This document shows positions 1 to 64,000 of a DNA stretch of 64,000 bases, in pieces. Numbering within the stretch: position 1 is the first letter of the stretch; every line of letters starts with the position of its first letter. The stretch is from Malassezia japonica (taxonomy: Eukaryota > Basidiomycota > Malasseziomycetes > Malasseziales > Malasseziaceae). Under the pieces are notes generated by a model that saw nothing but the letters and a program-made list of their open reading frames with translations, ran no database searches and had not been told where the DNA came from. Location of the stretch: contig NC_083370.1 in NCBI RefSeq assembly GCF_029542785.1, forward strand, positions 744,001 to 808,000. Reading direction: 5' to 3'. A program made the translations under genes and the position numbers.

Positions 1-1051
1 ACATGGACAGGTTCAGCACACGGTCAAACATGAGCATGCTCATGTTCACATCCGAGTACCACGCCAGGGGGTACCACAGCAGATTTTGCGCCACGGTCAG
101 CAGACCGCCCGAGCCTTGGAAGAGCTTGAGCGCGGCGTAGAACACGATCGGGCCCCACGGCGCCGCGTCGCTGCTCAGCGACTCGACGACGCGGCCCAGG
201 GCGATGGGCGCCAAGAGATTGACGACACGCGCAAGCACCAGGAGCATCAGGCACAGCACCGCCAGCAGCTGGAGGCGCACCGACTTGTGCGGCCACAGGT
301 ACGGCGTAAGCACCTTGATGCGGCGCAGCAGCGCAAAGAACGACGGCGCAGGCGGCGTCGCACGGGGCTGGTGGCCCATGCTTTCGTTCGCCTCGCGCGC
401 CGCCGCCTCGATCGACGGGCCGGGCATCGCCGCCGCGTCGTGCACAGGCTCCTGCACATACTGCACGCGGTCGCTGCGCGAGACGCACACAAAGGCAATG
501 TACAGAACCACACGCACCACGAGCATGCCGGCCAGGCCCAGCGTCCAGGGGCCCAGAGGGTGCTGGGCATAGACGGCGACGAGCGCGATGTCGGTGATCA
601 CACCAAGCGCCGCCGTGCTCGTCGCACGCACACAGCCCTCGTCATTCGCATTCGCGCGGCGCGCCTCGACAAGGTAGGCAATGGCGACCAGCGACCAGGC
701 CAGCAAGCCGCCGACCGCCTGCACGTCGACGAGGCCCCAGCCCGACAGGTTCGGCACCCATACATGCGGCGGGATCGCGGCCGCGGCGGCAATCAGTGCA
801 CCCGCCGCCGCATATGTCGCCGCGATGCCGAGCGCGAGCCCGACGAGCGTCTTGGTGTGGCGCTCGCGCTGCGCGACGACGACCGGCTGCGGCAGGATTT
901 CCGCCGGGAGATCGTCGAGGTGGATACGCCCGCCCCGCAGGCGGCGAAATGCGCGCTTCAGCACATCGCTCTCCGTGGTAAAGAGTGTAGCAGCAAGGAT
1001 CAGCGCGGGCTGCGCGCAGTGCAACACCTCCGCTGCGCTCGGTGGCTGCAT
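1..1051 (-). CDS. HMT1/ABCB6-type ABC half-transporter, N-terminal part (truncated by window edge)
   Basis: The frame opens at the ATG at 1051 and runs off the left edge without a stop, so the nucleotide-binding domain is outside the window. About 350 residues are visible. An N-terminal set of hydrophobic helices (TMD0) is followed by the start of the ABC membrane domain, with the family-typical stretches PYLWPHKSVRLQLL, NLLAPIALGRVV and LKLFQGSGGLL. This matches the heavy-metal-tolerance (HMT1/ABCB6) half-transporters, which load thiol-metal or related conjugates into the vacuole. The call rests on remembered family pattern. The start lies 54 nt from the divergent aldolase gene, so the two probably share a promoter. 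Confidence 0.72.
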   Translation of the reverse strand, partial: MQPPSAAEVLHCAQPALILAATLFTTESDVLKRAFRRLRGGRIHLDDLPAEILPQPVVVAQRERHTKTLVGLALGIAATYAAAGALIAAAAAIPPHVWVPNLSGWGLVDVQAVGGLLAWSLVAIAYLVEARRANANDEGCVRATSTAALGVITDIALVAVYAQHPLGPWTLGLAGMLVVRVVLYIAFVCVSRSDRVQYVQEPVHDAAAMPGPSIEAAAREANESMGHQPRATPPAPSFFALLRRIKVLTPYLWPHKSVRLQLLAVLCLMLLVLARVVNLLAPIALGRVVESLSSDAAPWGPIVFYAALKLFQGSGGLLTVAQNLLWYPLAWYSDVNMSMLMFDRVLNLSM

Positions 1052-1105
1052 CCTGGAAGAAGGACCACGTGGCCAACGCGTGGCTCGTGCGCAGCGGGAG
1101 CCCTG

Positions 1106-2211
1106 ATGTGGTCGAGGATGCCGCGTTGGATGGGGCGCGCGCCGGTGCGTGCGCTCAGCACGAGCAGTGTGTGTAGGGTGGACCGGGTGCGCCGGAGCCT
1201 GTTGTATGTCCCTGGGAGTTCCGAGCGCATGCTGGTCAAGAGCCACAGCGCGCCGGCGGATACCTTGGTGTACGACCTGGAGGACAGTGTGGCGGAGCAC
1301 CGCAAAGGCGCTGCGCAGGAGATGGTGCTGCAGGCACTGCGTGTACGTATACCCACTAACGCAGGCGGCACCGTCGACTGCGCCCGAGCTGGGCGTGAGG
1401 ATCAACGCGCCGTCGTTGCAGCGCGCGCTCGCCGCGTCGGACCTCGAGGTGGTGCTGCAGAGCGAGCGTCTTCAGGCGCTCGTCCTGCCCAAGTTTGAGA
1501 GCGTCGAGGACGTAGACTTTGTCGCGCAGTACGCTGCGCAAGCGCCGAGCGCATCGTACGTCGCCCCGCTCACCCAGCGCGAGCGACCCCCTGTCGCTGA
1601 TCCTGTCGGTGGAGAGTGCGCGGAGCCTGGTCGACCTCCCCCACCTTTTGCGCGAGTCCATTGCGCGGCTCCGAGGCGAGTATGGCGGCATTGCACGCGT
1701 CGCTGCCGTCCTCTTTGCGAGGTACGTTGAAAGGCTCACGCAGCGAGGACTACTGTGCAGAGACCGGCATCAAGCGCACGCGGAAGCGCACGAGCCTCTT
1801 GTACCCCCGCGCGAACCTCGTGACGGTGGCCAAGGCGCTCGGCATAGAGGCAATTGTGCGTACCGGCGCTGACGCAGGACATGGTGTGCATCGACTACCA
1901 GGACCTCGACTACCTCCGCGAAGAGTGCACGGAAGGCGCCGAGCTTGGGTTCGACGGCAAGCAGGCGATCCATCCCGCGCAGCTCGAGACGCTGCGCCAC
2001 GCGTTCTCGCCGTCGGAGCAGGGTACGTCGCACGGCTCACGCAGAAATTGACTGCGCCGAGGCGATCATTGCCGCGTACGACGAAGCAACGCGCACGCAG
2101 CACAAGGGCGCCATCGGCCTGCAATGGGACGGCCGCCAGATCATGATCGACGCGCCGATGCTCCTCCAGGCCCAAAAGACGCTCGCGCGCGCACAGGGCG
2201 TTCGGTATTAG
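1106..2211 (+). CDS. CitE/HpcH-type aldolase, citrate lyase beta-like (CLYBL family), mitochondrial
   Basis: Six exons: 1106-1342, 1365-1555, 1578-1721, 1744-1855, 1878-2022, 2045-2211. All five introns are exactly 22 nt. The spliced protein carries the CitE landmarks RRSLLYVPGSSERM, DLEDSV, LVLPKFES, LILSVESA, FDGKQAIHP and a terminal IDAP motif, so it should be a Mg-dependent lyase acting on a CoA-thioester such as citramalyl-CoA. The arginine- and serine-rich leader before the domain suggests mitochondrial import. In-frame ATGs at 1106, 1118 and 1130 are all possible starts; I used the first. The stop overlaps the stop of the convergent gene at 2208. Confidence 0.85.
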
Positions 2212-2766
2212 TATACACCACTATCTTCCATACGTTCGTCCACTTGCAGGCTAGGGAGAACGTCGGCCCATGCACGCTTCACGGCCCTGCGTTAGTAGAA
2301 GTACGTACTCTTGCTGCGTGGCGTACGCGCCGAGCTTTTCGAGTAGTGCCTCTTGCTCCGCCACGCTCATATCCGCGCCGGGCGCCGCGTCGACCGCGGC
2401 GTGCGACGCGGCAAAGGCAGCACGCAGCGCATTCGTCTCGTGCGCGAGCTGCGCCATGAGCGCGGCCGGGACGCGGCTCGTCGCCACGCGGCTGTCGCGC
2501 TGTGTCCATTCGTCCATATCCTCGTCGTCGGCAATCGCACCGAGCGCAAGACTCGCAGCAGGCGCGGGCGCGGCGCTCGGCTCCGTCTCGTCCATCGCCT
2601 CGGGGCGCTCCGCCTCGGCGTCCTGGTCGGCGGCAAACTGCGACTCTTGCAGCAGCTGCGCAATGCGCCGGATGCGCGGGACGATACTTGCGACCAGCGC
2701 CGGGTCCATGACGCTGCGCGGGGCGTCAGCGCCAGCCGACGTCTCCGCCGTCGAGCCCTGCGTCAT
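2208..2766 (-). CDS. hypothetical helical protein, about 178 aa
   Basis: Two exons, 2309-2766 and 2208-2286, with a 22-nt intron at 2287-2308. I do not recognise the family. The protein is rich in Ala, Glu and Asp, has a helical N-terminal part (VPRIRRIAQLLQESQF), an acidic middle, and a helical C-terminal part (LMAQLAHETNALRAAF) that could form coiled coil, as in small subunits of nuclear complexes. Splicing changes the C-terminus: without it the frame ends early in unrelated sequence. The ATG at 2766 is the first true ATG; a longer frame begins at a TTG. The TAA (2210-2208) overlaps the TAG of the convergent aldolase gene. Confidence 0.6.
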
Positions 2767-2878
2767 GGTCCACAAAAAAGGCCCAAATTGACGAGTGGAG
2801 AAATGAACATAGGGGAAACGCAGCGCGCCGCGCCTCTCCGAGTGTGACCGGGGTGGTGGAAAGCGTCTGTACTACCTG

Positions 2879-4084
2879 CTATGGCGCCGGGTTATGCGGT
2901 TCTGGGAGGACTGTGCCGCCGAGCAAGTGGTTCGCGACGATCCATGCCTGCGACATTTGCTGGATCGCCTGCGACCACTCGGCGGTGGAGTTGGCCTGGC
3001 GTGTGGTGCCCGTCGTGAGCGCATGCTCCATCATGCGCGGCTGCAGCGCCTGCAGGTTGGCGAGGCTCTCGCTCCACTGCTGTGCAAAGCTCACAGCCTC
3101 GTCCGGGGTGACGGGCGCGAGCTGGGCAGGCGTCGGCAAAATAGGGTATGTCGCCGTCGTCGCCGGGTCGATCGCGTGGGCGTGCGGGTCGACGGACCGC
3201 GCGAGGCCTTGGGCCTGTACGCTGCCCTGTGCGTGCATCGGGAGGCGCAAATGGTCGTCCTCCATGTCGTCGCTAATCGACGGGTCGATGCGGTGCTTCA
3301 TCTCGTCCTTCGGCCGCGAGTCTGGGTTCTGTGCCGCGCGGTGGCGCTTGATGATGTTGTACACGTCCATCCGGGTGATCTGTACGCCTGGAGGAATAAA
3401 CGCTGGCGACGTGGTGGGAATGTTGGCCGCGTTTTTCTGGTGGTCGTGGATCATCTGGACAATCTCCTTCTGGTCGCGTCCCTCGGCGACGCGCTCCTTG
3501 ATCCATTCGCGCACATTATCCGGGATACGCGAATTTGCCCAGTATTCGCGCGTGTTGACCGTGTGCCCATGGTGCTGGAAGCGACAGACCATCGTCACGG
3601 TGTCGCTGCCGACCTCTTGCGTCGCGGTGAACGAGGCCGGGCACCCAATCTTGATGGACGCGCGTCGTGATCTCCGCTTGCCTGGCGCCAGGTCGGGGTT
3701 GCGGCGGTCGCGCGGCTTGCCCGAGTGGTCGCACACAAAGTGTTTCCGCCAAGCGTACCGACGGCCGTGCGGCAGCGCGCCGTTGTAGCGTGTCGACGAG
3801 ACGCGCCACTGCACTGTGCGCTTCAGCACCGTGACGCACTCGTCAAAGAGTGACGCAGGCACCTGTGTCGTGAACGGCTTCTCCACCGGCACGTTGAGCA
3901 GGAACTGGGTCGGGTCGGTGACGTACGGCGCCATTTGCGCCACAGCGCTTGCCTCGCCGCCCAGCGGCTCGTGGGCCAGGTGTACTGACTCGGGGCCATG
4001 CTGCGCATGCCCCTCGGGCGGCACACGTACCGCAGGATGCAAAGACTCGAGGGGCGGCGGCGCGCCTGCCGTATCGCTCATCAT
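2879..4084 (-). CDS. FAR1/WRKY-GCM1-like zinc-finger protein, 401 aa
   Basis: Single exon. The middle of the protein has a C-x-C-x-H arrangement (WRKHFVCDHSG, then IKIGCPASF, then CRFQHHGHTV), like the FAR1/WRKY-GCM1 zinc-finger fold of MULE-type transposases and transcription factors derived from them. A helical segment follows (VREWIKERVAEGRDQKEIVQ) that resembles the linker next to this finger in transposase-derived regulators. No transposase catalytic domain and no terminal repeats are visible, so I read it as a host DNA-binding protein. The start is the first of two adjacent ATGs (4084, 4081). A much longer frame running to 5587 is an artefact of reading antisense through APT1. Confidence 0.6.
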   Translation of the reverse strand: MMSDTAGAPPPLESLHPAVRVPPEGHAQHGPESVHLAHEPLGGEASAVAQMAPYVTDPTQFLLNVPVEKPFTTQVPASLFDECVTVLKRTVQWRVSSTRYNGALPHGRRYAWRKHFVCDHSGKPRDRRNPDLAPGKRRSRRASIKIGCPASFTATQEVGSDTVTMVCRFQHHGHTVNTREYWANSRIPDNVREWIKERVAEGRDQKEIVQMIHDHQKNAANIPTTSPAFIPPGVQITRMDVYNIIKRHRAAQNPDSRPKDEMKHRIDPSISDDMEDDHLRLPMHAQGSVQAQGLARSVDPHAHAIDPATTATYPILPTPAQLAPVTPDEAVSFAQQWSESLANLQALQPRMMEHALTTGTTRQANSTAEWSQAIQQMSQAWIVANHLLGGTVLPEPHNPAP

Positions 4085-4164
4085 GGCGTTGGGAATGAAG
4101 CGGAGTAAACATTGGGGAATTATAGCGGAGAGACGCACCTCCATCGCACGTCCTCCCTCCCGCC

Positions 4165-4747
4165 ATGGCCGACATTGCCCTGCTCCAGTCGCGTTTCGGT
4201 GCGTAGCGTGGCTGACGTAGAGTACCATCAGGACTGGCCGAAGCCGGGCATCCTGTTCTGTGATATCCTGCCCGCACTGCGTGACCCGATCTCGTTCGAG
4301 GTGCTGATCACGAACATGATGTCGCATATCTTTACAACGACGCTGCCCAAGCTCGCCGAGTCGGCCAAGGACCCGCGCATTCACTATGTGGTGGGCCTCG
4401 ATGCGCGCGGATTTTTGCTCGCGCCCGCGATCGCGCAGCGCCTCGGCGCCGGGTTCGTGCCGGTGCGCAAGCAGGGCAAGTTGCCTGGCCAGTGCGTCCA
4501 GGCGACCTTTATGAAGGAGTACGGCGAGGACATCTTTGAGATGCAGCAGGGCGCGATTCCCGCGGGCTCGAATGTGCTGATCGTCGACGACCTTATCGCG
4601 ACCGGCGGCTCGGCCAAGGCCGCGGGCGAGCTCGTAAAGAAGCTCGACGCAAACACCGTCGAGTTCCTCTTTGTCGTCTCGATTCCGTTCCTCAAGGGCG
4701 CCGAGAAGCTCGATGCCCCCGAGTACCACCTCGTAGAGATGGACTAG
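4165..4747 (+). CDS. APT1: adenine phosphoribosyltransferase
   Basis: Two exons, 4165-4198 and 4221-4747, with a 22-nt intron that ends in TAG rather than CAG; 186 aa, normal for the family. It salvages adenine with PRPP to AMP in the cytosol. The PRPP-binding loop is clear (VLIVDDLIATGGSAKAAGE), as is the upstream GLDARGFLLAPAIA motif and the APRT-typical PGILFCDI near the N-terminus. The short first exon gives MADIALLQSRF and the intron junction restores FEYHQDWPKPG. The TAG overlaps the stop of the convergent CGI121 gene in a shared CTAG. Confidence 0.95.
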
Positions 4748-5422
4748 CCAAGAAACTTGGTCGCCACGGCCGAGCACAGCAGCGGCTCGACCGACGCGGG
4801 AGTCGCTTTTGCATAGTCGTGCGTCTCGCGCAGCTTGTACACTTTCGCGAGCTCGGGCCAGTCGAGCACCGAGGTGCCGAGTGCGCCGGCGCTCGTAGGC
4901 AGCTCGTCGTCGCCGGGGAGCGCGACGCCGGCCATGCGCAGCGTGCCGTCGACGAGCGCGTCCATCGCGGCGGCCACCGCGCCCGGCTCGGGCCCGTGCG
5001 GCGGCGCGCGCGCGACGCGCACGAGTAGCAGCGTCGTCGTCGCTTTTGACACGCCAAAGCGGCGCAGCGCGTCGGCAATCTGCGTAAGCGTTGCAACCTA
5101 CGTTGTTATTCGGATTCAGCGCCCACAAAATCTCCGAGTGCACCGACGGGGTTTTGAGCCCAACGAGCTCGCCGTTGCGCACACGCTCGGACGCGACAAT
5201 CGCCTCGACGACCGCCGTGAGCAGCTGGCGCCTGCTCGCCACGAGGCGCGCGTCGACGAATGCATAGTCCATCCGCCGCCGCTCGTCGGAATTTTCGTCC
5301 GACTTGGACGCGGAGATGAGCGCGTCTTTCAGCTGCGCGCCATTCGTCACCCCGTCAAACTGCGCGAGGTACACGCGCTCGTACGGCGCCCCCAGCGCCG
5401 CCGGCAGCCGTACGCTTTCCAT
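4744..5422 (-). CDS. CGI121: EKC/KEOPS complex subunit Cgi121
   Basis: Two exons, 5102-5422 and 4744-5079, intron 5080-5101 (22 nt, donor gtaggt). The spliced product is about 218 aa and contains LNPNNNIADALRRFGVS, the hallmark of Cgi121/TPRKB, which binds Bud32 and tRNA in the complex that makes t6A37 on ANN-decoding tRNAs. The junction falls inside this motif, which strongly supports the intron. The start at 5422 is 111 nt from the divergent GLTSCR1-domain gene, and a CACGTG site lies between the two. Confidence 0.88.
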
Positions 5423-5430
5423 CGTGGAGG

Positions 5431-5436
5431 CACGTG
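5431..5436. promoter_or_regulatory. CACGTGAT E-box in divergent promoter
   Basis: A CACGTGAT sequence lies 9 nt upstream of the CGI121 start in the 111-nt region shared with the gene at 5534. The same CACGTGAY form recurs in three other promoters in the window. It fits a Cbf1/USF-type bHLH site; binding is inferred. Confidence 0.4.
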
Positions 5437-5533
5437 ATCTCTCCCGCCGCTCTCCGGGTTCGCGAGGTGCGGCGAGGCAGAAGTGCCAGTTTTGCCAAGC
5501 AACACGTTTCAGCAGCAAGGTGCATATCGCGCC

Positions 5534-7159
5534 ATGGGATCTGTGCCGCCGCATGGGCAGGGCAATACGCCTAGCCCGGCGACACAACTAGGTCCGGGGA
5601 GCGCGATACCGCCGTCGGCGCGCCCCGAAGCGTCGTATACCCAGCCGCGCCCCAGCGCGCAGTACAATAGCCCGGTCGTGACGGTGAACCGGAATCTGGT
5701 GAGCGCGCCTAGCGGCGCGCGGTCGCCGGTCGTTGTGGCCGGGCGTCCGCAGACGCCCGGCACGCCGCCGTTTATTATTTCCAACTCGCTCGCGGTCGCC
5801 TCTGGGCTGCATCCAGGGCGCCGTGCGGCGGCGCCGGTGCAGGCCGCGGCGCCGACCGCGCGCCTGCCGCCGCACAAGGACCTGGTGGAAGGCGATGCGG
5901 AGCTTGCGGCGCAGCGTGCACACACGCGGCAGCGCATGGACGCTGCGCTCCAAGCGCACCAGGCCGCGGCGCTCGCGCCGGACGTCGCGACGCCCTTTTC
6001 GAGTGCACAAGACGTGGTGGAGCGGCTGCTGCCGTACCACGTCTGGCAGGCGCCCGAGCACGACCTACTCACGGCGATGGACGGGCGCCTGGCATCGGAG
6101 CATCCGCTCGAGGAGCGCTCCCTGTCGTTCCACGTTCCCTACAAACGAAAGCGCGGCGAGCACACCGAGGATACCCTACACCTCCCTCCGTTTCCCAGCA
6201 CGGAGTATACACTGTCGGTGTACGCCCGCCGCGCCGCGCTGCTGCAGCGCTTCTCTGCGATCCAAACGCGGTCGGATACGAGCTATCTACGCGCCCCCGA
6301 GCTCAACGCGTCGCTCGAGCAGCTCGAGCGGCTGGTGTACGAGGACGAGGTACGCGACTTTCAGGAGCTGTCCAACGAGCTGCGGCGTGCGCGTGCCGAG
6401 CTCGAAGAGGTCGAGCGGCAGCGCAACTGGCGCTTTGGCGTGCCGGCCGCCGCATCGCTCTCGACGCCTACCCTGGACCGTAGCCGCGAGTGGTCGTCGC
6501 CGTGGGCGGCGCGGCGCTTTGCCGCGTCGCCCCAAGGCACGCCGGGCCGCGCGGACTACTCGCCCGCGGCGTCGCCCATCACGCGCCCGTACAGCGCCGC
6601 GGGCGCCGCGCCGCGCTCGCCGGTCGTCGCCGGGAGCGCCGCGTCGCTGCCTGCGCTGACGCACGCGGTCGTCTCGCACCTCGCCGACCTCACTGCGCGC
6701 AGCACGACGCCGGCGAGCAGTGCGCCGATATCCGCGCCGCCGCCGCCGCTGATGCCCGCGCAGGACGCGAGTGCGCCGGCGATCCCCACGCAGCCGCTGC
6801 CGCTCGTGATGCCCATCTCGGCGGTGCCGCGCCTGACGGCGCTCGGCATCCACCTCGTCCCTGCGACGCACCTCATCCCTGCGCTGTCCCTCGCGAGCGC
6901 CGGGCAGTCTGTTGCGCTGAACCCCGGGCTGACTGCGCCGCGCCCCGTGGTCGGTGTGCAAAATGAGCCGGTGCTACTGGTCGGCATTACCGACGCGCCC
7001 GGCCCCGGTGCGGTGGGCACGAACGGCGTCTCGCGGCAGCGGCTGCACCTCTCGGTCGTCCTCGCAAAGCTGCGCCCCGAGCAGCTGAGCGGCCTCGCAG
7101 CGCTGATGCAGGCGCTCCAGGCAGAAGAGTCGGGGGAAGCCGGTCCAGCACGGTCGTAG
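5534..7159 (+). CDS. GLTSCR1-domain protein, putative SWI/SNF-associated subunit, 541 aa
   Basis: Single exon; start at the GCCATGG at 5534, because the longer frame begins at GTG. Residues about 145-180 carry PDVATPFSSAQDVVERLLPY, which matches the GLTSCR1/BICRA conserved core (PDY-TPF-S-EDA-RLLPYH), the module that ties BICRA proteins to Brd9-type SWI/SNF complexes in animals. Around it are Pro/Ala/Ser-rich disordered regions with many SP/TP sites, and a coiled-coil segment near 275-310 (LEQLERLVYEDEVRDFQELS). Role in a fungal SWI/SNF-like complex is inferred from the domain only. Confidence 0.7.
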   Translation: MGSVPPHGQGNTPSPATQLGPGSAIPPSARPEASYTQPRPSAQYNSPVVTVNRNLVSAPSGARSPVVVAGRPQTPGTPPFIISNSLAVASGLHPGRRAAAPVQAAAPTARLPPHKDLVEGDAELAAQRAHTRQRMDAALQAHQAAALAPDVATPFSSAQDVVERLLPYHVWQAPEHDLLTAMDGRLASEHPLEERSLSFHVPYKRKRGEHTEDTLHLPPFPSTEYTLSVYARRAALLQRFSAIQTRSDTSYLRAPELNASLEQLERLVYEDEVRDFQELSNELRRARAELEEVERQRNWRFGVPAAASLSTPTLDRSREWSSPWAARRFAASPQGTPGRADYSPAASPITRPYSAAGAAPRSPVVAGSAASLPALTHAVVSHLADLTARSTTPASSAPISAPPPPLMPAQDASAPAIPTQPLPLVMPISAVPRLTALGIHLVPATHLIPALSLASAGQSVALNPGLTAPRPVVGVQNEPVLLVGITDAPGPGAVGTNGVSRQRLHLSVVLAKLRPEQLSGLAALMQALQAEESGEAGPARS

Positions 7160-7177
7160 TCTATTAGCATACCATAT

Positions 7178-8498
7178 CTACAGCGCGCCGCCCTTTTCGA
7201 GCGGGTATCCAGTCGCATGGCGCGTGTCGTACGTGGGCAGTTGCGCGCCGCGCGAAGTCTCTGGCGCACCGGGGAGGAACCACGAGTCGTTGTTCAGACT
7301 CTGCGTCGCGGTGGTGCCGCCGCGCAGGTGCGTGGGGAGCGCAGGCGCGGGGTCGTACGCGCCCACCCGCGGGTCCGCGCTGTAGGCCATCGCCGGGGCG
7401 AGCGACGAGGTGTACGACGCGGTGTGCATCGGCGTCTCGGCGGCGGGGCGCGCGTCGACAAAGTGCTCGCTCGGCGGGACCGCGTCCTCGTACTCGCTGT
7501 GCCCCTCGACCGAGGAGTAGTGGCCGAGCGAGCGGCGGCGCGCGTACGTCTCCTGGTCCTCCTCGAGCTCCGGCTCGAGGATCGGGCCGTTGCGCTGCGG
7601 CGCGCCGAGGTACGACGCACCGCCGATCGCCGGCACGAGCGCGATGGACGACGCGCCCGGCTGCTCCTCGTACACGTCCTCTTGGCGGGGGTAGTAGTTG
7701 TTCACCGGCGCTGCCGACGCGCGCGTGTCGTACGAGTCGGTCTTGCCGTGGGTGTAGTTTACGAAGTTTGCATTCTCCTCCTCGTGCTGCACCGGCTCCT
7801 GGTGCTGCACGTCCTCCATGTTGATGCGCTCCTCGCCGCTGCGGTCGACGCCGGACTGCTGCGGGGCAAAGAGGCGGTTGTACATCGTCTCGTCGTTCGT
7901 ACGCTGCTTCTCGCGGCGGCGGTTGCCGCCACAGCAGATGCCGAGGCCGAGGAACGACGACGCGACAAACAGCGCCGCGGCGGCGGCGACTGCGAGCCAG
8001 AACGCGATGCCGAACGAGACGTTGCCGTCAAAGTGGTGCTTCGCGTAAAAGTACATCACGATCACAATCACAAAGCCGACCGTGGTCACGACCGCGGCGA
8101 GGAAGGCAGTGACCATCGCGAGCGAGTTCATCACCACCGGCAGCAGCAGGCCGGGGCCCGCGAGCAAAAAGGTCAGGATCGCGAGGCCGAAACCGATCGG
8201 GAAGAGCACCAGGACCCAGGAGAGGGTGCGCGTGGGGTTGGCAGCAAACGGAATATCGGCACCCTGCCCATTCACTGCGTTAGTCGCGCGACGTACTGTA
8301 GCGGTAGCCGACCCGCATCGGCGACGCCTGGCCGTTGACATTGTGGCCGAGCGTGCCAAAGTGGTAGTCGTAGCGACCCGGCGCGTTCACCGAGTACAGC
8401 CAGAGCTTGTTGAACACCGGAGCACAGAAAGTGACAAAGCCAAGCAGCACAGTCGCAGCGCCTGCCAGAAACAGGCCCAGCAACGTAGGGCTCTTCAT
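7178..8498 (-). CDS. PalI/Rim9-family ambient-pH signalling membrane protein
   Basis: Two exons, 8297-8498 and 7178-8274, with a 22-nt intron; 432 aa. The N-terminal part has the four helices of the SUR7/PalI fold: a first helix starting MKSPTLLGLFLAGAATVLL, an extracellular loop, then three helices near FPIGFGLAILTFLLAGPGLL, AMVTAFLAAVVTTVGFV and FGIAFWLAVAAAAALF. A long acidic, Tyr- and Pro-rich cytosolic tail follows. PalI/Rim9 works with PalH/Rim21 at the plasma membrane to trigger Rim101/PacC processing at alkaline pH, a relevant task for a skin yeast. The junction restores VGYRYMNGQGADIPF. Confidence 0.8.
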
Positions 8499-8673
8499 GC
8501 TGTCGAGAGGAGACGCGCCGTCCCCGCGGCCTGCTCAAACAACGGCGTTTTTTATGCTGACTCAGCTGGAAGGCACGCAGCGCGGGGCAATACAAACGCG
8601 CTGCGCGCCGAGCCACATGGCCACTCGGTGCCTGGATGCGAGGGACGAATCAAAACGGGTCACGCTAGGCGAG

Positions 8674-9765
8674 CTACAGGACGTCATCGAGGCGCAAACG
8701 GAGGCCGGGGCCCTGCGTCGAACTAAGGTGCACTTGCTGCACCACGGATTGTGCTGCGTCAGTAGCGTTACGTACCCTTCTTGAACGCACCGGGTGTCCG
8801 CTTGGCCACCGCGTTGCCGTGCTCGTCGGTGGTCTCGGCGTCGCGTGCGTACCCCGCAATGACGTGCGCGCTGGTCTTGGTGCCCGCCAGGCCGCTCACC
8901 GCCTTGGTAATCACCGCGTCGAGGAGCGCATGCACGTTCTTGCGCAGATCCACCTCGGAAAAGGCGATGCGGCCCACCGCACCACGCACCACGCCCGCAC
9001 GGTCGCCACGCCAGTCGACGCCGGAAACGAGCTGCTCGACGGCACGCTGCATCTCCTCGCCATCGTCCACGGCCGTGCCACGCTTCACGCTCGGCATCAG
9101 ACCCTTGGGGCCGAGCGTGCGGGCGAGCGCTTTGCTGAGCGAGGGCAGGATCGCCGTAGTACAAAGCACACGCGTATAGGGCGGCACACGGCCGGACGCC
9201 GCATCGCTGATCATCTCGCTGCCGCCGATAATCAGACGCGTCGACGAGTTGGACGCCGCGAGCTGGTCGGCGGCTTTTTGGGCGGCGGCGGCGGCGTCGG
9301 TGCCTTGCTCGGCAAACACAAGCACCACCTCGCCTTTGATACGGGGGTCACGGGGGTACACGATCCGGTCGCGGAACGCATTCGTCTGGTTCGAGGGCAC
9401 ATTCGTGACAATGTGCAGCTCGTACGCATTCTTGGGGCGCGCCGCCTCCAGCGCCTGGGTTAGGGGGGTTTACGTACACGGATCACATTGCGCGCCTCGC
9501 CAAGCGTCATGCTCTGCGCGCCGCGCTTCTCGCTCGTCTCTTCTATAGACGCCGTGCCTTGCGCATCGAGCAGCGCAGCGGCCGCAGCCGCCTCAGCGCC
9601 TTTGAGCTTGCCTTGTGCGTGCAGACGCAGCAGCGTCGCCGGGCTCTTGCGCGCTTTGCCGCGGCCGGGACCGCTCTTGGCCAGAAGCGGAGCACTGGTG
9701 CTCAGCAGCCGCGCAGGCGCTCGCGCCGCCGCGCGCACCACACTCGGCACACCACCCACCAGCAT
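8674..9765 (-). CDS. MRPL1: mitochondrial large-subunit ribosomal protein L1
   Basis: Three exons, 9478-9765, 8777-9454 and 8674-8754; introns 23 and 22 nt; 348 aa. The L1 landmarks are LARTLGPKGLMPSVKRGT and the following basic and acidic segments. The N-terminus (MLVGGVPSVVRAAARAPARL) is a clear mitochondrial presequence. A longer frame to 9795 starts at GTG, so I used the ATG at 9765. The last intron moves the C-terminus into another frame, giving an end at LRLRLDDVL. It is divergent from haspin with 50 nt between starts. Confidence 0.88.
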
Positions 9766-9790
9766 CGTCGAGGAAGAGAACTTCGGACGA

Positions 9791-9800
9791 GTCACGTGAC
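9791..9800. promoter_or_regulatory. GTCACGTGAC palindrome between MRPL1 and haspin
   Basis: A perfect 10-nt palindrome centred on CACGTG sits in the 50-nt region between the two divergent start codons (9765 and 9816). It is a strong match for a Cbf1/bHLH site. Confidence 0.5.
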
Positions 9801-9815
9801 TCGACGCGTCCTGCC

Positions 9816-11432
9816 ATGTCCGCCTTGGGCTCCGCGACGCGGCAGGTGAACGTATACGGCCGCAAGGGGAATACGCGCGTGGTCCCGGCGCGAGTAGAGG
9901 AGGAGGAGGAGGCGCCGCCCCCGGCGCCCAAACCTGCCAAAGGGCTCTTTGCGGGACTCGATCTGCGCAGCTGGATTGAGAGCCCCCGCAAAGTGTTGGC
10001 CCAGTTTACGCCCAAGCGAGCGAGCGCTGCGCCGCCGTCCGGCGAGCAAGATACCCCTGAGGCGCCCGAGTCGCCCTTGTTTAGAAAAAAGGAGGCGCCC
10101 GCTTCGCCGTCCAGGGCGAGTGGGAGCACACACGCGCTGGAAAGCACGCCGGCGCCGGCGATCCGTGCCGTGGCGGAAGCGGCGCCGGCCGACGACGCGC
10201 TCGATGCACAGACCGAGGCGCTGGCGAACCTCTCGCTGGGAGACAACGCGGTGCAGCGCATCCTGCGCGCGACGCAGCAGGACGAGGCCGACGTATTTAC
10301 CGAGTTCCTCGACGAGGTCCTCGCCAGCGGCACGCTCGTCAAGATCGGCGAGGCGAGCTACTCGGAAGTGTACCGCGTCACGCGCCCGGGCATCCAGTCC
10401 GCCAAGGGACGCGCGCCGGTGTCTGTCATGAAAGTCATCCCCCTGGAGGGCGATACGCTCGTGCGGGGTCCGGCGCAGTCGCCCCTCGACAGTGTCGAGC
10501 GCGAGATCCGCGTCACGCGCGCGCTCTCGCCCTCGTCCGAGAACGGAATGCAGTTTGTACGCCTGCAGGAAGCGCGGATCGTGCAGGGCGCCTACCCCAG
10601 CGCCCTGCTCCAGGCATGGGACGACTTCAAGGCGCACGACCCCCGCAGCGAGAATGCGCGCCCGGATATCCTGCCGGACACGCAGCTATATGCGATCCTG
10701 TGCATGGACGATGCGGGAACCGAGCTCGAACACACGCCGCTGTCGTCGTGGGCACAGAGGGCCGCCGTCTTTTGGCAGACGGCCTACGCGATCGCCGCGG
10801 CCGAGCAGTCTGCCGAGTTTGAGCACCGCGACCTGCACCTCGGCAATATCCTCGTGACGCAGGTGCCGGCGCGGCGCGCGACGCGCTCCGTTTCGGGACA
10901 GAGAGCGCTAGGCGATCTGCCCGAGCGCCTGTGGCAGACGTACGAGCCGCGCGCCGCGCAGATCCGCGCGACGATCATCGACTACTCCTTGTCGCGCATG
11001 GTCGTCGACGGCAGAGTGCTTGCGTACGACTTTTCGGACGAGGAGCTGTTTGAGGGCCAGGGCGACTCGCAGTACGATGTCTACCGCACGATGCGCGCAC
11101 TGGTCGCAAGCGACTGGCAGGCCTTCCAGCCGAGCACAAACCTCTTGTGGCTCCACTTTCTGGCGCAGCGCCTGCTCGCCGCCGAGGCGCCGCCGACCGA
11201 AAAGGCGGAGGAGGCAGCGTACACGAGCCTGCTCCTCGCCGAACAGCTCGCAGAGGACGCGGTCGAGCACCTGCGCCGGATCGCGCCGCAGCGCAGCGTC
11301 TCGACGCGGTCCAAGCGCCGCTCGATCCAGCGGGGGCCGGATGCGTGGAAGGTGCGTCCGAACGCGGCGACACGCACCGTTGCGTCGGCCGCCGACTTGG
11401 TCCGTGCTACCGTAGAGTCTATGGAGGTGTAG
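9816..11432 (+). CDS. haspin-type serine/threonine kinase
   Basis: Single exon, 538 aa, start at 9816. The divergent kinase domain has the glycine-rich loop KIGEASYSEVYR (about residue 175), the catalytic loop EHRDLHLGNILV (about 337) and, in place of DFG, the haspin signature IDYSLSRM (about 387) followed by DSQYDVYRTMR. Haspin phosphorylates histone H3 Thr3 and positions Aurora kinase at centromeres. The N-terminal 160 residues are disordered, with an LRSWIESPRKVL segment of the kind found before fungal haspin domains. Confidence 0.92.
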   Translation: MSALGSATRQVNVYGRKGNTRVVPARVEEEEEAPPPAPKPAKGLFAGLDLRSWIESPRKVLAQFTPKRASAAPPSGEQDTPEAPESPLFRKKEAPASPSRASGSTHALESTPAPAIRAVAEAAPADDALDAQTEALANLSLGDNAVQRILRATQQDEADVFTEFLDEVLASGTLVKIGEASYSEVYRVTRPGIQSAKGRAPVSVMKVIPLEGDTLVRGPAQSPLDSVEREIRVTRALSPSSENGMQFVRLQEARIVQGAYPSALLQAWDDFKAHDPRSENARPDILPDTQLYAILCMDDAGTELEHTPLSSWAQRAAVFWQTAYAIAAAEQSAEFEHRDLHLGNILVTQVPARRATRSVSGQRALGDLPERLWQTYEPRAAQIRATIIDYSLSRMVVDGRVLAYDFSDEELFEGQGDSQYDVYRTMRALVASDWQAFQPSTNLLWLHFLAQRLLAAEAPPTEKAEEAAYTSLLLAEQLAEDAVEHLRRIAPQRSVSTRSKRRSIQRGPDAWKVRPNAATRTVASAADLVRATVESMEV

Positions 11433-11649
11433 GACCGGTGATGGATAGAAGAATGCTTGGGCTAGCGACACGCCTTCGCACGGCCCGCCTAGGCACGCAT
11501 CACAACCCCGCACGACGCCGTCTGGCCCTGGCTGCATATATCCCACGGCGTCCCTTTAGATCCCGGTGCGGCTTAGCACCCCTCCACTCCGCTCACGACG
11601 GCTTTCACGTTCCGGCAAGCGAGCAAACGTCCTCCACCCCGCACGGTGA

Positions 11650-12523
11650 ATGCAGTCAGGACCGGACGAGCGGCCCGGCGTGGCGTGGCCACGGCTGGAT
11701 AATGTGCCGCTACCCCCCGCACCACTACCATACGATGGTACGTTACTGAGCTCACGCAGAATTCCTGGTGCCTTCCGACGAGCCGCCGGTGCTGGACAAC
11801 GAGCTGCTCGCGCAGCTGACCAGTGTACTGCAAACCCATGCGAGCGGCAGCCCCTTGCGATCGCGCGCCGCGACGCCCCACGCCCGGTCCGAGGACCGCA
11901 AGACCCAGGGCGAGGAGCAAGATACCGGGCGCCAGCTCTTTAGCGAGAACGAGTCATCGTTCCTCTCGCAGTTCTTGCAGAGCCTGGACCGGGACCTGGC
12001 GCCGCTGCCGCTGCCGAGCACATCCACGCAACCCCCCGAGGCGCCCGGGGAGACGAGCAACGAGGCCCCTCCGTCCCCGTCCGAGCACGCGCCCAAGCGG
12101 CGGCGGCACGTCGTCTCGGAGCAGCGGAGACGCAACCAGATCCGCGAGGGATTTACGCACCTCGCCGAGCTGCTGGATACCGGGCGGCTGTACGGCGCGC
12201 GTGCGCTGGGCCTGAATTCAGGCGCAGGCACCGGCGTCGAGGACGAGGACCTCGACGACCGCACCGATGCCGAGGAGGACCTCTCGCTGGGGTGCGACGA
12301 GGAAGAGGTCCAGCGGCGGCGAAAAAACGCGCAGCGTCGCGCACGGTCTCGCGCCAATGCGGGCAAGCAAGCCCGCGGCCGCGGCCGCGGCCGTGGTGGA
12401 AGTGCGGGTTGCGCGGGCAGCAAGAGCGCTGTCCTCTTCCAGGTCGTCGACTTGCTCTACTGGCTCGAGCAGCGCAACGCGGCGCTCCGCCAGGATATCA
12501 GTGTGCTGTCCACGGCAGTCTAG
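11650..12523 (+). CDS. bHLH transcription factor with an expanded loop
   Basis: Two exons, 11650-11737 and 11760-12523; 22-nt intron; 283 aa. The basic region and first helix are KRRRHVVSEQRRRNQIREGF, with the His-Glu-Arg positions expected for E-box binding. The second helix is near the C-terminus (SKSAVLFQVVDLLYWLEQRN). Between them is an insert of about 85 residues that is first acidic (VEDEDLDDRTDAEEDL) and then Arg/Gly-rich, far longer than the usual loop of 5-20 residues. The family is like Ino4/Cbf1/MLX factors. The 217-nt region upstream separates it from haspin and has an AT-rich TATA-like stretch near 11535. Confidence 0.75.
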
Positions 12524-12551
12524 TGCCTCTATATACCCTATCCGTACAATA

Positions 12552-15500
12552 TTACAGCGCTTCATAGGCTCCGCGATCCGTGCGGCCCAGCGCGCTGTCC
12601 CACAAACGCGTGACGCTGCCGAGAAGGCCCGGCGCAGCGGCGCGGCGGTCGTGCGCCGCCTGGCGGATCGACTCGCGCTCCACCGCCTCGAGGAAGCGGG
12701 GGTGGGTGCTGATCGAGCGGCGCACGCGGTTCACCTCGGGGTCCGAGCCGGCCGGCGACGCAAACTCCTCCTCGCCCTCGCCCATGTGCTGCGGCACCGG
12801 GGCGCCCACGTCGCCAAAGATGGCGTCCATCTCTTCGAGCGGCACGCCCTGCGTCTCCGGGTAGAAGTAGTACACGACCAAGAACGAGCACAGGCAGAAA
12901 AAGGCGTGCAGGATATAGAGGCGCCACTTGATCTGCTCCTGGAGCATCGGCGTGAGCTGGCCGACGATCCAGTTAAAGACCCAGTTGGTCGCCGCGCTGA
13001 GCGACGCGCCCTTCGCGCGGAAGGCGAGCGGCATAATCTCTGGCGTCCACGCCCAGGGAATCGGGCCCCACGAGTAGCCGAATGCGGCGTTGAACAGGAC
13101 GACGCACACGACGACGGCCTGCGGCGTATATGGCTTTTCGGCGCGCAAAAACATGCCGCACAGGCCGAGCATCAGCGCACAGAACAGCGCACCCGAGAGC
13201 AGAATGGGGCGGCGGCCCCACGTGTCGACCAAGAACCACGTAGGGACGGTGGATAGTACGTAGATCACCGCATTCACGCCCGTCATGAGCAGCGCGTCGC
13301 GGCCGACCCAGCCCGCGCTCTCAAAGACGAGGGGGGCGTAGTACGAAATGACGTTGATGCCGTTCAGCTGCGCAAACATCTGCGACGACATGCCGATCAG
13401 CGTGCGGTTGCGCAGGCGCGACCACATCGCGCGGTACGAGCGGTCGCCTTGCGCACGCATTTCGAGCACGCTCTGGCGAATCTCCCAGAACTCGAGCTTG
13501 GCACGCACGTTGCGGGGGTCGCCGTTGTTGTGCAGGTTCGTGAGCACGAGCATCGCCTCGTCGTTCTGGTCCTTGTCCAGCAGCCAGCGCGGGCTCTCGG
13601 GGAGGAGCACTGAGCCAAAAGCCAGCGTCAGGCCAATGACGGGCTGCAGCAGGAGCGGTGTGCGCCACGCGGCGTTGCCGCGCAGGAAGCTGCAAAAGTA
13701 GTCGAACCACACCGAGGCCATGTAGCCCACAATGTTGCCGGTGAACTCGATGCACGCCAGCTTGCCGCGGTTCTCGGCAGGAGACACTTCGGACTGGTAC
13801 GTCGGCACAATCATGCTCAAAAAGCCCACGCCAAAGCCCGAGATGATGCGCCCGACGACCATGGCCGTGTAGCCGTTCGCGAGCGTCTGGATCGCGCCGC
13901 CCAGCGAAAAGATAACGGCGCCCCACACGAGCACCTGCTTCCGTCCAAAGGTGTCGGCCAGCACGCCGCTCAGCAGCGACGTAATCAGCGCACCAACCTC
14001 GAGGATCGCGACCATCGTCCCAATCTGCGTCGCCGTGGGATGCGCAAAGTACGCGACAAACGAGGGGTGCGTCAAAATGCCGCTCATCACGCCTTGGTCG
14101 TACCCGAACAAAAACACACCCAAACTCGCAAAGCAGGTGACAAAGAGCATCAGCGCGTCGCCACGAATGCCGAGGCGCGAGAGGGGGTTCGTGCTCTCGT
14201 CCAAGTCGACATTCGGCGGCCGGACACCTTGCAGCGACGGGCGTTCGCCAAAGAACTCGGGCGCGTACGGCAGCGAGGCCGAGCGGCGCAGGCGCGGCTC
14301 CTCGCCCGCGCTCGCAGGCAGGGCAAGGGGGTACGCCGGCGTCGATCCGTTCATGCGCCCCGTGACGATCCGCTCCTCCGGCTCGGTCCAGTCGTCCAGC
14401 GGGTCGTGCTTGACCATATCCGGCGTGCCGACCATGGTGCTGGTCTCGACGTGCATGTCTTCGTCCTTGAGCGCGTCCGAGACGCGCGGCGTCGTCGTGC
14501 CGGCCGCGCCCCAGCGCCGCGGCGCGCCACTCGTAATCACCGTCTCGGTGGCGGTGGACAGGTCGCCGCCAATGTCGCGCTCGCGTGCGCTCTGCGCAAT
14601 CTCGGCCTTTTCGGCGCGCAAGCGGTCCGCCTCGCGGATGCCCCACGAGTCGCGGAAGATGTAGTGCACCTCTTCCAGCGAGAGCTGGCGCGTATCCGGG
14701 AAGCCAAAGATACACAGCACCGCGCCGAGCGCACACAGACCCGCGTAGAAGCCAAACGCACCCGACGGCGTGATGGCGTTGCTGAGCGACAGGTACGTCG
14801 CATTGATCAGCAGGTTGCAGCCCCAGTTTGTCGCCGTCGCGATACTCGCAGCGATCGCGCGAGTCTCGATCGAAAAGAGCTCGCCTTGCTGCCACGGCAC
14901 ATTTCCGAGGCCGAGCGCATAAAAGAGGACGTAAATAATAAACGCGACAATCAGCAGGTCGGCCCACACCTTGTTGATCGGCATGTCGGGCGAGATTTTC
15001 GACGGGTTGCCAGGCACCATAAAGTTGAAGCAGATACTCGCAAAGACGAGCGCCGCCGACATGATCGGCACCGTGTACACGATTGCGCGGCGGCGGCCTA
15101 CAATGTCGATAAACCAAAAGGCAATGACGGTGCCGAGGAAATTGGTCACGCTCACGACCATCGACACCGCGACCGGGTTCTTGAGGCCGACGCTCTCAAA
15201 GATCGTCGCGCTGTAGTACATCAGTGTGTTGAAACCAGAGAGCTGCTGCAGCGCTTGCAAACCGGCAGCGATGGCGAGCGCACGCGCGTTGGGGCCGGTA
15301 AACATGAGACGGATACGCTTGTACAGGGGCAGCTGCGTGGTGCCGCCCTGCACCTCTTGCACGCTCTTGCACACCTCTTCGGCACGCATGCGGCAGTACT
15401 CTTCGGTGGCATTCGGAAAGATGCGCCGGAACGTGCGGTTGACCTTGTCTACACGCCCGCGGCGCCCGTCGAAGCGCGGCGACTCGGGCAGCCAGGCCAT

Positions 15501-16230
15501 GCTAAAGAGCGAGATGATGGCGGGAATCGCACCGCCGGCCACCGTGTAGCGCCAGCCGCCTTTGACGTTCACAAAGCCGGCTCCGACGCCGTTCGCAATC
15601 ACCTGGCCAAGCGTGAGGAAGGCGACGTTGAGCGTCACGAGGCGCCCACGGAGGTGCGTCGGCGCAAGCTCGCCGATCCACAGCGGCACAATCATACTCG
15701 CGACACCGACACCGATACCCACGATCAGGCGGCCGACAATCAGCGTCGCCTTGTTGTGCGCCGCGGCTTGGACGATGGCGCCGACGATAAAGACGACGTT
15801 TGCGAGCGCAATCACGACCTTGCGCCCGAACCAGTCCGACGGGAACGCCGCGCCGAGCGAGCCGATCAGCGCGCCGAGCGACGTTGCGGACGTCGCCATC
15901 TCTTTTTCCCAGTCCGACATCGGACTGCCGAGGTCCGTTCCAACACTCACGAGAACAGACGAACTGTGTCAGGACATCGACGTACATGTATCCCGTATCG
16001 TAACCAAACAGCGAGCCAGAAAGACCCGCACAAACAGTCAGCATCCACAGCGTCCAGCCAGCACGCTCCATGCCCGCGCGGATCAGCGCAATGGACTCGG
16101 GCGAAGTGCCGAGTTGGGCAGTTATAGGCGCCTCTTGTGGCACATCTTCCTGCGGCTCTCGCACCGCCTCTTCAGGCACATGCGCCGCAAGGTTCTTCAT
16201 CGCAATGGAGCCCTCGTCAGCGAGGGACAT
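12552..16230 (-). CDS. double MFS sugar transporter: inositol-type permease fused to hexose-type permease, 1218 aa
   Basis: Two exons, 15986-16230 and 12552-15963; 22-nt intron. The spliced frame has no stop for 1218 codons. The first unit (about residues 50-510) has FGYDTGYI, SDWFGRKVVIA, PLWIGELAPTHLRGR, GLQALQQLSGFNTLMYYS and FPDTRQLSLEEVHYIF, as in inositol (ITR-type) permeases. A polar linker (about 510-680) follows. The second unit (about 685-1130) has FGYDQGVMSGILT, LADTFGRKQVLV, PESPRWLLDKD, AQLNGINVISYYAPLVFE and YPETQGVPLEEMDAIF, as in hexose or polyol permeases. Each half looks like a full 12-helix transporter. No typical intron or stop separates the halves. It may move two sugars or act as an obligate pseudo-dimer; this is inference. 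Confidence 0.85.
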
Positions 16231-16445
16231 GGCGAGAACAGCCCGTGTGGAGGTCGCAAAGGGACGTGCGTGGAGTTGCTATGGATCGGGTGGCGGTTTT
16301 GGCCGGAGCGTCGCTGGGAGGTGGCCGACGGCCCCTCGCAGCGGACGCAAGCACGGCCAATCCACACAGCCGTACCCATGCCACCCACGGCCACCTACTG
16401 CACCTGTGCATCCACACGCCTGTCGAACACTTTTCACTATCGTTT
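16231..16445. other. intergenic region upstream of the double MFS gene
   Basis: A 215-nt spacer between the start of the double transporter and the end of ADE5,7 (both on the minus strand). It holds the transporter promoter. I see no gene in it. Confidence 0.6.
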
Positions 16446-18865
16446 CTAGTTCGCCCATGACTCGAGGCCACTGTACGTCACGCCGGGCGTGCCCGTAAGT
16501 TCGCCCATGACGACACCCTCCTCGCCCGACTGCTTGAGCTTCGCAAGGGTCGCGTCGACCTTGTCGGCCGGCACGACAAGCACCATGCCGATACCGTTGT
16601 TAAAGGTGCGCGCCATCTCGGCGGGCTCGACCTGACCCGCCTTTTGGATCCATGCAAAGAGCGGCGGGCGTGTCCAGGCGGTGAGGTCAATGTGCGCTCC
16701 GAGCCCCTTGGGCAGCGTCCGCGGCACGTTCTCGGTAAAGCCGCCGCCGGTAATGTGCGCGAGGCCCAAGACGTCGTGCTCGGTCGAGTGGAGAACGTGC
16801 GCGAGGGCCTTGATGTAGATGCGCGTCGGCGCGAGGAGCGCGTCGCCGAGCGTCGCCGGCGTCTCGACGCCGTTCACCACTGCGCCCGGCTTGCCCCATG
16901 GGCACGGCGCGTCGAGGGGGATGTTGGCACGCGCCGCGCACTTGCGCAGGAGCGAGTATCCGTTCGAGTGTGCGCCGCTGCTGCGCAGGCCGATGAGCTT
17001 GTCGCCAGTGCTCATCTCGCTCAGCTTGGGGAGGATCGCAGTGCGCTCGACTGCGCCGACCGCAAAGCCCGCGACGTCGTACTCGTCGCCGACGTACATG
17101 CCCGGCATCTCGGCCGTCTCGCCGCCGATGAGCGCGCACTCTGCCTGACGGCATCCCTCGGCAATGCCTGCGATGACGTCCGAGGCGGTGCTCACGTCGA
17201 GCTTCGAGCACGCGTAGTAGTCGAGGAAGTAGAGCGGCTGCGCGCCCTGCACGACGAGGTCGTTGACCGACATCGCCACGAGGTCGATGCCGATCGTGTC
17301 GTGCTTGTGGTAGTCGAGGGCGACGCGCAGCTTGGTCCCGACGCCGTCCGTGCCGGAGACCAGCAGCGGGTCGCGGAACTGGACCGCGCGCAGGTCAAAC
17401 ACACCGCCAAAGCCGCCGAGCGAACCCATGCAGCCCATGCGCTGCGTGCTCTTGGCGTGCGGCTTGATGCGCTCGACCAGTGCATTGCCCGCATCAATGT
17501 CGACGCCGGCCGCAGCGTACGTCAGCCCCTGCGCCTTGGCCGCGTGCAGCGCGCGGTGCGCAATGTCGCGGCGGAAGACCATCTTGTCAAAGTGGATCGC
17601 GTCGATGCCCGCGTACGCGAGCTTGAGTGCGTCCTCGAGCGTCGCACCGGTCGCCGACACGGCGAGCACACGGCCGCCGGCGGTGACCACTTCGCCCTTT
17701 TCGACGCGCGTGCCGGCGTGGTAGACCGTGACGCCCTCCGGCACCTTGTTAAAGGTGATCGGCAGGCCCGTGGGGTACTTGCCGGGGTAACCGCCACTCG
17801 CCACGACGACGCTCACCGCGTAGCCCGGGCGGATGGAGAACTCGGCGCAGTCGAGGCGGCGCTCGACACACGCCATAAGAATGTCGGCCAGCGCGCCGGC
17901 CGGCTCGAGCAGCTCGAGCACGGCCTCGGTCTCAGGGTCGCCAAAGCGCACGTTGTACTCGAGCACCTTGGGGCCCTTGGGCGTGAGCATGAGGCCGACG
18001 AAAAGCATGCCGACAAACGGATAGCCATCCTTGCGCATACCCGCAATGGTCGGCAGGAGAACCTCGTTGCGGATCGTCTCCTCCATACCCGGCGCGGTGC
18101 CGTCGGGCGTCGGGCAGTACGCGCCCATGCCGCCCGTGTTCAGGCCCGTGTCCCCCTCGCCGATGCGCTTGTGGTCCTGGCAGCCGGGCAGCGCACGCAC
18201 CGTGTAGCCGTCCGAGAAGGCGAGCACCGAAAGCTCGGAGCCCTCGAGGCGCTCTTCGATGACGAGCGAGTCGCCCGCGTCACCAAACACCTTCTTCACG
18301 AGGAGGTCCTCGACGCCCTCGCGCGCCTCCTCCTCGGTCTCTGGGAGGAGGACGCCCTTGCCGCCCGCGAGGCCGCTGGCCTTGAGGACGACGGCGTGCG
18401 CGCCGCCGAGCTCCTTGATGTACGCCATGCACGCCTCGACCTCACTCGAGGTGAAGGAGCGGAAAGCGGCGGTGGGAATCTTGTGCCGGTCCATAAACTC
18501 CTTGGCAAACTTCTTGGAGCCCTCCATCTGGGCGGCGGTCGGCGACGGACCAAAGACTGGGATGCCGACTGCGTGAGCAAAAACAACGTACCCTTGCGGA
18601 ACGCCTCCTCGACGCCCTCGACGAGCGGCGCCTCGGGGCCCGGCACAACAAGGTTCACCTTGTTCTCGCGCGCCCATTGCGCAATGGCGCTAAAGTCGCC
18701 CGACGCTTTCGGTTCGGCGAGGTTCGAGCAGCGGTTGCCCAGCACGGCCGTGCCGCCGTTTCCGGGCGCCACATACACGTGTTCCACACGATCAGAGCGC
18801 AGGAGGTGGAGCGCAAGCGCGTGCTCGCGGCCACCCGCGCCGAGAATCAGAGCCCGAATCGACAT
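16446..18865 (-). CDS. ADE5,7: bifunctional GAR synthetase / AIR synthetase (purine synthesis)
   Basis: Two exons, 18592-18865 and 16446-18568; intron 23 nt; 798 aa, normal for the fungal bifunctional enzyme. The N-terminal half is phosphoribosylamine-glycine ligase: MSIRALILGAGGREHAL, VVPGPEAPLVEG, the ATP-grasp segment LKASGLAGGKGVLLP and GLNTGGMGAYCPTPDG. The C-terminal half is AIR synthetase: LLVSGTDGVGTKLRVA, ALIGGETAEMPG, SSGAHSNGYSLLRK and FNNGIGMVLVV. They carry out steps 2 and 5 of de novo purine synthesis in the cytosol. It is divergent from RRB1, with 86 nt between starts. Confidence 0.97.
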
Positions 18866-18930
18866 GGTGAGAACTATCCGTGCATCCCCCTTTTTCTGCT
18901 GAGTAAAGGTGTAGCGGCTCGGCCGGAAAG

Positions 18931-18937
18931 AAAATTT
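18931..18937. promoter_or_regulatory. AAAATTT element upstream of RRB1
   Basis: An AAAATTT core flanked by A- and T-runs sits 15 nt before the RRB1 start. It resembles the RRPE element of fungal ribosome-biogenesis genes. A similar AAATTTTTTT lies between NOP7 and BUD22. Function is inferred. Confidence 0.3.
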
Positions 18938-18951
18938 GTTTTCTTCGCACC

Positions 18952-20625
18952 ATGTCCAAGCGAGCGCTGGCGGAGCCGAGCGCGGCGCAGCCCGAGCGTG
19001 GGCGCGCTGACGAGCCCCGTGTCGAAGAAGATGGCATGGGAGAGTTTGAAGATGCATTCGAGGACGAGATCGAGAGCGACGAGGGCGAGGTCGTCGACAT
19101 GGCCGACGAGGGCATGGAGATCGACGGCGTTCCCGTCCACGGCAAGATTCAAGAACTCGACGAAGACGAGGAGGAAGAGGCGCCGACCGAGGCATACATG
19201 CCGGGCCACAAGCCCCTGCCAGAAGGGCACACGCTCGTGCCGGACCAGTCCGCGTACCACATGCTGCACCGCATGAACGTGACGTGGCCCTGCCTCTCGT
19301 TCGACTTTTTGCAAGACCACATGGGCGCACAGCGCCAGGCATTTCCGCACTCGGCGTTCCTCGTGACGGGCACGCAGGCGGACGTCGCCAAGAACAACGA
19401 GGTGCTCGTGATGAAGGCCTCATCAATGCACCGCACGTCGAAGGATGACGGTACGTATGCTCCTCCCAGCGGCAAGGATGTCTTGAGGCATTTGGCTGTA
19501 TGAGCTCACGCTCGATGCCGAAAAAAAACTCGCTACCTAACTTTTTTACCACTGAGCCTGCTGGGATATTCAAAGGACACACTAACGACAGACCTTTCGG
19601 ACGAGGAGGACGACGACGACGATGTAGACGAGGATGCCGTGCTCGAGTACCGCTCGATTCCGACGCTCGGCGGCGTGAACCGCGTGCGTGCTGCACCAAC
19701 GTCGACGCCGACGTCGGACCTCGAGCCGTGCCTCGATCCGTACCCTGTCGCGACCTGGTCCGAGACGGGCAAGGTGCCGATCTGGGACATCCGCCCGCTC
19801 TACAATGTCCTGCAGAGCCCCGGCACGACGCTCGACAAGAAAAAGGCACACACGCCCCTCTTTACCGTCGAGGCACACCGCGGCGTCGAGGGCTACGCGA
19901 TGGACTGGGGAGGAATTCTCGGTGGCGGCTCGAGCGGCAAGGGCGGCCACCTCCGCCTCTTGACCGGCGACGTGCACAGCAAGATCTTCCTCACGACGAG
20001 CAACAACACAGGCTTTACGACGCACGCCGCGCCGTTTGAGAGCCACACGAGCTCGGTCGAGGATCTGCAGTGGTCGCCGTCTGAGCCAACCGTCTTTGCG
20101 TCGTGCTCGGCGGACCGCAGCATCCGCATCTGGGACGTGCGCGTCAAGTCGCACCGCTCGGCGCTCGCCGTCGACGGCGCGCACGACCAGGACGTCAATG
20201 TAATCAGCTGGAACCGCGGCACGCAGTACCTGCTGCTGTCCGGCGGCGATGAGGGCGCGTTGAAGGTGTGGGATATGCGCAACTTCAAGGCGCAGGACGG
20301 CGCGCCGTCGCCGGTCGCGCACTTTGAGTGGCACCAGGGCCCGATCTCCTCGGTCGAGTGGCACCCTGATGAGGACAGCATCTTTGCCGCGTCGGGCCGC
20401 GACGACCAAGTCACCCTCTGGGACCTCGGTGTGGAGCGCGACGAGGACGAAGACGCCTCGCAGCTGCCCAAGGGTCCGAACGGCGAGCCTGTGCCGAGCC
20501 AGCTGCTCTTCTGTCACCACGGCGCCTCGGAGATCAAGGAGGTGCACTGGCACCGCCAGATCCCCGGCATGCTCGGCAGCACGAGCGCCGACGGCTTCCA
20601 CTTTTTCAAGACGATCTCGGTGTAA
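18952..20625 (+). CDS. RRB1: glutamate-rich WD-repeat ribosome-assembly chaperone Rrb1/GRWD1
   Basis: Two exons, 18952-19450 and 19592-20625; 510 aa. The N-terminal 70 residues are acidic. Then comes the family segment LHRMNVTWPCLSFDFL, a second acidic patch at the splice junction (DLSDEEDDDDDVDED) and a WD40 propeller with units such as FASCSADRSIRIWDVR, LSGGDEGALKVWDMR and AASGRDDQVTLWDL. Rrb1 escorts ribosomal protein uL3 into the nucleus. Its single intron of 141 nt is the longest in the window, against a norm of 22; it ends in an ideal ACTAAC branch site followed by gacag. Confidence 0.93.
19451..19591 (+). other. 141-nt intron of RRB1, longest in the window
   Basis: The intron begins gtacgt and ends actaacgacag. 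Inside it are an A8 run near 19520 and a T-rich run near 19540. I looked for C/D or H/ACA snoRNA boxes and found no convincing set. Its length alone marks it as different from nearly every other intron here. Confidence 0.7.
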
Positions 20626-20654
20626 GCAAGAATACCCATAGCTATGTAATACTA

Positions 20655-21263
20655 TCAACGGCCCGTGTACGCCCACAGCTCAACCTCTTCACGCAGCTCG
20701 GGGGGCATGTCGGCCTTGCGCAGCTTGTTGTAGTCATACGACACTAGATCCTGCAAGCCCTCCGCAACAACGGCGCGCTGCGCGACGGAGTAGGCGACCG
20801 TCTTGATCGTGAAGCGATCACTCTTGACGATCGGCATCTGCACAGCCTGACCAACGAGAATCGTATCGGGGTACAACGCAGGGCGGCGATAGCGGCAATA
20901 ATTTGTCGCTTGGATCACACCGAGGTTGCGGCCTTGCACAACGTCGTCGTACATCTGACGGGGGAGGTTGTTTGCCATCAGCTCAAAAAAGGCAAAACGG
21001 GCATTCTCAAACCAGCGAATGTAGTGCACATTGTTCACATGGCGGAACTGATCATGATCTCCCCACGTCAGCTTCTGCCGATAAATAGCAGGCGCGGGAA
21101 AGCCGAGGTCCGCAACGGCTTGCTCCGCCTCTTGGATACGCGCTTCTTCTTCGCGCTGTTGTGCGCGAATAAAGTCCATAGAAGGGAGCTTCGCCTGGCT
21201 GTACAGGCGGACAGCACCCGGCCTAGCGAGCGAAAGAGCACGGCGCTGCGCTACAAACCACAT
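20655..21263 (-). CDS. hotdog-fold acyl-CoA thioesterase-like protein, probably mitochondrial, 202 aa
   Basis: Single exon. The motif WGDHDQFRHVNNVHYIRWFE matches the 4-hydroxybenzoyl-CoA thioesterase (4HBT) family, in which the Asp of the first segment is catalytic. The N-terminus MWFVAQRRALSLARPGAVRL reads as a mitochondrial presequence. The substrate is unknown; the nearest fungal relatives are annotated only as thioesterase-superfamily proteins. Its stop lies 29 nt from the convergent RRB1 stop. Confidence 0.75.
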   Translation of the reverse strand: MWFVAQRRALSLARPGAVRLYSQAKLPSMDFIRAQQREEEARIQEAEQAVADLGFPAPAIYRQKLTWGDHDQFRHVNNVHYIRWFENARFAFFELMANNLPRQMYDDVVQGRNLGVIQATNYCRYRRPALYPDTILVGQAVQMPIVKSDRFTIKTVAYSVAQRAVVAEGLQDLVSYDYNKLRKADMPPELREEVELWAYTGR

Positions 21264-21286
21264 GTCAAAAAAGGTTAAGATTCTAA

Positions 21287-24200
21287 TTAGGGCGCGGGGG
21301 AGTACCGCTTCGTGCGTTGACGTTCACGTGCCGATCGGCGACGTCGCGGCGCGACGTCGGCCCGTGCACGTTTCGGTTGCCGGTCCGAAAGTGCCTCGAG
21401 CTCCTCAATGGACACCTCCGCGGGGTCCGTGCGACGTTTCGGAGGCGTGTCCGGGGGAAGATAGTCGGCCGCGCCGCTGCTGGAGTCCGACTTGCGGGGA
21501 CGCCGGTGCCGGCGGCCATAGGTTTGGCGGACAATGCGGTGGGCTTCCGAGGAGGTATCAGGCTCGAGGTCCGACGAGGGAGCTTCTTGGGTAGGGCCCA
21601 GAAGCATCTGCTCGGCCTCTTTGAGGTCTTGCTCGTCCGCCTCGTCGTCGACCGTCGCAGAGGGCGCAGTTTCCGGGACCGCTTCGGCCGCGCCGTGCTG
21701 GGTCCCTTTGGTCTCGGCTTCCTGCTCATTGTCCGCTCGGTCCTCGGCTTGGTCTTCCTGCTCGTCGTCGTCGTCGCCTTTCGCTTCCTTGACCTCGTCT
21801 GCCTGTTCCTCGCCCTCTTCTTCTTCCTCGTCTTCCTCCATCCACTGTGCACCCAGAGACGATGGCATGACATATACGTCATCCAGCAGGCTCGGGCCCA
21901 CTATACGGCACAGGGCATGGTACACGGGCTCTGGCAATGCATCGGCATCGAGCGGAAGCATCTCGAGGCTCTCTGTGAATAACTCGGTGCTCTCGGCACC
22001 TTCTTCTGCCAATACTTCGGGGTTCATCGCACACGAACGCACAATAAACGTCGGTGCACCCGTCTCGTTCAGCAGCGTCAGGCGCTGAAAGGCACAGTGC
22101 GAGCGGGTAATGTGCCCAGTGTCGGCGTGGTGCGCACCGTGGTTGTTGTCCAGGGCCGCCTCAACGGCCGCCTCGTCGTCGGAAGGAACTTTACGCGTAG
22201 CGGGGGGTATATGGTCGGTATCCGTTTGTACATCTGTCTCTGCATGGTCAGAAGGCTGTGGTGCTTCTTCCACTGTATCTTGGTCCACATTCGCGTCATC
22301 GGCTTGGTCAGGATTAGGCGCATCACTCTGAGCGTCGTCTGCAGGCGCCTCGAGCTCTTGCTCGTCATGGTCGTCTTCATCGACTTCAGTGTTGGTAGCC
22401 TCGACCTCGCCAACTTTGTCAGGAGTTTGATTGTCGAGTTGTGTGCCAGAGGCATGCTCAGCTTCCTCGTCATCACGTTGCTCAACAGGCGCACGGTCCA
22501 AGACGACTTCGGTCGGCATCGGAAGCTTGTCCAACTCGTCGCCTGAAAGGGCTCCAAGCTCCTCTTGCAAGATGCTCTGCATGCTCACAGGAGGACGCTC
22601 ATCGTCGCTCAGCAGCATTGCGCTCGGTGCCGGTGCCCTTTCAATAGCGTCAAACGACGGCCAGGCATGGTCGGCAATGGCCCCCGAGGTCGACACGTCC
22701 GCACCCGATTCATGTTCCTGAACGTGCTTCGCGCCGAGACCCATCTCTGCCACAAGCTCGCGCGTGAACGTGTCCGCGTAGTCAATCGCGCTCGACACCG
22801 ACCGTGCGTGCTCGTCGAGCGGCATTTCGATCGGGATACGATCATGGTCTTCGGAACGGTCCTCCATGTGCTCCTGTACCGGATCATGCGCAGAGGCTGC
22901 CTCGGTCGAATGGGCTGCATCGTCTCCATTCGGAAGCGATGCAGCTTGGCGCGCAGAGTCGCTTTCTTCAACGACTTGGTAGTCTTCGTCGATGTATTCG
23001 TCGTCCGCTGCCTCTTCGAGAGGGTCTTCGTCGACATGCTCTTCTTCGACATGGTCGTCTTCGAGGTAGTCTTCTTCGACATGGTCTTGAATTTGAATGT
23101 CCAGGACAGGCTGGGCCGTGTCGTGCTCTTTCACGTCGCGTGTTGTAATGCTTTGTTCTGGCTCCTCGCCTTGGTCGTGCTCGTATGCGTCTTGGACTTG
23201 GCCAAGTTCATCCATTTCCGAGTGTGCTTTGGGCGCGTCTTGGACAAAGTCTTGCACGTCTTGGACCATTTCTTCGAGCTCGTCTGCAGCCCGCTCTTGA
23301 TCTTCTGCTTCTTGGAGAGTTTTAGAATCAGCTGGAGGGTACACATGATCATCATGGATGGTCTCTTTATTGTCCTCGTTGTCTGCGACGCTTTGCTCTT
23401 GGACTTGGACTTGGTCGTTAGCGCGTTCTTCTTCGAAATTGACTTGGTCTTGGCCGCTTTCAAAGTTGGCAAGTTGGACGTCTTGGACGTTGTCGTCTTT
23501 AAGCTCGACCTTTTCATCGTCGTGGCTTTTGATTTTGTCGTCATCGACTTGGTCTTTTTCGATCTCGTCCTCTTCGACCTCGTCCTCGTCAATCTCGTCT
23601 TCTTCGACCTCATTTTTTTCGACTTCGTCCTCTTCGGCTTCGTCCTCTTCGACTTTGTCCTCTTCGGCTTCGTCCTCTTCGGCTTCGTCCTCTTCGACTT
23701 CGTCCTCTTCGTCGTCGTCGCGTTGGTACTGACCATGAAAACGAAGCATGCTGGGAGGATGCGCATAATGCTCTTCGTCGCGGCCCTCTTCATCCTCTTC
23801 GTCGCCTTCTTCGTCCTCTTCTTCATCCTCTTCTTCATCGTCCTCCTCCTCATCTGGTCCATACAGGCCATGGGAACGAAGCATACTAGGACGTTGGGGC
23901 GGATGTTCGTCGTCGCTGTCAGAGAGGACCACGATAGGAGAGTCTTCTTGTCCACGAGAAGGCTGGCGAACGAGGTTATGGACGCTGGGAAGCCAGCGTG
24001 ATTGCATCGCGTTGGGGAAGGCAAGAGGTGGAAAGGAAGACGAATCCTCATCTTTCGGCTCGTCTTCCGAAGGACCCTCTTGCTCTTCGCCCTGATCCTC
24101 AAAGAGATCATCCGCGGCGTCAGGGTCATTGACACGGCGCTTGTAATCATTGTGTCCGTCTTTCTCTTCCTCGTCTTCTTCTTCCTCGTCCTCCTCTTCC

Positions 24201-24835
24201 TCTTCCTCGTCCTCCTCTTCTTCGTCCTCCTCTTCCTCTTCCTCCTCGTCGAGCTCTTCCTCGCTTTCTTCTTCCTCTCCGCTTTCTTCCTCATCCTCAT
24301 CCTCGTCCTCGTCGTCCTCCTCATCGTCCTCGTCTGGGAAAGCAGAAATATCCTCAATCAAAGGCCGCTTCTCCTTCTGCACCTGGCTGGGGCTCTCTTC
24401 TTGCTCGCCCATGCGGAACCGTAGCATGGCATCGATGTCGACGCCCTCGCCGCTACGAAACGCGGAAAAGAGCGACGAGGGCCGTGCCTCCCCCTTCGGC
24501 GGCTGATCGACGCGCCATACCTGCTCGGCAAATTTATCAATAACAACCGGCGCGTTCTTCTCCTCATCCATTACGCCTCCCAGAGCGAGCATTTCCTGCA
24601 TCGCCTCTGCAGTAAGCTGCATATGCGCCTTGGCCTTGGGATCCTGGGGAATCTCTTCGGCGTCTGTGCGAGGCTGCGGCGTCCCCATCACGCCATGTTC
24701 CTCGCGCGACACGTCGTCCCGGTGCAATAGTGCGCTTCGTAGCCGTTCGCGCACGTCTGTGATCCAGGTTCCCTCGTCAAAGCTCTCAAACGCGGACCGG
24801 CGCCGCACGCGTCGGCCGTCGCCGCGCCCCGCCAT
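21287..24835 (-). CDS. large acidic low-complexity protein with one conserved globular segment, 1182 aa
   Basis: Single exon. The N-terminus is basic (MAGRGDGRRVRRRSAFESF), then most of the protein is Glu/Asp-rich. It includes a run of almost pure E/D around residues 165-225, a repeated EEDEV/EEDEA block near 360-430, and duplicated units resembling PSMLRSHGLYG and PSMLRFHGQYQ. A globular segment near 930-1020 (SHCAFQRLTLLNETG, then LPEPVYHALCRIVGPSLLDD) looks like a real domain seen in fungal nuclear proteins, but I cannot name it. The C-terminus is strongly basic. The charge layout suggests a nuclear or chromatin scaffold; this is inference. Confidence 0.7.
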   Translation of the reverse strand: MAGRGDGRRVRRRSAFESFDEGTWITDVRERLRSALLHRDDVSREEHGVMGTPQPRTDAEEIPQDPKAKAHMQLTAEAMQEMLALGGVMDEEKNAPVVIDKFAEQVWRVDQPPKGEARPSSLFSAFRSGEGVDIDAMLRFRMGEQEESPSQVQKEKRPLIEDISAFPDEDDEEDDEDEDEDEEESGEEEESEEELDEEEEEEEDEEEEDEEEEEEDEEEEDEEEKDGHNDYKRRVNDPDAADDLFEDQGEEQEGPSEDEPKDEDSSSFPPLAFPNAMQSRWLPSVHNLVRQPSRGQEDSPIVVLSDSDDEHPPQRPSMLRSHGLYGPDEEEDDEEEDEEEDEEGDEEDEEGRDEEHYAHPPSMLRFHGQYQRDDDEEDEVEEDEAEEDEAEEDKVEEDEAEEDEVEKNEVEEDEIDEDEVEEDEIEKDQVDDDKIKSHDDEKVELKDDNVQDVQLANFESGQDQVNFEEERANDQVQVQEQSVADNEDNKETIHDDHVYPPADSKTLQEAEDQERAADELEEMVQDVQDFVQDAPKAHSEMDELGQVQDAYEHDQGEEPEQSITTRDVKEHDTAQPVLDIQIQDHVEEDYLEDDHVEEEHVDEDPLEEAADDEYIDEDYQVVEESDSARQAASLPNGDDAAHSTEAASAHDPVQEHMEDRSEDHDRIPIEMPLDEHARSVSSAIDYADTFTRELVAEMGLGAKHVQEHESGADVSTSGAIADHAWPSFDAIERAPAPSAMLLSDDERPPVSMQSILQEELGALSGDELDKLPMPTEVVLDRAPVEQRDDEEAEHASGTQLDNQTPDKVGEVEATNTEVDEDDHDEQELEAPADDAQSDAPNPDQADDANVDQDTVEEAPQPSDHAETDVQTDTDHIPPATRKVPSDDEAAVEAALDNNHGAHHADTGHITRSHCAFQRLTLLNETGAPTFIVRSCAMNPEVLAEEGAESTELFTESLEMLPLDADALPEPVYHALCRIVGPSLLDDVYVMPSSLGAQWMEEDEEEEEGEEQADEVKEAKGDDDDEQEDQAEDRADNEQEAETKGTQHGAAEAVPETAPSATVDDEADEQDLKEAEQMLLGPTQEAPSSDLEPDTSSEAHRIVRQTYGRRHRRPRKSDSSSGAADYLPPDTPPKRRTDPAEVSIEELEALSDRQPKRARADVAPRRRRSARERQRTKRYSPAP
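24161..24336 (+). repeat. polypyrimidine tract encoding the E/D run
   Basis: The + strand is almost pure C/T with scattered G from tcc/ctt/ctc/tcg triplets, and encodes the Glu/Asp run on the minus strand. It is a trinucleotide-like imperfect repeat, prone to slippage and able in principle to form a triplex. Confidence 0.7.
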
Positions 24836-24917
24836 GGTCGGTGGAGGATGGGGGCTCGGCCGAGATCGGGCAACCGTCCACGCGGCTCCGTAGCGATACC
24901 AAGCCCCTTTGAGTGCG

Positions 24918-25989
24918 ATGGTGGCCGAGCTGCAGGATGCGATTGCAGGGGCTCGGATTGAGGCGGACCTGCTAAAAGGGCGCCTACAATCTCGAAATAT
25001 GAGTTTAGCAGATACAACATGTGCGTACCGATTCTGACGCAGTACGCGATGCGTCGGCCAGTGTGCCTGCGCTGCGGGTTGTCTCGCTGAAGCGCCGCGC
25101 GGTGCTGCGGTGCCCCAATGCTAAGGTGTGTGCTGTGGACTGGGCGCCCGACAGCCGGCATGTGCTGTCTGCGTCGCAGGACGGCCACCTGATTGTGTGG
25201 AACGCCAGCACGGGCCACAAGGTCCAGGCGATCTCGCTGCGGATGTGCTGGGTCATGTCGTGTGCGTACTCGCCGTCCGGCCAGCTGATCGCCTCGGGCG
25301 GTCTCGATAATGTGTGCTCGATCTACGATTTGCGGCGGCGCGAGAGTATTGTCAAGGTCCCGGTCGCAAAAGAGCTTGTGGGCCACAGTGCCTACATTAG
25401 TGCCTGTCGCTTCCTCGACGACCGCCAGCTGGTGACCGGCTCAGGCGACATGACATGCGCGCTATGGGACGTGCCGGGTGAGCGCATGGTGCGCCAGTTC
25501 CAGGGGCATACAGGCGACGTGACCAGTGTCGCGCTTTCGCCCCAAAACCCCCACTTGTTCGTGTCGGGCTCGTGCGATGCGCGCGCGAATGTGTGGGATA
25601 CACGCACCACCACACCCGTCCAGTCGTTTGCGGACCACGCGCGCGACGTCAACTCGGTCGACTTTCACCCGGATGGCGCCGCGTTTGCGACCGGCTCAGA
25701 CGACGCGACGTGCCGCTTGTTTGACCTGCGTGCGAATAGAGAACTGGCGACCTACGCACACGGGACGATCAGCACAGGTGTCACGTCGGTCGCCTTTTCG
25801 AAATCAGGGCGTATCCTCCTGAGCGCGTACGAGGACAACCATGCACAGCTCTGGGATACGCTGCGCATCGAGCGCGTGGGCGTCATCCATGGCCACGATG
25901 CGCGGATCTCATCGGTCCGCGTGAGCCCTGCAGGAAACAGTATAGCGACCGGCGGCTGGGACGCCAAGGTCTTGGTGTGGGGTATCTAG
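24918..25989 (+). CDS. heterotrimeric G-protein beta subunit
   Basis: Two exons, 24918-25020 and 25043-25989; 22-nt intron with donor gtgcgt; 349 aa, the normal length for G beta. The N-terminal helix (LQDAIAGARIEADLLKGRL) is the coiled coil that pairs with G gamma. The first exon and the junction are needed to make it. Seven WD units follow, with typical dipeptides in VLSASQDGHLIVWN, LVTGSGDMTCALWDV, FVSGSCDARANVWDT and IATGGWDAKVLVWGI. It should act in mating or nutrient signalling. The gene is divergent from the acidic-protein gene with 82 nt between starts. Confidence 0.93.
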
Positions 25990-26005
25990 TAATGCAATGT
26001 ATCAT

Positions 26006-27469
26006 CTACGGACTGCGCCGCGGCACAGGGCTCGGAGCCGGCGTCCAGCGCTGCTGCGCGACGCGCTGCTGCCGTGCATGCTCCTCGGAGCGGCTGCCAG
26101 CACGAGGCGTCGCGGGCGTCGCAGGGCCGTACAGCGTCGAGCGCCGGTTCCCGGTGCGGTGCAGCAGCGTGCGCGCCGCAGGGCTCAGGTCGGCATGCCG
26201 CGACGTGCGCGGGAGCTTTTTCGCAGGCACCGCGGCGGGCTTGGGGGGCGCGTCGCGCACGGGCATAGGCGCGGACGGCGTTTCTGGCTCGACTTCTCGG
26301 GTGCCGAGGCGCTTGGGCGTCGCGGCGAGCGTGCCCCATGTCATGAGCTGCTGCAGCCGCCGCTCGCCGAGGTCTTCGGGGCGGGGCGACGCGACTGCGC
26401 CGACATAGTGGTAGCCACGCACGTCGGGCGACGCGGGCGTCTCGCCACGGATTGCGGCGTCGATGATGCTGCTGCTCGGCGTCGACGGCGTAGGCGGCGC
26501 GTCGGTCTCGTCGGCGAGGCGCGTATTCGCATGGCGGATACGGGGCGCGTATGGGCCGAAACATGGCACGTCGGGAACGGCGCGCGACGAGGTGCGCGAC
26601 GCGTAGGTATCGAGATCCGCGTCGGGGGGGTACATGAGTGCGTTGCGCGCACGAAACCGCCAGGTGTTTTGGGACATGGGCGGGGGCATTTTCGACGCGT
26701 CAGAGGGGACGAGTGCCTGGGATGCAGCAGGCGGCGCACTCGCCTCGGGCGCACTCGCCTCGGGCGCAGGCGCAGCAATCGCCAGCCGCTCGGGCGCGGC
26801 AAGGGCCTTTGGGGCGCTCGGGCCTTGGCCTTCCGCATCGCGGCCACACACGGCCAGCATCGTGTGCTGCGCATTCGCGCGGTCCTCGGCATCGTACGCC
26901 CATTGGTGCTTGAGCCGCCGGCGTGCGCTCGCGACCTTCATGAGCTGGGCAAACGACGCATTGTCCTCCGACGTGTACTGTGCCTGGTACTGGTCGAGCG
27001 ACATGTTGACACGCAGTGGCGCCTCGTCCTCGGCCGCCTCTGTGCGTGGCGTCATCATCCCTGCGCCCCCCTGCGGCGTGTGTCCGAGCGTCTGCCACGG
27101 CACGCGCGGCGTCGCGGTCTGTGGCGTGCCAGGCACGTCGAGCGGCGTCAGCGGCTCGCCCGCGTCGCCACGCCGTGTCGTCTCCTCGAGGATCCCGCTG
27201 CGTTCCTCCTCGTGCACGAGGCGGCGCGCCGTCGCCTGGACCGCATCCGGGTCGCCGCTCTCCAGCGCCTCGAGGTAAGCATTTTCGGCCTTGAGGCGGG
27301 GCAGGTCCGGAAAAAAGTCGCGCTGGATGATGCGCGAGAGGCCGCTCGTATACTGCTCTTCCTCGAGCACAACCTGCCGCCGCAGCGACGTCTCGCCCGG
27401 CTTCGGCGGGATAATCACGCCGCCGCGCGTCGTCGCCGCGGCTGCCGCGGCCGCCGCTCGCTCCGACAT
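26006..27469 (-). CDS. Ess2/DGCR14-family spliceosomal nuclear protein
   Basis: Single exon, 487 aa. The family core is plain: VVLEEEQYTSGLSRIIQRDF followed by FPDLPRLKAENAYLEALE, then VNMSLDQYQAQYTSEDNASF, and near the C-terminus WRFRARNALMYPP and LSPAARTLL. Ess2 (Bis1 in fission yeast) associates with the spliceosome C complex. This is of interest in a genome whose introns are close to the minimum size. The end lies 16 nt from the convergent G-beta stop, and the start is 21 nt from the stop of RSM22 on the same strand. Confidence 0.9.
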   Translation of the reverse strand: MSERAAAAAAAATTRGGVIIPPKPGETSLRRQVVLEEEQYTSGLSRIIQRDFFPDLPRLKAENAYLEALESGDPDAVQATARRLVHEEERSGILEETTRRGDAGEPLTPLDVPGTPQTATPRVPWQTLGHTPQGGAGMMTPRTEAAEDEAPLRVNMSLDQYQAQYTSEDNASFAQLMKVASARRRLKHQWAYDAEDRANAQHTMLAVCGRDAEGQGPSAPKALAAPERLAIAAPAPEASAPEASAPPAASQALVPSDASKMPPPMSQNTWRFRARNALMYPPDADLDTYASRTSSRAVPDVPCFGPYAPRIRHANTRLADETDAPPTPSTPSSSIIDAAIRGETPASPDVRGYHYVGAVASPRPEDLGERRLQQLMTWGTLAATPKRLGTREVEPETPSAPMPVRDAPPKPAAVPAKKLPRTSRHADLSPAARTLLHRTGNRRSTLYGPATPATPRAGSRSEEHARQQRVAQQRWTPAPSPVPRRSP

Positions 27470-27490
27470 GGTGGAGGCTGCTATGGGTAT

Positions 27491-29362
27491 CTACCAGTCC
27501 GCCTCGCGGAACTCGTCGTCGAGGGCGGCGCGGTCGGGCTTGCGGCTCAGGCGTCCTGCGCGGTCCGCGTCGAGGATGCGGCGCTTGGGTGCGCGCCGCG
27601 CGACGCGTTTCGGGACCTTGGGCATGCCGGCGGTCCGTGCACTGAGCTGGGCGTCGGGCCCCAGGGCCATGTACGCCTCGTGGCTTTTCGGTGCGTCGGC
27701 GTACTCGACGTCGACCGCCTCGCGCACCACCGTCGGGCGGCTGCTCTTGTCGGCGTGTGCAAAGAGCTCGCCGTCGCGCGCTTTGCGTGCGTCTTGGTAC
27801 GCCTGGCGGCCGGCTGACTTGGCGATCGTAAAGCGCTCCAGCGCCCCCGACGGACAGCACGCATCGAGCGTGACATGCCCCCCTTTTTTGAGCGGCGTGC
27901 GGATCAGGCGGGGCCACGAAAATGCGTCGAGCTGCATCACGCGCTGCGCGTCGACGCCGTGCTCACGCAGCGCAGCCGCACACGCCTCGTGCTCGTGGCC
28001 GACCTCGGCCTCTGTGCCGACCTCGACGAGCTGCCGCTTTTCGCTGCGCAGCTCGTCGAGGATGCCGCTCTTGGACTCTGCTGCGAGCGCCGCGAGCGAC
28101 GCGTCGAGCGTGGGGCGCGAAAACGGCACCGCCTCGCTCCACGCCGCCGCAGACGCCGCGAGCGACGGCCGAGGGCCGCGGCGCACGACGACATAGCAGT
28201 ACTCTTCCACGCGGTCGCTGCGCCCGTCGTGGAGCGTCGCGCGCGTTGGCGACGGCGCATGGTACATTTGCGAGTAGCTGCACACGTTTGGCACGCTGCG
28301 CGACGGCGGCAGGACGGCGTGCGCATGCAGCATAGGACACGCCCCGTCGTGCGGGCACGGCGCAACGACGTGGCTCTCTTGGCCGTCCTTGCCGAGGGCT
28401 AGCAGCTGCGCGCGTGCGGACGCGATCGCCGCAAACCCACGCGGCGTCGCCTCCTCGACCAGCACAATCGCCTCCGCGCCGCTCTTCCAGAGGCGCAGGA
28501 CTTGGCGCTCGCGTGCCGCATCGTTCGGCAGCGGCGTGAGGCCGTACGCGAGCACGCCCAGGGTCGACGTCGGCGCAACGTCGCGCGGCGCACGTCCTAC
28601 GACGCTCGGCTTGTCGCCCCGCAGGCGGAACGACGCACTGAGCGCGCCGAGGTGCGACGCAGGATCGCGCCGCAGCTCGCGCACGAGCTGCGAGGCGGTC
28701 GACAGGAGCTCGGTCGACCATGCCTCGGCACTATAGTCGCGCATCGGCGCGCCAAAGGCTGCGCGGGCAGCCCACAGCACGTCGGCCGCCTGGCAGTTGT
28801 AGTCCATGATCTTTTCGGGGATCCACACGTCGCCGCCGGCATCCGGCAGCATGCGGCGGCGCACCTCGTCGAGGACGCGCACGAGCACGGCGTAGCGCGC
28901 AGGAAACTTGGTCGCGAGGTACAGCGATGCGGCGCGCGTGCCGTGCAGCGAGTCGGCAAAATGATCACTCGCACTCGGCGCCAGGCCAAACGTGCCGGGC
29001 TGTGGCGTTTTCTTCAGGTCCAGCAGGTGGGTGGCGTCGCGACGCAGCTGCAGCTTGCTGCCACGCAGCACATGACTCTCGACCGCGTCTGCAAGCGCGT
29101 CAGGGAGGTAGACGACCGAATTGCCGTTCACCTTGCTCGTACCGAGGCGTGCAGCAGGCGAGAGTCGCTGCATCGCCGACGACTCGACCGGCTCGTCGGC
29201 GCGGCGCACCAGGCTTTCGGGCACCACGCTGTGCCCTAACGATCCACTCACTTGTGCAGCACCGTACAGGTGCGCGGCACGCGGCGCATGCCGCAGCGGC
29301 GGCACCGACGCCAGGCCCCGCACGCGCGAAGACAGCAGACGCATCGTGAGCGAAAAACGCAT
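27491..29362 (-). CDS. RSM22: mitochondrial small-ribosomal-subunit assembly methyltransferase-like Rsm22/METTL17
   Basis: Single exon, 623 aa from the ATG at 29362; the longer frame starts at GTG. The N-terminus (MRFSLTMRLLSSRVRGLASV) is a mitochondrial presequence. The protein has the Rsm22 segments YLATKFPARYAVLVRVLDE, a Rossmann-like central domain, the Cys cluster CPHDGACPMLHA (with further Cys, an Fe-S site in METTL17 relatives) and WPRLIRTPLKKGGHVTLDAC. It assists maturation of the mitoribosomal small subunit. Its start codon is 21 nt from the divergent IMA1 start, the tightest divergent pair here. Confidence 0.88.
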   Translation of the reverse strand: MRFSLTMRLLSSRVRGLASVPPLRHAPRAAHLYGAAQVSGSLGHSVVPESLVRRADEPVESSAMQRLSPAARLGTSKVNGNSVVYLPDALADAVESHVLRGSKLQLRRDATHLLDLKKTPQPGTFGLAPSASDHFADSLHGTRAASLYLATKFPARYAVLVRVLDEVRRRMLPDAGGDVWIPEKIMDYNCQAADVLWAARAAFGAPMRDYSAEAWSTELLSTASQLVRELRRDPASHLGALSASFRLRGDKPSVVGRAPRDVAPTSTLGVLAYGLTPLPNDAARERQVLRLWKSGAEAIVLVEEATPRGFAAIASARAQLLALGKDGQESHVVAPCPHDGACPMLHAHAVLPPSRSVPNVCSYSQMYHAPSPTRATLHDGRSDRVEEYCYVVVRRGPRPSLAASAAAWSEAVPFSRPTLDASLAALAAESKSGILDELRSEKRQLVEVGTEAEVGHEHEACAAALREHGVDAQRVMQLDAFSWPRLIRTPLKKGGHVTLDACCPSGALERFTIAKSAGRQAYQDARKARDGELFAHADKSSRPTVVREAVDVEYADAPKSHEAYMALGPDAQLSARTAGMPKVPKRVARRAPKRRILDADRAGRLSRKPDRAALDDEFREADW

Positions 29363-29383
29363 CGGGGGCCCGATTTCTCCACC

Positions 29384-30759
29384 ATGAAGCTCCGGCGCCT
29401 GTTCGCCAAGGCGCCGGCCGCGCACGCGTGCCACTTTTGCGGGCAGACCTCAGTGCTCGTGCCGCCGTACGGCGACGGCGACGCGCAGCTTGCGCGTGCC
29501 CAGGACCGCGCAGCGCGCGTCTCGAGCGGGACGCCTGCGCGCTGGTTCTGCTCTGCGTGCGGCAGCTGGAACCACCGCGGGGCGGACGGCGAGGTGCTCG
29601 ACGTGTGGGAGCGTGCCATGTGGGATGTAGGCGCCAACGAAAGCGCGTTTGCGACGCCGTCCAAGGTCCACGAGGAGGACCATGTGTTCTGCCGCGACTG
29701 CCTGACGAACCAGACGATCGTCACGAACCTGCTCGCCAACTACCTCTCCGGCGACGAGGCGGCAGACGAGGGGCTGCTCGCGACACTCCCAGAGTACAAG
29801 CGCTCGCTCGAGGCGCGGTACCCGATTGCATGCGAGGCGTGTGCACAAAAAGCCAACGCACGCATCGCATCCGTCGACCAGCGCGTGCAGCAGCAGCTGC
29901 TCGGGTCGTGGGTCGAGCGCCATGCGGCGCCGCGCGACGTGCACGACGAGGCTGCCGCCTTCCAGGCCGCGGTCCGGCGCTGGCATTGGCAGCAGCGGCA
30001 CTGGGCGCTCGTCCAGGCGAGCGGCCTCGGCCTCGGTCTGTACATGGCGCAGCACAGCACGCCGGACGTGGTTGTCGCTGCGCTGTGCCTCGGCGCATTG
30101 ATGCCGACAACGTACGACCCCATGTGGCGCCGCGCGGAAGCGATCCGCCGTCGCAACGCACACCCCGTCGAGCATGGCCTGGTGGTGTGGAAGGTACGTC
30201 GTTTGTCTTATGCAGCATACCCAGCAGGCGCTCTGGAACATCCGCTTCGGTCTCGTCCTCTGTGTCTTGACGCCGGTTGTTCCATGGATTTATGTAGGAA
30301 GCGTTGCTGTGCTGCTGCAGGCCATGGTACGTCGCTCCGCTCACCCAGCTCGTCCTGCATGCGCTTGCGCGCCGCCGCGTCACGTCGCCCGAGCCTGTGC
30401 GCCTCGTGTCGCGCGAGGTGACGACGCCGCGCAAAGAGGCCGTCGGCACGGACCCCCTTGCGGCCATGTCGCTCGGCGCGACGCGTGCCGCGCCGCCGCT
30501 CGATGCGCTCCTCGAGCCCGTGCCGAGCGCAGGCGAGGCCATGGACATTGAAGACGATACCCCCCCCACGCTGCGCTTCGGACCGCAGCGCTTCCCTACT
30601 GCACCGAGCGGGCTCGAGGACCTGTTTGAAGAGCGCCTTGCGCTCGAACCGCGCACCGAGCTCCGCGAGCCTGCGTGGCACTGGACGACGTCCAATCTCC
30701 CCCTGGTCGCCGTGCTGCTGCTAGGCGTGGTGCTTGGTCTCGTACTTCGTAATGACTAG
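29384..30759 (+). CDS. IMA1: Ima1/NET5-type inner nuclear membrane protein
   Basis: Three exons, 29384-30193, 30216-30326 and 30349-30759; both introns 22 nt and phase 0; 443 aa. The N-terminal Ima1 domain has paired Cys motifs (CHFCG, CSACG with WNHRG, CRDC, CEAC) that fold around zinc. Helices follow (GLGLGLYMAQHSTPDVVVAA; RFGLVLCVLTPVVPWIYVGS), and the last 25 residues hold a final helix (LPLVAVLLLGVVLGLVLRN). Ima1 links centromeric heterochromatin and microtubule attachment sites to the nuclear envelope in fission yeast. Confidence 0.85.
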
Positions 30760-30770
30760 ATACCAACTGT

Positions 30771-31185
30771 TTACTTCGGGGGGTCGTTGGGACCAATCAT
30801 GAGCTCGGGGCGGACCTGCTCGTCGAACTCCTCCGGGGTGAGGAGGCCGAGACCGACGGTAGCCTCCTTGAGCGTGAGGTCCTCCTTGTGCGCCTTCTTG
30901 GCGGCCTTGGCGACGTTGTCGTAGCCGAGGCGGGCGTTGAGGGCGGTGGCAAGCATCAGCGACTCGTTCAGGAGCGTGTCGATGCGCTTCTTGTTCGCCT
31001 CGATGCCCACGACACAGTGGTCGGTGAACGAGTTGGCACCGTCCGCAAGCAGGCGGATGCTCGACAGGAGGTTCTTGGCAATGACCGGCTTGAAGACGTT
31101 CAGCTCAAACTGGCCGTACGAGCCACCGACAGTCACAGCGACGTTGTTGCCCATGACCTGCGCGGCGACCATGGTCAGCGCCTCA

Positions 31186-31220
<35 letters not shown>

Positions 31221-32340
31221 CGAGCCGGGCTCGTTCTCGGGGAGCGAAAGCTCGCCGAGACCGCAGCGGGGGCCCGAGCCGAGGTAGCGGATGTCGTTCG
31301 CGATCTTCATGAACGACACGGCAATGGTGTTCATCGCACCCGAGGCCTCAACCATCGCGTCGTGGGTCGCAAGCGCTTCAAACTTGTTGGGGGCCGTGAT
31401 GAACTTCTCGCCAGTGATGGTCGAGATCTCGTCCGCGACGGCCACATCAAAGCCCTTGAAGGTGTTCAAACCAGTACCCACAGCGGTACCGCCCTGTGCG
31501 AGCATGCGGAGGCGGGGGAGCACGGCCTCGACACGCTCGATCGAGTTGTCGAGCTGCTGCACGTAGCCGCTGAACTCCTGGCCGAGGGTCAGGGGGGTAG
31601 CGTCCTGCAGGTGGGTGCGGCCGATCTTGATAATGTCCTTGAACTCCTCACGCTTTGCCTCGAGCGCCTCACGCAGGTGACGGAGCGAGGGAAGGAGCTC
31701 CTTGGTGATCTCCATGACCGAGGCAATGTGCATGGCCGTGGGGAAGGTGTCGTTGCTGCTCTGGCTGCGGTTGACGTGGTCGTTGGGGTGCACGGGCTTC
31801 TTCGAGCCGAGCTCACCACCGAGCATCTCGATCGCACGGTTCGAGATGACCTCGTTCACGTTCATGTTGGACTGCGTGCCCGAGCCAGTCTGGAAGACGA
31901 CCAGGGGGAAGTGGTCCGCGAGCTTGCCCGAGATGACCTCGTCAGCAGCAGCGCTGATCGCATCGGCAATCTTGGGGTCAAGACCGTAGTTCTTGTTGAC
32001 GATCGCAGCCGCCTTCTTCAGCACACCAAAGGCCTCGATCAGCGGCTGGGGCATGCGCTCCGCGGCACCGCCGATGCGGAAGTTCATCGAAGAGCTGCGT
32101 CAGCAAAACAACATACCGCTGGGTCTGGGCACCCCAGTACTTGTCGGCGGGCACCTCGAGATCGCCAAAGGTGTCGCGCTCCTTGCGGATCTGGCCCTTG
32201 AGCGACGCAATGGTAGCCGAGCGCGGCGCCTCAAAGGCCGCACTCGAAGTGGTGAGCGTGCGCAGGGCACCGGCGCGCAGCGGCGCGGCACGCACGGCAC
32301 GCGCAGGCACAGCGGAGAAAACAGTACGGGCAACAGACAT
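30771..32340 (-). CDS. FUM1: fumarate hydratase, class II
   Basis: Two exons, 32117-32340 and 30771-32094; 22-nt intron (donor gtatgt); 515 aa. All class II fumarase signatures are present: [51 protein letters not shown], and the flexible catalytic loop [16 protein letters not shown]. The N-terminal [20 protein letters not shown] is a mitochondrial presequence, so at least part of the enzyme works in the TCA cycle. The junction restores [16 protein letters not shown]. Confidence 0.97.
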
Positions 32341-32464
32341 CTCGCCAGAAGACTCCAGGGGTGGGGAAGAAACCTGCCCCGGGCGGTTCCGGCGGTCAAG
32401 CCAGCTGCCCGATTATCACTGCACACCGGGGGGGACCTACGGGGCTACTCCGGGCATCCACGTG

Positions 32465-33282
32465 TTATGCACGTGCAAACGACACCTTGAGACGCTCGCC
32501 GCTGGGGAGCGCGTAGCCGTTCGTAGCATCGCGCGCCTGCGCGCCAGAAGGGATGTCGTTGTATTCCACAAAAGCAATGTCTGATCGTCCGGGGACGGTG
32601 CGCACTTCGTGGAGATTGGGAAAGGCGCCAAAGATGCGTTGCAAGTCCTCCTTCGTCGTCCCGCTGGGGATCTGCTGCAAAAAGAGGATCTTGTTGGGGG
32701 GGAGATACTCGTCAGGAAGTTGGTTAGCCTGGACGCGCGCAAGTGAAGACGACTTGGGTTCGACAGCCGTCACGGGTATGCCGGCCTCGGCGGCCTTGCG
32801 CTTGCGCTGCATCTCGCGCTCCCGTAGGATATTCCGGCGCCGCGTAATGGGCTTTTGGGCGAGGCGCGCACTCTTGTGCGCCTCCAGCGCAGCATCTGCT
32901 TCGTCGGTACCCGCACCGGCTAGGTGGTGCACCACACTGTCCGACTTGCTCTTGGCAAACGTAATCCGCATCGCCTTGCCGTAGAGGGGGAATCCGTTCA
33001 CCTCCTGCATCGCCTTGGCTGCAATGTCTTTGTTCTTGAAGCTCACAAATGCCTGGCCACGCATGCGTAGGTTGGCGTGCGCAACGACCGACAGGACGCG
33101 GCCATAGGTCGAAAAGAGCGCCTCGAGCGACTGCTTCATCACTGGGTCAGATCGCACGACGTACCAGGAAGCTTTACGCGCTCATTCAGGTTTTGGATAT
33201 ACAAAGTTTCATTCGGCACGAGTGGCGCCGCCGCGTGGTCGCCCTGCCGCGACGGCACGGTACGCGTCCCCACCTCGGCCAT
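32465..33282 (-). CDS. U1A/U2B''-type snRNP protein
   Basis: Two exons, 33165-33282 and 32465-33141; 23-nt intron; 264 aa. Two RRMs: the first has NETLYIQNLNERVK (RNP2) and MRGQAFVSFKN (RNP1), the second NKILFLQQIPSGTTKEDLQ and DIAFVEYND. The linker is basic. The N-terminal RRM binds U1 or U2 snRNA stem-loops; fungi usually have a single protein serving one or both roles. The junction restores ERVKLPVMKQSLEALF. Confidence 0.9.
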
Positions 33283-33354
33283 CGTAGCAAAACGACGGCG
33301 CAAAGTCGACCCCGATCCCGATCTTATGCCCGATGGCCCGATGTCTATGGTACG

Positions 33355-35313
33355 CTACTGGGACGCCTTCTTCTTCTTCGCCAGGAGCTTCTTCTTTGTC
33401 TCGAGGCGCTTCTTGTCCTCGCTCACCTTGGAAGCAGAGCTGCCGATGCGGTTGTACAGCTTGCGCTGCTTGTTCGACAGCAGCGTCTTTGCCATGTCGC
33501 GCGCCTCGGCCTCCTCGGAGAGGGGCGCAGAGGCAGAAGCCGCTTTCTGCTTCTTCAGCGCAGCCTTGCGAGCGGCCGTGTATTGCGTGCGCAGCTCAAC
33601 AAGCGCATCTTCACCGCCCGCAGCCTCGGCCTCGAGCTCAGCAGCCTCGAGAAGACCAGAGTTCGACGCGTCGAGCGGGTGGGCCAGCAGCGCCTCGAGC
33701 GCAGGACGGCCCTGGGCAGCAGCAGCCTCTTGCTCCTCCTCGTCCTCGTCCTCGTCCTCATCCTCATCCTCATCCACAGCCTCAGCCTCCATACCAAGCG
33801 CCTCCTGTGCCTCGGTAGGGACGTAGCCACCACGGCGCGCCACCTCGCGGTCGTCCACAAAGGGACTAAGATGCGGCGGAAGCGCCTGGCCGGGGCGGTA
33901 GGGCTCCGTCGGGAGGAGCGTGCGGCGGTTCGAGCAGTCGACCACCCACTGCGGTTGGACATAGATGCGGCGGCCGGGATGCTGGAACGCCTTGGAGTCC
34001 TCCGCAGGACGGTCAATGATATGGTGCGTAATCCGCTCGTCATCTTCAGCGACTTGGCTCCCGGCACCGGCCACGGCGTCCCATCCAATGTTGGAGGGGA
34101 GCGCGCCAAACGAGCGCAGGATAAACTCGATCACCGTGCGGGGGCATTCGCGCGAAATGTAAAAGACGTAGCGGCTAAAGAGCGTAGGCGCAGCATCGTC
34201 GCCGGCGTGCTCCTGGAGGTCGCCGAGCGTTGTGAGTTGATCGCCGTTGTTCTCGGCATTCTTGGAGGGCTGGGCAACAAATGCCTCTTCTTGCTCCGCA
34301 TCCGGCGCGGCCTCGGCATCGATCGCGGGCACCGCCTCCTCGACCTCGGCCTCGTCGGTATCCGTGCGCGAAAGCTGCGCAATCTGGCGCTTCACGTCGC
34401 GGGCCGACAGCTTCTTGCCATCCTTGCGGATTAGCGCATTGCTCGCCGCAGCCTCGGCCTGCTCGTTGACCGGGCGCTCGCCCTCCTCACCGAGGAAGAC
34501 ATCGGCGTCCGCCGACGTAAGCATGAGCGAGCCGAAACCGGCGCCCTCATTGTCCTTGTTCTCGTCGAGCTTCGGGGGATAGACCAGGTTCTCGTCCGTG
34601 TACAGCTTGAACAGCACAAAGCCCATCAGCGTCTGGTAGAGCTCAAGGAAGGTCATCATCACACGGAAGTCGACGTCGGTCGGGATCTGCTGCGTAAACA
34701 TATAAGGCACAAGCCACGTCACTTCCTGGCCATGCACGACCGCCTGGAAGTAGATACCCTTGATGCTCAAAAAGACCTTGCGCAGACAGCGCGTGCGCAT
34801 CACGTACAGCTGCCATTCCGTGCAGAGGCGCGCACAGTGGCTCGTGATCTCTGGCGCAATGTTGCGCGAGGAGGGGATATTGGCAAAGAGGAAAAGCATC
34901 GAGAGCGCATCGTCGAGGTCACGCAGCGAGTCGACAAACGTAGGGTAGCGTTCCTTGATGATATGATCCAAGCGGTACTTGGGGCGGTTGTCGTCCAGAT
35001 TCTTGGCCGCATACCACTCGCGGCGCGCGATCGCGCGGTTCACCTTCTTGGCAAAGGACTTGTGGTCACGGAAGGCCTGCAGCACCGGCTCGTGAAGCAG
35101 GTACGCAATGTCCTTAGCATAGTAAAAGGTCGTCGGCGCCGTCGAGCCCTTGTTGGCACGCTTGATATGACGGGGCTGGCGGGGGAAGATTCCCTTCAGA
35201 ATGCAAAGCCGGCGGAACTCGGCCAGCGTAATCTGGAGCTTCTTCAGCGCCTGATTACGCGTGATATAGTTCTTGGCCGCTCCGGACTCACCCTTCTTCT
35301 TGATCTTGGCCAT
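33355..35313 (-). CDS. NOP7: pescadillo homologue Nop7 (60S ribosome biogenesis)
   Basis: Single exon, 652 aa from the ATG at 35313; the longer frame begins at a non-ATG. The N-terminal pescadillo domain (NYITRNQALKKLQITLAEFR, LCILKGIFPRQPRHIKRANK) leads to a BRCT domain ending near IYVQPQWVVDCSNRRTLLP. The C-terminal region is acidic, then helical and basic. Nop7 joins Erb1 and Ytm1 (PeBoW complex) for 27S pre-rRNA processing. It is divergent from BUD22, another ribosome-biogenesis gene, with 90 nt between starts. Confidence 0.96.
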   Translation of the reverse strand: MAKIKKKGESGAAKNYITRNQALKKLQITLAEFRRLCILKGIFPRQPRHIKRANKGSTAPTTFYYAKDIAYLLHEPVLQAFRDHKSFAKKVNRAIARREWYAAKNLDDNRPKYRLDHIIKERYPTFVDSLRDLDDALSMLFLFANIPSSRNIAPEITSHCARLCTEWQLYVMRTRCLRKVFLSIKGIYFQAVVHGQEVTWLVPYMFTQQIPTDVDFRVMMTFLELYQTLMGFVLFKLYTDENLVYPPKLDENKDNEGAGFGSLMLTSADADVFLGEEGERPVNEQAEAAASNALIRKDGKKLSARDVKRQIAQLSRTDTDEAEVEEAVPAIDAEAAPDAEQEEAFVAQPSKNAENNGDQLTTLGDLQEHAGDDAAPTLFSRYVFYISRECPRTVIEFILRSFGALPSNIGWDAVAGAGSQVAEDDERITHHIIDRPAEDSKAFQHPGRRIYVQPQWVVDCSNRRTLLPTEPYRPGQALPPHLSPFVDDREVARRGGYVPTEAQEALGMEAEAVDEDEDEDEDEDEEEQEAAAAQGRPALEALLAHPLDASNSGLLEAAELEAEAAGGEDALVELRTQYTAARKAALKKQKAASASAPLSEEAEARDMAKTLLSNKQRKLYNRIGSSASKVSEDKKRLETKKKLLAKKKKASQ

Positions 35314-35343
35314 GTTCGCTGGAGGGAAGGCGTTTGCGCGCAC

Positions 35344-35365
35344 AAATTTTTTTGACAATCACGTG
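35344..35365. promoter_or_regulatory. AAATTTTTTT plus CACGTG in the NOP7-BUD22 divergent promoter
   Basis: The 90-nt region holds an RRPE-like A/T run (35344-35353) and an E-box (35360-35365, read as CCACGTGATT on the minus strand). Co-regulation of the two ribosome-assembly genes is likely from the layout; the sites are candidates. Confidence 0.4.
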
Positions 35366-35403
35366 GCGCAAAAAAGTGCGCCGCTCGCACGGTAGCCCTG
35401 GCC

Positions 35404-36814
35404 ATGGCCGAGACGCTGGACGGAGGAGAGACGACGCCTGCTGTGGTGTCTACAGAAAAAGAGCATGTGGTGGACTTGGCAAAAGTAAAGGGAAAGCTTG
35501 TATGTTGCGCAACTGACCCAGTTCCACGCAATCAAGACCGCCAAGAGCGCGGCAAAGAAGGCCAAGCAGCACGAACTGCAGCGCCATGTGCGCCAGCTCA
35601 AGCAGGTCCGGAGCGGAAAGCAGGAGAAGCATGCGCCGGTGGAGGAGCTGGAAGAGGAGCTGGTCATCCTCAAGCGGCTTGATACCCAGCAGATTGCGAT
35701 GGCCGCGCTTACTTCGAAACTCGTCAAGAGCAAGCTTTTGCCGCGGCCGAGTGTCGCCGCGACGCTCGACCAAGAGGGAAGCAAGGCCTTTCCCGTGTGG
35801 CCTCTTGCAGAAGAGATGGGACTGGGTGACCAGGCGCGGCCTGCGGCCGAATCTGCGCGTGAAGAGCGCGTCATGCACCAGGTGCAAAGTGCCAAGGTGC
35901 TCGCCGAAGAGCTCGCGTCGAGTATTCAATCCATCCTGGGCTTGGTGGTGCCGCGCGTGCCCAAAGAGCGTGCGCCCGCGAAACGTGCAGAGACAGATCC
36001 CGCTGCCCCTGCGCCCGAGCCCAAAAAGAAGGCGGCCAAGGCCAAAGCGCCGGTCGCGGAAGACGACTATGTGAGCGACGATGGATTCAGTGACGGCGAC
36101 GCGCAAAGTGTCATGAGCCAGTTCTCGGCAAGCAATATGGATATGGACAATCTCGATGCTATGGTCGGGTCCGGCAGCGAGGACGAGATGGACGTACGTA
36201 TGACTTCTGACGCAGAATGATTCGGAAAGTGAGGAAGAACCCCGGCGAAAGCGGCCGCGGAGCGCGTCCCCCGACGAAGAGGACGCATCGACGTTCCTGC
36301 CAAGCCTCGCCACTGGATTCATTCCCGCCGCCCAAGGGGACGACTGGAGCGACGAGGAGGCGGACTTCGCCGACCGCGATGTCGGGGCCAAAGGGCCCGC
36401 CAAGTCCACACGGAAGAATCGGCGTGGACAACGTGAACGACGCGCGTACGTATTTTACCCAACTATCTAACGCTCAGAATTTGGGAGAAGAAATATGGGA
36501 AGGCCGCGAACCACCTTAAACTCCGAGAGAAGGAGCCTCGGCAACCAAAGCGCCGCGCGGCAGAGCAGCGTGAAAGCTTCACTCCACCGGATCCGGTTCG
36601 CAACCAGCGTCTTTGGGGCGGCCAGAGCTTGTCAGCCTCCACATCGACATTCACGCCCAATCCCCAGTCAGGGCCGCGGAGAAGTGCAAAGCCAACGCCT
36701 ACGCCCTCGTCCGGGGCAACGCAATCGGTGCATCCTAGTTGGGTGGCGAAACAGCGCGCCAAAGAAGCCCAACAGGCCGCCGCGCCGCAGGGAAAGAAGA
36801 TTACCTTTGATTAA
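35404..36814 (+). CDS. BUD22: Bud22-family 40S ribosome biogenesis protein
   Basis: Four exons, 35404-35499, 35522-36193, 36216-36445, 36478-36814; introns 22, 22 and 32 nt; 444 aa. The N-terminal helical part (KAKQHELQRHVRQLKQVRSG, LKRLDTQQIAMAALTSKL) and the C-terminal block (WEKKYGKAANHL and HPSWVAKQRAKEAQQ, ending KKITFD) match the Bud22/SRFBP1 family, which acts in early 18S rRNA processing in the nucleolus. The middle is acidic. The 32-nt intron is one of the few above 25 nt. Confidence 0.88.
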
Positions 36815-36927
36815 TTCGCCACTACGACCTACGCGCTTTTTCATTGGATAGATTACGTAGGTGCCTCAACCTGCTGGGGTGCGTGAAAGTCGTCGTGGCA
36901 GAGCAAAAAATCTCCGCCGGCGTTTCG

Positions 36928-36933
36928 CACGTG
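36928..36933. promoter_or_regulatory. CACGTGAT E-box upstream of the monooxygenase gene
   Basis: CACGTGATAAAT lies about 80 nt before the start at 37014, in the 199-nt region between BUD22 and this gene. It combines an E-box with an AT-rich TATA-like stretch. Confidence 0.4.
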
Positions 36934-37013
36934 ATAAATCCGGTGTACCAAGCCAAATCCAATCTCCATAAAGGTAAGTCGGAACACCCTATCCTCCGCC
37001 TCACACCATCACC

Positions 37014-38807
37014 ATGGCCGAAGGACCGCAGCCCCTTCCCAACGGCATCCAGCTTGTCCAAGACCCTGTGAACCTTCAGGGCCTCAAGCCCGAGTACCAC
37101 GACGTTCTCGTCGTCGGTGGCGGTCTCAGTGGTGTCGGTCTCGCTTGCAAGCTCAAGCAGACGCGTAACCTCACTGATATCGTCCTGCTCGAGAAGCTCG
37201 ACGGCCCCGCCGGCACCTGGGAGGCCAACACTTACCCTGGTTGTGCCTGTGACATTCCTGCCCCGGTCTACAGCTTCAGCTTCCGCCAGAAGAACGACTG
37301 GAGTGGCATGTACCCCCTGCAGGCGGAGCTCCGCGACTACGTCCACACGGTCGTGTCGGAGTACAACTTGTGGGACAAGTTCCGCTTCCGCACCGTCGGC
37401 CGTGAGGCGCGCTACGACGACGCCACCGGTCTGTGGCACGTCATCTCGGAGGACCTCCCCCCGAAGGGCAGCCCTGCGGGCACCCGTGGTGAGATGCACT
37501 ACTACGTGTGCAAGCTCTTCTACACAGCCGTCGGTGGTCTGTCGACCCCCAACCCCTGCACGATCCCCGGCAACGAGAACTTCAAGGGCCCAATTTTCCA
37601 TTCGGCCCGCTGGGACTGGTCGGTTGACATGAAGGACAAGAACGTGATTGTCGTCGGCAACGGTTGCTCGGCAACGCAGTTCGTGCCGATTGTCGCCAAG
37701 GAGGCCAAGCACCTCACGCAGTTTGTGCGCTCCAAGCACTGGTACGCGCCAGTGTTCAAGAACCCCGCCAGCAAGATCCCTGGTTGGGACTGGCTTGTGC
37801 GCAACGTTCCCTTCTTCATGTACTTCCAGCGCATCCTGATGTGGCTCGTTCTCGAGACCCACTTCTGGATGGCCACTCGTACCTGGATGGGCCGCTACCT
37901 GCGTGATGACTGGGAGCGCCAGTGCCGCGAGCACGTCAAGAAGATGGCGCCGAAGAAATACCACGACCAGCTCCTCCCTAAGCAAGGTGAGCTGCTTGTC
38001 GCGTGCCGTCGCCGCATTCTGGATGAAACCTACCTCCCCTCTCTGAAGCGCGACAATGTCGACCTCGAAACGTCGAAGCTGGTCAAGATTGAAGAAGACG
38101 CTGTTATCACCGCCGACGGCCGCCGTATCCCCGCCGACGTGATTGTGATGGCCAACGGCTTCAACCCCCAGACGGCCGGTTACCCCCTGCAGATCCGCGG
38201 TCGCGATATGACCCAGCAGGAACACTACGAGAAGTACGGTGAGGGCTCGATGATTGCCTACCACACCTGCTTCCTGTCGGGCTTCCCCAACATGGCCATG
38301 CTGGTCGGCCCCAACTCGGGGACGGGCCACATGTCGGTCATTTACACCTCGGAGCGCCAGCAGGAGTACTCTATGTACATTGCCCAGCCGGTTCTGGAGT
38401 CGAGCCGCCCCTCGGACGCGGCCATTGCGCACCTGCCCGGTAGCAAGACCTCGGGCGAGCTTACGCACGTCCCCACCTTTGACGTGAAGCTCAAGGCCGA
38501 GCTCGATGAGCAGCACTGGATCGTCAAGAAGATGAAGGGTCTTGTCTTCACTTCGTGTGACTCGTGGTACCGCGACCCGAAGTCGGGCCGTGTCACCGCT
38601 GTATACCCTGACTGGCAGTGGAAGTTTGCCCTCCGCTCGTGGTTCCCTGTCTACGACGACTTTGTGTACAAGTACATGCCCAATAACGCCACTAGCCCCA
38701 AGATCTCGCTGTGGCAGCGTGTCGGTATTGCGCTTGGGCTCGGCACCACCCCCTACGTGGACCCCTCGGAGACGACCGAGATCAACCGCAAGGCGATGGG
38801 CGCCTAG
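37014..38807 (+). CDS. class B flavin monooxygenase, Baeyer-Villiger type, 597 aa
   Basis: Single exon with a strong start context (CACCATGG). FAD-binding GxGxxG near the N-terminus (VLVVGGGLSGVGLA), a second Rossmann motif for NADPH (VIVVGNGCSATQF), and between them FKGPIFHSARWDW, which fits the Baeyer-Villiger fingerprint FxGxxxHxxxW. The WEANTYPGCACDIPAPVYSF segment is typical of cyclohexanone-type enzymes. It should insert oxygen into ketones or oxidise related substrates; the substrate is unknown. The codons are less GC3-extreme than in neighbours (many tct, ggt, gtc, ctc), which suggests high expression or later arrival. Confidence 0.88.
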   Translation: MAEGPQPLPNGIQLVQDPVNLQGLKPEYHDVLVVGGGLSGVGLACKLKQTRNLTDIVLLEKLDGPAGTWEANTYPGCACDIPAPVYSFSFRQKNDWSGMYPLQAELRDYVHTVVSEYNLWDKFRFRTVGREARYDDATGLWHVISEDLPPKGSPAGTRGEMHYYVCKLFYTAVGGLSTPNPCTIPGNENFKGPIFHSARWDWSVDMKDKNVIVVGNGCSATQFVPIVAKEAKHLTQFVRSKHWYAPVFKNPASKIPGWDWLVRNVPFFMYFQRILMWLVLETHFWMATRTWMGRYLRDDWERQCREHVKKMAPKKYHDQLLPKQGELLVACRRRILDETYLPSLKRDNVDLETSKLVKIEEDAVITADGRRIPADVIVMANGFNPQTAGYPLQIRGRDMTQQEHYEKYGEGSMIAYHTCFLSGFPNMAMLVGPNSGTGHMSVIYTSERQQEYSMYIAQPVLESSRPSDAAIAHLPGSKTSGELTHVPTFDVKLKAELDEQHWIVKKMKGLVFTSCDSWYRDPKSGRVTAVYPDWQWKFALRSWFPVYDDFVYKYMPNNATSPKISLWQRVGIALGLGTTPYVDPSETTEINRKAMGA

Positions 38808-38882
38808 ACGATTTTCCATCGACAGGTAGAGATTTAGTTCCAGGTTCCATTTACATATATTTTTCATCTCCTATCTACTCGG

Positions 38883-39304
38883 CTAGCCCCAGGCAGGCGT
38901 CGTGCTATAATTGACAATCAGGTGGTCTTGTGTGGAGTAGGCCTGGCGTGAGGGGCATGACGTACGCGGAACAGGTTGCCGAGCGTCTCGTCGGGTGACG
39001 GGGCAAACGACGCGTTGATATAGAGGTGCTGGGTGAGGAGAGTGACGTACGAGCGGCTCGCTCGGCACGCAGCCCAGCTCTTTCCGTAGGAATTGTACCA
39101 CAGCGGCAAAGGGGTTGTAGGCCGCAATTTGGAAATCGTTGCGCTGGTTCAGTGCGGGGTGCCTACCTTCATGATGGGAGCGCGCCCGATCGCCTTGAAG
39201 CGGATCAGCACTGGATCAGCATTCCAATGCGCACCTTTTTGAGCATCTTGCTCACGGTACGCACCCGCGCTCGCGCCATTTCCCCGCACCGGTGCGGAGG
39301 CCAT
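38883..39304 (-). CDS. ATG12: ubiquitin-like autophagy protein Atg12, five exons
   Basis: This gene only appears after removing four tiny introns. Exons: 39235-39304, 39167-39210, 39051-39143, 38966-39028, 38883-38942; introns 24, 23, 22 and 23 nt; 109 aa. The product has the Atg12 landmarks VLIRFKAIGRAPIMK, FAAVVQFLRKELG, LYINASFAPSPDETLGNLF and the terminal TTPAWG, whose last Gly is joined to Atg5 by Atg7 and Atg10. It is short because the N-terminal extension is only about 20 residues. Start at 39304; 176 nt from the divergent thioredoxin. Confidence 0.92.
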
Positions 39305-39429
39305 GCCCCCGATAGGATTGCGTCAGCACGACTTCGCGCATGTTCCGCGCCGTTCATTTTTTGTGGCGCGTGCGCTGTGATCGATTTCCCCGTGTGCTTA
39401 CGTGAGCGCGCGTTCGCCAGCTGGACCGC

Positions 39430-39436
39430 TATAAAG
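39430..39436 (+). promoter_or_regulatory. TATA box of the thioredoxin gene
   Basis: TATAAAG lies 45 nt before the thioredoxin ATG. Clear TATA boxes are rare in this window, which fits a strongly expressed gene. Confidence 0.55.
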
Positions 39437-39480
39437 GCCGTGCGGTGGCGCGCCTCGTACTCCATCTCCCCGAATTCACC

Positions 39481-39804
39481 ATGGGTGTTCAGGTTATCTC
39501 GTCTTACGACCAGTTCAAGCAGGTTACCGGCGGTGACAAGATCGTCGTGATCGACTTCTGGGCCACCTGGTGCGGTCCTTGCAAGATGATCGGCCCTGTC
39601 TTCGAGAAGATCTCCGAGACCCCCGCCGGCGAGAAGCTCGGCTTCTACAAGGTCGACGTCGACGAGCAGAGCCAGATTGCGCAGGAGGTCGGCATCCGTG
39701 CGATGCCCACCTTTGTCTTCTTCAAGAACGGCGAAAAGGTCGAGACCGTTGTTGGCGCGGACCTCAACAAGCTCCAGGCCGCCATCTCGAAGCACGCCGC
39801 CTAA
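39481..39804 (+). CDS. thioredoxin (Mala s 13 allergen family)
   Basis: Single exon, 107 aa, from the ATG at 39481 (the longer frame starts at GTG). The active site is WATWCGPCKM, with the cis-Pro motif RAMPTFVFF and the VDVDEQSQIAQEVGIRAMP segment. It is a cytosolic disulfide reductase fed by thioredoxin reductase. The sequence is very close to what I recall of the Malassezia thioredoxin allergen Mala s 13, which cross-reacts with human thioredoxin. Its context (CACCATGG) and codon choice suggest high expression. Confidence 0.96.
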   Translation: MGVQVISSYDQFKQVTGGDKIVVIDFWATWCGPCKMIGPVFEKISETPAGEKLGFYKVDVDEQSQIAQEVGIRAMPTFVFFKNGEKVETVVGADLNKLQAAISKHAA

Positions 39805-39891
39805 CTGGGCGACTGCATAGTTCTCCATTAGTGCATCAACTGTTTCCTGATAGTATTCAATGCGTGATCAGCGTGATTAGCGTGCTACTTG

Positions 39892-41291
39892 CTACAAAGT
39901 TTCGGCCAGGACCGAGGCCATGACGTACTCGCCGTCGTGCGCGACGCTCAGATGCAGTCGCAGCGCATCGGCAGCGAGCGCAGCGACCTGGCCCGTGGCG
40001 TCTTTGTATTCTGCGTCCGCCCGCAGCTGGACAGACGGCTTGATCGTCGCGGGTGTATTTCCCCGTGCCATCGACACGTCGCGCGCAGCGACACGCAGAT
40101 GGGGATAGACCGCCTTGTAGGTGGCTTCTTTACAGGCCCATCTAGCAGTCAGTATCGCGAGGCGTGTCCTCACTCACATCACGCTCACCTCGTGGCAAGA
40201 AACCGCAGGCGGTCCTCGTGCGTGAGGCACGGCGAGAGGCTGGCCCAGTGCGCGGCCTCCGACTTGGACAGCGTGCGGCGCGCAAAGTGCTGTGCGGCAG
40301 CGGCCAGGAGCGTCTCGGGCTTCGCCTGCTCCTCCTGGCGCTGCGGCGTAGCGAGGCGCGGAGCAGTCGCAAACGCTCCCTGCCACGGCACCGCGGCCAT
40401 GCGCTTGGCGTGGCGCGAGACGAGGCTGCGCAGGCGCGGCATGTACACGAGATCGACACCCAGGCCGAGCACCGCGAGCTGCGCGGCCGTCGTGCTCTTC
40501 GTCGAGAGATCCGGCTTGGGCGACGAGCCGATCTCGTCGACCTGGCGCGGGTCCGGACGCGGGTCGGCCGTGGGTGAGGTCGCGCCAAACATGAACTGCT
40601 TCATGCGCGCAAACTTGTCGTCGAGCGCCTGCTGCGCGTCCTTGTTACCCTGGACGGCAGCCAACTTGAGCTCGACCAGGTCAAAGGCGTGCTCCACGCC
40701 GTGCTCGACTGGCTTATCAAAGAGGATGGGCTGCGTGAGTCGCGCGACGTACGAGCAGGGGCACGGTCAAGAGACCCGCGACCGTAGGGCCGATGCTGCG
40801 CAAACGCAGGCTGCTCGACTTGGCAAAGACCGGCGCCGAGTATTTCACCACCTGCGTCAGCGCGGATACGTACACTGTGGATCGTCACGGCGGCTTTGGG
40901 TTAGTCGTTATACGTACGAAGCACAAGACTGCGTTAGTAGAGCAACGTACCTCGCCAGCGTCTGGAACACGGCACGGCGCGTCGCGATCCACGCGACGTC
41001 CGTCTTCACACCCGGGTCGCCCAGTTCGCGGCCCTTGCACGAGGCGTAGCAGGTGTAGCCTACATCGGCAAAGATGTAAGCCCAGCTTATACCGTAGGCG
41101 GCCTGCACAACGATCGGACGCGTCAGAGGACGGAAGGCCTCGCCAATGTCTGACGAGTACGCAATGTAGCGCGAGCTCGACACGAGCAGCGTACGCAGGC
41201 GCATCGCATAGGCCGAGTAACGGCCTAGGCTCTCGTCCATCGCCTCGTTGTTCGCATGGTGCGACTCGACCTTGTCCTCGACTTTGGTCAT
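39892..41291 (-). CDS. fusion of MTFP1/MTP18 mitochondrial protein with 4'-phosphopantetheinyl transferase
   Basis: Six exons: 40951-41291, 40918-40928 (11 nt), 40874-40893 (20 nt), 40753-40851, 40189-40730, 39892-40141; introns 22, 24, 22, 22 and 47 nt; 420 aa. Residues 1-175 are MTP18-like: GRYSAYAMRLRTLLVSSSRY, YIAYSSDIGEAFRPL, ISWAYIFADVGYT and IGPTVAGLLTVPLLPILFD. Residues about 240-420 are an AcpS-type transferase: LGLGVDLVYMPRL (metal-binding Asp), FARRTLSKSEAAHW and WACKEATYKAV (catalytic KEAxxKA). One exon (40189-40730) codes for the end of the first part, the linker and the start of the second without a stop. The transferase would modify mitochondrial acyl carrier protein. Confidence 0.85.
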
Positions 41292-41366
41292 GGTAGCCAA
41301 TAGTATCCCGTCCCGGGGTCTGTGCGAACGGCGAAACTTAGGTAAGAAGCACGGCGACCCTCCACC

Positions 41367-42089
41367 ATGAGCCAGGGCCGCCGGAGTGGGCAGGCGGGCG
41401 TGCCGCACGAGCCGACGCTGGTGTCGGCAGCGCCGCCGTTGAGCCACTTGATGACGCTCTACCAGCGCTATGATTCGCTGCGTAACTCGATTGCGCTCCT
41501 GCGCGAGCAGACCTTGCACACGCCCGGCGTGGAAGACTGGCTGTCGGTGCAGTCGCATTATACCAACCTCTTGTCGCATATCTTCTCAATCGCCTCGGCC
41601 TTGCACTCGCCGAGCCCGCACTTTGTTGCGTCGCAGGTCGCGACGCTGAACGAGTTCCTAGACTCGGAGGCGCAGGACGCCAACCTCTTTGGCGAGGACG
41701 AGACGGAGAACAAGACCTCGCTGTTGTACGCGACCGACGACGGCCAGCAGACGAACCTGCCCCCAATCGAGGATCGCGACGCAAAGAGCAGGCTTCCTGC
41801 ACTTGCGGTGCACCCCAGCCTGCCGATCCCCGACAGCAAGCTCAACTGGCTCGGCACGCTCCTGCGCACTGTCCCCGAGATCGAGACAGGCGCGGCGGAG
41901 GCGGCGCTCATCGAGAGCTACGACAAGCGGCACACGGAAGAGGTGGATGAGGCGACGCTCACCTCGCAGATCAACGAGCACGATGAGCGGAGCTTGCAAG
42001 CACTGCGGACATGGTATCATCTATTGCATGCCCCCGACAGTGCGGGGAACACGTACGATTTTACAACACGGATCGATGCAGAGGACTAG
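41367..42089 (+). CDS. Med8-like Mediator head subunit (tentative), 240 aa
   Basis: Single exon. The N-terminal part is helical (LMTLYQRYDSLRNSIALLRE, DWLSVQSHYTNLLSHIFSIA) and is followed by LPALAVHPSLPIPDSKLNWL and GTLLRTVPEIE. This order (helical pair, then a Pro-rich 'VHP-P-P' segment, then LLRT-P-IE) matches the Med8 pattern of fungi. I am only moderately sure of the family. The TAG overlaps the stop of the convergent phosphatase in a shared CTAG (42086-42089). It is divergent from the MTFP1 fusion with 75 nt between starts. Confidence 0.55.
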   Translation: MSQGRRSGQAGVPHEPTLVSAAPPLSHLMTLYQRYDSLRNSIALLREQTLHTPGVEDWLSVQSHYTNLLSHIFSIASALHSPSPHFVASQVATLNEFLDSEAQDANLFGEDETENKTSLLYATDDGQQTNLPPIEDRDAKSRLPALAVHPSLPIPDSKLNWLGTLLRTVPEIETGAAEAALIESYDKRHTEEVDEATLTSQINEHDERSLQALRTWYHLLHAPDSAGNTYDFTTRIDAED

Positions 42090-43624
42090 CGCGCAATGTT
42101 CTCCGGGCGGATGTAGGGGATCGGCTTCCCGCTCACCCACCACGCGCCCAGCACGGCCAGCAGCAAGACTTCGACAGCGGCGACCGGCAGGCTTCCGTTG
42201 CCAAGCACCAGGATGATCGACCAGATGTAGCCGACGACGCGGTCGAGCACGCGGCCGTTGCGCTGCATGGTGCGCCACTGGGGGTTGATCGGATAGGGCG
42301 ACGTGAGGAACGCGCTTTGCGGCTGCGGCGGCACGCTCAAAATCGCCGTGATCGGCTTGTGGTCCGAGATGCGGTACTGCATCAGGCTGCGGTAGAGCTC
42401 GCAGAGGATTGCGCGCTCGTCGCCGCTCGAACCCCACAGAATGCGATCCGGCCAGCCAGGCACGCGCTTCTTGCTCAGGACGTCGCGCGTCTCGGCAGCG
42501 GATTTCGGGATCTTGTACTTGTACGTAGGCGGGAGGTCGTAGCGCGACAGGTCCGGCACATGCAGCGACTGGAAGGCAAGGGGGGGCGTGTGCATGCGCT
42601 GCAGCGCAAGCTGGTCATAAGGCAAGAGCCACGCCCAGCGCTTGGGGTTGTTCGAGTTCGCCAGCATCTTGACGTCGGCCTTTTTCATCGGAGGATAGGT
42701 ATTCTTGGACGCGGGGCCGCCGGACGGAGGTGCACCGGCGACGCCCGTTCCGATGCGGTAGTTCAAGTCGCCGAGGACAAAGAGGTGGTGAGTATCGTAG
42801 ATCGAGTACTCTTTCGCGTCCAGCGCCTTGGTGCGATTCTGCGACGCGGGCTTCGTGGGGAAGCTCTGGACCTGCCCCATGTTGGTGTCGGGGCCCGCAC
42901 CGTTCATGCGTGGCTGCAGGCTGGGAAGGAAACCGAGGTTCTCGTGGTCAAAGACGAGGCGCTGCACGATGTTCTTCCAGTCCTCGTTGCGGCGCTCGAC
43001 TTGGTGGTCGTGCGCCGCCAAGTGCGCACAGACAAAGGTCAGCACCTCGTCCTTGCCGCCAGCGACTTCCGGCGCAAGCGTCACACGCACGCCGACCGCG
43101 CCCTTGTTGCCCATCAGCGAAAAGACGCCCGTGCCCACCGACGAGGTGCGCACTTCCTTGACGCGCTCCGCGGCGCTCGGCATGCCCGACGTGCGCGAAG
43201 CACGCTCACGCGCATACACAAAAATAGCAATCCCGCCGTGATTCAGCTCGGCAATGCGCGAGTAGTTCTCCGGCCCGCCGCCCAGCTCGATAGGGTCGTA
43301 CATCTGGTCAGGCCGCACGACCGCTTGGTGGAGGCGCACGGTCCGGCGGATCTCGCGGTCGACCGCCGCAAGGAGCGTCTCGGTCCAGCCGGCTAGTGCA
43401 TTGGGCAGCGGTGCAAACTCTTGGAAGCCGATCACGTACAGGTCCGGCGCTTCGCGCGGCCCCAGCGACATTGCGCTCGGCTTGGCAGCTTGCGGCTGCG
43501 TCGCAAAGCCGCTCTGCGGATCCTGTTCCACGGTCGGCACAAGCCATGACTCGAGCTCAGGGAGCGAGTTCGTCTCGAGGTTCTGGTTCGCGTTGAACGA
43601 CGCGATCTGCACACGGAGCCCCAT
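42086..43624 (-). CDS. inositol polyphosphate 5-phosphatase, ER tail-anchored (Inp54-like)
   Basis: Single exon, 512 aa from the ATG at 43624 (MGLRVQIASFNANQN). The 5-phosphatase core is complete: LYVIGFQEFAPL, FSLMGNKGAVGVRV, CAHLAAHDHQVERRNEDW, FVLGDLNYRIG, the catalytic PGWPDRILWGSS and YRISDHKPI. The C-terminus has a hydrophobic helix (IWSIILVLGNGSLPVAAVEV onwards), as in yeast Inp54, which is tail-anchored in the ER and hydrolyses PI(4,5)P2. No Sac1 domain is present. Confidence 0.88.
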   Translation of the reverse strand: MGLRVQIASFNANQNLETNSLPELESWLVPTVEQDPQSGFATQPQAAKPSAMSLGPREAPDLYVIGFQEFAPLPNALAGWTETLLAAVDREIRRTVRLHQAVVRPDQMYDPIELGGGPENYSRIAELNHGGIAIFVYARERASRTSGMPSAAERVKEVRTSSVGTGVFSLMGNKGAVGVRVTLAPEVAGGKDEVLTFVCAHLAAHDHQVERRNEDWKNIVQRLVFDHENLGFLPSLQPRMNGAGPDTNMGQVQSFPTKPASQNRTKALDAKEYSIYDTHHLFVLGDLNYRIGTGVAGAPPSGGPASKNTYPPMKKADVKMLANSNNPKRWAWLLPYDQLALQRMHTPPLAFQSLHVPDLSRYDLPPTYKYKIPKSAAETRDVLSKKRVPGWPDRILWGSSGDERAILCELYRSLMQYRISDHKPITAILSVPPQPQSAFLTSPYPINPQWRTMQRNGRVLDRVVGYIWSIILVLGNGSLPVAAVEVLLLAVLGAWWVSGKPIPYIRPENIAR

Positions 43625-43673
43625 GGTGGTCCTCGGAAATCGTGCGGCGCCCCACGCTTTGCCCGGTGGAGGG

Positions 43674-44096
43674 ATGAGGTAAGCGAGAACGGGCCTGGCT
43701 TGTTCGCGAACGACGTGCACCGAATGTAGGTGGCCAGCCTGACCCCAGGTCCGCTCAAAGCTCGAATCTGATCAACAAGCTCAATTCTCCCGCACATGAG
43801 GAGGTGCGGAAGCTTGTGACGCAGGATGCCAAGAGCCGCAACGGCACCAGCTCGCAATTCACCCTGGACGGGTACGTGGCGAGACTGACGCAGGGAGCGC
43901 GGCCAGGCAACATCGCAGCTCTGCCGCAAGCTGCCCGACGGTACGGACCAGTGCGCTACGATTGCATTGGAGGGTACGTTTTTGTTCTGACGCAGCGCGC
44001 GATCTCTTCCAGACGATGCAGTCGCTCGGCTTTTTCTGCATTTTGCCGCACGATCCTGCCAAGACGTACATCCGGTGCGAAAAGATCCCGAGTTAG
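43674..44096 (+). CDS. small hypothetical protein, four exons, 102 aa
   Basis: Proposed exons: 43674-43678 (ATGAG), 43749-43871, 43894-43973, 43996-44096; introns 70, 22 and 22 nt. The two 22-nt introns are canonical and give a continuous, protein-like product: SSNLINKLNSPAHEEVRKLV, ATSQLCRKLPDGTDQCATIA and LFQTMQSLGFFCILPHDPAK. The first exon of 5 nt is uncertain; without it there is no upstream in-frame ATG. I do not recognise the family; two Cys near the middle and two near the end could hold a metal or disulfides. It lies 49 nt from the divergent phosphatase start. Confidence 0.6.
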
Positions 44097-44112
44097 CGAG
44101 TTTTCTATAGCG

Positions 44113-45177
44113 CTACGCAAACGGCTTAATACCGGTCCAGATCGTCGCGACACCGAGCGTCAGGTCCTCGTACGCGCCACTGGGGCCGCTCAGGCGGGGC
44201 AGGCCCATCGACTGCGCCTCGGCAGAGCCGGGCGAGAGGAAGCCAGCGTCGGCGATCATGTCGGCAAACTCGCGCTGCGTAGGGAAGCGCTCAATCGACT
44301 CGACGAGGTACTGGTACGAGTCGCGGTCGCCGACGAGCAGCTGGCCCAGCGGGGGGATGACCGAGAAGGAGTACTGCTTGTACATTCTGGGTGAGCGGAG
44401 GTACGTACTCGGCGAGCAGGGGGATCGACACCTTGCCGAACTCGAGCACGGCAAAGATACCGCCGGGCTTGAGCACGCGGTAGGCCTCCTTGATCACCTC
44501 GTCAATGTGCGTGCAGTTGCGGATACCAAACGCAATCGTGTACAGATCCACCGACTCGTTCGGGATCGGCTCGCTGACCAGAGGGGGCAGAATAGGGTTC
44601 TTGTGCGTGCTCGCGGGGGGGTTCCGGCGCTCTGGGACCTCCATCACCTTGTCGAGCGCCTCGGCGTTGCCGAGCTGGAAGCGGATCTGCGGCGTGTTCC
44701 AGTACATGGTCTGCTTCATACGCTTCTGGCCCTCGACGAGCATCTGGGGGTTAATGTCGAGGACAGTGACGCGCGTCTCGCGGTCCAGGTGCTTTGTCCG
44801 CGCGTGGTCTAGCAGGCGCAGCGCAATGTCGCCCGTGCCGCCGGCCACGTCGAGACAGTGGATGCCACCACGGGGGTTCAGCATCTCCACAAAGTGGTTC
44901 TTCCACAAGCGGTGGATGCCGAGGGACATGGCATCGTTCATAATATCGTACGAAGAGGCCACCGACGAGAACACCGTGCCGACTGCATCAGATATAGCCA
45001 CGTACCCAGCGACTCCTTGTCGCTCTCGCGCACCGTACGGAAACCAAAGTGCGTGTTGCGCCCATCGCCATCGAACCGGTCGTCACGCACACGGGGCGTC
45101 GCGCAAAAGGCACGAACTTGCTCAAGCCCCGCCGTACGGATCCGCAAGCCAGCGCGCGGCACACGCATGAAACTCAT
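44113..45177 (-). CDS. COQ5: ubiquinone biosynthesis C-methyltransferase Coq5
   Basis: Three exons, 45007-45177, 44409-44983, 44113-44386; introns 23 and 22 nt; 339 aa. Typical of UbiE/Coq5: [32 protein letters not shown], the SAM-binding [25 protein letters not shown] and [17 protein letters not shown], ending [11 protein letters not shown]. It methylates 2-polyprenyl-6-methoxy-1,4-benzoquinol inside mitochondria; the N-terminus has a presequence. It carries a small insert ([20 protein letters not shown]) seen in other fungal Coq5 proteins. Confidence 0.95.
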
Positions 45178-45247
45178 CGTAGCAAACGGAGCTTCGCGCC
45201 GAGGGGTATTTCTATAAATTGGGCCAATTGCGTGGAGGCCCCTGCGA

Positions 45248-47505
45248 CTAGGTATACAGCTGCTTCTCGGGTCCTTTCCATTCCTGCGTGAGCAAGGCGA
45301 CGTACGTGCTGTGCGATACTCCCGAGCTGGCCGTCGCTGCCATCCCACGAAGTACTCATGAGCGTGGGCTCGCCCGAATGCCAGCTCACATCGCGGACGA
45401 TGCACTTGTTGCCGTTCTGCATGCGGCGCGCACGGGCAAAGCCGGAGTTAGACCGGGGGGTTTGTTCGTAGGACACGGCCGCAGGCAGGTCCCACTCGGG
45501 GGCGGACGGATCGCTGGCGAGGTCGCCGGATCCAGTGTGCAATGGGTGTGTATCGTTGCGGTCGATCACTTGGACGACATTGCCGTCGAGCGACCAAATC
45601 TGCGTCAGCGAAGCAACGTACATGAATGCGCCCATCCGCGCTGCCAGAATAGATATACTGCTGCCCTGTAGTCGCCCGGGGGCTGAAATAGCACCGAATC
45701 AGCGTACGCAGGACCGAGTGGCCGCCTGTGTGAGAAAAAAAAAGCGACGTACGATAGGTCATCACCGAGCAGTCTTCGGGATGCGAATAGTACCGCGGTC
45801 GCCGGTAGGGCATGTAGCGGTAGTCCCAGTTGCGCAGCCCATAGTCCAATGGGGCCCAGCGCTCCACGGCCTCGGTGCTGCGCAGGTTCCGCAGATCCCA
45901 CAGGCGCACGCTCTGGTCCTTGGAGTTGGAAATGCAGTAGCGGCCGTCGCCTTTGGGGGAAATGTACGTGATGCCTTCGGTGTGGCCTGGAAGGGATCCC
46001 GCCGGCTTGCCGCGCACTAGGGAGCGGCGGTCCCATACTTTGAGCATCGCATCGTCACTGCCGCTCACAAAGACGTTGGACGAGGCCGCGTCGGCGAACG
46101 TGACACTGTTCACGTCGTCGTCATGCCCTGCGACACTCAGCACACGCCGCTGTGCCTCAATGTCGTACACATAAATAAAACCATAGTGTGAGCCCGCAAT
46201 GATCTCGCGTGAGTCGCCAGAGAATCGGAGGGACCAGATCTGGGTGAGTCGATAGACATACGCCTGCCGAATCATGCGCGTTCGCCGAAAAGTCGAGTGT
46301 GACTTGGTTCGACGAGGGATCGTTCGTGTCGGCCGCTGGACGCACAGGCGATAGGCCAACGTATGGCGAGATGCTCGAGTAGACAATCCACTGATTGTCG
46401 GGCGAGATGTTCACATCCGTAATGGTCCACTGTCCACGTCGTGCTTCGAGCGTCTGGATCAGGTTGAGCGAAGTGATCTGCTCGGGGCTCTCAAACGCAA
46501 GGCTCGAACGCAGGCCGTAGGGCACGCTCGAATCGTCCACGGTCACAGCCTGGCGGCGAGGGGCTTGGGACGTGTCGTATATCTGCGTCAGCGGCACAAC
46601 GTACGTGGACGCGCATATCGCGTGTGCATGTATAAAAGAAGGAAGAGTCTGTGTGAGTCGCAATACGCACCCTCCGAGTACTGCCCACTGTAGCATGGCG
46701 CAGGATACTGTGCGACAATCACGCCTTTCGAATTGGGGACAAGGGGCTGTGTGAGGCGCGCCACGTACCGCCAGGCTGCCTTTGCGGGGAACGCGCGAAA
46801 GCATTTTGCGATGCGCAATCTGGCTGGAGAGATTGCGGGGGCCATACAAGGATGGCATCCAGGGCTGCATTAGCCATGGCACGTACCATGCCAAAGTCAC
46901 CGCTGCGCTGCAGCTCAAGGCCGGCGCGCACGGGTTCCTTGATCGGCTCCCAGAGATCAGCAGGCGACCCCGAGTGCTCGTCTCTCCGCCACCGCGACAT
47001 GATCTGGGTCAGAACAGCGACTTACGCCTGACGCCTCGTGGTCCGAGTCGCTCAGTGGATCGTCCGGCTCAAAGGATGCCATACCATAGGTGAGCAGCTG
47101 CTGGAGCTCACGCAGGCTAAGGTGCCGCACATGCCGCTCCATCAGATTTCCGTCAGCTCCTTCGGTCTCGAGGAAAAACATGCCGGCGTGGCCTGGGTCA
47201 GTTGCGCTACCTACCTTGGAGATTGTCGGGGTCCAGGCCATCGTCGTCGTCGACTTCGTCATAGTCATCCTCATCAAATTCGTCCTCCTCCTCTGCAGCA
47301 TCGTCAAAGAAATAATCGTCGTCATCGTCGCTGGATCAGTGCGCGCTACGCACTCGATATAATCGTCGTCGTATTCGCTCTCGGGCAGCGCCTGCGATGC
47401 AACAATTTCCGCAAGATGGTCCGTATCACGAACAAGGTCGTCTATTGACCCACTCGTAGACCCTTCCGGCGCATCTTCGTACGTATCGCTCTCGCGCTCC
47501 GACAT
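45248..47505 (-). CDS. DCAF11/WDR23-like WD40 protein, 12 exons
   Basis: Exons: 47354-47505, 47215-47330, 47026-47192, 46887-47003, 46770-46864, 46671-46747, 46605-46648, 46262-46582, 45753-46239, 45622-45725, 45306-45599, 45248-45283. Nine of eleven introns are 22 nt, the others 23 and 27; 669 aa. The N-terminal part is acidic with an LSLRELQQLLTYG segment. Then WD units IWSLRFSGDSREIIAGSHYG, VFVSGSDDAMLKVWDRR, YCISNSKDQSVRLWDLRNLR and YIYSGSADGRIHIWSLDG match the DCAF11/LEC14B family, substrate receptors of CUL4-DDB1 ubiquitin ligases. It is the most intron-rich gene in the window and appears only as scattered fragments before splicing. Confidence 0.88.
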
Positions 47506-47558
47506 GGTGCAACCCCGCAACAAAGAACGCCACAAGGTGGCCCGCCCGCAGGTGGAGG

Positions 47559-49127
47559 ATGACAAAGTCCCTTTCCGTTTTCGCTCCCATACGAATGTCG
47601 TTGCGGGCTGCGCGCCGAGCCGTGGCTGTCCTTGTACGCGAGCGGCGTGCCGCGCCGCACCCTCGTGTGGCGCATGTGCTGGGTCCTCGTCATCCAACTC
47701 GTGGATATGCTACGCGCAGCTGGGAAAAGTACCCGTTTAACCCCGACGGCGCGTTGGACGAGCACGGCCGGATTCCCGCCTCGCCGTACGACATGTCGGC
47801 TCTGCCCGGCTCGGCGCCAGAGTACGATGGGCACCTGATTCTCCTGCCGAAAGAGTATCCGCATCCGGATGTGACGTGGCCATCGCATATCGATGCGGCC
47901 TGCCCGCTCTATGCGGAGTTCTCGAGCCGCGTGCGCGAAGGCGGCTCGCTGGCCGGCTACGGCCTGAGCTTCGCGGCGAATGACACACCGACCGAGGTTG
48001 GCGAAGCGCGTGCGGGGCTGCAGGCATGGGACCCCCACCGCACGGCGGCGATGCGTGCGCCGCCGAACCAAGCTATGGAAGACGAAGAATATACGTTGTA
48101 CGCGTATCGTCCCTCCGGCCTATTTGTAAAATTCCCAGAGCCCTTGTCGCTGCGCACGATGCCGAGTGGTGACAAGATGCGCACTACACTCGACACACTA
48201 TTTAAGCAGCCGGAAGCCCACCTCAAAAGCGAGACCCATGTCTTTGTATGTACGCACGGAACGCGTGATTGCCGATGTGGCGTCGTCGGTACCGAAGTGC
48301 ACGACTCCCTAGTGGAAAAGGTGCGTGAGCACGCAGAAGAGTGCGCCGCGAAGGGCAGCAAGCCTGTCAAGCGCGTGCGTGTCTTTCAGATTAGCCACGT
48401 CGGTGGCCACAAGTGGGCGGCGAACGCATTGGTCTACCCCCACGGCGACTGGTACGGTAACCTGCGCTCGTCCGATACGCCCCTGCTGCTCCGTGCAGCA
48501 TTGGCGCCGTCTTCTTCCAAGCACGATCTCGATGATCTGCGTGAACGACTCGTTGTATGGCCGCGGTGGCGCGGGCGTCTCGGCATGAAAAAGCTCGTGC
48601 AGCAAGAGCACATGAGCCTGTGGGGCCCTCCTTTGGTCCACACTGCGCAGCTCACGCCGCGCGCTCGCGGCGCGCCATCGGGAGCACCAGCGCCCGAAGT
48701 GGCGGCAGCCAAGGCGAGCGCCACGTCCGATACGCTCGGCACGCCCGTTCCCTTGCGGTTCCATGGCCACGACGGCAAGTGGTACGACGTCGATGGGCTC
48801 ATCGGCGAGTCGCTCATGGAAACGGCTAAACGCCACGACCTCCCTGGCATTGAAGCTACGTGCGGAGGCGAGCTGGAGTGCGCTACGTGCCATGCCTACT
48901 TATGCAATGCCAACCCCCAGGACCCGGAAGGATGTGGCGAAATCAACCAGGAACCGAGCGACGCGTCTACAATCTTTGGCTCTGAGCCCTCAGACGAGGA
49001 AGATGATATGCTCGAATATGCTATCCGCCGCAAGCCGTCCAGCCGGCTCACCTGCCAGATCCCCGTCACGCGCCGCCTCTCGGACTGGATGCAGCAGGGC
49101 GGCCGTGTGGAGCTGTCACAGTACTAG
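47559..49127 (+). CDS. fusion of Aim32/Apd1-type thioredoxin-like Fe-S protein with adrenodoxin-type ferredoxin
   Basis: Single exon, 522 aa; an alternative ATG at 47595 (MSLRAARRAVAVLVRERR) also gives a mitochondrial presequence. The first part has the Aim32/Apd1 signature HVFVCTHGTRDCRCG (about residue 225) and HVGGHKWAANALVYP (His ligands), which hold a [2Fe-2S] cluster. The second part (from about 400) is an adrenodoxin-like ferredoxin with C-x5-C-x2-C (CGGELECATC) and the fourth Cys in LTCQIPVTRRL. Both cluster sites look complete. Aim32 is a mitochondrial matrix/intermembrane-space protein tied to redox quality control of import; a covalent ferredoxin would supply or accept electrons, which is inference. 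Confidence 0.85.
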   Translation: MTKSLSVFAPIRMSLRAARRAVAVLVRERRAAPHPRVAHVLGPRHPTRGYATRSWEKYPFNPDGALDEHGRIPASPYDMSALPGSAPEYDGHLILLPKEYPHPDVTWPSHIDAACPLYAEFSSRVREGGSLAGYGLSFAANDTPTEVGEARAGLQAWDPHRTAAMRAPPNQAMEDEEYTLYAYRPSGLFVKFPEPLSLRTMPSGDKMRTTLDTLFKQPEAHLKSETHVFVCTHGTRDCRCGVVGTEVHDSLVEKVREHAEECAAKGSKPVKRVRVFQISHVGGHKWAANALVYPHGDWYGNLRSSDTPLLLRAALAPSSSKHDLDDLRERLVVWPRWRGRLGMKKLVQQEHMSLWGPPLVHTAQLTPRARGAPSGAPAPEVAAAKASATSDTLGTPVPLRFHGHDGKWYDVDGLIGESLMETAKRHDLPGIEATCGGELECATCHAYLCNANPQDPEGCGEINQEPSDASTIFGSEPSDEEDDMLEYAIRRKPSSRLTCQIPVTRRLSDWMQQGGRVELSQY

Positions 49128-49228
49128 GTGTCGTAGCCTTGCGCGTTGCGCCTTCGCTCGGCCGAAACGCGCCTTCGCCGCGCGCCGTCCCGACGCGTCC
49201 ACATCACCTTGACCACTTTACACCAACC

Positions 49229-49768
49229 ATGTTCCGCCAATCGCTTCTGTCTGCCACCCGCACTGCCAGCGCCGCCCGCGTACGTTTGGATTTTGAAGTG
49301 GATGCTGACTTTTAGTCGTTCTCCTCGACGTCGGCCGCGCAGCTTTCGCGTATCAACCTCATTGGCCGCCTCACGAGCCAGCCTGAGGTGCGCGAGAGCC
49401 GCAACGGCAAGGAGTACCTCCGCTACGTTGTCGCGACGACCGATCCTCTTGGTCCTCCCAACGAGGATGGCAGTACGTTCTGTTGCTGACACAGCCCCTG
49501 CCACCCCCACCTCGTCGTTCCACTCGGTCTTTGCGTTCGGTGAGACGACCGTGAACCGCCTGCGCAACCTGCCCAAGGGGTACGTACTGTGAATGCTTAC
49601 CCAGTACGCTCCTGTACGTCGAGGCCGACTTCCGCATCGCGCGCACCCCGAGCGAGGGCGACCTCCCCCCCACCGACCAGTGGCTCGTCCAGCACCGTAC
49701 GTATATGGATTGCGCACTGACCATTAGGGAGCTACCAGGTGCTGATGCGCCCCAAGACGGACATTTAA
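49229..49768 (+). CDS. RIM1: mitochondrial single-stranded DNA-binding protein
   Basis: Five exons: 49229-49279, 49316-49472, 49495-49579, 49605-49696, 49728-49768; introns 36, 22, 25 and 31 nt; 141 aa. It has a presequence (MFRQSLLSATRTASAARSFS) and an SSB OB-fold: LSRINLIGRLTSQPEVRESR, YLRYVVATTDP, FHSVFAFGE and GTLLYVEADFR. It coats single-stranded mtDNA for replication. Its introns are longer and more varied than the local norm of 22 nt. Confidence 0.92.
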
Positions 49769-49823
49769 GTCTCTAGTTTGCTGTGCTATAGCGATGTACT
49801 TGCCGACCTGTCCGAGACGGTGC

Positions 49824-50798
49824 TCAGACACGCTGGATGCTGCTTGCTTCGCGATCCGCGCCTACGTCCATGCACAAGCACCGCCCTGTCCAGGGGTTGG
49901 GCTGACGTAAATCCTGGCAAAAGAGCTCGTAGCTCGGCAGGTAACTGGATTAGGATGTGACACGTACCGCTGGACAAAGGAGTAGACCTGTGCATCCGAC
50001 ATGCCTTTTCCTCCATTCGCCTTTTTCATTGCGTGCTCTGCCTGGAGGCGCCAGGGGTAGACCAGGGACCAGGGACTCGCACCATCTGTTGCATGCGGGC
50101 AGAACTGGACGAATGCATCAATGAGAGGATACCATTGCTGTTCCCATACGCGCAACTGCTCGTTCACCGCGTCCAAGTGCTCTAGGGAGTAGGAGAGGAA
50201 CGCCGGCGGGTCATTTTGGCTTGCTGTCGCGATACGCTCTGCAAGTACTGCGCGTGGAATGGAGTAGAAGCCGAGGCACCACCCCTCGAACAGCACAATG
50301 TCGATCGGCGCGCAAACTTGGATCGTGCGCGCGGCGCGGTCGCCTTGTCCATCGAACGCGCTTTTGTCATAGACGGGAAGCGCCAGCGCTCCCTCTGTCT
50401 GGGTATTCAAGTCTCGGATCGCGTGCAGGAGCGACGTGCCGAGCGCCACGTCGTGCGTGCCTGGCTGACCCCGGCCCTGCAGCAAGCCGTTCGACGCGTT
50501 TTCCCGCCCGACGTTTTGCATGGCATCGTGCGGGAGGTAGAGGTCTATGTCAGCCTCACGTACGCACCATCCAGGGAGAGCACAGCAATGCGCACGGGCG
50601 GTTTGCGATGGGTAAGGTCAGCCGCGACACTCGCACACGTGTACGATTTGCCTTTATCAGTACGCGTTTGGACCTACCACTGCCTTGGGGTCCTTGCAAG
50701 CCGACAATCAACGGACGCCCATGGTTACTTGGATCCGATCGATGGTGCCGCAACTCGTCCAGCAAAAAGTCAATCACCGCACGCTCCTTGCAGGCCAT
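49824..50798 (-). CDS. Tda10/YGR205W-like P-loop kinase (D-glycerate 3-kinase family)
   Basis: Four exons: 50678-50798, 50568-50651, 49968-50544, 49824-49944; introns 26, 23 and 23 nt; 300 aa. The Walker A is GLQGPQGSGKSYT, made only by splicing the 26-nt intron, which ends in AAG. Further motifs are LSLDDLYLPHD, PIDIVLFEGWCLGF and FVQRYLPSYELFCQDLRQPN. It belongs to the plant GLYK and yeast Tda10 group, ATP-dependent kinases of small substrates. I chose the ATG at 50798; one at 50930 in the same frame would add 44 residues without similarity to the family. Confidence 0.85.
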
Positions 50799-51058
50799 AC
50801 TGTTGCTGCGCGCACCCGCTACGCCCACCCCGCTCGAGCCACTTGGGACAGGTGGGAATCCGTGCACACCAAGCACGATTACATAATCATCCGAACGGCC
50901 GCTGTTCATTAGGCGCAGCACGAACCTCATGCAGCCGTGCAGCCCGACTGGTACCGAGAAAGCGGCGCAACCGTGCAGCCAGCAAATACCCGTCCGCGCG
51001 CGGCGGCAGGGCAGGAACCTTTTGCAAATCCCGACGTCGCCAATCTCACACTACAACC

Positions 51059-51758
51059 ATGTCCCAGAACGACATTAAGAAGTACGTATTCGCGATGCGC
51101 GAGTAGCGAGCACAGGTGCTAACACAAAACCAGCCAAGCGAACAAGGCCGCCGACAAGGTCGACAAGGCCGCCAAGGACGTCAAGAGCGAGGCCGAGAAG
51201 GCCACCAAGGACGCCTCCAACAGCCTCGACAAGGCTGCCAAGGACGTGTCCAACGAGGCTGACAAGGCTTCCAAGGAGGTCTCGCGCGAGGCTGAGAACA
51301 TCCTCGACGAGGCCAAGGCCACCGCCAACAAGGTCGGTGACATTATCTCGAAGGAGGCCGAGGAGCTCGAGGACCGTGCCAAGGAGGCCGGCAAGAGGTA
51401 CGTCGCTTATCTCTGACCATCAGCATCTCGAAGAGCTTCCAGACCGGTCTCGACAAGGCCAAGTCGTTCTGGAACGACTTCTCGAGCAACCCCAAGTACT
51501 GGCTCTCGACCCTCAGCGTCGGTACGTATTGCATTGTACGGCTTTTCTTACACCAGTCAACGTCGCTGTCCTTGGTGCTGCTGGCTACTTCGGTTACCAG
51601 AACCGCAACAAGATCGAGGCTCAGGACAAGAAGCTGCTCGGCGCTGCCGCCGTCGGCATTGTCACCATCCTCGGTGGTGAGAGGTACGTACACTCGACGC
51701 GTCTTTGCTAACCTTTAGCTACTTTGCTACCAAGAACGCCAAGAAGCAGCTGAAGTAA
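51059..51758 (+). CDS. Om14-like mitochondrial outer membrane protein with LEA-like coiled coil, 183 aa
   Basis: Five exons: 51059-51081, 51134-51397, 51424-51521, 51557-51683, 51719-51758; introns 52, 26, 35 and 35 nt. The N-terminal half is an 11-mer-like amphipathic helix rich in Lys, Ala, Glu and Asp (ADKVDKAAKDVKSEAEKATK), similar to LEA and apolipoprotein repeats. The C-terminal half has a membrane segment (VNVAVLGAAGYFGYQN) and a second one (LLGAAAVGIVTILGGESY), the Om14-domain arrangement. Om14 acts as an outer-membrane receptor for ribosom-associated complexes. The codon use and long introns suggest a highly expressed gene. Confidence 0.65.
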
Positions 51759-51807
51759 ACGAGAGTCAATCCTTCCCTCGCTCTCTTTCCTTTGGCATCG
51801 CACTTTT

Positions 51808-52116
51808 TCATGCGTCTCGCCAACGGTTCTTAGCCTTGCTGCAATAGAATTGGTATAATGCAAGTGCATCATTTAGACGAATGCTAGGGGCGATTGTGCA
51901 TAACGCTGTAGGTAGGTGCACCGTCTCCTCCGAGCCTTTGGTACGCGGCCCTTTCCGCGCGAGGTCCGCCTCCCCTCCCGGTCGGTGCTGGGCGTCCGCG
52001 CACTCGTGGCACGTGCGGCTCCCTCTGTGGGTGGCGGCGGTGTGGAGGCTGACGAGGCCCGGGGCAAATCCGTCAGAACAGTCGCTCGCCAGGTTCGAGA
52101 CGGCCGAGTCTAGCAT
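51808..52116 (-). CDS. possible small protein, 102 aa (weak)
   Basis: An open frame from the ATG at 52116 fills most of the 389-nt gap between the Om14-like gene and PHB1. The C-terminal part (IRLNDALALYQFYCSKAKNR) looks protein-like and the layout fits the tight packing of the region, with 31 nt to the PHB1 start. The middle looks like low-complexity sequence, and a 39-nt in-frame intron is possible. I recognise no family. The stretch may simply be promoter DNA. Confidence 0.3.
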   Translation of the reverse strand: MLDSAVSNLASDCSDGFAPGLVSLHTAATHRGSRTCHECADAQHRPGGEADLARKGPRTKGSEETVHLPTALCTIAPSIRLNDALALYQFYCSKAKNRWRDA

Positions 52117-52147
52117 CTCCAGCGTTTCTTGACAGGTTCTATCCAGG

Positions 52148-53135
52148 ATGGCGAACGCGGCATCCAACTTCCTTTCTAGGTTCGCAGGTACGTACTCGCA
52201 TGCTGGAACCGGTGCTAACGCGATACAGTCCCCCTGGGTCTGAGTGCCATTGCGGTGCAGGCGAGCCTGTACGACGTGCCGGGTGGCTACCGCGCGGTAC
52301 TCTTTGACCGCTTCACGGGTGTGCAGAAGAAGGTACGTATGCGTTGTGATACGTGCTAACGACAGCCTTCCATGGAGGGCACGCACTTCCTCGTGCCGTG
52401 GCTGCAAAAGGCGATCCTGTACGATGTCCGGATCAAGCCCAGGGTGCGTATTCTCGTTGCCGGCGCTTACGCAGACCATCTCGACTACGACGGGATCTAA
52501 GGATCTACAGATGGTGACACTCTCGCTGCGTGTGCTGTCGCGCCCCGATGTGGCGCACCTGCCGCAGATCTACCAATCGCTCGGCCAGGACTACGACGAG
52601 CGTGTGCTGCCTTCGATCGGAAACGAGGTGCTGAAGGCCACCGTGGCCCAGTTCGATGCGGCGGAGCTGATCACCCAGCGTGAGGTCGTCAGCGCGCGGA
52701 TCCGCGAGGATCTGCTGAACCGCGCGCGCGAGTTCAACATTGTGCTCGAGGATGTGTCGATCGTACGTGATATCTCTTTTCTCACCTAGACCCACTTGAC
52801 ATTCGGCCAAGAGTTCACCAAGGCCGTGGAGCAGAAGCAGATTGCGCAACAGGACGCCGAGCGTGCCAAGTTTGTTGTCGAAAAGGCCGAGCAGGAGCGC
52901 CAGGCCTCGGTCGTGCGTGCCGAGGGTGAGGCCGAGGCGGCCTCGCTCATTACGCGTGCGCTGGATAAGGCGGGCGATGGCCTGCTGACCATGCGCCGCA
53001 TCGAGGCGTCGCAGGACATTGCCAAGACGCTGAGCACGGCCCGTAACGTCACCTACCTTCCCCACGGAAACAATGTTCTGTACGTATTACGCCACCCACT
53101 AATCCAGCCTCGGCGTGAACCAGCAGCAGCAATAG
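52148..53135 (+). CDS. PHB1: prohibitin 1
   Basis: Six exons: 52148-52187, 52229-52332, 52366-52443, 52475-52762, 52790-53079, 53108-53135; introns 41, 33, 31, 27 and 28 nt; 275 aa. The protein follows Phb1 throughout: [78 protein letters not shown] and [20 protein letters not shown]. With Phb2 it forms inner-membrane rings that hold m-AAA protease. None of its introns is 22 nt. It ends in a short Gln run. Confidence 0.97.
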
Positions 53136-53223
53136 GCGCAGTGCGCTAGCTCATAGTTCGCCCCGATAGCCCAACTCGGTGGAGCGCGTGATTTAATTTG
53201 GCACTTCGCGGCGGCCGGTGCAG

Positions 53224-53972
<749 letters not shown>

Positions 53973-54439
53973 CTATGATTGGTGCTTCTTAATCTTGGGT
54001 GGCGGCTTTGCTTGTGCCTTTTCCGGGTCAAAGACCTCATCCGTAGCCAGCTTGAGCTCGTAGAGCTGGTACAGCTGTTCGTCGGAGAACTGTGTGAGGA
54101 AGGTGCACGTACCTTGTCCAGGAGCTTGGGGTCCAAGCTCTGGCCGCGCGAGCCGCCCGGCATCTGCTTGTCTGCCTGCAGCGCATCCAAATACATCTTC
54201 CACTGGCTGCAGAAGCCTACAATCTGCAGAGGGTTATCGATTTTTTGGTGTCGCCGGAACTCGGCCTTGATATAGTCGTCGCCGAGCGAACGCATTTCGG
54301 GCATCAGCGAGCGGTGCGCGCGCAAAAGAGCACGGTACAGCGGGATTGGGCGCAGAAGCATCTTGGACGCCGCCTGGACATCCGCCGACGGCGTGTGGGC
54401 CGCACCCTGCGCCAAAAGTCGTGCCACCGAGCGCTGCAT
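53973..54439 (-). CDS. SDHAF3: succinate dehydrogenase assembly factor Sdhaf3 (Acn9), LYR protein
   Basis: Two exons, 54113-54439 and 53973-54089; 23-nt intron; 147 aa. The LYR motif is in IPLYRALLRAHRSLMPEMRS, followed by DDYIKAEFRRHQKIDNPLQI, the typical Acn9 block. It protects the Fe-S subunit Sdh2 during complex II assembly in mitochondria. The start is the ATG at 54439; ATGs further up belong to a frame that overlaps the divergent gene. The stop abuts the NAT9 stop. Confidence 0.9.
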
Positions 54440-54509
54440 GGTCCCAGAAGCCAACGTCCACGTGGCCAAAGTGGAGGAGCGGCGCGCGGGGCGCCGCCGC
54501 CTCCTCAGC

Positions 54510-55249
54510 ATGTCCGACGGTGGATTTGATGACCGTGCTGTACCTGTTCTGCGCGAGCGGATATTTGATGTGCTGAAGGATGCTGACCTTTCTGTGATTT
54601 CCGCCAAGAAGATCCGCATTGCCTTGTCCGAGCTCCCCGAAGGATCGCTGCCTAGCGGCGTCGATCTTGTGGAGCACAAGAAGGCGATCGATGCCGAGAT
54701 CCGCCACTGCTACGACGAGGTGACCAAGAAAGGCGCACCGAAGTCGTCTTCGGGTGATAAAAAGATTACGCTCCCTGGTACAGGCGGCGTGCCTGGCGAC
54801 GCGTCCGCACCCACCAAGACCAAGCGCAAGGCGGAGCCTGCGGCGACGAAGAAGGCCCCCAAGAAGCGGACCAAGGCCAGTGAGGAGGACGAGCCGAAAA
54901 AGAAGCGCGCGTCGAACCCCAACAGTGCACTGAACCGCCCGATGCGTTTGTCTGCTGCGATGGCCGAAGTGTGCGGCGGTAACGAGGTACGTTGTCGATC
55001 TAATGTGCAGATGCCCCGCTACGAAGTCGTGAAGCAGCTTTGGGTCTACATCAAGGCACGAAACTTGCAGAACGAGGAGAACAAGCGCCAGATCCTCTGT
55101 GATGAGAAACTGACCAGTCTATTTGGCAAGGATAAAGTGGAGTACGTTGACCCCTGCTTACTCCAGCTCGTTTGAAATGGCAAAAGTACGCTATTTGACT
55201 GACACAGCTTATTGGCCCGCATCTGGAAAAGATTGAAGTCCCTCCCTAG
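54510..55249 (+). CDS. SWIB/MDM2 and DEK-C domain chromatin protein (Uaf30/Tri1-like)
   Basis: Four exons: 54510-54986, 55011-55141, 55167-55185 (19 nt), 55208-55249; introns 24, 25 and 22 nt; 222 aa. The N-terminal DEK-C-like part (VLRERIFDVLKDADLSVISA) leads through a Lys-rich basic linker to a C-terminal SWIB domain: NRPMRLSAAMAEVCGGNEMP, KQLWVYIKARNLQNEENKRQ, FGKDKVDSFEMAKLIGPHLE. In yeast, Uaf30 is part of the Pol I upstream activating factor and Tri1 is its relative. The first intron is a multiple of three, so the unspliced frame stays open. Confidence 0.9.
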
Positions 55250-55497
55250 ATCCGATAGTCTCTACGCTCCCAGGTCGGTCGCGCCCCGCAACGTGCTGGC
55301 AGGTGGAGGCGCGTCATCCACGTGGCAAAATGCCTAGCAGGTCCATGTTTGGGCAACCCGCAACAAGCGCTGGAACGCCGTCTTCGCTCTGTTGACGATC
55401 CCTGTACCGTCGTGGGATTGTGAGGTCTTGGACGTGAAGATCCAAACAGAGTTTGAGTAACACTCCATCCTATTCCGTGACATCGCTTCCAGCGCGA
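55250..55497. other. intergenic region before HAP5, no gene seen
   Basis: About 250 nt between the SWIB gene and HAP5 on the same strand. No 22-nt-type intron pair, tRNA or conserved protein segment is visible. It probably holds the SWIB 3' end and the HAP5 promoter. Confidence 0.6.
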
Positions 55498-56605
55498 ATG
55501 TCGTTCTACCAGCCCGATTCGAGTGCTATGCGTTCTGCGCCCGGACCCCACGCGGTGCCTGGCGCGCCCGACGCGAAGCCTGGTGGCCCAGTGGAGGGTC
55601 TTTCGATGCCTCAGGAGGCTGGTGCACAGGTGCAGCAGTCTGCGCCACTTAGCACGCTCATCCAGCAGTTCTCGCGCAACCCTGGGCAGTTCCAGCGCCA
55701 CTTTTGGCGCCATCAAATGGACCTGGTGGAAAATGGATTCGACTCGGACGGCAAGGCGATCGACTTTTATAATCTCGGCTCGACGCCGAACGGGAGCAGC
55801 AGCGCCCTGCCGCTTGCGCGTATCAAAAAGGTGATGAAGAACGACGACGAGGTCAAGGTATGTTTCCCGCGACTTACGCAGATGATCTCGGCAGAGGCGC
55901 CCATCCTCTTCTCGCGCGCGTGTGAAAGTACGTGGTGGTACTAACGCAGTCTTTATCTCGGACCTGACCTGCCGCGCGTTCATGGTTGCTGAGGAAAACA
56001 AGCGGCGTACGATCCAGCGCTCCGACATTGCGAACGCCATTGCGCGTTCTGACCTGTTTGACTTCTTGATCGATATTGTACCGCGCTCGGATATGGTCAG
56101 GAACCGCAGCTCCAGCGTGCCGATTCGTAATGCACTTCCTGCGACAAACGTCGCGCCGGGTCTCGGCGGCGATGTCGCGTCCCGTGTCGGGATGAACGAG
56201 GCGATGCTCGACCCCAGCAAAGGCCCGTCGGGCTTTATGCCCTTGCGGCCGTCACAGCCTGATATGCGTGGCCGCCTGGAGAATGAGATGAACATGCACC
56301 CGGCCGCTCAAGCTATGAAAGGCATGCCCAAGGCGCCACTCGGCAGCGAGTGGGGCCCGCCCATGTACCCCTTCCACGCTCCGAACCCCATGGGCGACGC
56401 ACGCGTGCACCCCGGTGCGGGTATGGGCATGCGCGGTGCGCCACCGGCCGCGCCAGGCATGCCGCGGGGTAACGTCGACGCGTCGTCCTTTATGGATGCG
56501 AGCTCGTCGTTGTCCATGCCGCCACACCAGCAGCGTGGCGCGTTTCTGAACATGGTGCCCTACCCCATGGAGGAGAACAAGGGTGAAAATGCGCCGGGCG
56601 AGTAG
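55498..56605 (+). CDS. HAP5: CCAAT-binding factor subunit Hap5/NF-YC
   Basis: Three exons: 55498-55857, 55882-55927, 55950-56605; introns 24 and 22 nt; 353 aa. The histone-fold core is [59 protein letters not shown] and [15 protein letters not shown]. It pairs with Hap3 and then Hap2 to bind CCAAT and control respiration and iron genes. The C-terminal part is Pro/Met/Gly-rich. Upstream (55250-55497) I see no further gene. Confidence 0.95.
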
Positions 56606-56656
56606 CGTGCGTTTCCTTTCCGTATCTCTGTAGAATGATACCCCAGCTGTGTTTCT

Positions 56657-57473
56657 CTAAGTACGCCCCTGCATGATGGCCAGCAATGCACTCCCATCGC
56701 CGGCCGGCGCAGGCGCCACCTGGTCGGAAACCAATCCACGCAGGCGGATGTCGTAGATGATCTCTTCGACGCGCTTCACATCGTACTGCATCAGCAAGAA
56801 CACGCACCTTGAGTCCGTCGAAGCGCTTGCGCAGAATATCATTCTTCAGGTTGAGCACCTGGAAGGCGGCGTGCAGCTGCTTGACAAATGCCGCGATGCG
56901 CACCGGCGCCTCAAAATCGCCCGAGGTCACGGCGTTCATCGCGAGGCGCGGCAGCTCGTTGACCATGCTAATGAGGCCGTGCAGGTACTCGTCGGTCGCA
57001 AGGAGCATGCGGTCGTGCGGCACGCGGTCCATTCCGAGCACGGTGCTCGCCTCTTCCTTCGACAGCAGGCGTCCCGTGCCGAGGTAGTAGGCCAGGCACG
57101 CGCCAAAGACCGCATGGCGCACCGACCAGGACCAGGTTTCACTCCACTGCGTCAGCATCGCGACGTACCTTGTAGTATTCCTGTGCAGGCACCTCGGCCG
57201 CAAGTGCTGCAATCGCATTGCGCACCTCGCCAAACTCGTGGGCCGTGCGCTCGACGTGGCCCGGCACTGCGTCAGAAAACCCACCTACCCTGCGAAGCTT
57301 CCATCGCATAGATCTGCCCGAGCTGCATCGCAATCATGCGCTGGCTGCGGTCCACATTACGTGCAAGCTCACGGAGCGTCTACGTAAGAAGAGCAACCTA
57401 CATCGGCCGTCGTACGCTCACTCTCCACCTCTTGCACCACCTGCGCCAGCGAGCGGCGCGTGGCGTCGTCCAT
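56657..57473 (-). CDS. translin
   Basis: Five exons: 57402-57473, 57289-57379, 57169-57266, 56808-57146, 56657-56785; all four introns 22 nt; 242 aa. The all-helical translin fold is seen in YYKWSETWSWSVRHAVFGAC, LATDEYLHGLISMVNELPRL, NAVTSGDFEAPVRIAAFV and LNLKNDILRKRFDGLKYDVK. Translin forms an octameric nucleic-acid-binding ring, with TRAX as an RNase partner (C3PO). Whether TRAX exists here cannot be seen. The gene shares a 96-nt promoter region with the hydrolase at 57570. Confidence 0.94.
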
Positions 57474-57569
57474 GGTCGGCGTGTGGAGGTTCTATGCACG
57501 GCCGGAGAATTCGCGCAGCGGAGTTGCATTGCATTACGCAACCCAGAACGACGCGCGTTAAAACCCACC

Positions 57570-59122
57570 ATGTCGACTTCGGACAGTGCTGCTCGTGGGG
57601 ATGACGTGAATGCAACGAATGCGTTGCACGAGGTGGCCGAGGCCGCAGCAGAGGTCTCTCCTGAGATGAGCCTGCCATCCAGCATCCTGCCGATGCCCTC
57701 GTCGGTCACGTCGTCGTTGTCGAGCTGGTGGAACTTATCACCGAAGCAGACGGCCGAGGCGGAGTTCTACCTGATGAGCAAGTCGGGATTCTTCCAAGGC
57801 GCGACGCTGGGTAATGCGCGTGCATGCACGACCGACGGCCCCGACGCACTCGCCGAGGCCTACGAGCTGGTCCAGAAGAAGTCGCCGCCTACCGAGCCGT
57901 CTGACAAGCAGAACCAGTTCATGACCGTCGGTGTCGAGCCCGGTGCAGAGGGGCGGGTGGGTTGCATCCGGCTCGTGGACATTGGGCCGCCCCCGCCTGG
58001 CTCGAGCCGCGCGGGACTGCTCAATTCGATGGGCCTGTGCCGTACGAAGCGCCTCGTCAACACGCTCGAGATCGGCACGCCGGTGCGGGTCGAGGACCAG
58101 CCGAAAGACGAGCAAAAAATTGTGCTCGTGCACGGCTACGCGGCCGGCTCTGCGTTCTTTTTCAAGAACTTCGGCATGTTTGGCTCGCAGCCGAATACGC
58201 GCTTCTTTGCGCTGGACTGGCTTGGGATGGGCCGTTCTTCGCGCCCGCCCTATGCACTGCCACGCACCAACGCGCGGAGTGCCGAGCGCGTCGAGGCCGC
58301 AGAGAACTTTTTCCTCACGTCGCTCGAGCAGTGGCGCGAGAAGATGAAGATCGAGAAAATGGTGCTTGTCGGCCACTCGCTCGGCGGCTACCTGTCGATG
58401 GCCTACGCCCTCAAGCACCCCGAGCGCGTCGAGAAGCTGGTGCTCGTATCGCCGGTCGGCATCCCCGAAGGGTCCTGGGACATTCGCGCTGGCGAGGAGC
58501 AGGCCAAGCGGGACGCAGAGCAACCCAAGTCGCCGGAGCTTGAGCGGAGTCCCTCGCCTGCGTCTGTCTCGAGCAACACGAGCACGCATGCACAGCCCCC
58601 CCGCCGCTTTGGCAGCCGGATGCTCGGTGTACTCGGCTGGCTCTGGGACCGCAACGTGAGCATCTTTGGGATTATTCGATCGACCTCCTTCTTTGGTCCG
58701 CTGCTTATCAGCGGCTACACCCGCAACCGTTTCGGCAACATTGCTCCGGACGAGCTGCTCTGCATGCATGCCTACTGCCACGGTGTCTTTTCCGGGCGCG
58801 GCAGCAGCGAGTATTGCTGTACGTACCCTATCTAACCCAGTGTCCGACATTCTCGCACCCGGCGCGTACGCGCGCCGTCCCATGCTCCACCGCGTCAGCC
58901 CGCTCAAGATGCCCGTCTCGTTCCTCTATGTACGTCGTTCTACTAACGCAGGGAGACAAGGACTGGATGGACGTCAACGGCGGTATCGACGCCAAGCGCC
59001 TCATCAACAAGGCCGGCAACCCCAACGCACGCGTCTATATTGTGCCCAAGGCCGGCCACCATCTGTACCTCGACAACGCCAAGGAATTCAACAAGCTTCT
59101 CCACAAACTCTTGCATCGGTAG
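57570..59122 (+). CDS. alpha/beta hydrolase of the ABHD4/ABHD5 (CGI-58), Ict1/Cld1 group
   Basis: Three exons: 57570-58818, 58841-58929, 58952-59122; introns 22 nt each; 502 aa. Start at 57570 (CACCATGTCG). Features: IVLVHGYAAGSAFFFKNF (oxyanion region), nucleophile elbow VLVGHSLGGYLSM, FLYGDKDWMD (acid) and KAGHHLYLDNAKEF (catalytic His in the HX4D motif of this family). A Ser/Pro-rich insert lies before the lid. Relatives are lysophosphatidic acid acyltransferase Ict1 and cardiolipin lipase Cld1. For a lipid-dependent yeast, a role in phospholipid remodelling is plausible. Confidence 0.88.
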
Positions 59123-59184
59123 CCAATACCTCCACAATGCTTATGTCATAGGTCGTGCGTCTTGGTGTGTGGCAACGAACGGCG

Positions 59185-61204
59185 ATGGTGCGTTGAGCCG
59201 ACTAACTCGCAGCTGGTGCGCGTGCGTTCGAAGGAAGGCCAGTTACGTGTACAGGCAGAAGGAGGCGACGATGCACAGGTGCTTGTCGATCAAATCCTCC
59301 AATCGCTGCCCGACGCCGATGTCCATACCCTGACGCTCTCGAACGAGCCGCGCGGCGGCGAGAAGCGCGCGAGCGAGCTCGTTGGGTCGACGCTCGATGC
59401 GCTCGGAATCAAGTACGTATCATGTCACTCACCAGACACGGCCATCTCTTGTACGCCGCGTACGAGCCGCGTGCCGAAAGCAGCACACGCGAGCAGGAGC
59501 CCGACGTGGCGCCTCCCCCCAGCGGCGCGCGGCCCTGGGAGAGCGTCGTGGAGGATCCTGTGGATATTTTTTGGGAAAAGCAGCCCGGAACGATTGCGCG
59601 CACGCGCGATACCCAGTTCTGCCGGCACGGCGACAAAGGCATGTGCGACTACTGCATGCCGCTCGAGCCGTACGACTCTTCGTACCATGCCGAGCACAAC
59701 ATTAAGCATCTTTCGTTCCATGCGTACCTGCGCAAGCAAAACATTGCGACCAACTCGGCGTCGTCGGCGACGTTTGTGCCGCCGCTGGAAGAGGCCGAGT
59801 ACAAGGTCAAGGCGCCGTGTCCCTCCGGCCAGCACCCGCCGTGGCCGGCCGGGGTGTGCACCAAGTGCCAGCCGTCCGCGATCACGCTGCAGCGCCAGCC
59901 CTACCGCATGGTCGACCATGTGGAATTTGCGCATCCCTCGCTGATTGAGCGCGTGCTGGAGATTTGGCGCAAGACGAACGCGCAGCGCTTTGGCTTCCTC
60001 ATTGGGCGCTACGAAAAGTACGACGAGGTGCCGATGGGTGTCAAGGCCGTCGTCGAGGCGATCCACGAGCCGCCGCAGCAAGGCGAGACCGACGGCCTGG
60101 CGCTCGGCATCCCATGGGAGGACCAGAGCCGCATCGAGCAGCTCGCCAGTACGTGCGGCCTGCAGGTCGTCGGCATGGTGTACACGGACCTCGAGGCGGC
60201 GGACCCGACGCACACAGACCCCCGCAAGGCGGGCCTGGTCGCGTGCAAGCGTCACCTCGACAGCTTCTTTCTTTCTGGCGGCGAAGCTGTCTTTGCCGCG
60301 CAGCTCCAAGGGGCGAACCGCGCCGTGAGCCGCTTTAGCCGCAGCGGCGAATTCAACAGCCGCTTTGTGACGTGCATCCTTACTGGAAACCCAGAAGGCG
60401 TGATCGATATCGCGGCCTACCAGGTGAGCGAGCAGGCAATGGGCATGGTCGACGCCGACATGATCGAGGCGAGTGTCGAGCCGACGACGATCCGCGTCAA
60501 GCCCAGCGAAGGCACGCGGTACGTCCCGGAAGTCTTTTTCCGGTACAAGAACAAGTACGGGATCGACGTCAAGGAGAGCGCGAAGCCGACCTTTCCGGTG
60601 GAGTACCTGATTGTGAATGTAAGTGTCATGACTGCTGACCCAGACGACGCACGGCTTCCCCACGTCGCCGAACCCCTTGTTCCTCTCGCAGTCGTTCCCC
60701 ATCGAAAACCGGCCGGGCCTGCACGACCAGGATTTGAGCGTGTTCTGCCGCGAGCTCGCCAAGCTGCGTCCTGCCGAGATCCACGTCGGCGGCGCGGCAG
60801 ACCCTGCGCGTGCCGAGGCGCGTGCGGCGCTCGTGCGCTTCCTCAGCGACTGGCACCTCGTCGCGTTCATGGGCCAGGCCGGCATTCTTGACGCGGACGA
60901 GATGGCGCGCCTGTGCAAGGTTGCGACGACACACGACAGCGATGCTGCGCTCGACGCACTGCTCGGCTCGAACGGATGGCAGACGCTTGTCACGATCGCC
61001 TCCGAGTACGCCGAGCCGGAACGGACACGCAACGAGTCGTTCACCTACGACGGCCAAGACTCGGACCAAGAGAGTCTGGATGCGCCCTATGACAATGCCC
61101 CCGAGTCGCCGGGAGGCGACGGGGGCGCCGCGTGCCCCCACTGCACGTTTGTCAACGCGCCGGGCGCGACGGACTGCGACGTGTGCGGCCTGCCGCTGCG
61201 CTAG
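59185..61204 (+). CDS. NPL4: Npl4, Cdc48-Ufd1-Npl4 ubiquitin adaptor
   Basis: Four exons: 59185-59187 (ATG only), 59213-59412, 59436-60618, 60644-61204; introns 25, 23 and 25 nt; 648 aa. The N-terminal ubiquitin-like domain begins LVRVRSKEGQLRV. The zf-Npl4 region has CRHGDKGMCDYC, CPSGQHPPWPAGVCTKC. The MPN-like domain follows (FGFLIGRYEKYDEVPMGVK). The C-terminus ends with an NZF zinc finger ACPHCTFVNAPGATDCDVCG, which binds ubiquitin. The coding sequence starts with an exon holding only the start codon. The stop overlaps the convergent gene's stop. Confidence 0.95.
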
Positions 61205-63249
61205 GCCACCGCCAGCACTGGCTCGGGCGGGGCGTCGCGCTTGCGGCGCACGCGCTTCTTTTGTAGCTCCTTGGCTGTGTGGTTTTCAGCACGGCGCGCC
61301 TTGCGCTCCCGTAGCTGCTTCATGACCGCGGCGTGCCGCGCGGGCAGACGCTCAAAACGGATCCAATGCAGCCCATCGAGCTCGCGGCGCACGCGCGCAA
61401 GATGCGCCTCGAGCGACGCATGCAGTTCGGGCCACGCACCGGCGTCCGCGACGGCCTCGACGGCGTTCGCCTCGATCTCCTTGAGCAGCACGCAGTGATC
61501 GAGCTTCGCGCGGATCCAGCCCAGGAGCGGGAGGGAGCGTCGGCGCGAGGCCAGCGCGACGAGGGGGTAGATCTGCTGCAGCGACAGGCCGACGCTCGGC
61601 GGGACAAACACCGGCGCGCCGTCTGCAAGCGACACGCGCGCGTCGGGCACGGCGAGGCGGCCGCTTGTCTGTGCGCCTTGGGCACGCCAGTCGCGGTATG
61701 CGCGGCGCACCGCGCCCGAAGCCTGCGCGCCATCATAGGCGAGCGCGGGCGCATCGACCTTGAGCTGCGTGCAGAGCGCCGCGACCTGCGCCGCGTAGCG
61801 CTGCATGCACTCGTCGAAAAAGTAGCGTGCCACAGCAAAGTACGCGCCACGCTCGCGGCGCTTGATTTCTTCCTGGCGCTCGCTCTGTGTCGCAAAGCCG
61901 ATCGCGTCGCTCGACGCAAAGCGCGACAGGAGCGAGCGGCGCTCGGGCACCAGCGCCGCGGCCAAAAACAGGGTATCAGGCACGGTGCACGCATGCTTCA
62001 GCAGCGTCGCAAACGTCTTGGCATTCGGCTGCACGCACCGCGATTCCTCGGTCGAGGGGAGCGTCGAGGACTCGGCGCGAGAAAGAGGCTCCGTCATGGT
62101 CTCGTACGCAGCGACCATGTCCGAGACGGTCGCATACTCGCCGAGCGCCATCAGCGCCGTGTTCAGCGTGTGTGTCGTGGGGGCACACGGGGGAAGCGCC
62201 TCGCCACGGTCCGCATCGGGGTTCGCTACGTCCACACCGAAACCAGTCCGGAGCAGCGCCAGGAGCGCAGGGAGCTGGCCAGTCATGCGCAAAACACGCG
62301 CGGCGAGGTCGAGCGTCAGGACGCTCGGGCGGATCGCACGCTCGTGCATGTCTTGGATAAGCATCGTCGCAGAGCGCGCAAGCACCTGCGCGGCGCCTTG
62401 CACCGACTTGGCCGCGTCGCCGGGCGCGGCCGTCGCTTCCGACCGACGGCGGCCGTACTCGGTGGGGAGGAGCGCATGGCCGTGTGCGGCCTGCAGGTCC
62501 TGCGCCTGGCGCGCAGCCTGCCGAAAGAGGCCCTCCATCATGTGGTGGTACGTCTCGCGGTTCGGCGCGGTCTCGGGATGCGTGTCGCGCGTCGACGTCA
62601 TATCCGACCAGAGCGCCTGCATCTCGCCAAAGTAGCCGCCCGGCGCGAGCACGGCCAGTGCCTCGTTGTAGTCTGCGGTACACACGCTGTCGGCACTAGC
62701 AGCGCGCATGTTACCCAAGAGCGTCCGGGCACGGCTCAGGTACGTCTTGGCCTCCCCCGCGCTGAGCGGCACCGGCGGCGAGCGCGGCGCGAGCTCCTGT
62801 GGCGTGGACAGGTCCAGGGCAATTTCCGTGTGCAGAGGAACACTCTGCGCAGCCTCGCGCAGCGCGCGGATGCGGCCGCGGTCGTAGAGGTAGGCTGCAT
62901 AGGCTTCGGTATACGGCACCAGCGCCTGGAGCACCTGGCGGTGCTCGCCGGCCTGGAGCATACGCGGCACGCGGATCGAGCCATCGGCAAGCTCCTGCGG
63001 CCGGTCCTGCATCGCTTCCACATACAGCGCCCAGACGCGATCCGGCGCGATGTCCGTCGAGGTGCTCAGCAGATCGATCAGCTGCGTCACGGGTTCACGC
63101 GGCGCGGCCGCGGCCATCGCGCGTGGCGCTTGCTGTGTAAATGGCCGCAGGCTCTCGTATCGTGCCGTGGACGGAAGCGGCGCACAGCGGGGCGCGAGCC
63201 GCACCGCGCGGCCCACGCTCACGCTCGCAAGTCGCCCCACCCTTCGCAT
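61201..63249 (-). CDS. PPR-like mitochondrial protein, about 682 aa
   Basis: Single exon. A presequence (MRRVGRLASVSVGRAVRLAP) follows the ATG at 63249; an earlier in-frame ATG at 63318 would overlap the start of the divergent gene. The protein is alpha-helical with PPR-like units (TADYNEALAVLAPGGYFGEM, TYHHMMEGLFRQAARQ, PSVLTLDLAARVLRMTGQLP, THTLNTALMALGEYATVSDM, QPNAKTFATLLKHA) and a basic C-terminus. Such proteins in fungi handle mitochondrial mRNA processing or translation. I cannot assign a specific family member. Confidence 0.72.
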   Translation of the reverse strand: MRRVGRLASVSVGRAVRLAPRCAPLPSTARYESLRPFTQQAPRAMAAAAPREPVTQLIDLLSTSTDIAPDRVWALYVEAMQDRPQELADGSIRVPRMLQAGEHRQVLQALVPYTEAYAAYLYDRGRIRALREAAQSVPLHTEIALDLSTPQELAPRSPPVPLSAGEAKTYLSRARTLLGNMRAASADSVCTADYNEALAVLAPGGYFGEMQALWSDMTSTRDTHPETAPNRETYHHMMEGLFRQAARQAQDLQAAHGHALLPTEYGRRRSEATAAPGDAAKSVQGAAQVLARSATMLIQDMHERAIRPSVLTLDLAARVLRMTGQLPALLALLRTGFGVDVANPDADRGEALPPCAPTTHTLNTALMALGEYATVSDMVAAYETMTEPLSRAESSTLPSTEESRCVQPNAKTFATLLKHACTVPDTLFLAAALVPERRSLLSRFASSDAIGFATQSERQEEIKRRERGAYFAVARYFFDECMQRYAAQVAALCTQLKVDAPALAYDGAQASGAVRRAYRDWRAQGAQTSGRLAVPDARVSLADGAPVFVPPSVGLSLQQIYPLVALASRRRSLPLLGWIRAKLDHCVLLKEIEANAVEAVADAGAWPELHASLEAHLARVRRELDGLHWIRFERLPARHAAVMKQLRERKARRAENHTAKELQKKRVRRKRDAPPEPVLAVA

Positions 63250-63316
63250 TCGTGGCGCGAAGAAGCCTCGCCGATCGACAACACGTGGCTCCACGTGGGG
63301 GTGCGCGTGGACCACC

Positions 63317-64000
63317 ATGGAGGACCGGGCGGCGAAGGCGGCTCGAGCCAGGAAACAGGTAGGTGGGCTAGCTCACACAGCTCCGGAGACACCAGGAGGC
63401 ACAACGCAAGAAGCTCGAAGAACAATCCGCGCCGAAAGGGCCGGAACTCGCCTTGTCAGCGGGGCCCCCGCCCGGACCAGCACGCCGGCCAGAGGCACAG
63501 AGGGTGGGGGCGAGCGCAGGCGCTGCGTCGGCGTACCCGGAGGACATCCCCGACATTTCCAAGCGCATCGAGGCCAAGGTGCGCAGGGGGCCGAGTGCGC
63601 AGCTGCAGACCAGCGCGCCACCGCCCAACACGGCCGAGCAGTTGTTTGGGGGGCCGGGCGCAGCTGATGCGCCGCAAGAGCTCAAGAAGGATGAGGCATA
63701 CGATCCATTTGGCGCGCCAGGCGGTAGCGACCCTTTTGGCGCATCGGGAGCGAGCGATCCGTTCGGCGCGCCCGAGGCCAAGGATCCTTTCGGGCCTCCG
63801 CCGGCAATGCACAGCACGCCGGCCAAGGCGAGCGAGGTGCCCAAGGTACAGGACTCCGAAGTCTCGGCAGAGTATGCGGATCACTTGTTTGGCGGCGACA
63901 AGGGCAATGGGCAGGCGCTGTTTAGCAGCGCGCCGTACGAGCCTAGTGCGCCAAAGGACGACGCACCGTCGGCAGATGGCCTGTTTGGGCCGCCCAGTGG
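63317..64000 (+). CDS. DPF-repeat protein, N-terminal part (truncated by window edge)
   Basis: Two exons visible: 63317-63358 and 63381 onwards; 22-nt intron (gtaggt donor). The frame is open to the window end, about 220 residues. After a basic helical N-terminus (RAAKAARARKQLRRHQEAQR) come disordered stretches with four DPFG motifs (YDPFGAPGGSDPFGASGASD and on) and repeated LFG motifs. DPF motifs bind clathrin/AP-2 appendages and similar repeats occur in fungal Sec16-type and golgin proteins. The family cannot be settled from this fragment. Confidence 0.6.

What the first reader, a model, noticed from the sequence alone, without database searches (positions are those of the whole stretch)
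12552..16230. One reading frame encodes two complete MFS sugar transporters (about 24 helices)
An inositol-permease-like unit and a hexose-permease-like unit lie head to tail in one uninterrupted frame of 1218 codons, with a polar linker of about 170 residues. Both halves keep the GRK/GRR, PESPR and PET/PDT-type signatures, so neither looks degenerate. No stop and no typical short-intron signal lies between them. Single-chain double MFS sugar carriers are very unusual; it could be a dual-substrate or obligately paired transporter.
Basis: partly seen in the sequence, partly recalled or inferred. Interest (0 to 1): 0.85.

Follow-up and report, generated by a model that had tools for sequence, protein, structure and literature searches.

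The report
Two sugar carriers in one chain
A skin yeast of the genus Malassezia has two complete sugar-carrier units, one inositol-type and one glucose-type, joined end to end in a single gene, and the same joined gene was found in many of its relatives and in two other fungi, so it looks like an old, maintained double transporter rather than an error.

Summary
A minus-strand gene (16230-12552) encodes an inositol-permease-type sugar porter, a linker of about 160 residues and a glucose-type sugar porter, with no stop between the units. One correction: the frame is not uninterrupted from 16230. The first 81 codons lie in another raw frame and are joined by an inferred 22-nt GT-AG intron at 15985-15964; removing it gives exactly 1218 residues and fits the M. 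yamatoensis protein.

A protein search listed 22 full-length doubles: 20 fall in a Malassezia clade (the window's own, 5 named, 14 unnamed) plus Pseudozyma flocculosa and Violaceomyces palustris. The linker is mostly free in sequence, but one motif, near GRMxGS(T/S)PAxP, is shared between most Malassezia rows and the two other fungi and was not seen in 192 single-unit N-termini. For Ustilago, Sporisorium, Testicularia, Tilletia and Exobasidium only single glucose-type units appeared in the capped lists. I read this as one old fusion inside Ustilaginomycotina with later losses of the first unit; two fusions are not excluded. Most likely it is a covalent pair of two proton-coupled carriers in 1:1 ratio. 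Transport, substrates, mRNA and protein are not shown here. Closest precedent: the fused NarK1-NarK2 nitrate/nitrite carrier.

The parts
15986..16230 (-). exon 1: ATG, polar N-terminus and first helix of unit 1 up to GYDTGY
   Evidence: ORF; spliced product; compare the N-termini of other doubles
15964..15985 (-). inferred 22-nt intron, GT...CTGAC...CAG
   Evidence: the junction fits the M. yamatoensis protein P0004. No cDNA was available
12552..15963 (-). exon 2, including the stop codon at 12552-12554
14637..16062 (-). unit 1 (N unit), inositol-permease-type sugar porter; contains the intron
   Evidence: PF00083 323.1 bits and TIGR00879 311.2 bits on the exon-2 part; nearest single-unit relatives include proteins named myo-inositol transporter
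14151..14636 (-). linker, 162 residues, mostly disordered in the model apart from a helical start
14316..14360 (-). conserved linker motif GRMNGSTPAYPLALP
   Evidence: 0 of 2000 shuffles for P. flocculosa, 2 of 2000 for V. palustris
14274..14288 (-). RRSAS in the linker, looks like a basic-residue-directed kinase site (reading recalled)
   Evidence: RRS present in the linker of 19 of 22 doubles, absent in P0020, P0021, P0022
12810..14150 (-). unit 2 (C unit), glucose/hexose-type sugar porter
   Evidence: PF00083 365.6 bits, TIGR00879 342.5 bits; single-unit relatives in Ustilaginomycotina
12555..12809 (-). cytosolic C-terminal tail with RRSIS at 12708-12722
   Evidence: RRSIS in the tail of 17 of 22 doubles; also in single-unit Testicularia, Sporisorium and Ceraceosorus proteins

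Best explanation
It is a real single gene for one polypeptide of about 1218 residues made of two sugar-porter-family carriers in tandem: an inositol-permease-type unit, a disordered cytosolic linker, and a glucose-type unit. It arose by one fusion in an ancestor of Malassezia and the Ustilaginomycetes, was kept in every Malassezia-clade row seen, and several related lineages later lost the first unit. It most likely works as a covalent heterodimer: both units are proton-coupled importers with separate substrates (a polyol such as myo-inositol, and glucose or another hexose), made in fixed 1:1 ratio, sent to the membrane together and turned over together, with the linker and tail as the place of regulation. 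Shown here by sequence: the open frame, the two units, the recurrence in relatives, no close paralogue of either unit found in the genome. Inferred: the intron, common origin of the fusion, losses, proton coupling, substrates, joint trafficking and regulation.
For: Two units in one frame. 22 proteins of 1122-1362 aa cover 96-100% of the query, among 577 hits of which the best 120 were listed; 14 of the 20 Malassezia-clade rows are unnamed rows of sources lgn, ena or jgi (taken by me for metagenome assemblies), so the architecture does not seem to rest on one annotation pipeline. No single-unit row falls inside the Malassezia clade. Both units are constrained: mean pairwise identity among 19 Malassezia-clade rows is 0.71 (unit 1, exon-2 part) and 0.79 (unit 2), against 0.35 for the linker core. 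The linker motif is shared with P. flocculosa and V. palustris. All 22 first units share states such as PDTR, where at least 96% of 27 single-unit relatives have PETA, and lie on one side of the tree. Position-specific GC in the linker is coding-like, 0.70/0.56/0.89. The TM1 aspartate (FGYD) and the QQLxGFN or QLNGIN motifs are kept in the units; that the aspartate marks proton symport is recalled from XylE and STP10. Elsewhere in the genome no match to unit 1 or unit 2 exceeds 37% identity, apart from one 44% piece of 89 residues.
Against: No RNA or protein data. A profile of the whole Malassezia linker did not find the P. flocculosa and V. palustris linkers above shuffles (E 0.68 and 1.5, best shuffle 0.012); linker-core identity to those two is only 0.23; two of three linker blocks tested were not significant, and the blocks were chosen after I had seen the alignment that includes these two fungi. 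10 of 22 rows lack the M of the motif and six Malassezia rows hardly show it. In the unit 2 tree the doubles are not one clade (p-AU 0.00039), so either losses or two fusions are needed. The unit 1 tree has no Ustilaginomycotina or ascomycete single-unit rows that I can recognise, so it cannot test a common origin of the fused unit 1, and it carries a long-branch warning. Unit 1 has 24 positions replaced in all doubles, so its substrate may have changed. A match to inositol-phosphate synthase is present, so inositol import need not be essential. The structure model is of low confidence (mean pLDDT 63.1, pTM 0.46).
Confidence: 0.6

Rival explanations
1. Only unit 2 is a working carrier; unit 1 is a diverged, non-transporting sensor or regulator of unit 2 (a built-in transceptor or chaperone).
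For: Of 180 columns nearly invariant in 32 single-unit relatives, unit 2 has none replaced in all doubles; of 246 such columns (27 relatives), unit 1 has 24, including PETA to PDTR. Unit 1 is less conserved (0.71 against 0.79). Single-unit relatives of unit 2, but no Ustilaginomycotina single-unit relatives of unit 1, were named in the capped lists.
Against: Unit 1 is still 71% identical across Malassezia and keeps FGYD, GRK/GRR, PESPR, QQLxGFN and PWQQGELF. The comparison rows for unit 1 that I can place by name are Agaricomycetes, so part of the 24 may be lineage difference; from memory, yeast Itr1 has the same GYDTGYIS stretch.
Confidence: 0.2
2. One gene but two separate proteins: internal initiation, re-initiation or cleavage in the linker.
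For: The linker holds methionines, in 12 of 22 rows one at the M of the motif; it is disordered in the model and poorly conserved.
Against: No methionine position in the linker is shared by all rows: P0002, P0004, P0005, P0008, P0010, P0011, P0012, P0014, P0015 and P0020 lack the M of the motif.
Confidence: 0.15
3. Two independent fusions of adjacent genes, one in Malassezia and one in the P. flocculosa / V. palustris line.
For: Unit 2 of the doubles is not one clade and the whole-linker profile gave no significant match.
Against: Shared linker motif; shared states of unit 1 in 22 of 22; same order of the same two units.
Confidence: 0.12
4. Artefact: a hidden stop or frameshift, or merged gene models.
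For: False merging of neighbouring genes is suspected for one M. globosa annotation set (PMC4634964, passages).
Against: The window is raw DNA with an open frame, and the same architecture appears in 21 further proteins from several sources.
Confidence: 0.02

Closest known systems
Fused NarK1-NarK2 nitrate/nitrite transporter of Paracoccus denitrificans (PMC5217062; passages read)
   Same: Two different MFS carriers in one chain of 24 predicted helices, variable linker between helices 12 and 13; the paper argues that the linker most likely only tethers the two and that tethering could favour heterodimers, and reports functional interaction of the units.
   Different: Bacterial, nitrate/nitrite, not sugar porters. 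Sequence relation to it was not tested here.
Fungal myo-inositol transporters of the sugar porter family (rows so named in Ceratobasidium, Steccherinum)
   Same: Unit 1 belongs to TIGR00879 and its nearest single-unit relatives include proteins with this name.
   Different: Listed ones are single units of about 510-580 aa; unit 1 here differs at 24 positions in all doubles and is fused.
Single-unit glucose/hexose-type sugar porters of Ustilago, Sporisorium, Testicularia, Tilletia, Exobasidium, Ceraceosorus
   Same: Unit 2 is their relative; an RRSISSHPR-like tail motif is shared with several.
   Different: The named rows are single units of 601-726 aa; the linker motif was not seen in the single-unit N-termini tested.
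PFL1_03364 of Pseudozyma flocculosa and IE53DRAFT_185741 of Violaceomyces palustris
   Same: The same two units in the same order over 1353 and 1362 aa.
   Different: Longer linker (227 and 214 residues by the same cut), without RRS; no function in the record names.

Membership tests
Sugar porter (SP) family, MFS, unit 1 | Score above the curated cut-off of TIGR00879 and PF00083 | tested here: met
   exon-2 part: 311.2 bits (cut-off 237.8), 323.1 bits (cut-off 22.3)
Sugar porter (SP) family, MFS, unit 2 | Score above the curated cut-off of TIGR00879 and PF00083 | tested here: met
   342.5 and 365.6 bits
Sugar porter (SP) family, MFS, unit 1 | C-terminal PETxG signature (recalled as an SP signature) | tested here: not met
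   PDTRQ here; D at that place in 22 of 22 doubles. The family models are still passed well above cut-off
Sugar porter (SP) family, MFS, unit 2 | C-terminal PETxG signature (recalled) | tested here: met
   PETQG
Fungal myo-inositol transporter, unit 1 | Closest to proteins named myo-inositol transporter rather than hexose carriers | tested here: inconclusive
   Nearest single-unit hits include such names, about 48-50% identity to P0121 and P0179; 24 positions replaced in all doubles
Fungal myo-inositol transporter, unit 1 | Proton-driven inositol uptake | not testable with these tools
   TM1 aspartate kept; no assay
Glucose/hexose proton symporter, unit 2 | Relatedness to single-unit hexose carriers and conserved motif residues | tested here: met
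   No position replaced in all doubles against 32 singles; best solved relative by sequence is Sugar transport protein 10, E 4.2e-53
Glucose/hexose proton symporter, unit 2 | Glucose uptake | not testable with these tools
   no assay
Fused double-MFS carriers (NarK1-NarK2 kind) | Two MFS units in one chain with a variable linker | tested here: met
Fused double-MFS carriers (NarK1-NarK2 kind) | Functional interdependence of the units | not testable with these tools
   needs transport assays

The most novel reading that the evidence does not exclude
An ancient eukaryotic double sugar porter, fused once near the base of Ustilaginomycotina, in which the inositol-type unit regulates or senses for the glucose-type unit within one chain, so that polyol and glucose uptake are coupled by a covalent link.
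Probability: 0.2. Interest if true: 0.82.

Novelty: new variant of a known kind. Interest (0 to 1): 0.62.

Why it matters
Sugar porters are ordinarily single 12-helix chains (recalled), and whether such carriers act as independent units or as coupled pairs is an open point. A naturally fused pair of unlike partners, kept in a genus that uses lipids as its main carbon source and has lost many carbohydrate-metabolism genes (PMC4634964, passages), gives a ready system to test coupling, stoichiometry and cross-regulation. In this genome no close paralogue of either unit was found, so the fused gene may carry the main inositol-type and this glucose-type uptake of the cell.

Tried and rejected
Artefact (hidden stop, merged models): rejected because the raw frame is open and 21 other proteins share the architecture. 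Intron inside the linker: one simple pattern scan found none. Degenerate second copy: rejected, both units are constrained. Internal duplication of one carrier: rejected, the units are only about 26-30% alike and each has its own closest relatives.

Led nowhere or against: a profile of the whole Malassezia linker did not separate the P. flocculosa and V. palustris linkers from shuffles; two of three linker blocks were not significant in those two proteins, and the blocks were picked after seeing the joint alignment. Of ten literature searches, seven bore on sugar carriers of Malassezia or on double MFS proteins; their listings, some capped (one search showed 20 of 141, 10 of 45, 15 of 69), showed no report of a double sugar porter in fungi. 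I read passages of PMC4634964 and PMC5217062 and no whole paper; the library holds open-licence papers only. The DNA collections that I could still search hold, by their descriptions, no fungal genomes, so gene neighbourhoods in relatives were not read. The Pfam search of the neighbouring ORF 11768-12523 gave nothing.

Rows dropped before counts: P0002 left out of the identity means because its N-terminal part looks like an assembly chimera. P0219, P0220, P0221 and P0225 left out of the careful tree (all four were). P0219-P0221 start inside or close to unit 2 and may be ORF fragments of either type; P0225 was dropped without a good reason. The unit 1 tree used 27 of the 98 newly listed rows, the unit 2 tree 32 single-unit rows chosen.

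Full report
Observation. The minus strand carries a frame open from the stop at 12552 to a TGA at 15969-15971, 1132 codons from the GTG at 15950. PF00083 matches it twice, profile 46-452 and 2-452, and each half alone passes the curated sugar-porter cut-off of TIGR00879. ATG 16230 is in another raw frame. The junction agrees with the annotated M. yamatoensis protein P0004 at all but one residue of the stretch GYDTGYISSVLVSVG(T/S)DLG. There is no RNA evidence for the intron.

Linker. By the cut used the linker is 162 residues. Its codon-position GC is 0.70/0.56/0.89, close to that of the C-tail, 0.78/0.56/0.91; the units have 0.58/0.46/0.82 and 0.57/0.44/0.87. An open frame of this length occurs in 267 of 5000 base shuffles, so openness alone proves little. 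AlphaFold2 (23 sequences; mean pLDDT 63.1, pTM 0.46) shows two helical bundles, with residues 456-575 and the C-tail from 1032 below pLDDT 50, besides shorter stretches. Foldseek's best PDB matches are STP6, STP10 and XylE, target-normalised TM 0.83-0.85 over 465-488 columns, the length of one unit. By sequence the best solved relatives are GlcP for unit 1 and STP10 for unit 2.

Distribution. A search with the exon-2 product gave 577 proteins at E up to 1e-60, best 120 listed; 22 of these 120 cover 96-100% of the query at 1122-1362 aa. They are the window's own row, five named Malassezia (yamatoensis, vespertilionis, pachydermatis, cuniculi, sp. CBS 17886), 14 unnamed rows, Pseudozyma flocculosa and Violaceomyces palustris. 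That the 14 are Malassezia is read from the trees. Searching with the P. flocculosa N-terminal 797 residues returned the 22 doubles first and then single-unit proteins; the names that I can place are Agaricomycetes, and no Ustilaginomycotina single-unit protein is named in the best 120 of 996. Searching with its C-terminal 673 residues returned single-unit proteins of Testicularia, Ustilago, Sporisorium, Tilletia, Exobasidium and Ceraceosorus (best 120 of 1632). Absence of unit 1 in those lineages rests on capped lists and on proteins alone, not on their genomes.

Trees. Unit 2: 54 rows and, with four rows left out, 50 rows in a careful tree. Malassezia doubles form one clade (100/100), and P. 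flocculosa and V. palustris lie with Testicularia, Ustilago and Sporisorium singles (100/99). The 22 doubles as one clade are rejected (p-AU 0.00039; the group is defined by architecture, but a quick tree had been seen). Unit 1: 49 rows, with the 22 doubles one side of a branch (support 100) against 27 single-unit relatives; the program warns of long branches, and without recognisable Ustilaginomycotina or ascomycete singles this tree cannot test common origin. Together with the shared linker motif and the shared states of unit 1 this is best read as one fusion and later loss of unit 1 in some lines; two fusions are not excluded.

Linker motif. Three blocks conserved inside Malassezia, picked after the joint alignment had been seen, were tested against the linkers of the two other fungi. 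GRMNGSTPAYPLALP matched P. flocculosa (28.6 bits, 0 of 2000 shuffles as high) and V. palustris (15.4 bits, 2 of 2000), while the best of 192 single-unit N-termini reached 6.8 bits. DPLDDW (171 and 1155 of 2000) and RRSAS (113 and 458 of 2000) were not significant there. A profile of the whole linker was not significant either. Inside Malassezia the motif is altered or hardly visible in P0008, P0011, P0012, P0014, P0015 and P0020.

Constraint and residues. Among 19 Malassezia-clade rows (P0002 dropped) mean pairwise identity is 0.71 in unit 1, 0.79 in unit 2, 0.35 in the linker core and 0.42 in the tail; linker-core identity to the two other fungi is 0.23. Of 180 columns nearly invariant in 32 single relatives, unit 2 has none replaced in all doubles; of 246 such columns in 27 relatives, unit 1 has 24. 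Part of these may be lineage difference, since the unit 1 singles that can be placed are Agaricomycetes. Both units keep the TM1 aspartate and the TM7 glutamine/asparagine motifs, which by recalled knowledge of XylE and STP10 fit proton-coupled sugar import. RRS is in the linker of 19 of 22 doubles and RRSIS in the tail of 17 of 22; reading these as kinase sites is inference.

Genome. PF00083 gave nine matches in the 8.43 Mb genome, two of them this gene; 9 of 38 first-look candidates were scored. Direct searches found no further copy of either unit: the best other places by E-value are 29% (unit 1) and 33% (unit 2) identical, the highest identities 37% except one 44% piece of 89 residues. A match to inositol-phosphate synthase is present, as are inositol monophosphatase-type matches.

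Mechanism. Most likely a covalent pair of two importers: equal amounts, common trafficking and common turnover, with regulation through linker and tail. The nearest worked precedent is NarK1-NarK2, where the authors conclude that the linker most likely only tethers the units, that tethering could favour heterodimers, and where the units interact functionally though each alone can support growth (PMC5217062, passages). Nothing here measures transport.

Novelty. The double-MFS arrangement is known in bacteria. For sugar porters in fungi no report appeared in the listings of the seven searches that bore on it, some of them capped, in an open-licence library, which is a limited claim. Some of the proteins already sit in public databases under names such as hypothetical protein or carbohydrate:proton symporter. 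Hence a new variant of a known kind.

Noticed in passing
15964-15985 (-): A 22-nt inferred intron, very short for a spliceosomal intron. The unnamed relative P0003 begins just after the same place, which suggests that it shares the intron; rows such as P0008 and P0020 include the N-terminus.
   Followed up: partly
11768-12523 (+): Convergent neighbour ORF, 28 bases between the two stop codons. Its residues around RRRHVVSEQRRRNQIREGF look like a basic helix-loop-helix DNA-binding region (recalled), but Pfam gave no match.
   Followed up: partly
16446-18677 (-): Upstream neighbour is a GARS-AIRS purine synthesis gene, with 215 bases between its stop and the transporter's ATG.
   Followed up: no
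protein P0002: An unnamed protein whose first part follows P0020 and whose rest follows the window's close relatives; probably an assembly chimera.
   Followed up: partly
L006 (G000:C1:1233484-1234695) and G000:C6:13212-14252: Other sugar-porter matches of this genome have an in-frame TGA or TAG inside the match; introns and broken genes were not told apart.
   Followed up: no
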